From the NCBI GenBank assembly GCA_945893365.1, contig CAMDED010000036.1, positions 1-55,139 of the forward strand: DNA of 55,139 nt, in the 5' to 3' direction. Source of the stretch: Candidatus Sulfopaludibacter sp. SbA3. Lineage in GTDB: Bacteria; Acidobacteriota; Terriglobia; Bryobacterales; Bryobacteraceae. Every line of letters starts with the position of its first letter. Position 1 is the first letter of the stretch. Below, one piece after another: positions 1 through 55,139 of the stretch. The notes beneath the pieces are model-generated. The model ran no database searches. It was not told the DNA's origin and saw only the letters and a program-made list of their open reading frames with translations. The translations under genes were made by a program, and so were the position numbers.

Positions 1-315
<315 letters not shown>

Positions 316-350
316 TGGTGTTGGCATAGTAGGGTTAAGATAGGAGCTAT

Positions 351-503
351 ATGGCCAGGGAAATTATCACGTTCCAGTGCACCGAGTGCAAAAACCGCAA
401 TTATTCGGGCACGAAGAATAAGAAGACAACGACGGAGCGGCTTGAAATGAAGAAGTTCTGTCCGTCCTGCCGGAAGCACCAGCCGCACAAGGAAATCAAG
501 TAA
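351..503 (+). CDS. rpmG: Ribosomal protein bL33
   Basis: A 50-residue protein of the normal bL33 length. It begins [18 protein letters not shown] and ends [10 protein letters not shown]. Two CxxC pairs (Cys10/Cys13 and Cys37/Cys40) form a zinc ribbon, so this is the zinc-binding (C+) type. The protein is a structural component of the large ribosomal subunit. The start at 351 is supported by an AGGAG element at 343-347. It lies between tuf and tRNA-Trp, the usual position in the tuf-secE-nusG region. Confidence 0.96.
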
Positions 504-514
504 GCTGTGAGTGG

Positions 515-589
515 AGGGGCGTAGGTTTAACGGCAGACCAGCGGTCTCCAAAACCGCGAGTGGGGGTTCGAATCCCTCCGCCCCTGCCA
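515..589 (+). tRNA. trnW: tRNA-Trp (anticodon CCA)
   Basis: A 75-base cloverleaf. The acceptor stem AGGGGCG pairs with CGCCCCT, followed by an encoded CCA at 587-589. The anticodon stem GCGGT/ACCGC encloses the loop CTCCAAA with anticodon CCA at 548-550. The T arm contains GGTTCGAATC. It lies 11 bases after rpmG and 18 bases before secE, so it is probably cut from the tuf-rpmG-secE-nusG transcript. This placement of tRNA-Trp before secE is common in bacteria. Confidence 0.97.
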
Positions 590-607
590 ATTCGAGGCGG
601 GATCGCT

Positions 608-832
608 ATGGAAGCAATCGAGAGAATCAAAGAGTGGCCGGCGGCAACGAAGAACTATGTCGGCGAGCTGCAACTGGAAATGAAGCGCGTAACCTGGCCG
701 AACAGGAATCAGGTTCAGGCTACTACTTTGGTGGTGATCCTGACGGTATTCGCGTTCGCGGCCTATTTCGCCGTAGTCGACGCGTTGCTGACTCGCAGCA
801 TCACGAAGATTTACGCCGTGCTTACCAAGTAA
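608..832 (+). CDS. secE: Preprotein translocase subunit SecE
   Basis: A 74-residue protein. It has the SecE pattern of an amphipathic stretch, the conserved ELQLEMKRVTWPNRNQV, and one membrane segment at about residues 39-60 (TTLVVILTVFAFAAYFAVVD). This is the short one-span form, unlike the three-span E. coli form. SecE clamps SecY in the inner-membrane Sec channel. I chose the ATG at 608 because the GAGGCGGG element at 594-601 precedes it and family homology starts there. An in-frame GTG at 560 would read through the tRNA. nusG follows after 24 bases, the classic secE-nusG pair. Confidence 0.95.
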   Translation: MEAIERIKEWPAATKNYVGELQLEMKRVTWPNRNQVQATTLVVILTVFAFAAYFAVVDALLTRSITKIYAVLTK

Positions 833-856
833 AACATCAGACGACTACTGTGTCAC

Positions 857-1519
857 ATGGACGGCGAATACATGAACGAAGGCATCTTGCCAGAGAGCGA
901 AGTGGTGGAAATCGGGGTGGTTGAAGAGGCGCCGGTCGAATCCGGCTCTTCCCTTGAAGTCGCGGACAGCGTGGACGCGCCCGCCCTCCCCGCTAAGAAT
1001 TGGTATATCATCCATACCTATTCCGGTTTTGAGCAAAAGGTGGCCGAGTCGTTGCGCACGCGGTCGCAGGCCTTCGGTTTCGCCGAACAAATCGGCCAGA
1101 TCCTGATTCCGGTTGAAGAAGTCGTCGAATTGCGCGCAGGCAAGAAGGTCACCAGCAAGCGTCTGGTTTTTCCGGGCTATGTGCTCGTCGAGATGGAAAT
1201 GAGCGACGACTTGTGGCACCAAGTCAAGAATACGCCGCGCGTCACGGGCTTTGTCGGCGGAGGCACCACTCCGGTGCCGCTCACTCCGGCGGAGGTTGAC
1301 GGCATTTTGAACCGGCAGGCCGCCTCTGCGGATCGCCCGCGTCCGAAGATGACGTTTGAAAAGAATGAGACGGTACGCATCGTCGACGGCCCGTTTGCGA
1401 ATTTCACCGGCAAAGTTGACGAAGTGAACATGGAGCGGAATACGCTTCGCGTGCTGGTTACCATCTTCGGGCGTGCGACGCCGGTCGAGTTGGATTTTCT
1501 ACAAGTGGAGAAGGGTTAG
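857..1519 (+). CDS. nusG: Transcription termination/antitermination protein NusG
   Basis: 220 residues. After an acidic N-terminal extension of about 47 residues comes the NGN domain, starting at [19 protein letters not shown] and including [12 protein letters not shown] and [10 protein letters not shown]. The C-terminal KOW domain follows ([19 protein letters not shown] ... [14 protein letters not shown]). NusG binds the RNA polymerase clamp and couples transcription to Rho or to the ribosome. A second in-frame ATG lies at 872; neither start has a strong ribosome site, so the first 5 residues are uncertain. The acidic extension makes it longer than the 181-residue E. coli protein; such extensions are common outside Proteobacteria. 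Confidence 0.95.
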
Positions 1520-1560
1520 CGCGCGCCGCACTGGCCGCGCGGGAGCATTGAGGATTTCGT

Positions 1561-1989
1561 ATGGCAAAGAAAGTAACAGGACAGGTCAAGCTTCAGATTC
1601 CCGCCGGGAAGGCGACGCCGGCGCCGCCGGTCGGTACCGCGCTCGGTCCGCAGGGCGTCAACATTATGGACTTCTGCAAGTCCTTTAACGCCAAGACGTC
1701 GGCCAAGGATCAGGAAGGCTTGATCATTCCGGTGGTTATCACGATCTTCTCGGACCGCACCTTCACGTTCATCACGAAGACTCCCCCGGTTCCGGTGCTG
1801 ATCAAACGCGCCGTGGCCATCGCCAAAGGTTCGGCCGAACCTCATAAGACGAAAGTGGGCAAGATTACCGAGAAGCAGATCGAGGAAATCGCTAAGATCA
1901 AGATGCCGGATCTCAATTGCTTCACGGTCGAGGCCGCGATGAACTCGGTGCGGGGCACGGCCCGCAGCATGGGCGTTGACGTCGTCTAG
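1561..1989 (+). CDS. rplK: Ribosomal protein uL11
   Basis: 142 residues, full length. It opens [20 protein letters not shown], has the proline-rich hinge [20 protein letters not shown] and the rRNA-binding C-terminal domain ending [11 protein letters not shown]. It forms the L7/L12 stalk base and is needed for factor binding and for RelA activation. It follows nusG by 41 bases. Normally rplA comes next, often within 100 bases, and rplJ, rplL and rpoBC follow; none of these is in the window. The sequence after the TAG at 1987-1989 is non-coding or degenerate. Confidence 0.97.
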
Positions 1990-2299
1990 CGGACCGGCCG
2001 CCGATCGTTAGGGAGTTTTCCTTCGAGGCTTCCACGCTTCGTGGACGACGTTAAATCCTGTCGTTTCTGCCGCGCCATGTGCCGCCCTGCGGTCGGGCGT
2101 GTTGGCGGAAGCTGGGCTATCGGGTGCTCGGCGTGGGCGCGCAAGCGGCTTCCATACTTTCGAGATGAAAAACGGAGCCAGCGTCGTTTCGTTCGACTTG
2201 GCTGAGGATGATTCTATTGCCGTAGTCCCGTAAGCCTGGTACCCCGACTTGGTTGCGTCCGCTACAGTGCAGTATCTGGCGGGCGTCGGGGCGGGGGCG
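1990..2299. other. Degenerate sequence after rplK, no gene recognised
   Basis: About 310 bases. Open frames exist on the minus strand but their peptides have no recognisable motif and none starts after a plausible ribosome site. There is no trace of rplA. The stretch leads into an IS630 transposase remnant, so it may be decayed insertion-sequence or target DNA; I see no terminal repeat that would prove this. Confidence 0.5.
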
Positions 2300-2600
2300 A
2301 GATCCGATCCGTGCGTCCATTGAGCGTGCGCACGGATATTGCCGGCGCGACGCGATACTCGCTCCTTGGAGCGCCTGGCGGCTGAGATGCCGAACCCGCA
2401 TTCCACCTGATTGAGCCACGACGAGTACGTCGGGTGAAGTGGAAGCGGACATTGGCGCGGCTTTTCAGCCAACGGTCGTGTTTGGGTTTGTGCGCATTCA
2501 GGTTGTCCGGCGCCACGTGGATCCGGCGGTCCGGATTCGCGGCCACAATCTCGTTCATGAAGTCCGGAAACTCCCGGCGGCGCCGTTGATAGTGCGCAGT
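2300..2600 (-). pseudogene. IS630-family transposase remnant (C-terminal part, frameshifted)
   Basis: Reading the minus strand from about 2600, one frame gives RRREFPDFMNEIVAANPDRR, then IHVAPDNLNAHKPKHDRWL and ANVRFHFT. The frame then shifts to give SSWLNQVECGFGIS and shifts again to give LSRQALQGASIASRRQ. This is the order of the IS630 DDE transposase C-terminal half: the DNLNTHK Asp region, HFTPTHASWLNQVE with the catalytic Glu, then ILSRQALRGASF. At least two frameshifts and a missing N-terminal half make it inactive. No intact terminal repeats or TA target duplication could be assigned. It sits between rplK and an aldehyde dehydrogenase fragment, so it is a candidate cause of the break in the ribosomal cluster. 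Confidence 0.85.
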
Positions 2601-2720
2601 CGTCCAGCTCCAAGTGTCGTTCCGGTTGTCTCCGCCAAACCGCGCCGCTGTTCCGGCATCACCTTACAGACAATGGTTCCCGTAGGCCCCGGGGAAGCAC
2701 CGTCACGGACACCCACTGCA

Positions 2721-2985
2721 CGTCGACCGTTGGAACCATACACTGGGCCGCACGGGAGCAAGTGGACGCGGCCCGCGCTGTTGATGCGGGGGAGTTGCCG
2801 CTCGGCGATCGTGCGAAAGGCGCATCAAAGACCGCGCGGCTGGCGTGATGAGATGCCCGAAGCCGTTTGCCCGGCCGCTCTCCGAGGCGATTTCGCAGAG
2901 GAACAACCTGAGCGCAACCGGCGTCATATCGAAGTACGATGCCGCTCTGTCCTTTTGAATTTCCATGCTCCGCCGGGCGGAAGAG
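2721..2985 (+). pseudogene. Truncated, degenerate copy of aldehyde dehydrogenase 5' region (copy A)
   Basis: The sequence is a diverged copy of bases about 7161-7435 of the intact aldehyde dehydrogenase gene. TGGAACCAT at 2731 and AGTGGACGCGGC at 2761 match the intact gene, and 2810-2872 encodes IVRKAHQRPRGWRDEMPEAV against ILRKAHQRLLDRRDEMAEAV in the intact enzyme. The similarity then fades through the stretch corresponding to EVDRSALTLLFSAEE, and the reading frame is broken more than once. Nothing of the rest of the enzyme is present. The downstream PD40 gene begins at its decayed edge. Being on the same strand as the intact gene and 4.4 kb upstream, it is best seen as a direct partial duplicate. 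Confidence 0.8.
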
Positions 2986-4071
2986 ATGACGCCGCGTCAT
3001 CGGCCGGTTCGGATCGCGCAGTTCCGCCCCGGCCATTGCTGGTGGACCGCCCTGGCGGCGCGAGCGCTCGCTACCCTCGCGGCCGCGGCTTGGTTCCAAC
3101 CTGGCGCTACCGCGCAGCAGCGAAGCATCGGAACAATTGTCTACACGCATGCGCCGGACGGAAGTGATCCTTGGCCAGTCACCGATATCTATTCCATCAC
3201 CGGCAAATCGCTCGTAAAGGCGCTCACCAACGACGGGCACAGCCACAACCCGACCTGGTCGCCGGATGGACGGCGCATCTTGTTCATCCATGATTCCACT
3301 CTGCAAACCGCACCGGCTTATCGAGAGGAAAAGCAATTCGAGTCTCACCATCCGGTTGAACTCCATGTGATGGACGCCGACGGCGGCAACCGCCATCTGC
3401 TTCGACGTCTGGAGCCTGTGATCTACAGCGCGGCGTGGTCCCCGGATGGAAGGACTCTCGCCGTGACTTCGCTGCCCGAAACACGGGTTGATCGTCCAAC
3501 CAAGGCGGATGAACCGATGCGGGCCGGTCTCTTCCTTTTACCGGCGACCGGTCAAGATGAACCGAGGCTGCTGTTCCGAAACGCCTTTACGCCCTCGTGG
3601 TCGCCAGATGGACGGAGACTTGCCTTCTCCGTGGAAAAGCCCCGTGGCCAGTGGTCGGTGCATACCGGAAAGGTTGACGGATCCGGTGATATCCAGCTCA
3701 CCGATCCAAGGCGCAATGAAGGATCTCCGGCCTGGTCCCCCGACGGCAAACGGATTGCGTTCGATGAATTTGCCGCCGAAGGCCGGCAACAGATATTGGT
3801 GATGGATGAGGATGGCACTCATGTGCGGCAACTCACAAGGAATCCAAACTGGTCGTGCGGACATCCCTCGTGGTCGCCGGATGGAAAGCAAATCGTGTTT
3901 TCCTGCCGCTCGACAGCAGGCTCCTGTGGGATGGGCGTCTCCTCGACCGGGCAGATTTTGCCGCCATGCGTTCGCAGGCTCTTCATCGCCTCCTTGCGCG
4001 ATGCCGCGTCCGAGCCGACGCGAATTAACGATCACGACAGCGCGTCTCCCGCATTTGCGCCGGCTCCTTGA
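2986..4071 (+). CDS. Exported TolB-like PD40 beta-propeller protein
   Basis: 361 residues from ATG 2986, which has GGAAGAG at 2979-2985 just before it (a longer frame begins at 2965 inside the aldehyde dehydrogenase remnant). The N-terminus looks like a signal peptide (an Arg-rich start, hydrophobic ALAARALATLAAAAWF, then GATAQQ). Five or more WD40-like PD40 repeats follow: NPTWSPDGRRILFI, SAAWSPDGRTLAVTS, TPSWSPDGRRLAFSV, SPAWSPDGKRIAFDE and HPSWSPDGKQIVFSC. Such propellers are periplasmic or extracellular and usually mediate protein contacts; no catalytic residues are evident. The gene stands alone between two partial copies of the aldehyde dehydrogenase gene, which suggests it arrived by insertion. 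Exact role unknown. Confidence 0.8.
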   Translation: MTPRHRPVRIAQFRPGHCWWTALAARALATLAAAAWFQPGATAQQRSIGTIVYTHAPDGSDPWPVTDIYSITGKSLVKALTNDGHSHNPTWSPDGRRILFIHDSTLQTAPAYREEKQFESHHPVELHVMDADGGNRHLLRRLEPVIYSAAWSPDGRTLAVTSLPETRVDRPTKADEPMRAGLFLLPATGQDEPRLLFRNAFTPSWSPDGRRLAFSVEKPRGQWSVHTGKVDGSGDIQLTDPRRNEGSPAWSPDGKRIAFDEFAAEGRQQILVMDEDGTHVRQLTRNPNWSCGHPSWSPDGKQIVFSCRSTAGSCGMGVSSTGQILPPCVRRLFIASLRDAASEPTRINDHDSASPAFAPAP

Positions 4072-4113
4072 GAGGACGGGGACCCTGGCTCCGCATGTGG
4101 CAAACCTCAAGGC

Positions 4114-4165
4114 GTGGGAACCATCTCTCCGCCGTCCCGGAGCATGTGGACGCGGCTCTCACCGG
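4114..4165 (+). pseudogene. Short direct copy of aldehyde dehydrogenase 5' region (copy B)
   Basis: About 50 bases nearly matching 7170-7217 of the intact gene: GTGGGAACCATCT, a few differing bases, then CCGGAGCATGTGGACGCGG against CCGGAGCACGTGGATGCGG. Beyond 4165 the similarity stops. It lies 100 bases beyond the 3' end of the restriction endonuclease gene. With the intact gene on the far side, the restriction-modification pair is therefore bracketed by direct repeats of this sequence. Confidence 0.7.
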
Positions 4166-4266
4166 TGGTTCCAGAGAAGAACAGTTCCGCGGCCGGGTCC
4201 CGAAATGGCCCCGTTGCTCAACGCACAGCCGCCTTGGAAGTGTAGCATCCAGGCTCGTTCGCACGC

Positions 4267-5209
4267 TCAGGCATACGGTCCCAAGAACCTTTCTCCGTCA
4301 AAGTGAATCAGATGGGAAGGTGCATCAGCGCACCACACCTCCGTCTCCCAGGCGATATCGGAAAGGTAGCGAGTCATCACCGGACGTGAAGGGAATGCGG
4401 TTACAAAAACGAGGCCCGCAATCGATCCGGCAAACAGACAAGACAGTTCGCCATGTCGCTTGCCATCTACCGGACCGTGGCTCGTCACGGACTCGACGAG
4501 CAGCAGCCATTTCTTTTCCGGGTAATACAGCACAACATCCGGCATCTTGCCGTGGCCATCCACGAGCACGCCGAGCTTTGTCAGCAACTCCCTATCGAAG
4601 TATCCATTTATCTCCCGTGTCGCCGGCGTAGATCAGGACGCCGCGAGGGACGAAGCGTGGCGCGAACTCCTCGACAATCGCCTTGATCAGCTCGCTATGA
4701 TCGCCTGGACTTAGTCGTATCGTATCGCCGGTGGCAAGGGTAACCGGCAATTTTTGCATCTCCCGCTGTCTTGCGTAACGCGCCGCGAGCGTCTGCCTGC
4801 CGCTCAGGTATGCCTCAAGGTTTTTGTTCCATACGGCGGCGCCGAACGTCCGCAACAGCGCCAGTGTAGTGGGCTCGATCTGGTAAACCGCCTTCGGACT
4901 GTTCACCGGCCTTGCAGGATTGTCCGGGTTATACAGAACAATGCCCGCTGCGACAAGTTGATGGATGGTTTGCCGCCGGAAAGTTTCGCGCGAATTCGGG
5001 GCATACTGTTTACCGTACGCGTCGCGGGCAAAATCCATGATGGGCGTTATCCCCACCAGAGGATTTTCCGCCAGCGTCCATGCCTTCCCTTTCGTCAAAT
5101 TGAGCAGCGCCAGCAAGCACAATGCAGATCGGCTGTTTTGCTGGGCTCGTGGCATACCCATCTCCTCAAGGACCTGCAATGCGTCAACGACCTTGTCTTC
5201 TTCGGCCAT
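4267..5209 (-). pseudogene. BsuBI/PstI-type restriction endonuclease, split by a frameshift
   Basis: The gene reads in two pieces. The first (5209 down to about 4603) begins MAEEDKVVDALQVLEEMGMP and holds the N-terminal helical domain up to YAGDTGDKW, then hits a TAG. The second (about 4603 down to 4267) continues YFDRELLTKLGVLVDGHG and contains the catalytic region PDVVLYYPEKKWLLLVESVT, SHGPVDGK and the family ending HLIHFDGERFLGPY. Removing one base near 4603 (between the codons for Trp and Tyr) restores one frame of about 313 residues, normal for this family. The start at 5209 has GGAAG before it and overlaps the methylase end by 26 bases. The truncated first piece lacks the PD-(D/E)xK centre, so restriction is probably lost unless the shift is an assembly error or recoded. 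Confidence 0.85.
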
Positions 5210-6794
5210 GCAGTGCTTCCACTTGATTGTCAATCATCTCTTGCGTGACTCCGGCCTGCGCCTGCATCCACCGGCCGAGTTCTTCCAGTGCCTTCGTCTC
5301 CGGGTATCGAAGAAAGCGGAGGTCCGTCGCGTTCACTTGCGTATGCCCGCTGAATCGTCGGAAGTAATCGTCTACCGCTGTTGAATTGAGGAACACGCTA
5401 AGACCATACGCGACATCGCGGGCGATGCCCTTCTTCCCGGAATGGAACACGTTGAGGTGGTTTTCAAAGCCGATGGCGTCGGACCTGAAGGTTTCCGGAT
5501 CGACTACATGCGCAACGATGCGGCGGCGTTCCTCCTTCGACGAGAAACGCCGAACGATCGTGTAGAAGCCGTTCGGGTAGAGCCACTTCTTCGTTTCGTG
5601 GTTGTTTATGATCGCGCTGGGTTTTTTCGACTCCCGAGGCCACTCCATCTTGCCGTTTGCAAAATGCGCCGGGTACAGCAGCGGCGCCGTCCCCTTCTCA
5701 GGGCCGGTGCGCAGAAACTCTCTCAGCCTGAAATCTACGACCGGACCCGTTGAGACTTCAAGGCCGATTTCTTTCAGGGAGCGCTCCGCCAGCGGGACGC
5801 CCTTGATGCCGGTCTGCGTCGGCGTCACCGGTACGTGGATGAATTTCTGCTCATCGTCATCGTGAACTATTTCGGCGAACGGGTACTGGTGCAATTGCAG
5901 GTCGGTGAAGCTTGTGTCGCTTGAAGTCGAGATTGTCACGTTGCCTTGCCGCTTTCCACGAACAATCTTGATGATGACGTTTTCCTGCAGGACCTCGTCG
6001 TCGTTGAACGCACTCGTGCGGCTATGGAACAAGTGAATACGCTCTACGGCGGTTTTCGCCAGCATCCACTCACGAAAAGGCTTGTAGTAAAGCCCGTTGC
6101 AGAAGCTTCGCGGAATGATCGCTACGATTTCTCCTCCCTCTCCCATCAACTCGATCGACAGGCCAAGGAACGCAGTGTAGAGGTTGACAGTTTCGAGCCC
6201 GATTGCACGCAGCAAGGCTCGATGGATAGAGTCGCTGGCAATTTTCTTGTACGGCGGATTCAGGATCGCGTGCGTAAACCCCGCGCCTTTCTTGCCAAGC
6301 GTGATTTTGTAGGCGGCATCCTGAATAAAGTCGAGGTCGATAATGGACGCCTGCAAACCTTTTCCCCAACGTGCAAGCGTCTCTCTCAGGTGCGTCGCTA
6401 GAGTTCCATCGATCTCATAGGCGGTTGTGCAAACGCCGTCCTCGCCCCACTTGTCGATGAACGCCGCCGTCAAAGAGCCCACTCCCGCGCCAGCGTCCAA
6501 CAGCCGCACCAAGCCTCTTCTGTCGGAAAACAAAGACGCCATGAATCGGGCCACGGCCGCGGGGGTCATGAATTGGCCAAGATCCACCTTGCGCCGCGAA
6601 TCCAACTCTTTATTGGCGTCCAAACGCACTCGATCCACAATTTGTAGCTCCACGCCTTCAGGCGCCGCGCTCATGAACTGTGTTTCTGTATCGCCATCTG
6701 TTCGAGCCTCCGGTAGAGCTGCGGGGGAGAACCCGTCAAGATCCGTACCGATGCTTTTATCTCCGCGTGCATTTCCCTCCTTTCCCTCGGTCAT
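5184..6794 (-). CDS. BsuBI/PstI-type adenine-specific DNA methyltransferase
   Basis: 536 residues from ATG 6794. The frame is open further, to a TTG at 6953, but that extension has no family similarity that I can see. It carries the AdoMet-binding motif I (LLDAGAGVGSLTAAF), the acidic AYEID of motif II, and catalytic motif IV NPPY in FTHAILNPPYKKI, the gamma-type N6-adenine signature. The lead-in KVDLGQFMTPAAVARFMASL is typical of this type II family. Known members recognise CTGCAG and methylate its adenine; that specificity is a family inference here. The gene is intact and lies directly before its endonuclease, which is broken. Base composition looks less GC-rich than the flagellar genes, consistent with transfer. 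Confidence 0.88.
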   Translation of the reverse strand: MTEGKEGNARGDKSIGTDLDGFSPAALPEARTDGDTETQFMSAAPEGVELQIVDRVRLDANKELDSRRKVDLGQFMTPAAVARFMASLFSDRRGLVRLLDAGAGVGSLTAAFIDKWGEDGVCTTAYEIDGTLATHLRETLARWGKGLQASIIDLDFIQDAAYKITLGKKGAGFTHAILNPPYKKIASDSIHRALLRAIGLETVNLYTAFLGLSIELMGEGGEIVAIIPRSFCNGLYYKPFREWMLAKTAVERIHLFHSRTSAFNDDEVLQENVIIKIVRGKRQGNVTISTSSDTSFTDLQLHQYPFAEIVHDDDEQKFIHVPVTPTQTGIKGVPLAERSLKEIGLEVSTGPVVDFRLREFLRTGPEKGTAPLLYPAHFANGKMEWPRESKKPSAIINNHETKKWLYPNGFYTIVRRFSSKEERRRIVAHVVDPETFRSDAIGFENHLNVFHSGKKGIARDVAYGLSVFLNSTAVDDYFRRFSGHTQVNATDLRFLRYPETKALEELGRWMQAQAGVTQEMIDNQVEALHGRRRQGR

Positions 6795-7086
6795 CTCGGG
6801 TTCATCGCTGACGAATTGTTCAAATAGCCCTAACTGCACCACGTTACACCATATTTGTAAATCAAGGCGATCCTTTCCATCCTTCCAACTTGCCGCAATG
6901 GTAGTGCGGCAGCCCGCCGAATTTGCTCCCGATAAATTTCGGTGCTTTGGCAAGCTCGTTCAGCGCCAAATTCGAGATGCATAGGCGTGAGACGGGAGCG
7001 AGGCCCGCGCTGAAGCTTCTGCGGAGCTAATGCAGAGGCGCCGCGGATCGACGCCGGACGCAGTCCGCCTGGAGGATAATCGCTTC

Positions 7087-8505
7087 ATGGAATATCCGAT
7101 GCATATCGGCGGACGTCCGGCGACCTCCGCTTCCCGCCAGGATGTCGAGCTGCCCTACGACGGTTCGGTGGTGGGAACCATCTACCGCGCCGCCCCGGAG
7201 CACGTGGATGCGGCTCTTGCCGCCGCCGCCGCTGCCGCGCCCGTGATGCGGGAGCTGTCGCTCGACGAACGCTCGACGATCCTGCGAAAGGCGCACCAAA
7301 GACTGCTCGACCGGCGCGACGAGATGGCCGAGGCCGTTTGCTCGGAGACGGGCAAACCCATCAAGGAAGCGCGGCTCGAAGTGGACCGCTCCGCGCTGAC
7401 TCTGCTGTTTTCCGCGGAGGAGGCGCACCGTCTGCGGGGCGAGGTTGTGCCGATGGACGCGTCGCCCGCCGGCAAGGGCCGCATGGCAATGACCGTCCGC
7501 GAACCCGTGGGAGTGATTGCGGCCATCACGCCTTTCAACTTTCCGCTCAACCTCGCCATGCACAAGATCGGCCCGGCGATCGCCGGGGGAAACTCAGTCG
7601 TGCACAAGCCCGCTTCCGCCACGCCCATCAGCGCGGTGAAAATGGCGGGCATTTTCGAAGAGTGCGGCTTGCCCGCGGGCGCACTCAACGTGATCACCGG
7701 GCCGGGCGGTTCGATTGGCGACGCTCTGGTTTTCGATCCGCGCGTGGCGATGGTGACCTTCACGGGCAGCGTGGAAGTGGGGCTGCGAATCCGCAACCTC
7801 GCGGGCATGAAGCGCGTGACGCTTGAACTGGGATCGAATTCCGCCGTCATCATCGAAGACGACGCCGATTTGAGCGATGCCGTCGCGCGCTGCGTGGCCG
7901 GCAGCTTCGCCCACTCCGGACAGGTCTGCATCTCCGTCCAGCGCATCTTCGTGCACCGCAAGATCCGCGCCGAATTCCTGGAACGGATGGTCGAAGGCAC
8001 GACGAAACTAACCATAGGACACCCTCGCGAGCCTTCAACGGATATCAGCTCGCTGATTACCGTTGGCGAGGCCGAGCGCGTCGAGGGGTGGATTGGAGAA
8101 GCCGTAAGGGCGGGAGCGCGGCTTGCCGCCGGCGGGGCGCGGCGCCGTTCAACGATCGAACCGGCCGTGCTGACGGATGTGCCGGATACGGTCAGCCTCT
8201 CCTGCCGCGAAGCTTTTGGTCCGGTCGTAGGCGTAAACGTCTACGACACGCTCGACGAGGCCATCTCACTCGTCAACGCTTCCGAGTACGGTTTGCAGGC
8301 CGGCATCTATACCCGCGATATTCACAAGGCGTTCCTTGCCGCCCGCAAGGTTCACGTGGGCGGCTTCATGATCAACGACGTGCCCCAGTACCGCGTGGAC
8401 CAGATGCCTTATGGCGGGGTCAAGCTGAGCGGCGCGGGACGAGAGGGTCCGCGCTACGCGATCGAGGAGATGACCGAGCCGAAGCTGATCTGCTGGAAAG
8501 TGTGA
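7087..8505 (+). CDS. NAD(P)-dependent aldehyde dehydrogenase
   Basis: 472 residues, normal for the family. It begins MEYPMHIGGRPA; GGAGG at 7071-7075 precedes the ATG at 7087, which I prefer to an in-frame ATG at 7030. Seen in order: cofactor-binding region GVIAAITPFNFPLNLAMHKI, GNSVVHKPAS, the Rossmann glycine motif FTGSVEVG, the general-base Glu in VTLELGSNSA, the nucleophilic Cys in HSGQVCISVQRIF, and the C-terminal EAFGPVVGVNVYD. It oxidises an aldehyde to an acid; the motif set resembles lactaldehyde/glyceraldehyde-3-phosphate-type members, but the substrate cannot be told. No operon partner is visible: the sigma-factor gene starts 66 bases on. Two partial direct copies of its 5' region lie upstream. 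Confidence 0.92.
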   Translation: MEYPMHIGGRPATSASRQDVELPYDGSVVGTIYRAAPEHVDAALAAAAAAAPVMRELSLDERSTILRKAHQRLLDRRDEMAEAVCSETGKPIKEARLEVDRSALTLLFSAEEAHRLRGEVVPMDASPAGKGRMAMTVREPVGVIAAITPFNFPLNLAMHKIGPAIAGGNSVVHKPASATPISAVKMAGIFEECGLPAGALNVITGPGGSIGDALVFDPRVAMVTFTGSVEVGLRIRNLAGMKRVTLELGSNSAVIIEDDADLSDAVARCVAGSFAHSGQVCISVQRIFVHRKIRAEFLERMVEGTTKLTIGHPREPSTDISSLITVGEAERVEGWIGEAVRAGARLAAGGARRRSTIEPAVLTDVPDTVSLSCREAFGPVVGVNVYDTLDEAISLVNASEYGLQAGIYTRDIHKAFLAARKVHVGGFMINDVPQYRVDQMPYGGVKLSGAGREGPRYAIEEMTEPKLICWKV

Positions 8506-8571
8506 TCCGGTCCGGTACTTATTTCGCGGCCGTGCGTCCATTAGCAGTGGTAGAGAAATGACGAGAGGGAA

Positions 8572-9192
8572 ATGACCCCGAACGCGGCCGCATTGGAAAC
8601 CGCCGGACCGGTTGTCGAGCGAATGGAGGAAACGGACCTCATCCGGGCGGTTCAGCATGGGGACCGCGACGCCTTTGAACTCCTGGTGCGGAAGCACGAC
8701 CAAAGCGTGCTTCGGCTTGCCATGAACCTGCTGCGCTCCCCCGAGGATGCCCGCGACGCCTATCAGGAGGCCTTCCTTCGCGTCTACAAGAACATCCACC
8801 TGTTCCGCTTCGACTGTAGTTTCCACACCTGGCTGTACCGGATTGCGACCAACATCTGCCTCGATCATCTGCGGAAACGGAAGATCCGGCGCGAGGAGCC
8901 CGCCGTGGTCGACACGCTGGACGGTCAAATCAACCGCCTCGACCTGGCCGAAGAGGAGCGGCCTTCGGCCGACCCCGAGCGAAGCTTCAGGAACCGCCAG
9001 TTGAAGGCGAAAATAGCGGAGGCGCTTCGCCAACTGACGCCCCGCGAACGCGTGGTTTTCGAATTGCGCCACAATCGGGGAATGCGCCTGCGGGCGATTG
9101 GGGCCACTTTGGGCACCAGCGAAGAAGCCGCGAAGAATTGTCTTTTCCGCGCAACTCAAAAGATGCGCGGCGTGTTGGGAGATTACGTATGA
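8572..9192 (+). CDS. ECF-type RNA polymerase sigma factor
   Basis: 206 residues. Region 2 spans about residues 40-105 (ARDAYQEAFLRVYKNIHLF, FHTWLYRIATNICLDHLRKR). Region 4 spans about 145-200 (LRQLTPRERVVFELRHNRG, then a helix-turn-helix LRAIGATLGTSEEAAKN). There is no region 1.1 or 3, so this is a group 4 factor. GAGAGGGA lies directly before the ATG. Its stop overlaps the start of the anti-sigma gene (ATGA), so the two are translationally coupled. Such pairs are usually autoregulated and respond to envelope conditions; the promoter it reads cannot be told from here. Confidence 0.94.
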   Translation: MTPNAAALETAGPVVERMEETDLIRAVQHGDRDAFELLVRKHDQSVLRLAMNLLRSPEDARDAYQEAFLRVYKNIHLFRFDCSFHTWLYRIATNICLDHLRKRKIRREEPAVVDTLDGQINRLDLAEEERPSADPERSFRNRQLKAKIAEALRQLTPRERVVFELRHNRGMRLRAIGATLGTSEEAAKNCLFRATQKMRGVLGDYV

Positions 9193-10127
9193 CCTGTGAA
9201 TCGATCGTGCCGCGCCTGTCTCTTTATCTCTACGGCGAGCTGCCGGGAGAGGAAGAGGAGCAGCTTGAGGCGCACCTCGAAGGATGCGCGGTTTGCAGAA
9301 AGGAGTTCGCGACCCGGAAGGCCGTTCTGAGAGCCATCGACATGGATCAGCCGGAGATTCCCGAGACGCTGCTCACCGAGTGCCGGATGGAGCTGCGGGA
9401 GACTATCGCGAGGGCGGCGTCTCTTCGGAACCCGCCTCGGACCCTGCCCAGGAACTGGGGCTGGCTCGCTGAAACATTCGGGGCTCTTGGGGGCTGGTTC
9501 GGCGGTTTTCGGGTGCCGGTTGCCGCGTCCGCGTTGATCGCGGTGGGTTTCTTCGGAGCGCGACTCACGGCGCCGGCGCCTGGCGTACCGCCGCGGCCCG
9601 CTGAGCCGGCGGCGCTGATGTCCGCGGTGCGGTCGGTTGAGACGACTGCCGACGGCCGCGTGCAGATCGCTCTGGACGAAACGCGAAGGCGGACAGTCAC
9701 CGGCGCGATTTCCGACGCCGGAATCCGGGCGCTGCTGCTCGCCGCGCTGCGCGAGGAAGCCGACCCGGGCGTCCGCATGGAGTCGATGGATTTGCTGAAG
9801 GCGCAATCGGTGTCGTCTCGCGAAGTCAGGGAAGCGTTGATCGGCGCGCTCATTCACGATCCGGACGAAACTATCCGTCTGAAGGCGTTCGAAGGACTCA
9901 AGCAATCCGGGTCGGACGCCGGAACCCGTAAAGCCATGCTGTACGCGCTGACCGCCGATCAGAATTCGGGGCTCCGCGTTCAGGCGATAGATATGCTCAC
10001 CGGGCAGCAAGACCGCGAACTCGTGGGCGTGTGGCAAGCTTTGCTCGAAAGAGAACAGGATCCGTACATCCGCATGCGATGCCGGAAGGAGCTGCAAGCC
10101 ATGAACGCTTCCGTCGGAACGTTCTGA
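9189..10127 (+). CDS. Anti-sigma factor with zinc-finger head, membrane span and HEAT-repeat domain
   Basis: 312 residues from the ATG at 9189 that overlaps the sigma-factor stop. The N-terminus is a ZAS-type anti-sigma domain: SLYLYGELPGEEEEQLEAHL followed by the H-x3-C-x2-C signature (His29, Cys33, Cys36). One likely membrane span sits near residues 108-126 (VPVAASALIAVGFFGA), followed by a Pro/Ala-rich linker. The last 150 residues are helical repeats of HEAT/PBS type (ALREEADPGVRMESMDLLKA, DPDETIRLKAFEGLKQSG, ADQNSGLRVQAIDMLTGQ). By analogy the head binds the neighbouring sigma factor in the cytoplasm, while the HEAT domain is outside and could sense a partner protein; that sensing role is inference. 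Confidence 0.85.
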   Translation: MTCESIVPRLSLYLYGELPGEEEEQLEAHLEGCAVCRKEFATRKAVLRAIDMDQPEIPETLLTECRMELRETIARAASLRNPPRTLPRNWGWLAETFGALGGWFGGFRVPVAASALIAVGFFGARLTAPAPGVPPRPAEPAALMSAVRSVETTADGRVQIALDETRRRTVTGAISDAGIRALLLAALREEADPGVRMESMDLLKAQSVSSREVREALIGALIHDPDETIRLKAFEGLKQSGSDAGTRKAMLYALTADQNSGLRVQAIDMLTGQQDRELVGVWQALLEREQDPYIRMRCRKELQAMNASVGTF

Positions 10128-10197
10128 GCCGCGTCATCGCGGCAGGCAGGTGACATTCCGAATTCGGATTCGTCGAATAAGGCAGGGAGAACTAATC

Positions 10198-11085
10198 ATG
10201 AAAACACTAATAATTGCAGGCGCGGCTGCCTGGGCGGCGGCACTCGGGTTGGCACAGGACGTACCGCCGCCGGCGCCGCCGGCCCCTCCAGCGGTGCGCG
10301 CCGTGAGAGCCCGCGCGTTGCTGGGTGGCGAGGGTGGAAGCTATCTGGGTATCGGCGTGGTGGAGATCGAGGCGGAGCGCGCGAAGGCCCTCAAACTGAG
10401 CGAGGAGCGAGGCGTTGAGGTCAAGAGCGTCGACGAGGAGGGTCCCGCATCGAAGGCCGGATTGAAGGAAGGCGACGTGGTCCTCGAATACAATGGGCAG
10501 CGCGTCGAAGGGACGGAACAGTTCGTGCGGATGGTGCGGGAAACACCCGCCGGGCGGCAATCGAAATTACTGATTTCCCGCGGAGGCGCCACGCAGACCG
10601 TACTAGCGACCATCGGACGCAGACCGCGGGTACAGTTCGGAGTGTTCTCGATTCCGGAAATCCCCGATCCCCCGCGAATGCTGGATATTCCACGGCCGGC
10701 CATGGGATGGAGGAGCTCGGTGCTCGGCATAGAAACGGAGTCGCTCGAATCGCAGCTTGCGGCCTTCTTCGGGGTCAAGGAAGGCGTGCTGGTGAAGTCG
10801 GTAGCCAAGGATTCGGCTGCCGGGAAGGCCGGCGTTCAGGCTGGAGACGTTATCGTGAAGGTGGACGGGACGAAGGTCGGCACGCCGCGGGAGATATCGA
10901 ACGCGCTCAAGTCCGGCAAGAAGACGATTGCGCTCACCGTGGTGCGCCGCCAGAAGGAAATGAATCTTGAGGTGACGCTGGGCGACGAACACCGGAGGCG
11001 CGGCCACATGGCTCCCGCTATTGCCGGCGGCTTACCTGAAAATTCTGAACTCCTGGAATTGCTTGACGATCGCGGGGAGCTTTAG
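10198..11085 (+). CDS. Exported protein with two PDZ domains
   Basis: 295 residues from ATG 10198, preceded by AGGGAG. A signal peptide is clear: MKTLIIAGAAAWAAALGLAQ, followed by a proline-rich stretch. Two PDZ domains follow, near residues 45-130 (SYLGIGVVE, GPASKAGLKEGDVVLEYNGQ) and 175-260 (SVLGIETESL, SAAGKAGVQAGDVIVKVDGT). There is no Ser-His-Asp protease domain as in DegP/HtrA, so it is a PDZ-only protein. It follows the sigma/anti-sigma pair on the same strand after 70 bases and may be part of the same envelope-response module or its target. PDZ domains usually bind C-terminal tails of partner or misfolded proteins. Confidence 0.85.
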   Translation: MKTLIIAGAAAWAAALGLAQDVPPPAPPAPPAVRAVRARALLGGEGGSYLGIGVVEIEAERAKALKLSEERGVEVKSVDEEGPASKAGLKEGDVVLEYNGQRVEGTEQFVRMVRETPAGRQSKLLISRGGATQTVLATIGRRPRVQFGVFSIPEIPDPPRMLDIPRPAMGWRSSVLGIETESLESQLAAFFGVKEGVLVKSVAKDSAAGKAGVQAGDVIVKVDGTKVGTPREISNALKSGKKTIALTVVRRQKEMNLEVTLGDEHRRRGHMAPAIAGGLPENSELLELLDDRGEL

Positions 11086-11168
11086 CCGGCCCGCGAAGTG
11101 CGTGGGCAGCCGGACGGAAGCCTGAGGGCGTGGGACCGGGTTCAGGGACTGTGGCGGATGGACCCCGC

Positions 11169-11198
11169 CGCCCGCGATGCGGGCGTAAGCTCAGCTTA
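11169..11198. terminator. Pair of hairpins between convergent genes
   Basis: CGCCCGC (11169-11175) pairs perfectly with GCGGGCG (11179-11185) over a 3-base loop. Directly after it, TAAGCT pairs with AGCTTA (11186-11198) around one base; this second palindrome includes the stop codon of the minus-strand gene. The site lies between the convergent PDZ gene and the end of the flagellar operon, where a two-way terminator is expected. There is no long T-run, so intrinsic termination is only plausible. Confidence 0.45.
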
Positions 11199-11591
11199 AG
11201 GTCCAATGCTCGACACGACGATCTTCTGCACTCTCAGCAGGAGATCCACTTCATTCTGCGGAATTCCAAGGGTCTCGGCAATGTGTTCCGGTCCCTCACC
11301 CAACCGGTTCAATTTGAGGGCCTGGCTGCGCTTCGTTAGATTCAGCCCGGACGCCGGGGCGGGAGGCGGGACGTAGAGACTGGCGTGTTCGGCCGCCTCC
11401 TTCCATTCGACGGACTGCTCGTCGAGCCTTGCCGACAGAGCCGCGACTGTCTCCTCCAGTTGTGCGATCCGGGTCTTGTAGCGTGAGCGGAGGGTGGCCG
11501 TCTCTCGTTTCACCGAGACGAAGAGGTAGAGACAGGCGAGAATTCCAATCAGGGTGGCCCCGAGGGTGGTGAGAGGAATAAGCCAGTTCAT
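11196..11591 (-). CDS. Hypothetical membrane protein with coiled coil and HTH-like tail, last gene of flagellar operon
   Basis: 131 residues. One N-terminal membrane span (WLIPLTTLGATLIGILACLY, about residues 3-28), then a coiled-coil helix (LRSRYKTRIAQLEETVAALS) and a Pro-rich linker. The C-terminus resembles a helix-turn-helix: SQALKLNRLGEGPEHIAETL, GIPQNEVDLLLRVQKI. Small proteins of this shape (DUF6115/DUF2802-like) occur at the end of flagellar operons in several phyla, but I cannot assign a family with certainty. It follows the FliN/FliY-like gene by 27 bases, so it is probably co-transcribed. A role in linking membrane and regulator is possible, unproven. Confidence 0.7.
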   Translation of the reverse strand: MNWLIPLTTLGATLIGILACLYLFVSVKRETATLRSRYKTRIAQLEETVAALSARLDEQSVEWKEAAEHASLYVPPPAPASGLNLTKRSQALKLNRLGEGPEHIAETLGIPQNEVDLLLRVQKIVVSSIGP

Positions 11592-11618
11592 GGGGTCGTT
11601 CCGTTCCGCGGCGCGATA

Positions 11619-12506
11619 CTACCGGACGACGCGGAGCCGCTCGCGTAAGCTGCTGATCTTCGAAATCCGGACGCCGTAGTTTCCATCCACGACGACCACA
11701 TCGCCCCGGGCGATGACGGTGTTGTTCACGATAACGTCCACCGGCTCGTTGGTGGTGCGGCTCATTTCAACGATGGAGCCCGACGTCAGTTTCAGGACGT
11801 CTCTTAGCAGGAGCTCCGTCTTGCCGAAGGACACGCTCACCGGAAGCTCAACTTCAAGAAGGAGATCGAGCGTTTTGGAGGAAGCCAGCGGATCCGGTTT
11901 TCCGAAAGAGTCTTCGCCGCGATCCGGGACCGTCATCGCGCGCGCTAGCGCCTGCCGGTCTTGAGCGTCAGGCTCTGCCTGGCCCGTCGGCTGAGGCCCT
12001 TCCTCGACCGCCGCGGCAAGCGCCATAGCCGGGGCCAAATAGAGACGCATGGCTTCGGCGGCGCCGAGCGTCAGGTCGGCGGCGTAGAACTGGAGCCCGG
12101 CGATCGCGGCGCCGCCGGAGTCGCGGCCTGCGAGGCAGGTCACTTCCTTGCCAAGCTTCTTCGACAGTTCGCCGGCAAGACCCGAGGTCGCTTGAACCAG
12201 AATCTCGATATAGGTGCTGCGCGTGTCGGCGGCGTCGGCCTCGTCGAGACCCACGGCCTGAAGCGCGGCCCCGCCGATTCCCATCCAGGCCGGTTCGGGC
12301 GCGGCGACGATCAGGGACGAGCCGGCGCTGAGCGGGATCTCGTAGTAGTGCGAGCCCTCCGGCAGCTCGGGAACAGGTTGGCCGTCGCTCACCGCGCCGG
12401 CCGGCCCCTGAGTCATCGACGTGATGACTTCAGCGAGCTTTTCGCACCACTGCTCTACGATCCACTGCACGCCTTTGCCGGGATTGAGGCCCTCCGGATT
12501 CGGCAC
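11619..12506 (-). CDS. fliN: Flagellar motor switch protein, FliN/FliY family (long form)
   Basis: 295 residues, starting at a GTG immediately after the fliA stop. The last 80 or so residues are a SpoA/FliN domain: LDLLLEVELPVSVSFGKTEL, LLRDVLKLTSGSIVEM, PVDVIVNNTVIARGDVVVVD, YGVRISKI. The N-terminal 200 residues contain a CheC-like or FliY-like region (TYIEILVQATSGLAGELSKK), then an acidic linker. It is thus a second C-ring protein in this locus, in addition to the short FliN at 19788-20036. FliN/FliY proteins form the lower C-ring, where phospho-CheY and export cargo dock. The longer form could have phosphatase-like or adaptor function, but clear CheC catalytic motifs were not seen. Confidence 0.8.
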   Translation of the reverse strand: MPNPEGLNPGKGVQWIVEQWCEKLAEVITSMTQGPAGAVSDGQPVPELPEGSHYYEIPLSAGSSLIVAAPEPAWMGIGGAALQAVGLDEADAADTRSTYIEILVQATSGLAGELSKKLGKEVTCLAGRDSGGAAIAGLQFYAADLTLGAAEAMRLYLAPAMALAAAVEEGPQPTGQAEPDAQDRQALARAMTVPDRGEDSFGKPDPLASSKTLDLLLEVELPVSVSFGKTELLLRDVLKLTSGSIVEMSRTTNEPVDVIVNNTVIARGDVVVVDGNYGVRISKISSLRERLRVVR

Positions 12507-13274
12507 CTAGCTTTGACCTCCACGCCGGGTTGGCCACCGCTTTTCCATGTAGGACCGTAGCCGCAGGATGGCCTGCGACTTGAGCTGGCAAACGCGGGAT
12601 TCGTGCAGGTCCATGATCTTTGCGATCTCGCGAAGGGTCAAGGCCGGGTCCTCGTAGTAGTAAAGACTGAGCACCGTTCTCTCGTTATACGGCATCCGGT
12701 CGATCGCTCCTGCGAGCAATCTCTCCAGCTCCGCGCGCTCCAGCAGGTGGGACGGCCAGTTTTCTTCACCGTCGGAAATGAAATTAAGAAGGTCCCGGGT
12801 GTCGTCGCCTCCGATCGCAATCTCGAGACTGCCCAGGTTCAGGCCGCGTACTTCGACCAGCCAGTCATGATACTCGTCCAGTGAGATCGTCAGCTCGGCG
12901 GCGATCTCGTCCTCATTCGGAACACGCTGCAGCTTCTGCTCCGCGGCCGCGATGGCGGCCTCGATCTGCTTCGACATCTTCCTCTTCTGCCGCGGCGCCC
13001 AGTCCAGTTCCCGCAGACTGTCCAGTATTGCGCCTCGTATCTTGTACTCGGCGTATGTCTTTAGCTTCACGTTGTGAGCCGGCTTGAAGTTGTCGATAGC
13101 CGTGATCAGACCCACGATGCCCGTCGAAATCAGATCGTCGAGGCTTATGCTTTCCGGAAGTCTGCCGCGGATCCGCCTCGCAATGAGCTTGACCTGCGGG
13201 AGGTGCTCGATAATCAGCCGGTCTCTCTGCTCGACCGCTGTTTCACCGATACTAGTCTGATCGTAAGTTTGCAT
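12507..13274 (-). CDS. fliA: RNA polymerase sigma factor for flagellar genes (sigma-28)
   Basis: 255 residues, normal for FliA. Region 2 is QRDRLIIEHLPQVKLIARRI ... LPESISLDDLISTGIVGLI ... KLKTYAEYKIRGAILDSLRE, and the FliA-typical LDWAPRQKRK follows. Region 3 (VPNEDEIAAELTISLDEYHD) and region 4 with a helix-turn-helix (LTLREIAKIMDLHESRVCQL) are both present. It directs RNA polymerase to late flagellar promoters, and its antagonist FlgM is encoded at 28209-28472. It lies 17 bases after flhF and its stop abuts the start of the FliN/Y-like gene. Confidence 0.95.
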   Translation of the reverse strand: MQTYDQTSIGETAVEQRDRLIIEHLPQVKLIARRIRGRLPESISLDDLISTGIVGLITAIDNFKPAHNVKLKTYAEYKIRGAILDSLRELDWAPRQKRKMSKQIEAAIAAAEQKLQRVPNEDEIAAELTISLDEYHDWLVEVRGLNLGSLEIAIGGDDTRDLLNFISDGEENWPSHLLERAELERLLAGAIDRMPYNERTVLSLYYYEDPALTLREIAKIMDLHESRVCQLKSQAILRLRSYMEKRWPTRRGGQS

Positions 13275-13291
13275 GCCGCTCCAAAAACGGT

Positions 13292-14506
13292 TTACCTGCC
13301 GGCTGTCCCTGCTACCGCGAAGCCGGCGGCGGGAGCCACACTTGTGGCGATCTTCCTCGTTCCTTCGCCGAAAACGCCGTGCCGGCTGCTCAATATCAAG
13401 TCGATTACCCGCTCCTTAGTGGCTGGCTCGATATCGTCCGGGACCAGCGGTCCGCCGCAGAGGAACGAAACCGGCAGGTTCTTCCGCGCGCACTCGTTAA
13501 GGATGGGCCCAAACGTCTGGGTCTCGTCGACCCTCGTAAACAAAAGCCGGGCCGGCCGGAACATCTCAAACCAATTCACTACACGGGTTAGATCGGCAGC
13601 TTTGGTCGAACACGATAGGACCAGGTGCGTCTCGATCTGCGGCTGGGAGCTGAGAAACCGGGCAAGTTCGCGGGCCCGCTCTCCGTCCGCCATGCCATAG
13701 CCTGGGGTATCGATCAGGATCAAGTCCTTGTTGCGGTTCTCCTCGATCGACTGCGCCAGGGCTCGGGGCGTTTCCGGCGCCTGAAATCCGACTCCCAGAA
13801 TCGCAGCGAATGAACGAAGCTGCTCCGACGCCCCAATCCGGTAGTTGTCCATCGAAAGAAGCTGCACGGGACGCCGGGCCTTGAGCCCATAGGTAACGGC
13901 CAGCTTGGCGATGGTTGTGGTCTTTCCGACGCCCGACGGACCGACGAGCGCGACCAGCCTTTGTCCCGTCCGCCCCTCCCCTGACGCCCCGGCGGACGCG
14001 GCGAGACCGGGTGCGGCCTGGATGCGGCTCGCCAGTTCGCCCCTGAGCGCGCCCTCCTCGTCCTGCGACAACTCCTTTCGGCGCACCATCAGACTGCGGG
14101 TGATATCCAGGGCAAGCTCCGGTTCCACCTCCGCCGCGGTCAGGGCGGCGAAGATCGTGGCGAACTGGGGTTGGGACAGGAATCGTCCGGTCATGAGCGA
14201 GCTGGACTTGGACACCGTCTCAGCCATTCTCTCCATCTGCTTCCGGATCAATGCCAACTCCGTTGACAGCCCCTCCCCTTCGCGACGCCCCCCGGATATC
14301 TTCGCCATTGCGGGCGGCGACGCGGCGGGAATTGCCAGAGGCGGAGTTTCCAGGCCGCCGGCGAAGACCACCTCGTACTCACCTAGGTGCCTCGACTCAA
14401 TTCCGGACTTCTTCGAGTGCACGAGCATGGCATCCTCGCCCATCTCCTGGGACGCGAGCCGCATGGCGGACTCGACGGTGTCGGCAAAGTAAGATTTCAG
14501 CGTCAT
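13292..14506 (-). CDS. flhF: Flagellar biosynthesis SRP-type GTPase FlhF
   Basis: 404 residues. It starts MTLKSYFADTVESAMRLASQ, the FlhF B-domain beginning. The NG GTPase domain shows the P-loop VALVGPSGVGKTTTIAKLA, the SRP-family element QLLSMDNYRIGASEQLRSFA, and the G3 motif LILIDTPGYG. FlhF sets the position, often polar, and number of flagella, normally with FlhG, a MinD-like ATPase usually encoded next to it. No flhG is present here; fliA follows directly. The gene is 22 bases after flhA. Confidence 0.94.
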   Translation of the reverse strand: MTLKSYFADTVESAMRLASQEMGEDAMLVHSKKSGIESRHLGEYEVVFAGGLETPPLAIPAASPPAMAKISGGRREGEGLSTELALIRKQMERMAETVSKSSSLMTGRFLSQPQFATIFAALTAAEVEPELALDITRSLMVRRKELSQDEEGALRGELASRIQAAPGLAASAGASGEGRTGQRLVALVGPSGVGKTTTIAKLAVTYGLKARRPVQLLSMDNYRIGASEQLRSFAAILGVGFQAPETPRALAQSIEENRNKDLILIDTPGYGMADGERARELARFLSSQPQIETHLVLSCSTKAADLTRVVNWFEMFRPARLLFTRVDETQTFGPILNECARKNLPVSFLCGGPLVPDDIEPATKERVIDLILSSRHGVFGEGTRKIATSVAPAAGFAVAGTAGR

Positions 14507-14528
14507 TGTTCAAATCTCCCGGGCCTCA

Positions 14529-16607
14529 CTATTGGAGAACCCCTAACGAAGTCACTTTCATGCCTGGCGGAAGCTCGCTGTTTGAGAGTACGGTCAAGTT
14601 CGGGAAGTTCGGTTCCGTCAACTGGCGCAAGTGGTGCCGGGCGCCGCTTGAGCAGATCACTACATTGGGGGAAGTATCCCCTCCCGGCATCGCCGCATTC
14701 AGGGACCGTCCGATGCGATCGAGGATATCTCGGATCTTTTGCGGGGCCAGATTCACGTGACTCGTGTATTCGGCGTGCTCGACGGCCCCTTCGATGGTCT
14801 GCTCGAGCGCCGGTCCCAGAAAGAAGCCGGCCAGATCGCCGGACTGACTCGTGAACGGCTTCACCACCACCCGTCCGATCGCCTGGCGCGTGAACTCGGT
14901 CAGCAGGACCGTGTTCCGGGTTACGTTCGCCCCTTCGCCCAAAGCCTCGAGTATGCTTGTGGAATCGCGGATCGAAACCCGCTCCCGCAGCAGGTTCTGC
15001 AGCACCTTGTGGACGGCCGCGAGCGACAGCAGCTTCGGCACCAGGTCCTCCACAATTTTCGGGTTCTCTTCGGCCACGCGGTCGAGGAGCTTCTTCGAGT
15101 CCTGCCGCGAGAACAGCTCGTAGGCGTGCCGCCGGATCACCTCGGCCAGGTGCGTTCCTACTATGCTCGCCGGGTCCACCACCGTGTAGCCCGCGTCCCT
15201 GGCGGCGTCGGCATTTTCCGTCCGCACCCAAACCGCCGGCAGACCAAAGGCGGGTTCGCGCGCCGGGGCGCCTTCGATCGCCGGAGTATCGCCTCCCGAC
15301 GAGGGCCGGATCGCCATCTCGCATCCGGGTTGCAATTCGTAGCGGGCGATCTCCATGCCCTTCATCAGGATGAGGTACTCGCGGCTTCGCAGGGACAAAT
15401 TGTCCGTAACACGCACGGGCGGAAGGAGATATCCGAGCTCCGTGGCAAGCTGCCGTCGGATCGAAGCGATGCGGCGAAGAAGCGGAGAGTTGGGGCCGCC
15501 CTCCACCAGTTTCACCAGGCCCAAACCAACTTCGACCGCCAGCGGTTCCACCTTCAACAGCGATTCCAGATTCTCCTTGGGCACGGCCTTTTCCGCCGTC
15601 GCTTCCGCCTCCGCGGCCGCCTCGCCGGCCGGTTTCATCTTCCAGGCCCCGTATCCGATCCCGCCGCCAAGCAGCAGGAAGGGAATCTTCGGCAATCCCG
15701 GGAGAGCGGCCATGGCGATTAACACGCCGGCGGCAATCAGCAGCGGCTGGCGGTTTCCGAACAACTGTTTCCGGAAGTCGGCCGACATGCGCGACTCCGA
15801 ACTGGCGCGCGTCACAATCAAGCCGCCCGACACCGAGATCACGAGCGCGGGGATCACTGTAACCAGACCGTCGCCGATCGTGAGAACCGTATAGGTCTCA
15901 AGCGCGCGCTGAAGCTCCATGCCATGCTGCAGCACGCCGATCAGAAAACCGGCGATGATGTTGATGGCCGTGATCAGAATGCTCGCCACCGCGTCGCGCT
16001 GTGTGAAGCGGGTGGCGCCGTCCATCGCGCCGTAGAATTCGGCTTCGGCCGCGATCCGCGTGCGGCGCTTGCGCGCTTCGGCTTCGTCGATCAGCCCGGC
16101 GTTGAGATCCGAATCGATCGACATCTGCTTGCCCGGCATGGCGTCGAGGGTGAATCGCGCCGTTACTTCCGAGATGCGCACCGCGCCGTGGTTGATGACA
16201 ACGTACTGAATCGCGATCAGCACGAGGAAGATGACCACCCCGATAACGTAGTTGCCTCCGACCACGAAGTTGCCGAAGGCCTCGATGACATGTCCCGCCG
16301 CCGCGGTTCCGCTGTTGCCGTTAAGAAGGATGGCGCGAGAGGAGGAGATGTTGAGCGACAGCCTGAAAAGAGTCATCAACAGCAGCGTGGTGGGAAAGGT
16401 GCTGAACTCGACCGGACGCACGATGTGCATGGCGACCAGCATCACGATGATCGAGAGGGTGATGTTGATCGAGATCAGCAGGTCGAGCAGAAACGTCGGC
16501 ACCGGAACGATCATGACGAGCACGATCCCGATGACGCTGAGCGGTACGCTCGACTCGGTGAGTCCGGCTAACCAGCCGCCGGCGGGCAGAGTTTTCCGCG
16601 GAGTCAT
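14529..16607 (-). CDS. flhA: Flagellar type III export protein FlhA
   Basis: 692 residues, full length. The N-terminal half is the membrane domain (IGIVLVMIVPVPTFLLDLLI and further spans). It includes the FHIPEP signature region, seen as FPTTLLLMTLFRLSLNIS, then VRISEVTARFTLDAMPGKQM and SIDSDLNAGLIDEAEARKRR. The cytoplasmic domain after about residue 330 ends near GMKVTSLGVLQ. FlhA forms the nonameric export gate with FlhB and FliPQR and uses the proton gradient. It lies between flhB and flhF in one operon. Confidence 0.96.
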   Translation of the reverse strand: MTPRKTLPAGGWLAGLTESSVPLSVIGIVLVMIVPVPTFLLDLLISINITLSIIVMLVAMHIVRPVEFSTFPTTLLLMTLFRLSLNISSSRAILLNGNSGTAAAGHVIEAFGNFVVGGNYVIGVVIFLVLIAIQYVVINHGAVRISEVTARFTLDAMPGKQMSIDSDLNAGLIDEAEARKRRTRIAAEAEFYGAMDGATRFTQRDAVASILITAINIIAGFLIGVLQHGMELQRALETYTVLTIGDGLVTVIPALVISVSGGLIVTRASSESRMSADFRKQLFGNRQPLLIAAGVLIAMAALPGLPKIPFLLLGGGIGYGAWKMKPAGEAAAEAEATAEKAVPKENLESLLKVEPLAVEVGLGLVKLVEGGPNSPLLRRIASIRRQLATELGYLLPPVRVTDNLSLRSREYLILMKGMEIARYELQPGCEMAIRPSSGGDTPAIEGAPAREPAFGLPAVWVRTENADAARDAGYTVVDPASIVGTHLAEVIRRHAYELFSRQDSKKLLDRVAEENPKIVEDLVPKLLSLAAVHKVLQNLLRERVSIRDSTSILEALGEGANVTRNTVLLTEFTRQAIGRVVVKPFTSQSGDLAGFFLGPALEQTIEGAVEHAEYTSHVNLAPQKIRDILDRIGRSLNAAMPGGDTSPNVVICSSGARHHLRQLTEPNFPNLTVLSNSELPPGMKVTSLGVLQ

Positions 16608-16632
16608 CGGGACACGCTCCTGGTATGGGGAC

Positions 16633-17694
16633 TCATTGAGTCCTCCGTCCGGTCAGCTTAAATATGTAGGCCAGCACTTCCGCCACGGCGCGGTAGAGTT
16701 GCGCCGGAATCTCGCGGCCCACGTCGACGGATTTGTAAAGCGCCTGGGCGAGCGGAACGTTCTCCACGATGGGAACCTGATTCTCGACGGCCCGCTTCCG
16801 GATTCGCAGCGCCAGATAGTTCTTCCCCTTGGCGACGACGAGCGGCGCGGACATCGAATCCACGTGATAGCGGATCGCGACCGCGTAATGCGTGGGGTTG
16901 ACGATCAGGGCCGTGGCCGTGGCCACGTCCGCCATCATTTGGCGGCGCAGAAGATCCCGCTGCAGACGGCGAATGCGGCCCTTTACCTGGGGATTGCCTT
17001 CCGACTCCTTGCTCTCGTCCCGGACCTCCTGCTTGCTCATGCGCATTTCCTTCCCATGGCGCGCGCGCGACCGGTACAGATCGTAAGCGCCCCAACAGAA
17101 GAAGAGCAGAGCCGCTTTCCAAAACAGTTGCTTGATCGACAGCAGGATCAGCCCAATGCCGGATTCCACGCCCTGAAAGGGCAGCCGGATAAAGGCGGTG
17201 ATGTTATCGCTTGCCACCTCCCAGACCGCGCCTGCGAATAGCGGCAGTAGAAACACCGCCTGAAAGAACTGCGGAAGATTGCGCCTGGGCAGCTCCTTCA
17301 GATGCGATATCGGGCTAAGGCGGGAAAAGTCCGGAACCAGCTTCTTCGCGGAAATGCCGAACCCCGTGGACCCAAGCTGTACAAAAAGCGTCACGGCTGC
17401 GAGCGCCAAGCCGGTCTCGATCAAAGGCCGCGCGACTCTTTGGGCCGCGCCCTCGAACAGCTGCTTCATCGCGGCTGGAGTCAACTCCGACGCGAAGCCG
17501 CGTTCGAGCATCATTTTCGTTTCGGCGCGCACGGCCGCGAACCATGCCGGACCGCCAGAGACGATCAGCGTCACGAACGCGAGGAATTGCAGCGCCGAGA
17601 CGAACTCGCGGCTGACCGCGAAGCGGCCTTCTTTGCGCGCCTTGTCCAGGCGGCGCTGTGTGGGTTTCTCGGTCTGTTCGCCCTGGTCCGCCAT
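16633..17694 (-). CDS. flhB: Flagellar export substrate-switch protein FlhB
   Basis: 353 residues. The start ADQGEQTEKPTQRRLDKARK is typical. Membrane spans follow up to about residue 205 and the linker is RHGKEMRMSKQEVRDESKES. The autocleavage motif NPTH is present near residue 266 (ALIVNPTHYAVAIRYH), so normal self-cleavage and the switch from rod/hook to filament export are expected. The start codon shares one base with the fliR stop, implying translational coupling. Downstream flhA is 25 bases away. Confidence 0.96.
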   Translation of the reverse strand: MADQGEQTEKPTQRRLDKARKEGRFAVSREFVSALQFLAFVTLIVSGGPAWFAAVRAETKMMLERGFASELTPAAMKQLFEGAAQRVARPLIETGLALAAVTLFVQLGSTGFGISAKKLVPDFSRLSPISHLKELPRRNLPQFFQAVFLLPLFAGAVWEVASDNITAFIRLPFQGVESGIGLILLSIKQLFWKAALLFFCWGAYDLYRSRARHGKEMRMSKQEVRDESKESEGNPQVKGRIRRLQRDLLRRQMMADVATATALIVNPTHYAVAIRYHVDSMSAPLVVAKGKNYLALRIRKRAVENQVPIVENVPLAQALYKSVDVGREIPAQLYRAVAEVLAYIFKLTGRRTQ

Positions 17695-18470
17695 CAGGGA
17701 TGAACCAGGCGGCCAAGCGCGCCCACGGTTTCAAAAGCGGAACTTTCAAAGAGCGCGCGGTAGGTGGGCGTCAGGACGGCAAGCAGCGCCAGCGCCGCGA
17801 GCATCTTCAAAGGAAAAGCCATCGTCAGCAGTTGGAGCTGGGCGTTGACCCTTCCCAGGAGGGCGAAGGCGATGTCCGTCAGCAGCAGCGTGGCGACAAC
17901 GGGCATAGCCAGCCGTACGCCGGTCCGGAAGACGCCGGAAAACAGACGCATCACCAGGTCCGTCAGCTCCGGCGTAATCGCGAAGGTCCCCGGAGGGATG
18001 GTTTCGAGACTGGCGGCGAAGGTCCTAATCACGTGGCGGTCGATGCCGAAGGCAAGCAGCAGGAGCCAGGAGAACAACTGCGAGATCACGAGCAGGATTC
18101 CGCTGTCGGCTTCGCTCGACGGATCGATCGTCGAGGCATACGAATATCCCGCCTGGACGCCCAGCATCTGAGCGGCGATCAGCGGTACTTCCACCAGAAG
18201 CGAGACGATCAGACCGGCCGACACTCCAAACGCCGCCTCGGCGAGCAGCCAGACGGTGAGCATGCTAAGCGGCGGGGCCGTGGCGGGAAGGCGTTCCGCA
18301 AGGGATGGAATCATGGGAGAGAGCGCTAAGACGATGGAAAGCGATAGCGCGGCCCGGACCAGGGTGGGAGTCTGCCTGAGGCCGGGAAGAGGCACGAAGA
18401 CAAGCGCGCCCGACACGCGCGCCAGCACCAGCAGGCTGGCAAAAAGCGTGGGCATGGAGAGAGTCAGCAT
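17694..18470 (-). CDS. fliR: Flagellar export apparatus protein FliR
   Basis: 258 residues, highly hydrophobic with about six membrane spans (for example LFASLLVLARVSGALVFVPL and VVATLLLTDIAFALLGRVNA). The conserved FliR stretch AFPLKMLAALALLAVLTPTY is near the C-terminus. FliR joins FliP and FliQ in the helical export-gate core. It begins 1 base after fliQ ends and overlaps flhB by one base. Confidence 0.94.
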   Translation of the reverse strand: MLTLSMPTLFASLLVLARVSGALVFVPLPGLRQTPTLVRAALSLSIVLALSPMIPSLAERLPATAPPLSMLTVWLLAEAAFGVSAGLIVSLLVEVPLIAAQMLGVQAGYSYASTIDPSSEADSGILLVISQLFSWLLLLAFGIDRHVIRTFAASLETIPPGTFAITPELTDLVMRLFSGVFRTGVRLAMPVVATLLLTDIAFALLGRVNAQLQLLTMAFPLKMLAALALLAVLTPTYRALFESSAFETVGALGRLVHP

Positions 18471-18471
18471 G

Positions 18472-18741
18472 TTACTTGGCGTACTTGCCTACGTTCCCGA
18501 TAATCGACGTGGCGTACGCCATCAATCTCGACAGGATCCACGGAAGAGCGATAATCAATCCCACCATGAAGGCCGCCAGACGCGGCACGGTGCCGAAAGC
18601 GGAATCCTGGATCGAGGTGAGAATCTGGATCAGGCTCATCGCCACCCCGACGATGAAGCAGATGGCGAGCAGCGGTAGCGCCAGCCAGAAGGCTGCCATC
18701 AGGGCCTCGCGCATAATGTCGGCTACGAATTCAGGAGTCAT
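18472..18741 (-). CDS. fliQ: Flagellar export apparatus protein FliQ
   Basis: 89 residues, the family's usual length, with two membrane hairpin spans (ALMAAFWLALPLLAICFIVG and VPRLAAFMVGLIIALPWILS). The conserved link ALPLLAICFIVGVAMSLIQI, then TSIQDSAFGTVPRL, is recognisable. It is the lateral subunit that wraps the FliP/FliR core. It lies 10 bases after fliP and 1 base before fliR. Confidence 0.94.
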   Translation of the reverse strand: MTPEFVADIMREALMAAFWLALPLLAICFIVGVAMSLIQILTSIQDSAFGTVPRLAAFMVGLIIALPWILSRLMAYATSIIGNVGKYAK

Positions 18742-18751
18742 TGAGGGGGCC

Positions 18752-19492
18752 TCAATAGAAGCTCTTCAACAGCGAGCCGGCCAGCAGGTTCCAGCCGTCG
18801 ACCAGAACGAACAGCAGCACCTTGAATGGCGCCGAGAGCATGACCGGCGGCAGTTGCACCATCCCGATCGACAGCGTCACCGACGCGACGACAATGTCGA
18901 TAACCAGGAAGGGTAGAAACAGGACGGCCCCCACCTGAAAGCCCGCCTTCAGCTCCGACAGAATGTAGGCGGGAATGAGAACCCTGAGGTCGACCTCGGT
19001 GACCGAGCGTACGGCGGGAGTCTTCGAAACCTCCATGAACAGCCGGATGTCCTTCTCGCGGGCGAACCGCGCGAGGAAGGTCTTGAGAGGCAGGGATCCG
19101 CGCTCGAACGCCTGCTGCTGCGTGATCTCGCCCCGCTCCATCGGCGCCCAGGCCTTTGTGTAGATCTCCGAGGCGGTTGGCTGGATAATGGGGATCGTCA
19201 GGAATACCGCCAGGCCGAGCAAGACCTGATTCGACGGGGTGCTTTGCGTTCCGAGCGCCTGCCGAAGAAAATGCAGAACCACGGTGATTCTCAGGAACGG
19301 CGTAATGGACATGATGGCGGCCGGCAGGAGCGTCAGCAGCGTCATCAACAGCACGATCTGCATCGGGACGCCGAGCGCCTGGCCGCCCTTCTGGTCGATC
19401 AGCGAGATCCCGAAAAGCGACCCGGCCGGGGCCGCTTGAAGCGCCGTCGATAACATCGATGCGGCCACCCCCGAAAAGGCGAGTTTCCTCAT
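18752..19492 (-). CDS. fliP: Flagellar export apparatus protein FliP
   Basis: 246 residues from ATG 19492, which overlaps the fliO stop (ATGA). A longer frame to 19564 exists but would run inside fliO. It has a signal-like N-terminus (MRKLAFSGVAASMLSTALQA), then the first span VLLMTLLTLLPAAIMSITPF, the signature FLRITVVLHFLRQALGTQST, PSNQVLLGLAVFLTIP, and the C-terminal VPFLVIDIVVASV-like element FLPFLVIDIVVASVTLSIGM. FliP forms the pentameric core of the export channel. Confidence 0.95.
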   Translation of the reverse strand: MRKLAFSGVAASMLSTALQAAPAGSLFGISLIDQKGGQALGVPMQIVLLMTLLTLLPAAIMSITPFLRITVVLHFLRQALGTQSTPSNQVLLGLAVFLTIPIIQPTASEIYTKAWAPMERGEITQQQAFERGSLPLKTFLARFAREKDIRLFMEVSKTPAVRSVTEVDLRVLIPAYILSELKAGFQVGAVLFLPFLVIDIVVASVTLSIGMVQLPPVMLSAPFKVLLFVLVDGWNLLAGSLLKSFY

Positions 19493-19788
19493 GGTTCTTC
19501 CTTGATTTCTCCTTTGACGTCCGACGGAACGGCGCTCCACGGCCTCGACTCGAGCAGAGTGCACCCCGCCGTGCCTGCCGTCACCACGTAGGCGCGGTCC
19601 GCCACCCGAACCAGGTGAACGATCTGGCCGTGCGAAAGAGCGCCCGACTCAATCACCTCGATTTGGCGCGCCTTGCGCCGCCCCAGGAAGATCCCCCCCG
19701 GCGCCTGGCGGCCCCGCAGGCGCCAAACGGCGATTGCGAGCAGGGAAAAGACGAACAGGATCGAGAGCGCCGCGCGAACGGAATCCAT
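19489..19788 (-). CDS. fliO: Flagellar export assembly factor FliO
   Basis: 99 residues: one N-terminal membrane span (LSILFVFSLLAIAVWRL), then a small cytoplasmic domain with the FliO pattern (IEVIESGALSHGQIVHLVRV, ADRAYVVTAG). FliO helps FliP oligomerise. It shares one base with the fliN stop upstream and overlaps fliP by four bases downstream. Confidence 0.85.
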   Translation of the reverse strand: MDSVRAALSILFVFSLLAIAVWRLRGRQAPGGIFLGRRKARQIEVIESGALSHGQIVHLVRVADRAYVVTAGTAGCTLLESRPWSAVPSDVKGEIKEEP

Positions 19789-20036
19789 TAGTCCAGACCT
19801 TTGAAATCGGTGACGCGTATGCCCATCACATCCTCCATGATCACGATCTCGCCGGATCCGACCAGCGTTCCATCTATCAGGATGTCGATGTTCTCGCCGG
19901 CCGACCTGGTCAGCTTCAGTACGCTTCCCAGGTCGATGGCGAGGATTTCCCGAACCGTCATCGTGGTCTTGTCCAGTTCCACGTCGAGCAGCACCGGTAT
20001 GTCTGTCAGATGTTCGATTTCTTCGCCCGGCGTCAT
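19788..20036 (-). CDS. fliN: Flagellar motor switch protein FliN (short form)
   Basis: 82 residues, a bare FliN/SpoA domain: LTDIPVLLDVELDKTTMTVR, ILAIDLGSVLKLTRSAGENI, DILIDGTLVGSGEIVIMED, MGIRVTDF. It would form the lower C-ring with FliM, which is not encoded here. A second, longer FliN/FliY-family protein is encoded at 11619-12506. It follows flgE by 12 bases. Confidence 0.92.
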   Translation of the reverse strand: MTPGEEIEHLTDIPVLLDVELDKTTMTVREILAIDLGSVLKLTRSAGENIDILIDGTLVGSGEIVIMEDVMGIRVTDFKGLD

Positions 20037-20048
20037 GGGAATCCGCGC

Positions 20049-21296
20049 TTAACGTTTCAGATTCAAAGTCTCCTGACTCAGCTCGTCCGAGGTGGTGATG
20101 ACTCGGGAGTTGGCCTGGTACCCTCGCTGGAGAATGATCAGATTGGTGAACTCCTGCGCGATATCGACGTTCGAGGACTCGAGCGCGCCACCCGTCACTT
20201 TGCCGCGGCCCCCGGTGTCGGCCACGCCGATCGCCGGCAGCGCCGAATTGGCGCCAAGCAGGAAATTGTTGTTGCTGGCGGCCAGCAGGGAGTCCGGATT
20301 CCGGATCGCGGCGAGCGCCAGTTGCGCCACCACGCGTTGCTGGCCGTTTGAGAACTGCGCGACCACGCGGCCCCCTTCGGCGATCGCGACGCCGATCAAT
20401 TGGGAAGCCGCGGAACCGTTAACCGCGTTGGCTGAGACCGCCGAAGGGTGAGTGAACTGAGTGATTCGCGGCACGGCGGGGCTGGAGAACAACCCCCATG
20501 TCAGGTCCATGTCCGCGGCGCCGGAAACCAGGCCCGTTATCGGAATCCCCGTGAGGTCGGCCGTCGGATCGATGAGCTTGCCCTGAGTATCGAAGGTGAG
20601 CGGCGTGGCCGAGGTGAGCACCGTAACGGTTGCGGCCGGGTCGCCGACGTCGGCTCCGGGCACCGTCGCGACATAGTCCCACTGACCCGCGGTCGCCGTC
20701 TTGGTGAGGGTCACCGTAAGCACGTGCGGCTGGCCCAGGGAGTCGAAGACGTTGAGCGGCGCGGAAGACATTTCGCCCGCCAACGCGCCGGCGTTCAAGT
20801 TCATGTCGATCGAAAAAATAGTCGTCGCCAAGGGCGGCTGGATGCTGCCCAGCGGCAGGATGATGTCTTGAATGGCGCCGGACGTGTCGAGCACGCCGTT
20901 CGTCTCGGTCCACCCCTGTACCGCCTCGCTCGAGACCGTAATCACTTTCCCCGTTGCATCCGTGCGGAAGTTTCCCGCCCTGGTGTACATCGTGGCGTTT
21001 TGCGCGTTATGGACGATGAAAAAACCTTCTCCCTGGATGGCGACATCCATCGGGCCGCCGGTACCCTGGATCGCGCCTTGAGTGTTTTGGCGGGATGCGC
21101 GCGGCGGAGTTACGCCAAGGCCCACCGTCGTCGAGCCGTCTGCAGCCAGAGACTGCGCGACCAATTCTCGAAAGGACGCCGTGCTGCCCTTGAATCCGGT
21201 GGTGTTGAGGTTCGCCAGATTGTGGCCAACGATGTCGATTGCGCTGGCGTGCGCGTTCAATCCGGCAAGGGCGGTCGATAGTGCGGTTCTTCCCAT
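20049..21296 (-). CDS. flgE: Flagellar hook protein FlgE
   Basis: 415 residues. The N-terminal rod/hook signature is clear (LAGLNAHASAIDIVGHNLAN, LNTTGFKGSTASFRELVAQ). The middle contains the hook domains (GEGFFIVHNAQNATMYTRAG, NVFDSLGQPHVLTVTLTKT). The C-terminal signature is VDIAQEFTNLIILQRGYQAN, SRVITTSDELSQETLNLKR. It polymerises into the hook outside the outer membrane. flgD, its cap protein, lies immediately upstream and fliN downstream. Confidence 0.95.
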   Translation of the reverse strand: MGRTALSTALAGLNAHASAIDIVGHNLANLNTTGFKGSTASFRELVAQSLAADGSTTVGLGVTPPRASRQNTQGAIQGTGGPMDVAIQGEGFFIVHNAQNATMYTRAGNFRTDATGKVITVSSEAVQGWTETNGVLDTSGAIQDIILPLGSIQPPLATTIFSIDMNLNAGALAGEMSSAPLNVFDSLGQPHVLTVTLTKTATAGQWDYVATVPGADVGDPAATVTVLTSATPLTFDTQGKLIDPTADLTGIPITGLVSGAADMDLTWGLFSSPAVPRITQFTHPSAVSANAVNGSAASQLIGVAIAEGGRVVAQFSNGQQRVVAQLALAAIRNPDSLLAASNNNFLLGANSALPAIGVADTGGRGKVTGGALESSNVDIAQEFTNLIILQRGYQANSRVITTSDELSQETLNLKR

Positions 21297-21314
21297 GGTA
21301 TTTAGTTTTCCTTT

Positions 21315-21614
21315 TTATTGCGAGTCAGCTTCGGTGGCGGCGACGGTCGGCGCCGTTTCAAGATTCGTACGAATAGCCGCCAGGTCTTCTTTCATCGACA
21401 TGGTTTGTTCCAGTTGGCTAAACTGCGCCAGTTGGGCGATAAACTGAGCCCCGTCGCTCGGCTTGGTTGGATCCTGATTTTTCAATTGCGCGACCAGCAG
21501 TTTCAGGAATGCGTCCCTGCCTATATCCGCGGCCGGAAGTTCGGACTTCGCCGCCGCCGTCTTCGCCGCTGGGGTTTCTAGTACTGCCGGTGGTGTCAAA
21601 AGTGTAATTGCCAT
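21315..21614 (-). CDS. flgD: Flagellar hook-capping protein FlgD, minimal form
   Basis: 99 residues. The conserved FlgD N-terminal motif is present ([50 protein letters not shown]). The protein stops there: the tudor and FnIII-like domains found after residue 100 in the roughly 220-residue Proteobacterial FlgD are absent. The stop is followed directly by flgE, so this looks like the natural end, not a truncation. The N-terminal part carries export and FlgE-assembly functions in studied proteins. Confidence 0.88.
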
Positions 21615-21634
21615 GATTTCTCCGTGATTCCGAC

Positions 21635-23284
21635 CTAACGCCGGGACTTCTCCAACTCTTCAAGCCAACGAGGACGGCTCTGCCGTTGGTCCCCGGAACC
21701 GGATCGGTCCCGGTCCGGCTCCCCCTGACCGTTTTGTCCCTGCCCTTGCCGCCCGTTCGGATCCCTTTGCCGCGAGAGGTCTCCGTCTTTGGGCTGTCCC
21801 TCGCCGGCTTGACCGAGATTCGATGCGAGAGCCTGCGGCGGAGTCCAGCGGTCTGTCTGGAGTCCATGACCCTCAAGGCGTTTCGCGAGCCCGTCGAGGT
21901 CGCTGCGAAGCGATTTGGCAACCGCTTCGTCCGCCGACCGGACCGCGACATGGATTTCTCCGCCGCGCTCGGCGAACCTGACGGTAACCGGAGAATCCAC
22001 GCCCTGATTCCGCTCGAGACGGAAGGACAATTCCCGCGCCGGCGCCGCGGGGGCGCTGGGTGTACGCGTTGCGGGAATCTCAGTGTTTCGAAGAGCTTCG
22101 GCCCCCGTTCGAACCGGCCCCTCGAACCTCGAAGCGGAGGAGGAGACGCGAACCGCAGCCTCCGGCGCAGCGGAAACCTGACCTGCGGGGGCCTGGCTTT
22201 CCGCCACCGTGCTGTTAGAAACCTCCGCGGCAGCCTGCGAGACCGATGCGCTCGCCGTGATTTCGGTTGCTTTGCCGGGAGCGGCGGATGGCGGCTCGGA
22301 GCGGCGTTCCCGCAACGAAACTGTCTGCTTGACTGCCTCGGCGGAGGCATCCGGCTGAATACCCTTTGGATTCTGGAGACCGCTGTTTAGCGTTGCTTCA
22401 CCGCCGTGCGCGGATTGGCTGCCGGGATCGGCGGTTGGCGAAAGATTGGGCTCCGCGGAAGTTGCCGCGCCGGACTCGTCCGGGGCCCCGGCCGCCGCGT
22501 TTAGCGATGTCAGGCGCAAGGCAAAAGCGACTTCACCGGACGTCATTGTTGAAGATGAGAGCGGCATGTTGCCTTTTGCGGCCGCCAGTTCACTGTCCAC
22601 AGGGAGATCGCGAACCGCCGTGACCGCGGTTCCTCGCGCCTCGGGCGCTCCCGCGGCTGCGGCAGCTAGGGGATTCGCCGTGGCGGCAGGTCCCGCCGGA
22701 GCTTCGATTGAGGGTGTGACCGGCAGCGCGGACGCGGACGGTGCGACAGACGCGGACGGCGCGGCCGGCAACGCGGACGCACCCGCCAAGGCAGCAGCCG
22801 ACTCCAAGGCCGAGGCATCCGCCAAGGCGGACGCCGACTGTAAGGCGGACGCGGACAGCGATATAGCCTGGGGCTGGGGCGCGGTGTGCGCTTCTTCGGG
22901 TCCGGTAGTAGTCTCGGGACTGGATTCCGTCGCTTCCAGTGAAGCGTTCTGTTCCGGTTTGGTTTCCGTGTCCTCGCCGCCCTGGCCTAATTCTCGCGAC
23001 CCCTTCGGCTTGACTGTTTCCCGTTCCGCCGCCTGAGCCGCCGGCGCAGTCTTTGGCTCGTCTTGCGTGGAGTTCTTCCTTTGCGTAGTCTCCGGGCGGG
23101 CCGAAGACTTGCGGGCCTTTGAAGACGTTCGAAGCGGAGGCGGGGACTTGGCATCGTCCTCGCGGGGCATGGCCGAGTCGAACTCTCTCCGGAATCCGGA
23201 GTCCCGGGGATCCTTTAGGGCGGCTTTGGCCGGCGCGAATGAATCGGTTTTGAAGCTGACAGTTGAAATGTAGGCGGCAGTCAC
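21635..23284 (-). CDS. fliK: Flagellar hook-length control protein FliK
   Basis: 549 residues. The N-terminal 400 residues are a low-complexity, Ala/Ser/Pro/Glu-rich ruler, including an Ala-Ser-rich repeat stretch ([20 protein letters not shown] and similar). The C-terminal domain has the FliK_C (Flg_hook) pattern: [60 protein letters not shown]. It measures hook length and signals the FlhB switch. As the first gene of the minus-strand operon it is followed by flgD after 20 bases. The extreme N-terminal start is not certain because the sequence there is poorly conserved. Confidence 0.85.
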
Positions 23285-23494
23285 GCCGTCATATATTGCA
23301 GGCGATCTGCCAATCCTTATACCTTTATTTTCAATAAATTAGCGTTATTCGGGCGGCAAGAAACCGCCACTCCGCCGCCAATATGGCAAGATATTGCCGC
23401 GAATAATTCCCTATACCCTCCTTTTCGGCTGATAATACGAAACTTAGAGGATTTATTTTTCGGCGCCGGAATTGCAATATACCTGTCCGACACC
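23285..23494. promoter_or_regulatory. AT-rich divergent control region of the two flagellar operons
   Basis: 210 bases between the starts of fliK (minus) and flgF (plus), clearly more AT-rich than the surrounding genes. It must hold the promoters of both operons. An inverted repeat GGCAA-GATA-TTGCC lies at about 23384-23397. On the plus strand GCTGATAA at 23428-23435 is one base from the sigma-28 -10 element, but no TAAA lies 15 bases upstream. GG/GC pairs like sigma-54 sites occur with spacing one base too short. I cannot name the sigma factor used here. Confidence 0.5.
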
Positions 23495-24235
23495 ATGGAT
23501 TCATTAACTATCACCGCCGCCGGAGGAATGAGGGCTCGTTTGGAGTCGCTCGACCTGCTGGCCAACAACATCTCGAACGCCGCGACCGCGGGCTACAAGG
23601 CGGATCGGGAGTTCTACGGACTCTATATTTCCGAAGACGCCGCTTCGGATGCCGCCGATGGCGGCGCCGATGCTCTGAGGTTGCCCGTCGTCGAGAGGAA
23701 TTGGATCGACCACGCCCAGGGAGCCGTCACCCTGACCGGAAATTCCATGGACTTGGCACTCTCGGGGAAGGGATTCTTCTCCGTCAACGGCCCCAGCGGC
23801 CCTCTTTATACACGCGATGGGGGCCTCCGCGTTTCGGCCCTCGGAGTGGTCGAGAGCCGCAACGGATATCCGGTACGGACGGAAGGCGGAGGACAGATCA
23901 AAGCGGAACCCGGGATTCCCCTTGAATTCAAGGCCGACGGTTCTGTCTTTCAGGAGGGTCAGCCTTTGGGCCGGCTGGAGCTGTCGGACGTGACGAAACC
24001 GGAATTTCTCGCCAAAGAAGGCGGGAACTACTTCCGGCTCGTGGATCCGGCTGGATTGACCAAGGCGCCTTCCGTGCAGGTGGTGCAAGGCGGTCTCGAA
24101 GCCTCGAATTCCGGACCCGCCGAGTCGGCCATCCGGCTTGTGAACGTTCTGCGCCAGTTCGAGATGCTGCAGCGCGCCGTGGCAATGGGCACCGAGATGA
24201 ACAAGAAAGCCGTCGAAGAAGTAGCCAGGCCTTAA
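23495..24235 (+). CDS. flgF: Flagellar proximal rod protein FlgF
   Basis: 246 residues. The N-terminal rod signature reads DSLTITAAGGMRARLESLDL, LANNISNAATAGYKADREFY; the core has GKGFFSVNGPSGPLYTRDGG and the C-terminus VNVLRQFEMLQRAVAMGTEM. Within the rod family the short length and order before flgG fit FlgF. It is the first gene of the plus-strand flagellar operon, 27 bases before flgG. Confidence 0.9.
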   Translation: MDSLTITAAGGMRARLESLDLLANNISNAATAGYKADREFYGLYISEDAASDAADGGADALRLPVVERNWIDHAQGAVTLTGNSMDLALSGKGFFSVNGPSGPLYTRDGGLRVSALGVVESRNGYPVRTEGGGQIKAEPGIPLEFKADGSVFQEGQPLGRLELSDVTKPEFLAKEGGNYFRLVDPAGLTKAPSVQVVQGGLEASNSGPAESAIRLVNVLRQFEMLQRAVAMGTEMNKKAVEEVARP

Positions 24236-24262
24236 TAGAAACTACAGGAGCGGAACAACATC

Positions 24263-25054
24263 ATGATTCGAGCATTGTACAGCGCGGCGAGCGGCATGTC
24301 CGCACAGCAGTTGAACGTAGACAACATCGCCCACAACCTGGCGAACGCCAATACCACCGGATTCAAGATGCGCCGGGCCCAGTTTCAGGATCTGCTCTAC
24401 CAGAGCATGATCCAGCCGGGCGCGGCCGCGGGGGCGCAGACCACGGTGCCTAGCGGACTGCAGATCGGCCTGGGCTCGCGCGCGTCGTCGAATGAGATCG
24501 TCTTCTCGCAGGGAAACTTCGCCGCGACCAATAACCCTTACGACATGGTAATCCAAGGCCGCGGTTTCTTTCAGGTGCGGCGGCCTTCGGGGGACTTGGC
24601 CTACACTCGCGCGGGCGCCTTCCACGTGGATCGCGACGGCAACATGGTAACCTCCGACGGGGACGCTCTCGAGCCCCAGATCACCATTCCAGCCGACGCT
24701 CAGTCGATTTCGATCGCAGCGGACGGAACCGTCAGCTATAACCAGCCGGGTCAAACCGCGGCCCAACTGGCCGGCCAGGTCCAACTTGCGAATTTTCAGA
24801 ACCCGGCCGGGTTGAACAGCATCGGAAAGAACCTGTACACTCCCACCGACGCCTCCGGGGAGCCCGCCGTCGGGAACCCGGGAGGGCAGGAAGGCATCGG
24901 CGAGATTCTGCAAGGCTATCTCGAACAATCGAACGTGAGCGTTGTCGACGAGTTCATCAACCTCATCGTGAGCCAACGCGCTTATGAGGCCAATTCCAAG
25001 GTTGTGAAGGCCGCCGATGAAATGTATCAACAGGCGAATAATGTCACGCGGTAG
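24263..25054 (+). CDS. flgG: Flagellar distal rod protein FlgG
   Basis: 263 residues, normal length. N-terminus MIRALYSAASGMSAQQLNVD, NIAHNLANANTTGFKMRRAQ; the typical FlgG segments QDLLYQSMIQPGA and PYDMVIQGRGFFQV are present, and the C-terminus is SNVSVVDEFINLIVSQRAYE, ANSKVVKAADEMYQQANNV. It forms the distal rod that passes through the P and L rings. A ribosome site AGGAGCGG lies before the ATG. flgA overlaps its last 14 bases. Confidence 0.96.
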   Translation: MIRALYSAASGMSAQQLNVDNIAHNLANANTTGFKMRRAQFQDLLYQSMIQPGAAAGAQTTVPSGLQIGLGSRASSNEIVFSQGNFAATNNPYDMVIQGRGFFQVRRPSGDLAYTRAGAFHVDRDGNMVTSDGDALEPQITIPADAQSISIAADGTVSYNQPGQTAAQLAGQVQLANFQNPAGLNSIGKNLYTPTDASGEPAVGNPGGQEGIGEILQGYLEQSNVSVVDEFINLIVSQRAYEANSKVVKAADEMYQQANNVTR

Positions 25055-25991
25055 TCTTCGCTCGAATAATGCCGCCTGGTTGCTCCTGGTTTTGGCGCCG
25101 GCTCTGCTGCCTGCTCTGCCGCCTGCCGCCGGCTGCCTGCCCGTTTCCGGAGTCCGCATCGTCGCAAAGGATCTTGCTCCCCTGAACCCCGCCTGGGCGG
25201 ACGCAGCCGTAACGGAAGATCTCGGACCCGCCCCGGCCCCCGGCTACCACCGCATCATAACGGCAGCCGGAATCGCCGCTTGGGCATCGAGAAACAAATT
25301 GGTCCCTGCGGCCGCCGCTGGCGCTTGCTTCGAATGGCGGTTGGAGCCGGTCAGCCGTGAGCGGATTGCCGCGGCCATCTCGTCCGCCTTCCCGCCCGGC
25401 ACGGTCGTCGAAATCGTGGATCACAGCCGCTTTTTGGCCCCGGCCGGCGAATTGACGTTTCCACGCTCCGGGTTGAATTTGCCGCCCGGCGCTTCCTCGG
25501 TCCGCCCGGCAATGTGGCGGGGACAACTGACCTACGCGCCAGGCAGGAGTGTCCCTGTCTGGGCAAAAATCAAAGCGGTCGCCTCGATTTCGAGAGTGGT
25601 GGCGGTCGAAGCGCTGCCGGCTCTGAAAACCATAGCGTCCAATCAGGTCCGTTTCGAGACCGTGGATGCATTCCCGCTCGCCGAAGCCGCCGTGCTGGAA
25701 TTGGACGACGTAATCGGCAAGATTCCCCGCAGATCTCTTCGTTCCGGGCAGGTCTTGACGAAGGACCTGCTCAGGGAACCGCCCGATGTCGAGCGCGGGT
25801 CGAGCGTCGCCATCCAGGCCCAAAGCGGGGGAGCCATCCTGCGCTTTTCGGCGACCGCCCTTACCGGCGGGCATACGGGCGAAACGATCCTATTGCGGAA
25901 CCCGGAAAACGGGCGCAGATTCAAGGCTGAAATCACTTCAAAAGGACAGGCGGCCGCTATCGAAGCGGCCCCTGAGGGAAGAACCCGATGA
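25041..25991 (+). CDS. flgA: Flagellar P-ring assembly chaperone FlgA
   Basis: 316 residues from ATG 25041, overlapping flgG by 14 bases. A signal peptide (WLLLVLAPALLPALPPAAG) is followed by a poorly conserved region, then the SAF-type domain: RSVPVWAKIKAVASISRVVA, VRFETVDAFPLAEAAVLELD, IGKIPRRSLRSGQVLTKDLL, and the C-terminal VERGSSVAIQAQSGGAILRF. FlgA binds FlgI in the periplasm during P-ring assembly. It is followed by flgH with a 4-base overlap and then flgI, its client. Confidence 0.88.
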   Translation: MSRGSLRSNNAAWLLLVLAPALLPALPPAAGCLPVSGVRIVAKDLAPLNPAWADAAVTEDLGPAPAPGYHRIITAAGIAAWASRNKLVPAAAAGACFEWRLEPVSRERIAAAISSAFPPGTVVEIVDHSRFLAPAGELTFPRSGLNLPPGASSVRPAMWRGQLTYAPGRSVPVWAKIKAVASISRVVAVEALPALKTIASNQVRFETVDAFPLAEAAVLELDDVIGKIPRRSLRSGQVLTKDLLREPPDVERGSSVAIQAQSGGAILRFSATALTGGHTGETILLRNPENGRRFKAEITSKGQAAAIEAAPEGRTR

Positions 25992-26710
25992 CCACTCTGC
26001 GACTGATTCCACGTCTTCTCGTCTTGGCGCTCGCGCTCCAGGCTGCGGCGCCGGCCGGAATCTTCTCGAAATCGAAGAAGCCGCCGGCGGAATCGCCTCT
26101 GGACCGCTACGTCCGGGAGGCGATCGGGCACTCCGGCTCCGCCGTCCGGGATGAATCCGCCCCCACCGGCTCCTTGTGGAGCCCCTCCGCCTCCTTGACG
26201 GACGGATCGCGCGATCTCCGCGCTTCCCGCGTGGACGACATTCTAACCGTAATCGTCTCCGAGCGCGCCTCGGCAACCTCGAAGGGATCCGTGAAGACCG
26301 GTCGAAGCTCAAACGCTAATGCCTCCGTCTCCTCAATCTTAGGACCTACCAAGGTGTTGGGACCGCTTGCGAACCTGGCTGGTGCGTCCTCCAGTCAAGC
26401 GCTCGACGGGCAAGGGGCGACCACGCGCGAAAGCACTCTCTCGGCCACGCTTTCCGCGCGCGTGACGCACGTCCTGCCGAACGGATATCTAGTTATCGAA
26501 GGATCGAAGGACACGATGGTCAACTCCGAGCGGCAGACCGTGGTCGTCAGGGGTGTCGCACGGCCGACCGACGTCACTACGGGGAATCAGGTTCTCTCCG
26601 AGCGGCTGGCGCAGCTCGAAGTGCGGATCAATGGAAAGGGCGTCGTGAACGACGCCGTTCGCCGGCCGCATTTTTTGTACAGGCTCCTGCTGGGCCTGCT
26701 TCCGTTCTGA
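25988..26710 (+). CDS. flgH: Flagellar L-ring protein FlgH
   Basis: 240 residues. It has a signal peptide (LRLIPRLLVLALALQAAAPA) and the FlgH core: SLWSPSASLTDGSRDLRASR, VDDILTVIVSERASATSKGS, LSATLSARVTHVLPNGYLVI, EGSKDTMVNSERQTVVVRGV, ARPTDVTTGNQVLSERLAQL. It forms the bushing in the outer membrane around the rod. The usual lipobox cysteine is missing; there is no cysteine anywhere in the protein, so the lipid anchor of E. coli FlgH cannot be formed. Confidence 0.92.
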   Translation: MTTLRLIPRLLVLALALQAAAPAGIFSKSKKPPAESPLDRYVREAIGHSGSAVRDESAPTGSLWSPSASLTDGSRDLRASRVDDILTVIVSERASATSKGSVKTGRSSNANASVSSILGPTKVLGPLANLAGASSSQALDGQGATTRESTLSATLSARVTHVLPNGYLVIEGSKDTMVNSERQTVVVRGVARPTDVTTGNQVLSERLAQLEVRINGKGVVNDAVRRPHFLYRLLLGLLPF

Positions 26711-26725
26711 GGGGACAACAAGATT

Positions 26726-27829
26726 ATGATTCGTAAACTGACGCTTTCCGGCTGGGTATTGATCGCCGCGCTCGCAACCGCTCCCGCCGCCGTCCGCGTG
26801 AAGGAGCTAGCCTCCCTCGAAGGCGTGCGGGATAACCAGTTGATCGGATACGGCATTGTCGTGGGACTGGCCGGCACGGGCGACCGCCGCCAAACCGTGT
26901 TCCCCGTCCAGAGCCTGACCAATCTTCTCCAGCGGATGGGCGTGACTGTGCCGCCGACCGCTATCAGCATCAAGAACACGGCGGCTGTAATGGTCACGGC
27001 GACGCTGCCGCCCTTCTCACAATCGGGCTCGCGGATCGACGTCACCGCGGCTTCGATGGGCGACGCTTCAAACCTGCAGGGCGGACTGCTGATTCTCACC
27101 TCCCTTCGCGCCGCTAACGGGGAGGTCTATGCGGTCGCGCAGGGGCCTGTCGTAACGGGAGGGTTCTCCGCCGGAAAGGGCGGAAACTCGCAAGGCGTGA
27201 ACCATCCGACGGTCGGGCGGGTGGCGGGCGGAGCTCTGGTCGAGCGGACGCCTCCTTCGGTCACGCCGTCCTCCGTCGTGAAGCTGCAGTTGCGCCGGCC
27301 GGATTTCATCACCGCATCGCGTATGGCGGAGGCTTTGAACAAGAGGTTCGGAACGGAGGGAGCTCAAGTGGCTCAAGCCGAGAATCCGGCCGTTGTGGCG
27401 GTCGCGGTCCCCGCGAGCTACAGGACGCGCCAAGTCGATTTCATCGCCGCCATCGAGTCGGTTTCGGTCGACGCCGACCGTATTGGAAAAATCGTCATCA
27501 ATGAAAGGACGGGAACGATCGTCCTCGGCAGAGATGTCAGGATCGCCCCCATGGCTGTGCTGCACGGGAACCTGAGCGTGGAGATTCAGACGAGCTTTCC
27601 CGTCTCTCAGCCCTCGGCGCTATCCGACGGTAAGACTACCGTCGTTCCGGAGGTAACTGTTACAACCAAAGAGGAAAAGGCCCGAAACGTCGTCCTGAAG
27701 GAGGGCGCGACCGTGGAAGATCTGGTGAAAGCGCTGGTTTCGATCGGCTCGAGTCCGCGCGATGTGATTTCGATCCTGCAGAACCTTAGGGCGGCGGGCG
27801 CAATCGAAGCCGAACTGGAGCTGATCTAA
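26726..27829 (+). CDS. flgI: Flagellar P-ring protein FlgI
   Basis: 367 residues, full length. After a short signal peptide (LSGWVLIAALATAPAAV) come VRVKELASLEGVRDNQLIGY, GIVVGLAGTGDRRQTVFPVQ, SLTNLLQRMGVTVPP and the repeated FlgI elements DVTAASMGDASNLQGGLLIL, VAQGPVVTGGF, ERTGTIVLGRDVRIAPMAVL. It assembles as the periplasmic ring at the peptidoglycan. The stop overlaps the flgJ start by one base. Confidence 0.96.
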   Translation: MIRKLTLSGWVLIAALATAPAAVRVKELASLEGVRDNQLIGYGIVVGLAGTGDRRQTVFPVQSLTNLLQRMGVTVPPTAISIKNTAAVMVTATLPPFSQSGSRIDVTAASMGDASNLQGGLLILTSLRAANGEVYAVAQGPVVTGGFSAGKGGNSQGVNHPTVGRVAGGALVERTPPSVTPSSVVKLQLRRPDFITASRMAEALNKRFGTEGAQVAQAENPAVVAVAVPASYRTRQVDFIAAIESVSVDADRIGKIVINERTGTIVLGRDVRIAPMAVLHGNLSVEIQTSFPVSQPSALSDGKTTVVPEVTVTTKEEKARNVVLKEGATVEDLVKALVSIGSSPRDVISILQNLRAAGAIEAELELI

Positions 27830-28185
27830 TGGATGCCTTATCGCTGTTGCCGGGCGCCGGTTTGGACGCGTCTGCGGCTTCGTCAAGAGCTCCTCGCGCC
27901 GACGAGGCCAAAATCCGGGAGGCCGCGAACCAGTTTGAAGCGCTCCTGGTCGCTCAAATGTTAAAGAGCGCCCGCGAGTCGAGCGCTCAAGACTCGGAGG
28001 GGTCCGGCGATCAGGCGGGGAGCTCGCTCATGGAAATGGGCGAGCAAAGCATAGCGCAGGTGCTCTCGTCGAACGGCGGATTGGGCCTCGCGGCGATGAT
28101 TATGAAACAGTTGAGGCCGGAGACTAAGGATTTGGGAATTCCCGCCGATAAGCTTCAACGTAGGGAAGAAAAAGTTCACAGATAA
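27829..28185 (+). CDS. flgJ: FlgJ-type rod-binding protein (no muramidase domain)
   Basis: 118 residues, covering only the N-terminal rod-scaffold domain: REAANQFEALLVAQMLKSAR, then SLMEMGEQSIAQVLSSNGGL, GLAAMIMKQL. The C-terminal glucosaminidase domain of Enterobacterial FlgJ is absent, as in many phyla, so another enzyme must open the peptidoglycan. Its 3' end contains the sigma-28 promoter of flgM. Confidence 0.85.
   Translation: MDALSLLPGAGLDASAASSRAPRADEAKIREAANQFEALLVAQMLKSARESSAQDSEGSGDQAGSSLMEMGEQSIAQVLSSNGGLGLAAMIMKQLRPETKDLGIPADKLQRREEKVHR
28125..28151 (+). promoter_or_regulatory. Sigma-28 (FliA) promoter for flgM
   Basis: TAAG (28125-28128), 15 bases, then GCCGATAA (28144-28151). 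The sigma-28 consensus is TAAA-N15-GCCGATAA, so the -10 is perfect, the spacing is exact and the -35 differs at one base. It lies inside the 3' end of flgJ, 57 bases before the flgM start. It would let FliA drive its own inhibitor, as known in Enterobacteria. Confidence 0.75.
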
Positions 28186-28208
28186 GGAATGAACGGAAGG
28201 AGACGGCC

Positions 28209-28472
28209 ATGCGCATTGACGAATTTCAACCCCAGTTTCAGAGGATTCGTCCTACAGACTCACCTAAAGCCCGGGAGGTCCGATCCTCCGGCGAGTCCGG
28301 CGCGTCACCGAACGACCACGTTGCTCTCTCGAATCTCTCGAGGGCGCTCATGGCGTTCACTCCCGATCCGGCCCGGTTGGCGGGACTCCAGGCGGAGGTT
28401 CAGTCCGGAACCTACAATGTGGCGTCCGATAAGATCAGCCACCGGTTGCTCGACGAAATGATCGGTGATTAA
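28209..28472 (+). CDS. flgM: Anti-sigma-28 factor FlgM
   Basis: 87 residues, normal for FlgM. The C-terminal sigma-binding part is recognisable: VALSNLSRALMAFTPDPARL, AGLQAEVQSGTYNVASDKIS, HRLLDEMIGD. FlgM holds FliA inactive until it is exported through the finished hook-basal body. GGAAGGAGA precedes the ATG. It ends the plus-strand operon, 23 bases after flgJ, and also has its own sigma-28 promoter upstream. Confidence 0.9.
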   Translation: MRIDEFQPQFQRIRPTDSPKAREVRSSGESGASPNDHVALSNLSRALMAFTPDPARLAGLQAEVQSGTYNVASDKISHRLLDEMIGD

Positions 28473-28482
28473 GCCGCTCAGC

Positions 28483-28902
28483 CTATTCCGCGATAAGGTG
28501 CAGGATGACGCTTCGGCGGTGGGGAGCGTCGCGGTGCTCGAACACGAAGATTCCCTGCCAGTTTCCGAGGACGAGCGCCCCCTCCAATACCGGAATAGAG
28601 ATCTGCGTCGCCGTTAGCGCCGCCCTGATATGCGCGGGCATGTCGTCGGCGCCCTCGGCCTGGTGGCTGTACCAGCGTTCGTTCTCCGGCGCAATTCTTT
28701 CAAAAAACTCGCTCAGATCCCGCGTTACCGTCGGGTCCGCGTTCTCCTGAATCGTCAGGGACGCCGACGTGTGCTGAATGAACAGCGTCAGCAAACCGGT
28801 TTGAGGGGCGCTTTCCGAAACCCAATCGGCCACCTGGCGGGTGATCTCGTAGAGCCCCTTTCCGCGCGTCGCGATATAGAGGCGATGAATACTCTGGATC
28901 AC
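28483..28902 (-). CDS. yjbQ: YjbQ/UPF0047 family protein (secondary thiamine-phosphate synthase type)
   Basis: 139 residues from GTG 28902, which overlaps the glmS stop as GTGA. Family motifs: [80 protein letters not shown]. The HTSASL and WQGI.. EHR elements carry the conserved His residues of the family. E. coli YjbQ can substitute weakly for ThiE; the physiological role is unsettled. Overlap with glmS suggests it is translated by coupling and depends on glmS expression. Confidence 0.88.
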
Positions 28903-30752
28903 TCGACCGTCACGCTCTTTGCCAGATTCCGAGGCTGATCCACGTCGCACCCGAGACGCACCGCGATATGGTACGCCAAGAGCTGGAGGGGCACGATCTC
29001 GAGGATCGGCAGGAGCAGCTCGTTTGTGGCTGGAATCGCGATGAGATGATCCGACATCTTGAGAGCTTCCTCGTCGCCTTCGGTCGCGATGGCGACTACG
29101 ATGCCCTCGCGGGCTTTGACCTCCTGGATGTTCGACAGGGTCTTCTCGTAGAGGATCTTGCTTTCGGCGCTTTTCGGATCCCGCGCGGCCAGCACGACAA
29201 CCGGCAGCTTATCGTCGATCAGCGCGTTCGGCCCGTGCTTCATCTCACCGGCAGGGTAGCCCTCGGCGTGAATGTAGGAAATCTCTTTGAGCTTCAGCGC
29301 TCCCTCGAGTGCGATCGGGAAATGAATGCCGCGGCCGAGGAACAGGAAATCGGTCGCGCGGTAAAGCTTGCGGGACAATTCTTCGATATGCGGATCCTGC
29401 GACAGCACGCTCTCGAGCTTGCCGGGCAGCCGGAGCAGTTCCTGCACCAGCGCGCTCGACGCCTCCTCGCTCAACGTCGCCCGAATCTGAGCCAGATACA
29501 TGGCCAGGATGAACAGCGCGGTCAGTTGTCCGGTGAACGCCTTGGTCGAGGCAACGCCGATCTCGGGGCCGGCGTGGGTGAAAATCGTCCCCGCCGCTTC
29601 GCGCGTTACCATCGATCCGATCACATTGCATATCGCGAGCGTACTGGAGCCCTTGCTCTTCGCCTCGCGCTGCGCGGCCAGCGTATCGGCGGTTTCGCCC
29701 GACTGTGAGATCACGATCGTCAGCGTGTCGGCGCTCATGATCGGATCGCGATACCGGAATTCGCTTCCGTAATCGACTTCGACCGGAATCCGCGCCAGTT
29801 TTTCGATCATGAACTTGCCCGCGAGCGCGGCGTGCCAGCTTGTGCCGCACGCGAGGATCTTCACTTGACGGAACGCCTTGAACTGCTTCAGCGAAATGTC
29901 CATTTCGTCCAGGAAGATGCGGCCCGATTCCTGCCCCACGCGTCCGAGCGTCGTGTCCCGGACCGACCGCGGCTGCTCGTAGATCTCCTTCAGCATGAAA
30001 TGCTTGTAGCCGCCCTTTTCCGCCATGATGGGGTCCCATAGGATGTGGGAGACCTGCCGTTTCACCGGCAGCCCGGAAAAGTCCGTCAACTGCACTCCAT
30101 CCCGCGTCAGGACGGCCATGTCTCCGTCGGCCAGGAAAAACATGTCCCGTGTGTGGCTGAGGATGGCGGGTACGTCGGAGGCGACGAAATACTCGTTGTC
30201 GCCCAGTCCGATCACCACGGGCGGGCCGGAACGGGCCACCACGATCTTGTCCGGATCGGATCGGGATATGATGGCCATCGCGAAAACGCCGTGCAATTCG
30301 GTGAGCGCCGCCCGGACGGCGTCTTCCAGTTTTCCCTGAAACCGCTTTTCCACCAGGTGGGCGATGATTTCGGTGTCGGTTTCGGTCTTGAAGATGTGCC
30401 CTTCGCCCTCGAGTTGGTGTTTCAGCGTGAGGTAGTTCTCGATGATTCCGTTGTGGACGACGACGATGTCATCCTTGCAATCGCGATGCGGGTGCGCGTT
30501 CTCCTCCGTCGGCCGGCCGTGGGTGGCCCAGCGCGTATGACCGATGCCGAAGGTGCCCTCAACGGGGTTGAGGCGGATGACTTCTTCGAGATTCCGCAAT
30601 TTTCCCGATGCGCGCCGAATCTGGAGGTCCTGTTCGCCGCACAGGACCGCCAGGCCGGCCGAATCGTAGCCGCGATACTCCAGCCGCCTAAGGCCGTCCA
30701 GAATGATAGGAACCGCATTTTGCCCGCCGATATATCCGACAATGCCGCACAT
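28899..30752 (-). CDS. glmS: Glutamine--fructose-6-phosphate aminotransferase (isomerising)
   Basis: 617 residues. The start is fixed by [10 protein letters not shown] with Cys2 as the N-terminal glutaminase nucleophile. [19 protein letters not shown] and [10 protein letters not shown] belong to the glutaminase domain. Two SIS domains follow ([60 protein letters not shown]), and the protein ends in the sealing [13 protein letters not shown]. It makes glucosamine-6-phosphate for peptidoglycan and LPS. A TATAAT lies only 6 bases before the ATG and no ribosome site is visible, so the transcript may be leaderless. A longer frame to 30962 is not used. Confidence 0.96.
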
Positions 30753-30758
30753 TATCTT

Positions 30759-30793
30759 ATTATAGTTGGCGGTACCCGTAACTGCGCTATACT
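30759..30793. promoter_or_regulatory. Back-to-back promoters between glmS and the PD40 gene
   Basis: Minus strand: TATAAT at 30764-30759, 6 bases before the glmS ATG, so the transcript would start at or next to the A of ATG. Its -35 is weak. Plus strand: TTGGCG (30766-30771), 16 bases, TATACT (30788-30793), a good sigma-70-like pair pointing to the PD40 gene about 200 bases on. The two elements overlap, so their use may be mutually exclusive. Confidence 0.5.
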
Positions 30794-30994
30794 CCCAAAA
30801 TATGAGGTGGAAGGCGTTTCCCGCGGTCCGGCGCGGCTCAGGTCCCGGAATGAAACAACCGTTGCAATCGGCAGCCGCCGGTGGAGCGGGTGATCGTCTT
30901 TTTTCGCCTGCCGTCGCGCCCGGCTTCGAGCGCGCGCGCCACAGGCTCCGCCGAACCTGCATCGTTCCGCACGGAAGGATCCGTATCTGAGACC

Positions 30995-31987
30995 ATGAGA
31001 CTCCCCTGCGTACTCCTTGCCGCCGCTATCGCCCAAGGCGGACAACTTACCAATATCAAGCAACTTACCGCCGGCGGACAGAACGCCGAGGCCTACTGGT
31101 CTCCGGACGGGAAGCAGCTCGTGTTCCAGTCGACGCGCAAGCCCTACGAATGCGACCAGATTTTTGTGATGAACGCGGACGGATCCGGTCAGCGTCTGGT
31201 CTCGACGGGAAAGGGGCGCACCACCTGCGGATATTTTCTGGGCGACGGGAAGCGCATCGTCTACGCCTCGACGCACGAGGCGTCGGCGGCGTGCCCCACG
31301 CCCCCGGACCGAAGCAAGGGCTACCTTTGGGGCGTCTTCTCCGGCTTCGACATCTACCGCGCCACGCTCGACGGAAAGATCGACGGGAAATTGACCGACT
31401 CGCCGGGCTATGACGCCGAAGCGACGGTCAACTGGAAAACGGGCGATATCGTGTACACCTCGCTCGCCTCCGGAGATCTGGACCTTTGGACGATGCGCGC
31501 CGACGGATCCCACAAGAAACGCATCACGAAATCCCCCGGCTACGACGGCGGCGCCGTGTATTCGCGCGATGGGAAGACGCTCGTGTGGCGCGCCAATCAT
31601 CCCGGGACTCCCGAGACCATGGCCCGCTACAGGGAATTGCTCAAAGAGAACCTGACCGCCCCCATGAAGATGGAATTAGTGGCCGCCCGCGCCGGCGGCC
31701 GCAACGCGCGCGCGATTACCGATTTCGGCTGCGCCAGCTTCGCTCCCACGTTCACGCCCGACGGAAAGAAGATCCTGTTCGCGTCCAACAAGCACAACTG
31801 CGACGGTCGCCGATTTGAGTTGTTTTTGATCAATCCCGATGGCTCGGGCCTTGAGCAAATAACCGATTTCGGCGGATTCACCTCTTTCCCCGAGTTCTCT
31901 CCCGACGGCAGGAAGCTGGTGTTCTGTTCGGACCGGGACGCAAAGGAACGTTACGAATTCAACATCTTTACCGCCGAATGGCAGTAG
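30995..31987 (+). CDS. Exported PD40 beta-propeller (TolB-like) protein
   Basis: 330 residues from ATG 30995; the frame opens earlier (30881) without similarity. A signal peptide ([16 protein letters not shown]) is followed by PD40 repeats: [87 protein letters not shown]. Seven Cys residues after the signal peptide are unusual for a cytoplasmic protein and fit an exported one. Function unknown; proteins of this kind are abundant in Solibacter-like Acidobacteriota. The polysaccharide exporter follows. Confidence 0.85.
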
Positions 31988-32102
31988 ATTCCCGTCGTCC
32001 GGCGTCCTCGCGGGCCGCAGTACTATGAGTACAATCCGGGTGCGTTTCCGTTACCGGCTGAAGACTGCGATACACTAAACCGATTGGGGTATCGGAAAAT
32101 TT

Positions 32103-32888
32103 ATGGCATCCGCTGCGATCACCGATTGGAAAGGGGACTACGGTTTCCTGCTGAGCAACCTGATAAAACGCGACTTTAAGATCCGTTACCGCGGGATGTC
32201 ATTGGGAATCTTGTGGTCCGTTGTAAACCCTCTGGTCATGATGGGCGTCTTGACTTTCGTGTTTACGCAGATTTTGCCGGAGTATAGCACGAAGAAATTT
32301 CCCGTCTTTCTCATGTGCGGTCTTGTGCCTTTCAATTTCTTTACGCTCTCCTTGATCAGCGCCACCAGTTCCCTTGTGGATAGCGCGGCGCTTATCAAGC
32401 GCGTACCGTTTCCGAGAGAGGTTGTGCCCATTGGAACCGTTCTGGCGAATTCGGTGCATTTTCTCATCCAATCCGGCCTGCTGTTAGGCATGGCCTTGGT
32501 TTTTGGGATAAGACCGGGGTGGCACTGGTTATGGCTTGCTCCCGTCTTTCTTCTTGAAATTGTTTTCGCTTGCGGCATGGGTCTTCTTTTTTCCGCCCTT
32601 AATGTTTTTGTAGGGGACGTGCGGTACGTTGTGGAATCGGCAAATACCCTGCTGTTCTGGCTGGTGCCGATCGTATATTCTTTCGATCTGATCCCTTCCA
32701 GGTTCGAAATGTTCTACTTGTATAACCCTCTTGCGGCCGTTGTCATGGCCGCGCGGAATATTCTGCTCGATGGGACGCCTCCCTCAATCAGTTTGCTTGT
32801 ACGGCTTGTGTTATGCTCGGTTTTCGTGCTGCTTCTCGGCCACCGCTTTTTCGGGTGGGTGCAGCATAAATTCTTCGATTATCTTTGA
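32103..32888 (+). CDS. Polysaccharide ABC exporter, permease subunit (Wzm/TagG/KpsM type)
   Basis: 261 residues with six predicted membrane spans (VVNPLVMMGVLTFVFTQILP, FNFFTLSLISATSSLVDSAA, LIQSGLLLGMALVFGIRPGW, WLAPVFLLEIVFACGMGLLF, VESANTLLFWLVPIVYSFDL, LVRLVLCSVFVLLLGHRFFG). The ABC-2 motif region KRDFKIRYRGMSLGILWSVV is near the N-terminus. It exports a lipid-linked surface polysaccharide across the inner membrane with the ATPase encoded next. Base use is visibly less GC-rich than the flanking genes, which is common in surface-sugar loci exchanged between strains. Confidence 0.9.
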   Translation: MASAAITDWKGDYGFLLSNLIKRDFKIRYRGMSLGILWSVVNPLVMMGVLTFVFTQILPEYSTKKFPVFLMCGLVPFNFFTLSLISATSSLVDSAALIKRVPFPREVVPIGTVLANSVHFLIQSGLLLGMALVFGIRPGWHWLWLAPVFLLEIVFACGMGLLFSALNVFVGDVRYVVESANTLLFWLVPIVYSFDLIPSRFEMFYLYNPLAAVVMAARNILLDGTPPSISLLVRLVLCSVFVLLLGHRFFGWVQHKFFDYL

Positions 32889-32891
32889 GCA

Positions 32892-33650
32892 ATGGCAATT
32901 ACCTTTCACGAGGTGTCGAAAGTCTACTCTCACTCGAAGAGTCGGATCCTCCTTCGCAACTACCTTACCGGTTGGCTCCGGCCCCCTCGGGAGGACCGGT
33001 TCTACGCGTTGAAGAAGGTCTCTTTTTCGATAGCGCCCGGCGAAACGGTTGCCGTGGTCGGCTCGAACGGCGCGGGCAAGAGCACCCTGCTCAGCTTAGT
33101 CGCTCAGTTGTGTTTTCCCGACGAGGGAACGATCCGGGCTAATGGCCGCATCGCCGCGCTTCTTGAGCTGGGATCCGGTTTCCATCCGGATCTGAGCGGC
33201 GCCGAGAACATATTCTTGAACGCTTCGCTCCTTGGACTCAGCCGCGCCAGAACGGTGCAGTTGTACTCCGGGATTGTTTCGTTCTCCGGCATCGGCGAGT
33301 TCATCGGCCAGCCGCTCCGCACCTATTCCGCGGGCATGAACATGCGGCTTGCGTTCTCGGTCGCCGTGAACGTCGACCCGGACATACTGATCATCGACGA
33401 AGTGCTGGCCGTGGGGGATCGGAATTTTCAGAAGCAGTGCCTGGAGAAAATTTTTGAATTTAAGGAAAAAGGCAAGACTCTCCTGTGCGTCTCCCATGCC
33501 GCCGAAATCGTGCAGGAACTGTGCGAGCGCGCTCTTTGGCTGGACGCGGGAGAACTGGTGATGGACGGACCGGTGAAAGAGGTGATGGCGGCCTACAGCG
33601 GCCGCGTACACCCTCGGGCCATACGGTCCGCGATCGAGAGGTCGCCATGA
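32892..33650 (+). CDS. Polysaccharide ABC exporter, ATP-binding subunit (Wzt/TagH/KpsT type)
   Basis: 252 residues. Walker [19 protein letters not shown], signature region [20 protein letters not shown] and Walker [21 protein letters not shown] are those of polysaccharide exporters, whose signature is YSSGM rather than LSGGQ. The C-terminal carbohydrate-binding domain present in long Wzt proteins is absent; the protein ends soon after the nucleotide-binding domain. It starts 3 bases after the permease, and its stop overlaps the gmd start. Confidence 0.92.
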
Positions 33651-34663
33651 AAAGAGCTCTCATCACCGGAGTGACCGGACAGGACGGTTCGTACCTGGCT
33701 CAATTCCTGTTGAGCAAGGGCTACGAAGTGCATGGAGTGAAACGGCGGTCGAGCAGTTTCAACACTGAGCGCGTGGATCCGATTTACGCCGATTATCATG
33801 AATCGGATAGCCGTTTCCTTCTGCATTTTGGAGATCTTTCCGATTCCGGCAGCCTGTGGCGGCTGCTCTACGACGTGCAGCCGGAGGAGGTCTACAATCT
33901 GGCGGCGCAGAGCCATGTCCGCGTCAGCTTCGACGTGCCGGAGTACACGAGCGACATTACCGCACTGGGCGCGCTGCGGATACTCGAGGGTATCCGGCAG
34001 ACCGGCATTAAGACCCGCTTTTATCAGGCGTCTTCGAGCGAGATGTTCGGGTCCACTCCTCCGCCTCAGAGCGAGCGGACGGTGTTCCACCCCCGCAGCC
34101 CCTACGCGTCCGCCAAACTATTCGCGCATTCGATGGCGGTGAATTACCGCGAGAGCTACGGTATGTTCGCCGCGAGCGGCATCCTGTTCAATCATGAATC
34201 TCCGCGCCGCGGCGAGACCTTCGTCACGCGGAAAATCACGCGGGCGGTGGCGCACATCAAACTCGGCCTCCAGGAGAAGTTATACCTGGGCAATCTCGAA
34301 GCCAGGCGGGACTGGGGCTACGCGCCCGAATACGTCGAAGCGATGTGGCTCATGCTGCAGCAGGACGCGGCGGACGACTTCGTTATCGGCACGGGCGAGA
34401 TGCATTCGGTCGCCGAGTTCGTCGATATAGCGTTCGCGCATGCCGGCCTCGACTGGCGGGAGTTCGTGAAGATCGACCCAAGGTACTACCGGCCGGCGGA
34501 AGTGGACCTGCTGCAGGCGGATCCTTCGAAAGCCGCCTCCGTCCTCGGATGGCGGTCGCGAATGGGTTTTGAAGAACTCGTGAAGCTGATGGTGGATGCG
34601 GACCTCCACGATCTCGAAAGCATGCGGTCCGGCATTCTGAAGCGCGGCGTGGTGGCGGGCTGA
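33647..34663 (+). CDS. gmd: GDP-mannose 4,6-dehydratase
   Basis: 338 residues from ATG 33647. The start overlaps the ATPase stop (ATGA). NAD(P)-binding [20 protein letters not shown] is followed by [55 protein letters not shown], the [12 protein letters not shown] and PYASAK catalytic Tyr-Lys pair, then [19 protein letters not shown]. It converts GDP-D-mannose into GDP-4-keto-6-deoxymannose, the precursor of GDP-L-fucose and related deoxysugars. The next gene does the following step. Confidence 0.96.
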
Positions 34664-34665
34664 GG

Positions 34666-35601
34666 GTGACGGATCTCTCCGGGAAGAACGTATGCGTCAC
34701 CGGGGGCGGCGGCTTCCTGGGTTCGTTCCTGGTTGACGCGTTGAAGCGCCGCGGCTGTTCGCGGATTTTCATTCCCAGACGGCGCGAGTACGATCTCACC
34801 ACCGAGAGCGGCGTCTCCCGCCTCTTTACCGACGCCAAGCCGCAAGTGTTGTTCCACCTGGCGGCGGTCGTCGGCGGCATCGGAGCCAATCTCGAGAATC
34901 CCGGCCGCTTCTTCTACGAAAACGCAATCATGGGCATCCAGTTGATCGAACATGCCCGCCGCGCCGGCGTGGAGAAAACCATCGTTGTCGGAACCATCTG
35001 CGCGTATCCGAAATTCGCTAAAGTTCCCTTCCGTGAAGACGAGCTCTGGGATGGGTACCCGGAGGAGACCAACGCGCCTTACGGGATCGCGAAGAAGGCG
35101 CTCCTGGTGCAATGCCAGGCCTACCGCCGGCAGTACGGAATGAACGCCATTTACCTCCTGCCGGTGAATCTGTACGGCCCTCGCGACAATTTTGATCTTG
35201 AGTCTTCGCACGTAATCCCGGCGCTGATCCGTAAATGCATCGATGCGCGCGACGCTGGCGTGAACCAGTTGGTTTCGTGGGGCGACGGATCGCCGACGCG
35301 GGAGTTTCTCTACGCCGCCGACGCCGCTGAAGGGCTTCTGCTGGCGGCCGAGCGCTACGACGGCTCGGATCCCGTCAATCTCGGAAGCGGCGAAGAAATA
35401 GCGATTCGCGATCTCGTGCCCATGGTCGCGAAGCATTGCGGCTTCGAGGGCGAGATCGTCTGGGACGTCTCCAAGCCCAACGGCCAGCCGCGGCGGAAAC
35501 TGGATACCACTAGCGCCGAGCGTATGTTCGGCTTCCGCGCGGCGACCTCGCTTTCCGATGGGCTGGCGGCGACCGTCGCCTGGTACCGCGAGAATCGCTG
35601 A
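34666..35601 (+). CDS. fcl: GDP-L-fucose synthase
   Basis: 311 residues, starting at GTG two bases after the gmd stop. NADP-binding [40 protein letters not shown], catalytic region [40 protein letters not shown] (the Tyr and Lys of YxxxK), [20 protein letters not shown] and a C-terminal sugar-recognition part. It epimerises and reduces the Gmd product to GDP-L-fucose. With the ABC exporter it suggests a fucose-containing surface glycan. No glycosyltransferase gene is linked. Confidence 0.93.
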
Positions 35602-35669
35602 CGCACGCCGTTGAAAGTTTTTCTTGCCACGGCGCTCCTTTCGGACGACACTGGAGTTTCGGAGGGAAT

Positions 35670-37613
35670 TTGGAACGTAATGGACGCAAGGGCTCCGTGG
35701 CCGAGCCGGCTACTCGATGGTCCGCGCAGGACGCGAGTGAACTCTACGACGTACCGAGCTGGGGTAAGGGCTATTTTTCGGTGGATGACGGCGGGCATGC
35801 CCGTGTTCACCCATCCAAGGACCCCGCCACCTCGCTCGACCTCAAGCAGCTTGTCGACACGCTGGTCCTGCGCGGGATCTCGCTTCCGATCCTGATTCGC
35901 TTCGGCGACATCCTGAAGCACCGGCTTGGCGAGATTCACGACGCGTTCGAGGCCGCTATGGCCGAGCATCGTTACAACGGCGTTTACTGCTGCGTCTATC
36001 CCATCAAGGTCAATCAACAGCGCCATGTCGTCGAGGAGGTCCTCGAGTTCGGCAGACCGTACCGCTTTGGCCTTGAGGCGGGCTCGAAGCCGGAATTGCT
36101 GGCCGTCATGGCTCTGGCGGACAACGGCACTCCGATCGTCTGCAACGGCTTCAAGGACGAGGAGTACATCGAAATGGCGATGCTCGCCCAAAAGATCGGC
36201 CGCACCATTATTCCCGTCGTCGAGAAATACACCGAGCTGGGCCTGATTCTGAAGTATGCGGCCCGCGTGGGCGTGCGCCCGAGTATCGGCGTTCGCGTCA
36301 AGCTCGCCAGCCGCGGCTCCGGCCGGTGGCGTTCCTCCGGAGGTTTCCGCTCGAAGTTCGGTCTTTCGGTCAGTGAAGTCGTGCGCGCGCTCGAAGAGCT
36401 TCGGGCCTGCGGCATGGCCGACTGCCTGAATCTGCTGCACTTTCATCTCGGCAGCCAGATCACCAACATCCGGCAAGTGAAGGCCGGCGTCAACGAAGCC
36501 GCCCGCGTGTACGTGGAACTCGTGCGCGCCGGCGCCGGAATGAAGTATCTCGATGTCGGCGGCGGTCTCGGTATCGATTACGACGGCTCGCAGACCGATT
36601 TCGAATCGAGCGTCAACTACACGCTCCAGGAATACGCCAACGACGTCGTCTATCACATTCAGAGCGTCTGCGACGAAGCGTCCGTTCCGCATCCCACCAT
36701 CGTCACCGAAAGCGGACGCGCCATCGCCGCGTATCACAGCGTGCTCGTTTTCAACGTGGTGGGCGTCGCCGGGTTGGGCGAGGAAGACGCCTTGCACGAC
36801 CTGCCCCCGGAGCCCGAGCAGCCCCTCATCGACTTGCAGGAAACCGACCGCGCCCTCACCTCGCGCAATCTGCTCGAAAGCTACCACGACGCGCAGCAGG
36901 CTCTCGATCAGGCGCTCAATCTCTTCAGCCTCGGATACCTTCCCCTCGAGCAGCGATGCCTTGCCGAGAATCTGTACTGGCGCATCTGCCGCCGCATCCA
37001 GAAGCTCGCCGGAGAGTTGGATTATTTTCCCGAAGAGCTTGAAGGCTTGGCCGCGCTTCTTTCCGACACCTACTTCTGCAATTTTTCCCTTTTTCAGAGC
37101 ATGCCCGATAGTTGGGCGATCAAGCAGCTCTTTCCCATGATGCCGATTCACCGGCTCGACGAGGAGCCCACCCGCCAAGCCGTTCTCGGCGACATTACCT
37201 GCGATTCGGACGGCAAAGTCGACCAGTTCATCGACCGCCGCGACGTCAAGCGGACGCTCGCGCTGCATCCCTACAACGGCGAGAATTATTACCTGGGCGC
37301 GTTTCTGGTTGGGGCTTACCAGGAAATTCTGGGCGACTTGCACAATCTGTTCGGCGACACCAACGCCGTGCACGTGAGGCTCGGCCCGAGCGGTGAGGCG
37401 ATCCTCGAAGCGGTGATCAAGGGCGACACCGTGAAGGACGTGCTCGACTACGTGCAGTATTCGGTCGAGTCGCTCGTGACAAAACTCAGAAGGGATGTGG
37501 AAACGGCGCTGCGCGAGGGCCGGATCGGGTACGAGGAATCGGGACGGCTCCTGAAATTCTACGAAGAGGGCCTGCACGGATACACGTATCTCGAAGAGGT
37601 TCACGAGCCGTAA
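35670..37613 (+). CDS. speA: Biosynthetic arginine decarboxylase
   Basis: 647 residues, normal for SpeA. The PLP-binding Lys is in CVYPIKVNQQRHVV (Lys113). The barrel shows FGLEAGSKPELLAVMALADN, IGVRVKLASRGSGRWRSSGG, FRSKFGLSVSEVVRALEELR, LHFHLGSQITNIRQVKAGVN, VGGGLGIDYDGSQTDFESSV and TESGRAIAAYHSVLV. The C-terminal part ends in RRDVETALREGRIGYEESGR. It turns arginine into agmatine for polyamine synthesis. The start is a TTG with GGAGGG 3 bases upstream; a GTG at 35697 is an alternative. No agmatinase or agmatine deiminase is in the window. Confidence 0.94.
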   Translation: MERNGRKGSVAEPATRWSAQDASELYDVPSWGKGYFSVDDGGHARVHPSKDPATSLDLKQLVDTLVLRGISLPILIRFGDILKHRLGEIHDAFEAAMAEHRYNGVYCCVYPIKVNQQRHVVEEVLEFGRPYRFGLEAGSKPELLAVMALADNGTPIVCNGFKDEEYIEMAMLAQKIGRTIIPVVEKYTELGLILKYAARVGVRPSIGVRVKLASRGSGRWRSSGGFRSKFGLSVSEVVRALEELRACGMADCLNLLHFHLGSQITNIRQVKAGVNEAARVYVELVRAGAGMKYLDVGGGLGIDYDGSQTDFESSVNYTLQEYANDVVYHIQSVCDEASVPHPTIVTESGRAIAAYHSVLVFNVVGVAGLGEEDALHDLPPEPEQPLIDLQETDRALTSRNLLESYHDAQQALDQALNLFSLGYLPLEQRCLAENLYWRICRRIQKLAGELDYFPEELEGLAALLSDTYFCNFSLFQSMPDSWAIKQLFPMMPIHRLDEEPTRQAVLGDITCDSDGKVDQFIDRRDVKRTLALHPYNGENYYLGAFLVGAYQEILGDLHNLFGDTNAVHVRLGPSGEAILEAVIKGDTVKDVLDYVQYSVESLVTKLRRDVETALREGRIGYEESGRLLKFYEEGLHGYTYLEEVHEP

Positions 37614-37736
37614 GAACCGCTTTCGCCCGGCGGCGATTTCGTCAAGCGTCGGGCCGTGACCGGCGAAAGAGGCTTGAAGATACGAGTTCTGATCGGGGCA
37701 AGTGAGGGAGCGGTATCCGGCAATGCTCGTTCGGGA

Positions 37737-38147
37737 TCACCGGAAGAGGGCGCGGAAACCCTCCTGTTCGAAATGTGCGTCATTGGTCAGCACATCGGTG
37801 ATTCCTTCATTACGCATGGTCTCCATGGAAATACAATCGGTCAGGCTATAGCCCTTATCCAAGCGGGCGCGGTAAAGAGTCAATCCGGCTGAGAACGTCG
37901 CCGTCGTTTGCCGCACGACTTGAACCGTCCCGCTCACCAACACATGCTGAACGTTGATAGAGGCTTTGCGCCGGAAATTCGGTCCTCAAGCGGCAAAATA
38001 ATTCAAGTACTCGGTCAACACTTCTTCGGTGGTGCAAATTGCCCTGGGCTCCGTGGAAAGAGCGAACGCTGCCGCCCTTTCGTGGGCGAGATCATTAAGA
38101 TTCGTGACAGCGATCCAGTAAAATGTATCGGCAAAGACCGCGTTCAT
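37737..38147 (-). pseudogene. PIN-domain (VapC-like) toxin gene with an in-frame stop
   Basis: The frame from ATG 38147 reads MNAVFADTFYWIAVTNLNDL and CTTEEVLTEYLNYFAA, meets TGA at codon 54 (37988-37986), and continues in the same frame as GPNFRRKASINVQHVLVSGT, DKGYSLTDCISMETMRNEGI and TDVLTNDAHFEQEGFRALF. All four acidic PIN residues are present (Asp7, the Glu of TEEVLTEY, Asp of LTDC, Asp of TNDAHF). Full length would be 136 residues, normal for VapC-type RNases. The ATG overlaps the antitoxin stop (ATGA). With the stop, the toxin should be inactive. Confidence 0.8.
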
Positions 38148-38428
38148 TCAGTGCGCTTGGGATGGCCGTAAAGATAGTGATCGTGCTCACCGGCTCCGTC
38201 TTTCGGAAGCTTCGCGAATTCCTCCGCGGGTACGTCCTTCATATTGTCGGCGATCACTTCCCATACGGGGCGTGACTCAACCTCAGGTTCTTCCACCCGA
38301 TCCTGTGGGCCGGCGAGAATGCCGGTGAGCGCCTCGCGAACAAGAGCATCCGTCGAGACGCCCTTGGCGTGCGCAACAGCAATGAGCCTGGCTTCCTCCT
38401 GCGGTTGAAGCGCCAAAGTAATAGTCAT
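38144..38428 (-). CDS. Putative antitoxin of the PIN pair (ribbon-helix-helix-like)
   Basis: 94 residues from ATG 38428. The N-terminal part MTITLALQPQEEARLIAVAH, AKGVSTDALVREALTGIL looks like a ribbon-helix-helix or short helical DNA-binding antitoxin; the acidic C-terminus (VEEPEVESRPVWEVIADNMK, DVPAEEFAKLPKDGA) would wrap the toxin. The DVPAEEFAKLPKDGA ending is common in antitoxins next to PIN genes. The gene directly precedes and overlaps the broken toxin. A longer frame to 38554 has no similarity. Confidence 0.7.
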   Translation of the reverse strand: MTITLALQPQEEARLIAVAHAKGVSTDALVREALTGILAGPQDRVEEPEVESRPVWEVIADNMKDVPAEEFAKLPKDGAGEHDHYLYGHPKRTE

Positions 38429-38559
38429 CGAGTGGCTCCTGCAACTATTATCCCCGATACCATTCGCTAAATTTAAGCGCCTTCGCGCGGCGCGCCGCCG
38501 GACGGCCTTTGCTTGGTAAGACGAGCGTTGGGTTAAGGCTTCATCCTTCACCATGGTAG

Positions 38560-39067
<508 letters not shown>

Positions 39068-39415
39068 AACCAAGGCATGAACCGGGGCCGCTCGGAAAGC
39101 ACGGCGGGTGATGCTCCAGTCGTTAGGCCGTGCGGAGGCGGGCGCGGCCCCGAGCGGGCAAACCTGCGATCGTATTTCAGTCACAACTTTTCAGAAATAT
39201 TTCTCTGAATCTCCTGATCGACTTACCTGCCTCACCGTCAATTTCCCCGCACGAGGCGTGCTACTCCTAATTTAAGGAGACATGGCTCTAACCTCGCGAA
39301 CCGGACGCGGCGAACCCGAACGAGGATAAACTCAAGGGCGGGGGCCAATGAAAAGAAACGTCAAGGGCGAGATGTTCAGAGTGCGCGCACCTTCGCCGCG
39401 CCAACGGAATTTCCG
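39068..39415. other. Intergenic, no gene recognised
   Basis: 348 bases between the BrnT pair and the pentapeptide gene. It includes an AT-rich part around 39180-39220 with the palindrome AGAAATATTTCT, which may belong to a promoter. A 31-codon frame from ATG 39348 after GGGCGGGGG overlaps the next gene's start; I have no evidence that it is translated. Confidence 0.4.
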
Positions 39416-40573
39416 ATGCTTACGAAATTGGTCAAAGCCGTGAAGCACACCATCGATAGGTGGACTCGTAGCCTCCGCTCGTATATCGCCGGCCTGGAGC
39501 CTGCCCCCTTGTGGGACCGGGCAGTCGTTTTCCTTGGCTTTGCTCTAGTAGCGGCCCTGGTGCCCGCCGCGATTTGGGCCATCAAAGAGATTCCCCGCTG
39601 GCAGGTGAACGAACTCATCGCGCTCATCGCCATCCGGGATCCTGTCCGGGCGTTCGAGCTCGAGAACGAAGCGCGGAAAACGCTGACCCAGATCGTCCTG
39701 GGCGTGTTCGGCCTGATCGTTCTCTTTTTTACGTGGAGGCGTGTTCGAGCCAACGATCGGAACGTACGCGTAATAGAACAGGGGCACATCACAGACCGAT
39801 ATACGAAGGCAATCGAGCAATTGGGAAAAGTGGAGGGGGACAATCCGAATATCGAGGTGCGGCTCGGCGCGATCTACGCCCTGGAAAGGATCGCCATCGA
39901 TTCTCCACGCGACCAATCGACGATCGTTGAGGTGCTCTCGGCCTATGTCCGCCGCAATGCGCCCTGGCCTCCCGCACTTCAAGAGGGCAAGGAGGAACCG
40001 TCAGGACCACCAAGGACCGACGTCCAGGCAATTTTGACTGTTCTCGGCGGACGCCCTCGAGGTAAGAAACGAGAGAAAGAGGGGCTGTCGATAGACATCA
40101 ATGGGTCTGACTTGCGAAAAAGTGACCTCGGGGGAGCCCACTTGGAAGGCGCGGACCTCAGGGGAGCCCATCTCGAAGGCGCGTACCTCAGGGAAGCCCA
40201 CCTGGGAGGCGCGGACCTCGAAGGAGCCCGACTGGAAGACGCGTATCTCGAGGGTGCCGACCTGGAAGGCGCAAGCCTCTGGAGAGCCCATCTGGAGCGC
40301 GCGGACCTCGAAGGTGCCCACTTGCAAGGAGCGAACCTCTCGGGAGCCAACCTGGAAGGCGCGAGCCTCTGGAGAGCCCATCTGGAAGGTGCGGACTTCG
40401 GGTTAGCCATCCTGGAAGGCGAGGGCAGTAGGGGAGCCAACCTAAAAGGCGCAAGGCACCTGACTATCGATCAGGTTAGAAGCGCCCAGAACTGGAAGCA
40501 TGCCATTTACGACCATGATTTTAGGCAACTGTTGGGACTCGTAGACGAAGGTATCCCAGAGCACACAGAATAG
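39416..40573 (+). CDS. Membrane-anchored pentapeptide-repeat protein
   Basis: 385 residues. Two membrane spans are near residues 38-62 (VVFLGFALVAALVPAAIWAI) and 91-112 (TQIVLGVFGLIVLFFTW). A conserved linker domain comes next: HITDRYTKAIEQLGKVEGDN, EVRLGAIYALERIAIDSPRD, IVEVLSAYVRRNAPW. It is found in many proteins that end in pentapeptide repeats. From about residue 228 to 350 there are roughly 24 A(D/N)LxG-type pentapeptides (SDLGGAHLEGADLRGAHLEG and so on), predicted to form a right-handed beta-helix. The final 35 residues are different (LTIDQVRSAQNWKHAIYDHD). Function unknown; some such proteins act as defence effectors or DNA mimics. Confidence 0.85.
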   Translation: MLTKLVKAVKHTIDRWTRSLRSYIAGLEPAPLWDRAVVFLGFALVAALVPAAIWAIKEIPRWQVNELIALIAIRDPVRAFELENEARKTLTQIVLGVFGLIVLFFTWRRVRANDRNVRVIEQGHITDRYTKAIEQLGKVEGDNPNIEVRLGAIYALERIAIDSPRDQSTIVEVLSAYVRRNAPWPPALQEGKEEPSGPPRTDVQAILTVLGGRPRGKKREKEGLSIDINGSDLRKSDLGGAHLEGADLRGAHLEGAYLREAHLGGADLEGARLEDAYLEGADLEGASLWRAHLERADLEGAHLQGANLSGANLEGASLWRAHLEGADFGLAILEGEGSRGANLKGARHLTIDQVRSAQNWKHAIYDHDFRQLLGLVDEGIPEHTE

Positions 40574-40640
40574 GACAGGAAATGGAGAGTCAGAAACACA
40601 CGGAAGCAAACCGCCGGAACGCGCAGACGTCCACGGTCCC

Positions 40641-40692
40641 GAAGGCGGAAGCGAGTGAGCCCGCGCACCGGTTCGCGTCCATTTCCGCCTTC
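40641..40692. repeat. 10-base inverted repeat, possible terminator
   Basis: GAAGGCGGAA (40641-40650) and TTCCGCCTTC (40683-40692) pair perfectly across a 32-base loop. It lies in the 285-base gap between the pentapeptide gene and the first PQQ-like gene. No T-run follows, so a transcription stop is only possible. Confidence 0.35.
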
Positions 40693-40858
40693 CGTCCCCC
40701 GAAAAAACGCATTTTCACTCTCTGCGTCACCCCCCTTTCAACTCCATGAAAAAAAGCCAGATCCACGCCGCTGCGCGAATCTCGCGCCTCTCATCCCTCG
40801 AAATTTCATGTAACCTTCACCCTCCTCATCCGCCAAGTAATATACTAAAGAGGCCCCT

Positions 40859-43030
40859 ATGCTGAAGCATTTTTCCTCCGCAGCTTTTCTTGCCCTGCTG
40901 ATCGGCACCACCGCCTCGCGCGCCGCCGACTGGACCGATTTCCGCGGCCCCACCCGCGACGGCGTCTCCGCCGAAAAAGGGCTCCCCACGACCTGGTCCC
41001 TCAAAGGCGACAGCCTCCTGTGGAAAGCGCCCTTCGGTGGACGGTCCACGCCCATCGTCATGGGCGACCGCGTGTTCCTCCAGAATGGCGCAGGCAAGGG
41101 CGAAACCCTTCAGGAGCGCGTCATGTGTTTCAACGCCGACACCGGCAAGCTCGTCTGGGAATACAAGTTCAACGTTTACCACAGCGACGTGCCGCCGCAT
41201 CGCATCGCCTGGTCTTCGCCGGTTGGCGATCCTTCGTCCGGCAATGTCTACGCGCTCGGCGTCGGCGGCCACATGATCGCGCTCTCGCGGGACGGCAAGT
41301 TGCTCTGGGAGCGCACGCTCGGCGAGGATTTCGGTCTCGTCACCACCCACGGCGGGCGCACCGTTTCGCCTATCATCGAATCCGATCTCGTCATCGTCAG
41401 CGGCATCAACGCGGGCTGGGGCGTTCAGGCCCGCGCCGGACAGCGCTTCTTCGCCCTCGACAAGAAGACCGGCGGCACGGTCTGGGTTAGCTCTCCCGGC
41501 GGGCGCCCCTTCGACACCACCTACTCCGCTCCCGTGATTGCCAACGTAAACGGCACGCGCCTTCTCATCGAAGGCGGCGGCGACGGCGCGGTCCACGCCA
41601 TTAAGGCCGCGACCGGAGAGCCTGTGTGGCGCTTCGACATGAGCAAGCGCGGCATCAACACCGGCGTCGTCATGAACGGCAACACCGTAATCGTCAGCCA
41701 CAGCGAGGAGAATCTCGAAACCAGTGAAATGGGTTTGCTCGCCGCCATTGACGCCACGGGAAAAGGCCCTCTCGGAAAAGCCAACGTCAAGTGGAGCATT
41801 CCCGGATTCCAGGGTGGTTACTCTTCCCCGCTGCTCGACGGCGACCGCGTCTATCAGGTGGATAACGGCGCGAACCTCTTCTCCTTCGACGTCACAACCG
41901 GCCGCCATCTGTGGAAGCAGAACCTCGGCACCATCCAGAAAGCCTCGCCGGTGCTTGGCGACGGCAAAATCTACGTCGGGACGGAGAACGGAAAATTCTA
42001 CATCCTGAAGCCGCATGCCGACCGCTGCGAGGTGCTGAGTGGCGTTCAACTGGGCACGGACCAGCAGCCCGACGCGATTTACGCTTCGGCCGCGATCTCC
42101 GACGGCCGCGTATTCTTCAACACGATGGACAATCTGTATTGCATCGGCAAGAAGAACAAGCAGCCTGGAAAATCGGCTCCGGAGCCGCCCGTCACCCTCG
42201 GCCCGCCCGCGCACCTTCAGATTCGGCCCGCCGAATTGATCCTCAAACCGGGCGAGAAGGTAGCCTTCCACGCCCGCCTCTATGACGCCCAGGGGCATTT
42301 TCTGAAAGAGTCCGACGCCGCCTGGACCCTCGAGCAATTGAAAGGGACCATCGGGAACGACGGAGCATTCACCGCCGCCGCGGAGCCGCTTCCTCAGGCG
42401 GGACAAGTGAAGGCCACCGCCGGCGGGATATCGGGCGTGGCGCGTCTGCGCGTCATCGCGCCGCTGCCTTGGAATGAGGATTTCGAGAAGATCGCCGGTG
42501 AAGCGCCGCCCTCGCAGTGGGTCAACGCAACCGGAAAGTTCCAGGTCCGGGCCGTCGAGGGCAACAAGGTGCTTGTGAAACTTTCCGATAACCCTTTCAC
42601 GAAGCGCGCCAGAACTTTCATGGGTCCCGCGACGTGGTCCAATTACACGGTGCAGGCGGATGTTTTCGCCACCGAGAAGCGCCGTCAGATAGGCGATGGC
42701 GGAGTGATTGCGCAGCGCTACGCGCTCGTCCTGTTTGGGAACCACCAGCGCCTCGAATTGCAGTCCTGGCAGCCTGAAACCGCGCGCACCGCGCTCACGA
42801 ACTTCGCCTGGAAATCGAACACCTGGTACCGCATGAAGCTGCGCGTCGAAAGCGCGGGCGCGGGCAAGGTGCGGGCGCTCGGCAAGGCGTGGGCCGCTTC
42901 CGAACCGGAACCCGAAAAATGGACCATCGAGCGCGTCGATCCCATTCCCAATCTTGTGGGAAGCCCCGGACTGTACGCGGACGCGCCATTTGAAGTCTAT
43001 TTCGATAACCTGAAAGTGACGGCCAACTGA
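40859..43030 (+). CDS. Exported PQQ-like beta-propeller fused to a C-terminal LamG/DUF1080-like domain
   Basis: 723 residues with a signal peptide (SSAAFLALLIGTTASRAADW). The first 430 residues are an outer-membrane-type PQQ_2 propeller: DWTDFRGPTRDGVSAEKGLP, STPIVMGDRVFLQ, CFNADTGKLVWEYKF, FALDKKTGGTVWVSS, GTENGKFYILK. A short Ig-like segment follows (HLQIRPAELILKPGEKVAFH), then a concanavalin-like end (FMGPATWSNYTVQADVFATE ... NNTWYRMKLRV-like SNTWYRMKLRVESAG ... GSPGLYADAPFEVYFDNLKV). No catalytic dehydrogenase motif is visible, so PQQ may not be bound. The next gene begins 3 bases after its stop. Confidence 0.85.
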   Translation: MLKHFSSAAFLALLIGTTASRAADWTDFRGPTRDGVSAEKGLPTTWSLKGDSLLWKAPFGGRSTPIVMGDRVFLQNGAGKGETLQERVMCFNADTGKLVWEYKFNVYHSDVPPHRIAWSSPVGDPSSGNVYALGVGGHMIALSRDGKLLWERTLGEDFGLVTTHGGRTVSPIIESDLVIVSGINAGWGVQARAGQRFFALDKKTGGTVWVSSPGGRPFDTTYSAPVIANVNGTRLLIEGGGDGAVHAIKAATGEPVWRFDMSKRGINTGVVMNGNTVIVSHSEENLETSEMGLLAAIDATGKGPLGKANVKWSIPGFQGGYSSPLLDGDRVYQVDNGANLFSFDVTTGRHLWKQNLGTIQKASPVLGDGKIYVGTENGKFYILKPHADRCEVLSGVQLGTDQQPDAIYASAAISDGRVFFNTMDNLYCIGKKNKQPGKSAPEPPVTLGPPAHLQIRPAELILKPGEKVAFHARLYDAQGHFLKESDAAWTLEQLKGTIGNDGAFTAAAEPLPQAGQVKATAGGISGVARLRVIAPLPWNEDFEKIAGEAPPSQWVNATGKFQVRAVEGNKVLVKLSDNPFTKRARTFMGPATWSNYTVQADVFATEKRRQIGDGGVIAQRYALVLFGNHQRLELQSWQPETARTALTNFAWKSNTWYRMKLRVESAGAGKVRALGKAWAASEPEPEKWTIERVDPIPNLVGSPGLYADAPFEVYFDNLKVTAN

Positions 43031-43033
43031 CTT

Positions 43034-44491
43034 ATGCGCAAATCTAAATCCATTCTGCTGTGGACGCTCGGAATCGCGCTTCCGGCGATGCTGTGGTTTC
43101 CCCGGATCCAATCCGTCTTCGCGTCCGATCCCGAAGGCGGCGGCGACTGGCCCATGTGGGGAGGCACGCCGGACCGCAACATGGTTTCCAAAATGAAGGG
43201 CGCGCCCGCGAAGTGGGACGTTGCCAAAAAGGTGAACGTCAAGTGGATGGCCGCCCTCGGCTCCCAGACTTACGGCAACCCCGTCGTCGCAGGCGGACTG
43301 GTCCTGGTCGGAACCAACAACGAAGCGATTCGCGACCCGAAACAGGCCGGCGACCGCGGTGTTCTCATGGCTTTCCGCGAAACGGACGGCGAGTTCATGT
43401 GGCAGCATACCAGCGAGAAGCTCGCCGCGGGGCGCGTGAACGACTGGCCGTATCAGGGCGTCTGCTCCTCCCCGCTCATCGAAGGCGACAAGGCCTATTT
43501 CGTTACCAATCGCTGCGAAGTCGTGTGTCTCGACATGAAGGGCTTCCGCGACGGCAAGAACGACGGTCCCTTCACGGATGAGAAGTTCAAATCCGAGAAG
43601 GACGCCGATGTGATCTGGAAGTTCGACATGATGGAGGAGGTCGGCTCGCAGCCGCACAACATGGCGAATTCGTCGCCGGTTTCCTTTGGCGATTTGATCT
43701 ACGTCAGCACCTCGAACGGGCAGGATGAGAGCCACGTGAACGTCCCATCGCCGCGCGCGCCCGCCATCATCGCAATCAACAAGAAGACGGGCAAACTTGC
43801 TTGGGAGGACAACTCGGTTGGCGAGAAGATTCTGCATGGCCAGTGGTCATCGCCGGCCGTGGGCAAGATCGGCGGCGTCGATCAGGTTGTGATCGGGCAA
43901 GGCGATGGCTGGGTGCGCAGTTATGAAGCGCTCTCCGGCAAGAAGCTCTGGGAGTTCGATCTTAATCCGAAGGACTCCGTCTGGCCGAAGACGCGCAATG
44001 AAGTGATCGCAACGCCCGTCATCCACGGTGACGTGGTGATAATCGCGAACGGGCAGGACCCGGAGCACGGGGAAGGCATTGGCCATCTGTACGCGATCGA
44101 CGCCACAAAGCGCGGCGATATCACGCAAACCGGACGCCTTTGGCACTATGACAAGATCCGCCGCACGGTTTCGACCGCGGCCATCGCCGATGGCTTGATT
44201 TATTACCCCGATTTCAGCGGCTTCCTCCACTGCGTCGATCTCAAGACCGGAAAACCCTATTGGGTTCACGACATGCTTGCGGCCGTGTGGGGATCGGCCA
44301 TCGTAGTCGATGGCAAGGTTTATCTGGGCGACGAAGACGGCGACATCGTCGTGTTGCAGGCGGGCAAGGAAAAGAAGCTCCTCGCCGAAATGAACATGGG
44401 CAGTTCCGTTTACGCCACCCCGGTGCCCGCGCATGGCGCTCTGATCATCGCCAATCGCAACCAGCTCTACTCGCTGGCGGAAAAGAAGTGA
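43034..44491 (+). CDS. PQQ-like beta-propeller protein
   Basis: 485 residues. An N-terminal signal or anchor (ILLWTLGIALPAMLWFPRIQ) is followed by DWPMWGGTPDRNMVSKMKGA, NPVVAGGLVLVGTNNEA, PYQGVCSSPLIEGDKAYFVT, RCEVVCLDMKGF, SSPAVGKIGGVDQVVIGQGD, GWVRSYEALSGKKLWEFDLN and KTGKPYWVHDMLAAVWGSAI: repeated quinoprotein-type blades. It is coupled to the preceding propeller gene (3-base gap) and precedes the alcohol dehydrogenase gene. Role unknown; a scaffold or ligand-binding protein outside the inner membrane is likely. Confidence 0.85.
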   Translation: MRKSKSILLWTLGIALPAMLWFPRIQSVFASDPEGGGDWPMWGGTPDRNMVSKMKGAPAKWDVAKKVNVKWMAALGSQTYGNPVVAGGLVLVGTNNEAIRDPKQAGDRGVLMAFRETDGEFMWQHTSEKLAAGRVNDWPYQGVCSSPLIEGDKAYFVTNRCEVVCLDMKGFRDGKNDGPFTDEKFKSEKDADVIWKFDMMEEVGSQPHNMANSSPVSFGDLIYVSTSNGQDESHVNVPSPRAPAIIAINKKTGKLAWEDNSVGEKILHGQWSSPAVGKIGGVDQVVIGQGDGWVRSYEALSGKKLWEFDLNPKDSVWPKTRNEVIATPVIHGDVVIIANGQDPEHGEGIGHLYAIDATKRGDITQTGRLWHYDKIRRTVSTAAIADGLIYYPDFSGFLHCVDLKTGKPYWVHDMLAAVWGSAIVVDGKVYLGDEDGDIVVLQAGKEKKLLAEMNMGSSVYATPVPAHGALIIANRNQLYSLAEKK

Positions 44492-44510
44492 ACGGGGCGC
44501 CGCCGCTGCC

Positions 44511-45650
44511 GTGCCTTCGACCGGAATCCGCAATACTCCAGCCAGCGTGAATGGCGCACCGGGGGTCTTCGTGCAGCCGTTTGATTTTCACCTCCGTACG
44601 CGGGTTCTGTTTGGTGAAGGCGCGGTGGAGAGGCTGGGGGAAACGGCGTCGTCGCTGGGGTTCAAGAGAACGCTGCTCGTTGCCGATCGAGGCTTGATCG
44701 CGGCCGGCCACGTTCAGCGCGCGCGCCGCATTCTGCATCGGTATCATATCGACGTGATTCTCTTCCACGATTTTGAAGCCAACCCGGATACCGCCATGGT
44801 TGAAGCCGGCCGCGTCTTCGCCGAACATTTGGCGGTCGATTCGATCGTCGCGCTCGGCGGCGGCAGTTCGATGGACTGTGCCAAGGGTATCAACTTTCTG
44901 CTGACGAACGGCGGCCGCATGCAAGACTACTGGGGCTACGGAAAGGCGGCCAAGCCGATGCTTCCCATGATCGGCATCCCGACCACGGCGGGGACCGGCA
45001 GCGAGGCGCAATCGTACGCTCTGATTTCCGATTCGGAGACCCACGTGAAGATGGCCTGCGGCGACCCGAAAGCTTCGTTTCAAGTGGCGATTCTCGATCC
45101 GGACCTCGTCGCCTCGGCGCCCGCCGCCGTACGCGCAGCCGCCGGATACGACGCGCTTTCGCACGCCGTCGAAGCGTTCGTCACGACGCGGCGAAATCCG
45201 GTTTCCGATCTTTACGCGCGGGAGGCCTACCGGCTGATCGAGGCGAACTTCGAATCCACCGTCACGGGAGCCATGCAAGTGGGCGCGCATTACGCGGGCA
45301 TCGCGATCGAGCACTCGATGCTCGGCGCGGCGCACGCCTGCGCGAACCCGCTCACGGCGCGCTACGGAACCACGCACGGGCATGCCATCGCGGTGTTGCT
45401 CCCGCACGTGGCCGTTTGGAACGAGCCGGCGGTGGGCGGCCGCTACCGAGAACTTTCGGCCGATCTTCCGGCGCGGCTGGGTGAACTCCGCAGTGCGGCG
45501 GGATTGCCTGCGACGCTGCGCGATCTCGGCGTACCCTGCGAGGATCTCGACGAGCTCGCCGAAGCCGCATCGCGGCAATGGACGGGAAAATTTAATCCGC
45601 GCCCGTTTGACCGGGCGGGCGCGCGGGAGGTTTACGAATGCGCCTTCTAG
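44511..45650 (+). CDS. Iron-containing (group III) alcohol dehydrogenase
   Basis: 379 residues, normal for the family, starting at GTG 44511. NAD-binding VALGGGSSMDCAKGINF, then IGIPTTAGTGSEAQSYALIS. The four metal ligands can be placed: Asp214 and His218 (GYDALSHAVEAF), His275 (LGAAHACANPL) and His289 (YGTTHGH). In FucO-like enzymes a second conserved His follows the third ligand by four residues; here that position is Asn279. It would interconvert an alcohol and an aldehyde or ketone in the cytoplasm. It sits among exported propeller genes; the BamB-like gene overlaps its 3' end by 13 bases. Confidence 0.88.
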   Translation: MPSTGIRNTPASVNGAPGVFVQPFDFHLRTRVLFGEGAVERLGETASSLGFKRTLLVADRGLIAAGHVQRARRILHRYHIDVILFHDFEANPDTAMVEAGRVFAEHLAVDSIVALGGGSSMDCAKGINFLLTNGGRMQDYWGYGKAAKPMLPMIGIPTTAGTGSEAQSYALISDSETHVKMACGDPKASFQVAILDPDLVASAPAAVRAAAGYDALSHAVEAFVTTRRNPVSDLYAREAYRLIEANFESTVTGAMQVGAHYAGIAIEHSMLGAAHACANPLTARYGTTHGHAIAVLLPHVAVWNEPAVGGRYRELSADLPARLGELRSAAGLPATLRDLGVPCEDLDELAEAASRQWTGKFNPRPFDRAGAREVYECAF

Positions 45651-46819
45651 TCCCGCGCAGTAGGACAGGCCTCCCGGCCTGTCTTTGGCAGGCGGGCAGC
45701 CTGCCAACGCACGCCATATTGCTCGTTTTGATCGCACTCGCCGGCGCAGGCGCCGTCTCTGCCGCCCCGGCGGACGACTGGCCGCAGTTCCGGGGTAATC
45801 CGCGTCTCACCGGAGTTGCCTCCTCAACCCTGCCCGCCACGCTCAAGCTCCTCTGGACATATGAAGCGGGCGACGCCATCGAGTCCTCGGCGGCCATCTC
45901 CGACGGAACCGTATACGTGGGCGTGCAGACGGGCGAGCTCATCGCGGTCGATCTCCAGACGGGCAAACTCCGCTGGAAGTACAAGGCGACCGGGGGCATC
46001 GGCGAATCGTCGCCCGCGGTGCGCGACGGCGTCGTCTACGTCGGCGACTTGAACGGAGTGGTACATGCCGTCAGCGCGAAAGACGGCAAAGGCATCTGGA
46101 CCTTCAAGACCGCAAGTGAAGTGAAGTCGTCGCCGGTGGTGGTCGACGGCAGGGTGCTGATCGGCTCCTACGACAGCAACCTCTACGGGCTGAACGCGCG
46201 CACGGGAAAGGAAGAGTGGAAGGTCACGACCAACGGCTACGTACACGCGACGCCGGTCGTCGCCGACGGTCTGACGTACATTGCGGGCTGCGACGAAGTC
46301 TTCCGCGCCATTCGCATCACCGACGGCAATGAGATGTTCCAGGTTGCGGCCGGCGCGTATGCGGGCGCGTCCCCGGCGATGCCCGCGAGCGTCGCCTATT
46401 TCGGCACGTTCAGCAACGAAGTGATCGGCCTCGACGCGGCGAAGAAGACGGTGCTGTGGCGCTACGAGCACGCCGTGCGGCACTTTCCGTTCTACTCCTC
46501 GGCCGCGGTGCTGAACGGCAAAGTGGTGGTCGGCGGACGCGATAAATTCGTCCATTGCCTGGACGCGAAGACCGGAAAAGCGTTGTGGACGTTCACGACG
46601 AAGGCGCGCATCGACTCCTCGCCGGCCATATCGGGCGACCGCGTGTACGTCGGGTCGAACGACGGCAAGTTGTACGTGCTGGCGCTCGCGACGGGCGCGA
46701 AGCTATGGGAATTCGAGGCGGGCGCTCCCCTCTCGGCATCGCCCGCCATCGCCGCCGGACGGCTGGTGATCGGCTCCCAGGACGGCAGGTTGTATTGTTT
46801 CGGAGCGCCGGTGCTATAA
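45638..46819 (+). CDS. BamB-like PQQ_2 beta-propeller protein
   Basis: 393 residues if the ATG at 45638 is used, which overlaps the alcohol dehydrogenase end. Eight blades are visible: SSAAISDGTVYVGVQTGELI, SSPAVRDGVVYVGDLNGVVH, SSPVVVDGRVLIGSYDSNLY, ATPVVADGLTYIAGCDEVFR, SSAAVLNGKVVVGGRDKFVH, SSPAISGDRVYVGSNDGKLY, ASPAIAAGRLVIGSQDGRLY. The export signal is ILLVLIALAGAGAVSAAPAD. Between the ATG and that signal, residues 9-24 are encoded by a double-hairpin repeat, so either the repeat is translated or the true start is a later non-ATG codon (for example TTG near 45719). Confidence 0.8.
   Translation: MRLLVPRSRTGLPACLWQAGSLPTHAILLVLIALAGAGAVSAAPADDWPQFRGNPRLTGVASSTLPATLKLLWTYEAGDAIESSAAISDGTVYVGVQTGELIAVDLQTGKLRWKYKATGGIGESSPAVRDGVVYVGDLNGVVHAVSAKDGKGIWTFKTASEVKSSPVVVDGRVLIGSYDSNLYGLNARTGKEEWKVTTNGYVHATPVVADGLTYIAGCDEVFRAIRITDGNEMFQVAAGAYAGASPAMPASVAYFGTFSNEVIGLDAAKKTVLWRYEHAVRHFPFYSSAAVLNGKVVVGGRDKFVHCLDAKTGKALWTFTTKARIDSSPAISGDRVYVGSNDGKLYVLALATGAKLWEFEAGAPLSASPAIAAGRLVIGSQDGRLYCFGAPVL
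45664..45706. repeat. REP-like double hairpin
   Basis: GACAGGCC/GGCCTGTC (45664-45671 and 45676-45683, loop TCCC) is followed at once by TGGCAGGC/GCCTGCCA (45686-45693 and 45699-45706, loop GGGCA). Both stems are perfect 8-mers. Sequences of this CAGGCC/CAGGCTGCC type occur as dispersed palindromes in many GC-rich genomes. It lies in the 5' coding part of the BamB-like gene. Confidence 0.7.
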
Positions 46820-46844
46820 TGCACCCAGCATCCCAGGAGGAACT

Positions 46845-48296
46845 ATGCTTACGATTCCCGGCCGTCCCGTACGTACTTGCGAAGGCGTATCCCGCCGTGA
46901 ACTGCTCCGCGTCGGTGGCGCGGGGTTGCTCGGTCTCAACCTGCCCGAGTTCCTGTCATGGAAAGCTCAGGGCGCTGCCGCGGCCGCGAAACTCGACGGC
47001 AAGCCCAAGGCTTTCGGAGCCGCCAAGTCCGTCCTGATGCTGTTCCTCCAGGGCGGCCCGAGTCATATCGACATCTGGGATCCCAAGCCCAACGCGCCTT
47101 CGAACGTGCGCGGCGAGTTCAAGGCCATCAAGACGAAGGTCGCCGGCATCGAAGTCAGCGAGACCATGCCCATGCTCGCCGACCAGATGGACAAGGTCAC
47201 GCTGATACGCTCGATGAGCTATACGCCCGTCGGCCTCTTCAATCACACCGCGGCAATCTACCAGATGATGACCGGCTATCCGCCCGACAAGGTTTCCCCT
47301 TCCGGCCAGCTTGAACCGCCGTCCCCGCGCGACTTCCCGCATATGGGATCGCACATCGCGAAGATGCGGCCGCCCGAGGGCGCGATGCTCCCCTTCGTCG
47401 AAATGCCGCGCCCGCTGCAGGAAAGCAACGTCATCGGCAAAGGCGGCGCGGCCGGCTACCTCGGCAAAGCGTATGACCCATATCGTCTCTATCAGGATCC
47501 GAACAAGGAGCTCAGGCTCGACGATCTCACGCTGCGCGCGGAGGTCTCGCCCGAACGCCTGAAGGATCGTTTCTCGCTGCTCAAGGGCATCAACGGCTCA
47601 ATGCCGGAGCTCGACAAAGCCGTCAGCTCCTACGCGCTCAACGAATACTACGCCAAGGCGTACGATCTGGTGCTCTCCGGCAAGGCGCGCGAAGCGTTCG
47701 ATCTGACTAAGGAAACCGACAAGGTGCGCGACCGCTACGGCCGCACTACCTTCGGCCAGGGCGCTCTGCTAAGCCGCCGTCTGATTGAGGCTGGGACGCG
47801 CTTCGTCCAGTTGAACTGGCCTTCGGTCGCGAACGGCGATCCGGAGACCACGGCCTGGGACACGCACGCCGCTAATTTCGGACCTCTCAAGAATCTCCAT
47901 TGCCCCGTACTCGACCGGTCTCTTTCCGCGCTCATCGAAGACATGGACCAGCGCGGCATGTTCGCCGACACGCTGCTTGTGGTAACGGGCGAATTCGGCC
48001 GGAGTCCAAGACTCGGCGTCAGCACGTCCGGCAACACGAACTCACCCGACGGCCGCGACCACTGGCCGTATTGCTACACGGCGCTCGTTGCGGGCGCGGG
48101 CATCAAGCGCGGCGTGATGTATGGCAAGAGCGACGATCAGGGCTCTTCGCCCGTCGATTCGCCGGTGCATCCCACGGACCTCGTTGCCACCATCTATTAC
48201 GCGCTTGGGATCAATCCCGAAACCGAAGTGCTGAACGATCTGAAACAGCCTCGCCCGCTGGTAAAGGGCGACCCGCTGTTGAAGTTATTCGCCTAA
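46845..48296 (+). CDS. DUF1501 family exported protein
   Basis: 483 residues. A strong AGGAGGA precedes the ATG. The N-terminus has a Tat-type signal (VSRRELLRVGGAGLLGLNL). The DUF1501 core, an alkaline-phosphatase-like fold, shows LMLFLQGGPSHIDIWDPKPN, FNHTAAIYQMMTGYPP, FVQLNWPSVANGDPETTAWD, THAANFGPLKNL, VTGEFGRSPRL and GRDHWPYCYTALVAGAGIKR. In Planctomycetes and Acidobacteriota these genes usually accompany DUF1549/DUF1553 genes; here a PQQ-like propeller precedes it instead. Substrate unknown. Confidence 0.9.
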   Translation: MLTIPGRPVRTCEGVSRRELLRVGGAGLLGLNLPEFLSWKAQGAAAAAKLDGKPKAFGAAKSVLMLFLQGGPSHIDIWDPKPNAPSNVRGEFKAIKTKVAGIEVSETMPMLADQMDKVTLIRSMSYTPVGLFNHTAAIYQMMTGYPPDKVSPSGQLEPPSPRDFPHMGSHIAKMRPPEGAMLPFVEMPRPLQESNVIGKGGAAGYLGKAYDPYRLYQDPNKELRLDDLTLRAEVSPERLKDRFSLLKGINGSMPELDKAVSSYALNEYYAKAYDLVLSGKAREAFDLTKETDKVRDRYGRTTFGQGALLSRRLIEAGTRFVQLNWPSVANGDPETTAWDTHAANFGPLKNLHCPVLDRSLSALIEDMDQRGMFADTLLVVTGEFGRSPRLGVSTSGNTNSPDGRDHWPYCYTALVAGAGIKRGVMYGKSDDQGSSPVDSPVHPTDLVATIYYALGINPETEVLNDLKQPRPLVKGDPLLKLFA

Positions 48297-48338
48297 GGGC
48301 GAAGCCAAGCCGAGAAGCGTCTCACTCTCCGGCACGGC

Positions 48339-51146
48339 CTATTTCGCGCCGGCCACCAGCGTTCCGCATGATCGCAATTGCGCGGCCGCACGGTCGCGCT
48401 CCGCCGCGTACACCTTTGTGAAGCCGGGCTGTTTCTCAATCTCGCGCCAGGCCGCCACGCTCTTTTGGAACCAGCCGCAGGCTTCTCTGCGATCCAGGCC
48501 GCGCTGAGATAACTCGGCGGTTCTTTGTCTCGCCAGGGATTGGTGCGCGGCCGCCATCCAGCCGTAAGACTGCGGCGCCGCCGCCAGCGTCCGAATGCTT
48601 CCGGAGTCGACTGTTCTCAGTTCCTCCGCCAAAGCCACGCCCTTTCGTCCGGCGCCGATCGCTCCCTGCCGGTCGCCCGACTCCGCAAGAGCGGCGCTGA
48701 AACGGGCATATGTTTCAGCTAGAATGCGGCGCACCGTGCGGTCCTTGGGGTCCACCTCCGTCGCGCGCTCACCTACTTCAACCGACCGCCGGTAGCTCCG
48801 TAGCGCCCCGTCGATATCGTGGATTGCCATTTTCCGATCCCCGGAGCGGCGCGCCACAAAAGTGAGATTCATCCTGATCCGCATGTTCCCAGGATCTTTC
48901 GCGGCCAGTTCCTCCATGAGGCGGAGGGACTTGTCGAAAATCCCGATCGCCTCCTGGTGGCGCGCATTCTCCGGTATCGCATTACCCACGCGCATCAGGC
49001 TAATGGCGAAATCGCTCCTGGCCCGCGAGTCGGATGGGTCCGCGGCCGCCAGAGCCTCTCCGATCGCGAGCATCTTGCGGTAGTTTTCGAGCGCGCCCGC
49101 CGTGTCGCCGAGGTTTGGAGAAGCCGGGTTTCCCAGAACGTCGCCGACGTGGCTGTAGGCCAGCATCAACTCGCGCTTGAGAGTCGAATTCGAAGGGTCT
49201 TCGGCGGAAAGCGCCAGTTGCTCGGCAAGAGCGCGCTTGTAGCTCTCGAGCGCCCCCGTGAGGTCGCTCAATCGCGCTTGCATGATACCGATGTCCGCAT
49301 TGCAGTCGGCGATCGCCCGGCGTAGACCGCGATCTTCAGCCTCCTCCGCCGCCAGTTCCAGGTAAAGCGTGAGCGACTGGCGGGAGCTCTCGAGCGCCTG
49401 AGCGTTCTGCTGCATCAAGCCGCGAGCCCGCGACACCCACCTGAAGGCTTCCGCCAGGGATCGCTTCGCCCGCCGGCTCGATGGGTCCGCCTCGGCCAGT
49501 TCCCGCGAAATCGCGAGCCCCGTTTCGTAGCTTTCGAGCGCGCCGCCCGCGTTGCCGGTGTAAGACAGGATGTCGCCGATTCGCCCATGCACGGTGGCGA
49601 TCGCAATCCGCACGTCCTCGTCCAGCCGGTCTTCCGCCGCCGATTCCAGAATTCGAAGGGCCTTCCGGTAGCTCTCGATCGCTCCCGCCGTGTTCCCCAG
49701 ATTCGGCGTAAGAACGTGCCCCTGCACGTCGCCGATCTTCTGATAGGCCGCCGCAAGATCGCGTTGGAGGCTCAGATCGCCCTTCGCATCCTTCGCCACG
49801 TTGTTCAGGTACTCGAGCGCCTTGCTCACGAGCATCTCGCGGGCGCGCGTCGATCCCGGGATTTCACTGATCGCGTCGTGGATGTCGAACAGAAAGGAAT
49901 TCGCCAGTTTGCGGCCCTGTTCAAAGCGCCTTTCGGCGCGCCTTGCCTGATAGGAGGTCGTGAGGATCCCTCCCACGAGCGACGCAACCAGCAGCACGGC
50001 CGCGGCCACGCTTGCCCGGTGCCTCATCAGAAACTTCCCGAGCTGGTAGCGCCAGGAGTCTTCCCGCGCGATCACCGCCCGCCCTCTCAAATGCCGCCGT
50101 ATGTCCTCGGAGAACTGCTCCGCCGACGCGTAGCGGTCCTGAGGGCTCTTGCTCATCGCCTTTCGCACGATCGCATCAAGATCCCCTGAAAGCCGTTTCT
50201 GCAAAGCTGCGCCGGGAGCGGACTCACTCAATCTTGGAACTTCCCGCGAGCAGATTGCACGCTCGACTTCGTCGCGCGTGTAGGTCGTAATGCGGTGCGG
50301 CCTCTTTCCCGAAAGCAGCTCGTAGAGCACCGCGCCGAGAGAGTAGATATCGGTCGCGGTCGTGATGGATTCTCCACGCGCCTGCTCCGGACTGGCGTAT
50401 TCGGGAGTCAGCGGAAGCGTGGCGCTCGACACGGCCGTGTCCTCCCCGGACGGATCCGCGAGTTTGGCGATTCCGAAATCGAGCAGCTTCACCGTGCCGT
50501 CTTCCGTCACGAGAATGTTCCCCGGTTTCAGATCCCGGTGAACCACCAGATTCTGGTGGGCATAGTGGACTGCCAGGCAAACGCTTCGGAAGAGCTTCAG
50601 CCGGTTCGAAACGCTCAAGCGCCGCTTGATGCAGTAATCGACAATGGGCGTCCCGGCGATGTATTCCATCACGAGATAGGGCGCGCCTTCCTCGGTACTG
50701 CCGCCGTCGAGCAGCCGCGCGATGTTCGGATGCTCCAGGTTGGCCAGAATCTGCCGCTCGTCCCGGAAGCGTTGAAGGATGGAATCCGTGCTCATCCCGC
50801 GCTTTACGAACTTGATGGCGACGTGCTTCTCGAAGTGATCGTCCGCCCTTGCCGCCAGGTAGACCGCTCCCATCCCGCCACGGCCGATCTCGCGGATCAA
50901 GCGGTACGCGCCAATGCGCCGCCCCTCGTGCCAAGTGACGCCGTCCGGATCGAATGTCGCAACCGCGGAGCGCACGGTCTCTTCGATCACCCCGTTTCCG
51001 TCGTGCGCCAGCAGAGACTCCACCTCCGCGCGCAGCTCGTTGTCGGCGCCGCAGGATTCGCCAAGAAACTCCGCCCGCCGGTCTGGATTCCGCTCGAGCG
51101 CGGCCAAAAACAAGCCCTCGATCCGCTGCCAACGTTCGGGTGTCAT
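48339..51146 (-). CDS. Membrane Ser/Thr protein kinase with TPR-repeat outer domain
   Basis: 935 residues from ATG 51146, which overlaps the sigma-factor stop (ATGA). The kinase domain covers about residues 78-340: glycine loop IGRGGMGAVYLAARADDHFE with Lys in VAIKFVKRG, catalytic loop VVHRDLKPGNILV, DFG in KLLDFGIAKLAD and APE-like PEYASPEQARGESI. One membrane span follows (ASVAAAVLLVASLVGGILTT, about residue 385). The last 500 residues are TPR repeats (GAIESYRKALRILESAAED, GALESYKRALAEQLALSAED and others). The first 60 residues (MTPERWQRIEGLFLAALERN) are typical of Acidobacterial kinases of this type. It probably senses an outside partner through the TPR part. Confidence 0.92.
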   Translation of the reverse strand: MTPERWQRIEGLFLAALERNPDRRAEFLGESCGADNELRAEVESLLAHDGNGVIEETVRSAVATFDPDGVTWHEGRRIGAYRLIREIGRGGMGAVYLAARADDHFEKHVAIKFVKRGMSTDSILQRFRDERQILANLEHPNIARLLDGGSTEEGAPYLVMEYIAGTPIVDYCIKRRLSVSNRLKLFRSVCLAVHYAHQNLVVHRDLKPGNILVTEDGTVKLLDFGIAKLADPSGEDTAVSSATLPLTPEYASPEQARGESITTATDIYSLGAVLYELLSGKRPHRITTYTRDEVERAICSREVPRLSESAPGAALQKRLSGDLDAIVRKAMSKSPQDRYASAEQFSEDIRRHLRGRAVIAREDSWRYQLGKFLMRHRASVAAAVLLVASLVGGILTTSYQARRAERRFEQGRKLANSFLFDIHDAISEIPGSTRAREMLVSKALEYLNNVAKDAKGDLSLQRDLAAAYQKIGDVQGHVLTPNLGNTAGAIESYRKALRILESAAEDRLDEDVRIAIATVHGRIGDILSYTGNAGGALESYETGLAISRELAEADPSSRRAKRSLAEAFRWVSRARGLMQQNAQALESSRQSLTLYLELAAEEAEDRGLRRAIADCNADIGIMQARLSDLTGALESYKRALAEQLALSAEDPSNSTLKRELMLAYSHVGDVLGNPASPNLGDTAGALENYRKMLAIGEALAAADPSDSRARSDFAISLMRVGNAIPENARHQEAIGIFDKSLRLMEELAAKDPGNMRIRMNLTFVARRSGDRKMAIHDIDGALRSYRRSVEVGERATEVDPKDRTVRRILAETYARFSAALAESGDRQGAIGAGRKGVALAEELRTVDSGSIRTLAAAPQSYGWMAAAHQSLARQRTAELSQRGLDRREACGWFQKSVAAWREIEKQPGFTKVYAAERDRAAAQLRSCGTLVAGAK

Positions 51147-51718
51147 GCGCCCTGGGTCATGTGCCCCGAATTCATGTGGCGATGCAGCCAGGCTTCGGCC
51201 GTTCGCAACTCCCTTGTCACCGTCACCGGAGACACGCCCAGCACTCGAGCCGTTTCCTCCGCCGTAAGGCCGCCGAAGAAGCGCAGCTCGATCACGCGGC
51301 ACTTCCTGGGGTCGAATGCGGCAAGATCCTTCAGGGCATCGTCCAAAGCGACAATGTCGCGGTCGGGCTCGCGCGATACCGTCAGCGCGGCGTCAAGTTG
51401 CACGCGAATGCCTTTCCTCTTCGCAGTCTGCCGGGCGCGCGCGTGGTCGACCAGGATCTGCCGCATAAGCTGCGCCGCGATTCCAAAAAAATGGGCGCGG
51501 TTCTCCCAGTTAGGCATTCCCTGACCGGCCATCCGCACATAGGCTTCGTGAATCAGAGCCGTCGGCTGCAGAGTATGGCCGGGCCGTTCGCGTCCCAGGT
51601 AGCTGCCCGCCAAACGGCGGAGTTCGCCGTAGACCAGGGGCGTTAGTTCGTCGAGGGCCTCCTTGCTGCCGGCGCTCCAGTCAAGCAGAAGCCGTGTTAC
51701 CACCTGAGACGAAGTCAT
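51143..51718 (-). CDS. ECF-type sigma factor linked to Ser/Thr kinase
   Basis: 191 residues from ATG 51718 (GAAGG lies 8 bases before it; a TTG at 51736 is in frame). Region 2 includes LTPLVYGELRRLAGSYLGRE, TALIHEAYVRMAGQGMPNWE, HFFGIAAQLMRQILVDHARA. Region 4: DPRKCRVIELRFFGGLTAEE, ARVLGVSPVTVTRELRTAEA. This is the TIGR02999-like group common in Acidobacteriota and Planctomycetes. No anti-sigma gene is linked; instead the kinase gene overlaps its 3' end. In studied ECF-kinase pairs, phosphorylation of the sigma factor controls it; whether that holds here is inference. Confidence 0.9.
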   Translation of the reverse strand: MTSSQVVTRLLLDWSAGSKEALDELTPLVYGELRRLAGSYLGRERPGHTLQPTALIHEAYVRMAGQGMPNWENRAHFFGIAAQLMRQILVDHARARQTAKRKGIRVQLDAALTVSREPDRDIVALDDALKDLAAFDPRKCRVIELRFFGGLTAEETARVLGVSPVTVTRELRTAEAWLHRHMNSGHMTQGA

Positions 51719-51739
51719 CGCTTTGCCTTCAGGCAAATC

Positions 51740-52777
51740 CTACCTTACCGATCTCACGACGATGGAACCGTTCGCTTCCCACGCGGCGATCACGGGCCCA
51801 TCCGGTACCCCTGCCAGTTGCACGAACGCTCCTACGGCCGCGAGCTCGATCGGCTGTTTCCCGCCCGGAACGCTCGCCCGCAGTCCCGGTCCGGACGACC
51901 ATGCGGCGTAGATGCCGTCTCCGCCAGCGGCGATCGAGGGGTCTCTACCCTCGCCGAGATTCGATTCCCGCGCGCCTTCCGGGGCCAGGAAAATCTCCTT
52001 GTCGCGGCGCCAGGACGCGACCACACCGCCCTTGGCCGCAATCGCGAGTCCTCCTCCATCCATCGGACATGCGTTCAGCGGCCACGTGCCCGCGCCCTGC
52101 TTTTCGGCTGCTCCGAACGTTTGCCCGCCGTCGGCCGACCGCGCAACATACATATCGCGAGCCCCGCCCAGCGCGTTGCGGAACATCGCGTGAATCGTAC
52201 CCTTCGAATCCACGATCAAGGACGGATGGCAGCACTGGCAAATTGTGCCCTCGGGAGATTCGTAGACCAGAACGTTCTTCGACCATGTGGCCCCGCCGTT
52301 GGTCGAGGCCGCGCCGTAGAGCTTCGTCCCCTTGCCGCGGAGGTCGAGCCAGGCGGCGAAGAGTACGCCCGCGCCCGCCGACATCGCGTGCAGCCCTTCG
52401 CGGGCCGAGCCCGCTACGTCGTTCACCCTCACGCCTTGCGACCACGTTTTTCCGCCGTCCGTGGAACGCCACGCGATCACATCGCCGTCCGCGCCGCCGC
52501 CCTTCTCACCGGTAACCGCCGAGATCACGATAGCGCTATCCGCAATCGCCACACGCGGCCCGCGATGACGGCCAAGGGACAACTTTCCGGATTCCGCCAC
52601 TTTCACCGGCTTTGAAAATGTCCCTCCTTTGTCCGTCGACGCGGAAAAATAGACGCCGTTGCCCGCGCCGAAAGTCATCGCGACCCTCTTCGCGCTAACG
52701 GCCATCTGAGGCTGGCGATATTCCACCTTGGGTGTTTCCGGCGTCAATTGAATGATGAGAAGGGCGAGTGGCAACAT
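51740..52777 (-). CDS. BNR-repeat sialidase-like beta-propeller protein
   Basis: 345 residues. Asp-box (BNR) repeats are visible: ASTDKGGTFSKPV, RSTDGGKTWSQGV, STNGGATWSKNV, RSADGGQTFGAAE. The core has TICQCCHPSLIVDSKGTIHA and PMDGGGLAIAAKGGVVASWR. The short hydrophobic start MLPLALLIIQLT could be a weak signal peptide. It lacks evident sialidase Arg-triad motifs, so the name is structural only. It begins 2 bases after the hydrolase stop and ends 21 bases before the sigma-factor ATG, so it lies in the same operon. Confidence 0.8.
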   Translation of the reverse strand: MLPLALLIIQLTPETPKVEYRQPQMAVSAKRVAMTFGAGNGVYFSASTDKGGTFSKPVKVAESGKLSLGRHRGPRVAIADSAIVISAVTGEKGGGADGDVIAWRSTDGGKTWSQGVRVNDVAGSAREGLHAMSAGAGVLFAAWLDLRGKGTKLYGAASTNGGATWSKNVLVYESPEGTICQCCHPSLIVDSKGTIHAMFRNALGGARDMYVARSADGGQTFGAAEKQGAGTWPLNACPMDGGGLAIAAKGGVVASWRRDKEIFLAPEGARESNLGEGRDPSIAAGGDGIYAAWSSGPGLRASVPGGKQPIELAAVGAFVQLAGVPDGPVIAAWEANGSIVVRSVR

Positions 52778-52779
52778 GG

Positions 52780-54015
52780 CTAATCCATGATAGCGGAAGC
52801 GCCAATGGACATGAATGCGTTACGCTCGTCCGACGCACCCTGGCGCTGAACGAGAAAGACTCCGAGCAGATCTTTCTTCGGATCCACCCAGCCATGCGTT
52901 CCGAACGCGCCGCCGTGTCCGTAAGCGCCAATGGAGGCGAGCGGCAGCGACAAGCTGCCCATGGGATCCCGCACCAGAGCCCAGGACAAGCCGTATCCGA
53001 GGCCCGATGCGTTTGCTTTGAGGTCGCCCGTATGGAGCGCGGTCATCACCTGAATTGTGGATTTCGAAAGAAGACGCTTGCCGTTGTACGCGCCGCCGTT
53101 GAGCATCATCTGGTAGAAAGCGGCGAGATCGGCCGCCGTCGAGTACATTCCGCCCTCCGGCAGGGAGTACTTCGCGCCCTTGCGGAACTTGAGCGGACCT
53201 CCGCCCAGAGTCTCTTCGCCCATCTCCTTCAGCTTTCCGTTTTCGAGCGTGTAGCAGGATGCGATGCGGCCGTGCTTCTCGGCGGGCGGGAAAATGTAGC
53301 TGTCCTTCATGCCGAGCGGCTGGAAGATGCGCGACTCGAGAAACCGTTCAAACGGCTGATCGGCCAACACTTCGACAATGCGGGCCGCGGTTGCGATGCC
53401 GATGTTGCTGTATTGCCACTTCGTGCCGGGCTCGAAATCGAGCGGATGCTGCGAGCCCATGGCGACCACCTGCGAGAGCGGCATGCTCATCCACGTTTTC
53501 AGGTTGTTGAACGATGGGGGGAGGTTGGCGTACATCCCGGACGTATGCGTCAGCAGATCGCGAATCGTGATGGGGCGCGACGGACGTTTGAGGTTGCGCG
53601 TGCCGCCATCCTCGCCGGCGACCATCCACTGGCCGCGAAACTCGGGCAAATGCTTCTCGACGGGGTCGGAAATCGCCAGCTTCCCCTCTTCCATCAGAAT
53701 CATGACTGCAACCCCAACCACGGGCTTCGTCATCGACATGATCTGGAAAATCGTGTCGGGCTTCATGGGCGTCTTCGCCGCGAGATCCTGGTAGCCGACG
53801 GCCTCAAGTGAAGCGAGCGCACCGTGGCGCTGCAGGAGCGTGACCGTGCCCGCCACGGTACCCTTCTCGACGAAGGATTTCATTCGGACCGGAATCCGCG
53901 CCAGGCGCTCCGGGTCCATGCCCGCCTTCGAGGTGTCGACCGCGGGCGGGGCGGCGAAAACCGCGTGAGCCAGCAGGACTGGCGTGGCGAAGAAAAACAT
54001 CCGTCGTGTCGTCAT
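52780..54015 (-). CDS. Class-C beta-lactamase-like serine hydrolase
   Basis: 411 residues from ATG 54015; a longer frame to 54117 has no similarity. A signal peptide (TTRRMFFFATPVLLAHAVFA) is followed by the serine hydrolase fold. The catalytic SxxK is in IFQIMSMTKPVVG, the YxN is in KWQYSNIGIATA, and the C-terminal HGG is in YGHGGAFGTHGWVDP. YxN and HGG placement fits esterases and D-aminopeptidase or DD-peptidase relatives more than true AmpC. The substrate is unknown. It is the first gene of the four-gene minus-strand group with the BNR protein, sigma factor and kinase. Confidence 0.9.
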   Translation of the reverse strand: MTTRRMFFFATPVLLAHAVFAAPPAVDTSKAGMDPERLARIPVRMKSFVEKGTVAGTVTLLQRHGALASLEAVGYQDLAAKTPMKPDTIFQIMSMTKPVVGVAVMILMEEGKLAISDPVEKHLPEFRGQWMVAGEDGGTRNLKRPSRPITIRDLLTHTSGMYANLPPSFNNLKTWMSMPLSQVVAMGSQHPLDFEPGTKWQYSNIGIATAARIVEVLADQPFERFLESRIFQPLGMKDSYIFPPAEKHGRIASCYTLENGKLKEMGEETLGGGPLKFRKGAKYSLPEGGMYSTAADLAAFYQMMLNGGAYNGKRLLSKSTIQVMTALHTGDLKANASGLGYGLSWALVRDPMGSLSLPLASIGAYGHGGAFGTHGWVDPKKDLLGVFLVQRQGASDERNAFMSIGASAIMD

Positions 54016-54382
54016 CGTGAAACTCCTCACATCTAAAACTTCGTTTGTTGCCAGACAGCAAAAGCGCACTTCTCCGTCAACTTGCATCAACTTCTCACGT
54101 AAGTGGATTATTTGCAATGTCCGTCACCGACGCCTCTCCATGGACGGTTACGGTCTCATCCGAATGGACGAGGGTCTGTCATAGCGTGAAACGAAAATGA
54201 CGAAATCGACGCCGGAAACGGTCAGGAACGCTGTTTTGCCATCTGAACGGTCTCGGAGGGGTGCGCGAAATCGGGATTAGCTTCGTTATTCTCGGGGCTC
54301 GGTTCCGGCCGGGCAGCGGTTCGGGAGGCAGTTCGGAAACGGGGCTGGCGGTATACTGACCTCCTGTAACGGCTGGTTTTCT
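54016..54382. other. Intergenic, no gene recognised
   Basis: 367 bases upstream of the hydrolase operon and downstream of the next minus-strand gene. It should contain the hydrolase operon promoter on the minus strand, but I can point to no clear -35/-10 pair. No repeat or RNA structure was recognised. Confidence 0.4.
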
Positions 54383-54910
54383 TCAGTTCCAGGCTTCCTC
54401 CCGGCGGTGGTCGTCGCGCAGACGCATGAGGTTTGTCGAGCGCTCTTTGAAACATCCGGAAAACATCCGCTGGAGACGGGCCTCATAGTGGTGAAGGAGG
54501 TTAAGATCCGGCGTCGCCGAGAGTTGGGTGAAGGGGCGAGCATGGTGCATGCAGGGGTTCGTGCCGCCTTGATCTCGAATGTTTTCATCCAGAAGGCTGG
54601 TCTCCATAGCGCAAGCGCGGCGCATGCGCCAAAAAGCGGAGACGATTTCTTCGATGAGACCGTCTTCGACACCGTCGAGGGGGAGGAAGCGGTCGCGAAA
54701 CTGGCGGTGTAGCCCCTCGAAGTTTGCCAGCGATTCAACGTCAAGCAAGACGCAACTGGCGAGGAGACCATGGCGATACGCGTTCTGAGCGGAACGCGCG
54801 AGACCGGCGGGAGTTTTGCGGCCGTGGCCAAGAGCACCGTTGGCACGGGCAGCAACTGGATGCGCGTGAGAGATAGCTGCCAGAGCGCGATATTGTCTTG
54901 CATAAACCAC
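54383..54910 (-). CDS. Hypothetical protein of the RANGA...TPEGKARSxxNAxRHG family
   Basis: 175 residues if the GTG at 54910 is the start; the frame is open to 55099. The N-terminal core is AARANGALGHGRKTPAGLAR, SAQNAYRHGLLASCVLLDVE, SLANFEGLHRQFRDRFLPLD, VEDGLIEEIVSAFWRMRRAC, AMETSLLDENI. This small family occurs in many copies in Solibacter-like genomes and near mobile elements; its first 20 residues resemble a helix-rich DNA-binding tail. Function unknown. The start codon is not certain and the remaining 229 bases to the window end show no gene I can support. Confidence 0.7.
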   Translation of the reverse strand: MVYARQYRALAAISHAHPVAARANGALGHGRKTPAGLARSAQNAYRHGLLASCVLLDVESLANFEGLHRQFRDRFLPLDGVEDGLIEEIVSAFWRMRRACAMETSLLDENIRDQGGTNPCMHHARPFTQLSATPDLNLLHHYEARLQRMFSGCFKERSTNLMRLRDDHRREEAWN

Positions 54911-55139
54911 GATGCAATGAAAAATAGACCACTGAAAGGAGCTTCTGCGGATCGGACGCCAAAACCGCTTAGCTGATTTGCGCGGCTCGAATAGTATATT
55001 CCAATCGAAGAATGAGCCTGAAGGAGGAAGGGAGCGAACAGCCGCGGGGCCTCCTTTCTTGAGTTGAGAATGACCAAAAACTGCCCATACGCCGTACAAT
55101 CTCCGGGGCCGACCAACGGGAGGTGGGACACCGCCCCCG

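Follow-up and report, generated by a model that had tools for sequence, protein, structure and literature searches.

Decayed partial copies of an aldehyde dehydrogenase gene around a PD40 gene and a BsuBI/PstI-type restriction-modification operon in Candidatus Sulfopaludibacter

Introduction

The insertion of a restriction-modification (R-M) system with a long duplication of its target was reportedly described by Nobusato et al. in 2000. Pseudogene fragments at rearrangement points are, as a matter of general knowledge, partial and decayed lineage-specific copies that lie near the parent gene and accompany a change in gene order. R-M systems of the BsuBI/PstI type, among which PstI recognises CTGCAG, combine an endonuclease and an Eco57I-type methyltransferase in one operon. 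According to one published account, R-M systems can insert with long, variable target duplications and are linked to inversions and translocations (PMC3031569).

The locus presented here resembles each of these in part. It shares with target-duplicating insertion the direct host-gene repeats on both sides of an R-M unit, while differing in that these repeats lie off the unit, the native gene start remains with the right copy and the left repeats are two and unequal. It has the fragments and the altered gene order expected of pseudogene scraps at a rearrangement point, with the distinction that the two fragments share one left edge. Its R-M operon has the BsuBI/PstI-type composition and is unusual in possessing a split endonuclease gene and the relic of a ribbon-helix-helix controller gene in front.

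Results

Organisation of the window

The window (the whole stretch of DNA that was analysed, 55,139 nucleotides) corresponds to contig C36 of a 7.9 Mb draft genome in 299 contigs, the nearest named relatives of which are MAGs labelled Acidobacteria or Bryobacterales. It opens with genes which, based on their translations, we take to be tuf, rpmG, secE, nusG and rplK, with tRNA-Trp between rpmG and secE. These are followed, in this order, by a transposase-like relic, copy A, a PD40 gene, copy B, the R-M pair on the minus strand and an intact aldehyde dehydrogenase gene, 3' of which lies a sigma-factor-like gene. The features are as follows:

2339..2586, strand not given, transposase-like relic, with five further matches (76-84%) in the same genome
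2729..2874, plus strand, copy A, a decayed partial copy of dehydrogenase gene bases 7171-7345 with approximately 29 nt missing (local alignment)
2965..4071, plus strand, PD40 (beta-propeller) gene between A and B (Pfam PD40, 4.6e-34)
4114..4164, plus strand, copy B, likewise partial and decayed, matching gene bases 7171-7217 (up to 7222 if scored leniently)
4267..5233, minus strand, BsuBI/PstI-type endonuclease gene, split in two frames (PF17728 and PF06616 on 4592-5233; PF06616 on 4267-4587)
5184..6674, minus strand, methyltransferase gene with an Eco57I-type domain (ORF 5184-6953; Pfam Eco57I, 2e-9)
6668..6766, minus strand, relic of a ribbon-helix-helix controller gene (profile match, E 4.5e-7, 33 of 56 positions; coordinates converted by hand)
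6767..6879, minus strand, conserved leader before the controller relic (sequence comparison with related loci)
7063..7086, plus strand, native leader of the dehydrogenase gene (similarity to genome G001 begins at 7063)
7087..8505, plus strand, intact aldehyde dehydrogenase gene (ATG at 7087; listed ORF 7030-8505; Pfam Aldedh, 5.5e-153)

The transposase-like relic contains no Pfam domain and is presumably of the IS630 type, judging by a motif. Apart from a tandem array at 40.1-40.5 kb (40124-40455), self-comparison of the window showed no repeats stronger than A and B. The same comparison revealed a 48-nt inverted pair at 21189-21236 and 24320-24367 (83% identity) and a weaker repeat set at 49011-49735. 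Searches were performed against a family set of 237 genomes, own genome included, in which the genus is otherwise represented by only G001 and G002.

Existence and extent of copies A and B

The preliminary description had proposed three direct dehydrogenase copies in the order A, PD40, B, R-M pair and intact gene, and alignment of the segments bears this out, as A and B are genuine partial copies with scores far above those of shuffled sequence. Local alignment of 1990-2964 with the dehydrogenase gene scored 94 and that of 4072-5200 scored 62, the maxima of 100 shuffles being 33 and 31, respectively. In agreement, blastn against the gene returned E values of 3e-19 (2799-2874) and 1e-5 (2729-2772) for A and of 1.5e-10 (4114-4159) for B. 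Both copies begin at gene base 7171.

The extents originally assigned to the copies required adjustment. Copy A, first placed at 2721-2985, is upheld for 2729-2874; beyond 2874 the alignment is not significant, since 2875-2985 (2990 in one test) gave p = 0.126 with the corresponding gene stretch and p = 0.16 with the whole gene under cheap gaps. Standard scoring did yield p = 0.002 for 2875-2985, through a 27-nt match to another place of the gene (7841-7867), and this candidate continuation of A was rejected. Copy B, first placed at 4114-4165, holds to 4159, or to 4164 when scored leniently. The left flanks of A and B display no significant homology to the gene start, and the tail of B cannot be aligned with A or with the gene beyond chance (p = 0.31 and 0.41). 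A 20-nt gap apparently common to A and B in a multiple alignment was discarded for this last reason. A possible fourth relic at 6954-7062 was likewise not counted: aligned to the gene it gave p = 0.02 under cheap gaps and 0.69 under standard scoring, and aligned to A, p = 0.06 and 0.84, respectively.

Across the 237 family genomes, copy B matches itself and the dehydrogenase gene only. Query 2640-2990, which spans A, returned beyond these two just three short matches (30-40 nt; E 1.5e-4 to 5.9e-4), which come from three other genomes, and no match to A or B elsewhere in the set is as strong as that to the gene of the same genome.

Origin and decay of the copies

Of the 146 aligned bases of copy A, 121 are identical to the own gene and 102 to the orthologue in G001. 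The two intact genes differ at 27 sites, where A has the base of the own gene 21 times, that of G001 twice and neither of them four times. In B, 41 of 46 aligned bases equal the gene, and all seven sites of this kind show the base of the own gene. Both copies therefore side with the own gene and were made after the split from G001. Judged from these alignments, A and B are evidently true lineage-specific duplicates of the dehydrogenase gene.

This affinity bears on two alternatives. The fragments might have been brought in with the acquired genes from a sister strain, a proposal in keeping with the sporadic occurrence of the PD40 and R-M units (see below) and with the G+C content of the endonuclease and methyltransferase genes (56-57% as compared to 62% in 8506-55139). 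Given that A and B are closest to the gene of their own genome and that no donor carrying such fragments occurs in the 237 family genomes (only two of them further members of the genus), such an import is improbable. The contig might also be a wrong join, the island not existing in this form: the genome is a draft, and the rplK-to-dehydrogenase junction was not observed in G001, the sole relative in which both sides were compared in detail. A and B resemble the own gene most closely and, as both differ from it, are not assembly duplicates; a wrong join is the least credible of the explanations considered, with very little likelihood.

Differences between A and the gene are spread over the three codon positions as 9/6/10, as opposed to 6/5/21 between the intact genes of the window and G001 (175 bases), and the decay of the fragments is unconstrained, as in dead sequence. 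The idea that unequal decay betrays two different ages is not sustained, as A differs from the gene at 25 of 146 sites and B at 5 of 46 (p = 0.36), and the 43 sites common to both contain nine and five differences, respectively (p = 0.38). Of the differences at these sites, two are common to A and B, six are confined to A and two to B; at one further site all three sequences differ. The two shared differences, together with the common left edge at 7171, hint at a single fragment; they are too few for proof of one origin, and the six A-only and two B-only differences fit two origins equally well, so that the counts as such lean to neither.

The intact gene and its upstream side

The G001 orthologue starts at the same methionine as ATG 7087. 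Similarity between 7063-11045, the extent to which the downstream side was checked, and positions 5006-8990 of locus L049 in G001 amounts to 79% (blastn) and begins 24 nt 5' of the start codon. G001 possesses a single dehydrogenase copy with neither a PD40 nor an R-M insert there; its upstream neighbour is a different one, however, and a clean empty site was not found. No dehydrogenase match was obtained in G002, which is 73% complete.

The upstream gene in G001 is a 1034-aa frame, which we take, from its motifs, to resemble a peptidase joined to a PHP-like domain. The own genome carries its counterpart in pieces, on contigs C184 and C199, and on C199 it has other genes after it. The dehydrogenase-reductase-like neighbour of rplK in G001 is located on contig C65 of the own genome. 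The upstream side of the intact gene is consequently a synteny break relative to G001. By appearance, as opposed to alignment, the frames upstream of the dehydrogenase in loci L065-L068 differ from one another.

Gene order beyond rplK was also noted. In the own genome rplK (within window positions 1-1989) and rplA (contig C103) are on separate contigs, and in G001 (L050) an unrelated convergent gene follows rplK; for these reasons the genus may have a disrupted ribosomal operon. In G004 an rplA-like frame adjoins rplK.

The acquired genes

The PD40 frame is open and encodes 368 aa. Of the 237 family genomes, own genome included, three have a PD40 relative at E <= 1e-60 and 31 a PstI-type endonuclease at E <= 1e-20, a patchy distribution in both cases. 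The endonuclease carries both PF17728 and PF06616, as befits the BsuBI/PstI type, yet does not form one open gene, being divided between frames 4592-5233 and 4267-4587. The endonuclease match falls into two pieces in five of the 31 genomes (G000, G242, G246, G249 and G250). The methyltransferase start at 6674 was set by analogy with the starts of related operons.

The controller profile was built from loci L146, L155 and L157 (PstI-type) and L114, with a cut-off of E below 1e-4. In addition to these it found the whole domain in L115, with lower-scoring or incomplete matches in L150, L149, L151, L144 and L147, such that the domain occurs in 8 of the 20 other PstI-type loci that cover the region (L156 and L160 do not extend over it) and in two of three XhoI-type loci. 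L110 of G001 is XhoI-type according to Pfam, and L114 and L115 are so called solely by the likeness of their methyltransferases to that of L110. Of three intact controllers submitted to Pfam, two exceeded the RHH_1 cut-off and one fell just below it (20.4 vs 20.5). Thus, a CopG-like (ribbon-helix-helix) controller and a conserved leader precede the methyltransferase genes of both PstI-type and XhoI-type operons.

At the DNA level, the window relic and leader are 79% identical to L114 (204 nt), 76% to L115 (195 nt) and 79% to L110 (106 nt), as against 60-66% to L146, L155 and L157 (91-179 nt); identity to L147 and L150 is 74% over 42 nt. In the window, a PstI-type methyltransferase gene is preceded by a relic of the XhoI-type controller version. 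Because relic and leader are closer to these XhoI-type loci than to the PstI-type ones, the comparison suggests that the controller module may have been exchanged between R-M systems of different specificity. The further idea that the R-M operon was inserted into an XhoI-type operon was toned down, since similar controllers precede several PstI-type operons; the nearness of the window leader to the XhoI-type kind stands regardless. A narrow search of the open-access literature yielded no description of ribbon-helix-helix controllers for PstI- or XhoI-type R-M systems. Another paper mentions ribbon-helix-helix regulators in toxin-antitoxin systems and contrasts them with the C proteins found in R-M systems (PMC3874152).

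Target duplication and control loci

The preliminary description held that the layout would fit two insertions with long target duplication, or repeated recombination at the same site. On the insertion reading, the R-M operon, and separately or earlier the PD40 gene, would have entered beside the dehydrogenase gene and duplicated its 5' part. Direct host repeats do flank each acquired unit, with B (4114) and the gene (7171) around the R-M pair and A and B around PD40, and long variable target duplications are on record for R-M systems (PMC3031569). Taking the R-M unit to extend from 4267 (endonuclease stop) to 6879 (end of leader similarity), the repeats do not abut it, as B is situated approximately 100 nt and the right copy approximately 290 nt away. 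The native gene start (7063-7170) lies with the right copy, between the unit and the repeat, and the flanks of the unit, 4165-4266 and 6930-7062, have no similarity to one another (p = 0.27 and 0.37). On these grounds a simple target duplication fits poorly; saving it would require a duplicated unit with its left end at 7063 or earlier and the trimming of both left copies to the same base.

PstI-type endonuclease loci from 22 of the 30 other genomes served as controls, of which L144, L156, L157 and L160 were set aside on account of having less than 1 kb on one side, leaving 18. Same-strand repeats across the operon at E <= 0.01 were observed in two (L146 and L152), which lends target duplication some support, and were lacking in the other 16; no repeat at any of the 18 loci abuts the operon on both sides. 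In L146 (G174) a perfect 23-nt direct repeat (2894-2916 and 7548-7570) encloses the PstI-type operon together with a gene that is presumably MerR-like; a distance of 72 nt separates one copy from the endonuclease end, and the second lies over 2 kb past the methyltransferase end. L152 has a 157-nt same-strand repeat and two shorter ones across its operon. At L148 the contig ends match each other over 22 nt on opposite strands. Flank repeats at PstI-type loci are therefore not the rule, with L146 and L152 as the exceptions. Overall, insertion of the R-M system with target duplication is a possible but unlikely source of A and B.

Discussion

An ordinary origin of A and B through rearrangement or repair is more likely than R-M insertion. 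The stretch from rplK to the dehydrogenase gene is probably, though far from certainly, a decaying island located where the chromosome was rearranged, with scraps left by rearrangement or repair beside acquired genes. The duplication, its timing relative to G001, the difference in gene order and the patchiness of the acquired units are direct observations, as is the unconstrained decay; the mechanism of copying, the order of events and the single original fragment we infer as follows. Once the lineages of this genome and of G001 had separated, rearrangement or repair would have left, as a side product, a copy of an inner part of the gene, from base 7171 onwards, on the left side of the intact gene. 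The copy would have arisen by templated copying at a junction or by a tandem duplication that was subsequently trimmed. A and B, which may descend from one original fragment, would then have drifted as dead sequence, while the sporadic PD40 gene and the PstI-type R-M operon came to sit between the scraps; the operon now has a broken controller and a split endonuclease gene. No intermediate state of the island was found in the genomes compared.

The left edge common to A and B is not explained by any simple model. Base 7171 could be a preferred edge of copying, from which short copies are laid at each junction with foreign genes by an IS-independent process linked to acquisition, a reading to which we attach very little probability, if marginally more than to a wrong join.

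Under the favoured reading of rearrangement or repair, A and B are ordinary decayed partial duplications at a rearrangement. Decayed local duplications beside an R-M system are easily mistaken for the footprint of R-M insertion, and the tests that separate the two are contact with the insert, the position of the native gene start and diagnostic sites against a genus-mate. If the shared edge does reflect a real process, the locus would offer a modest glimpse of the formation of gene scraps at rearrangement points.
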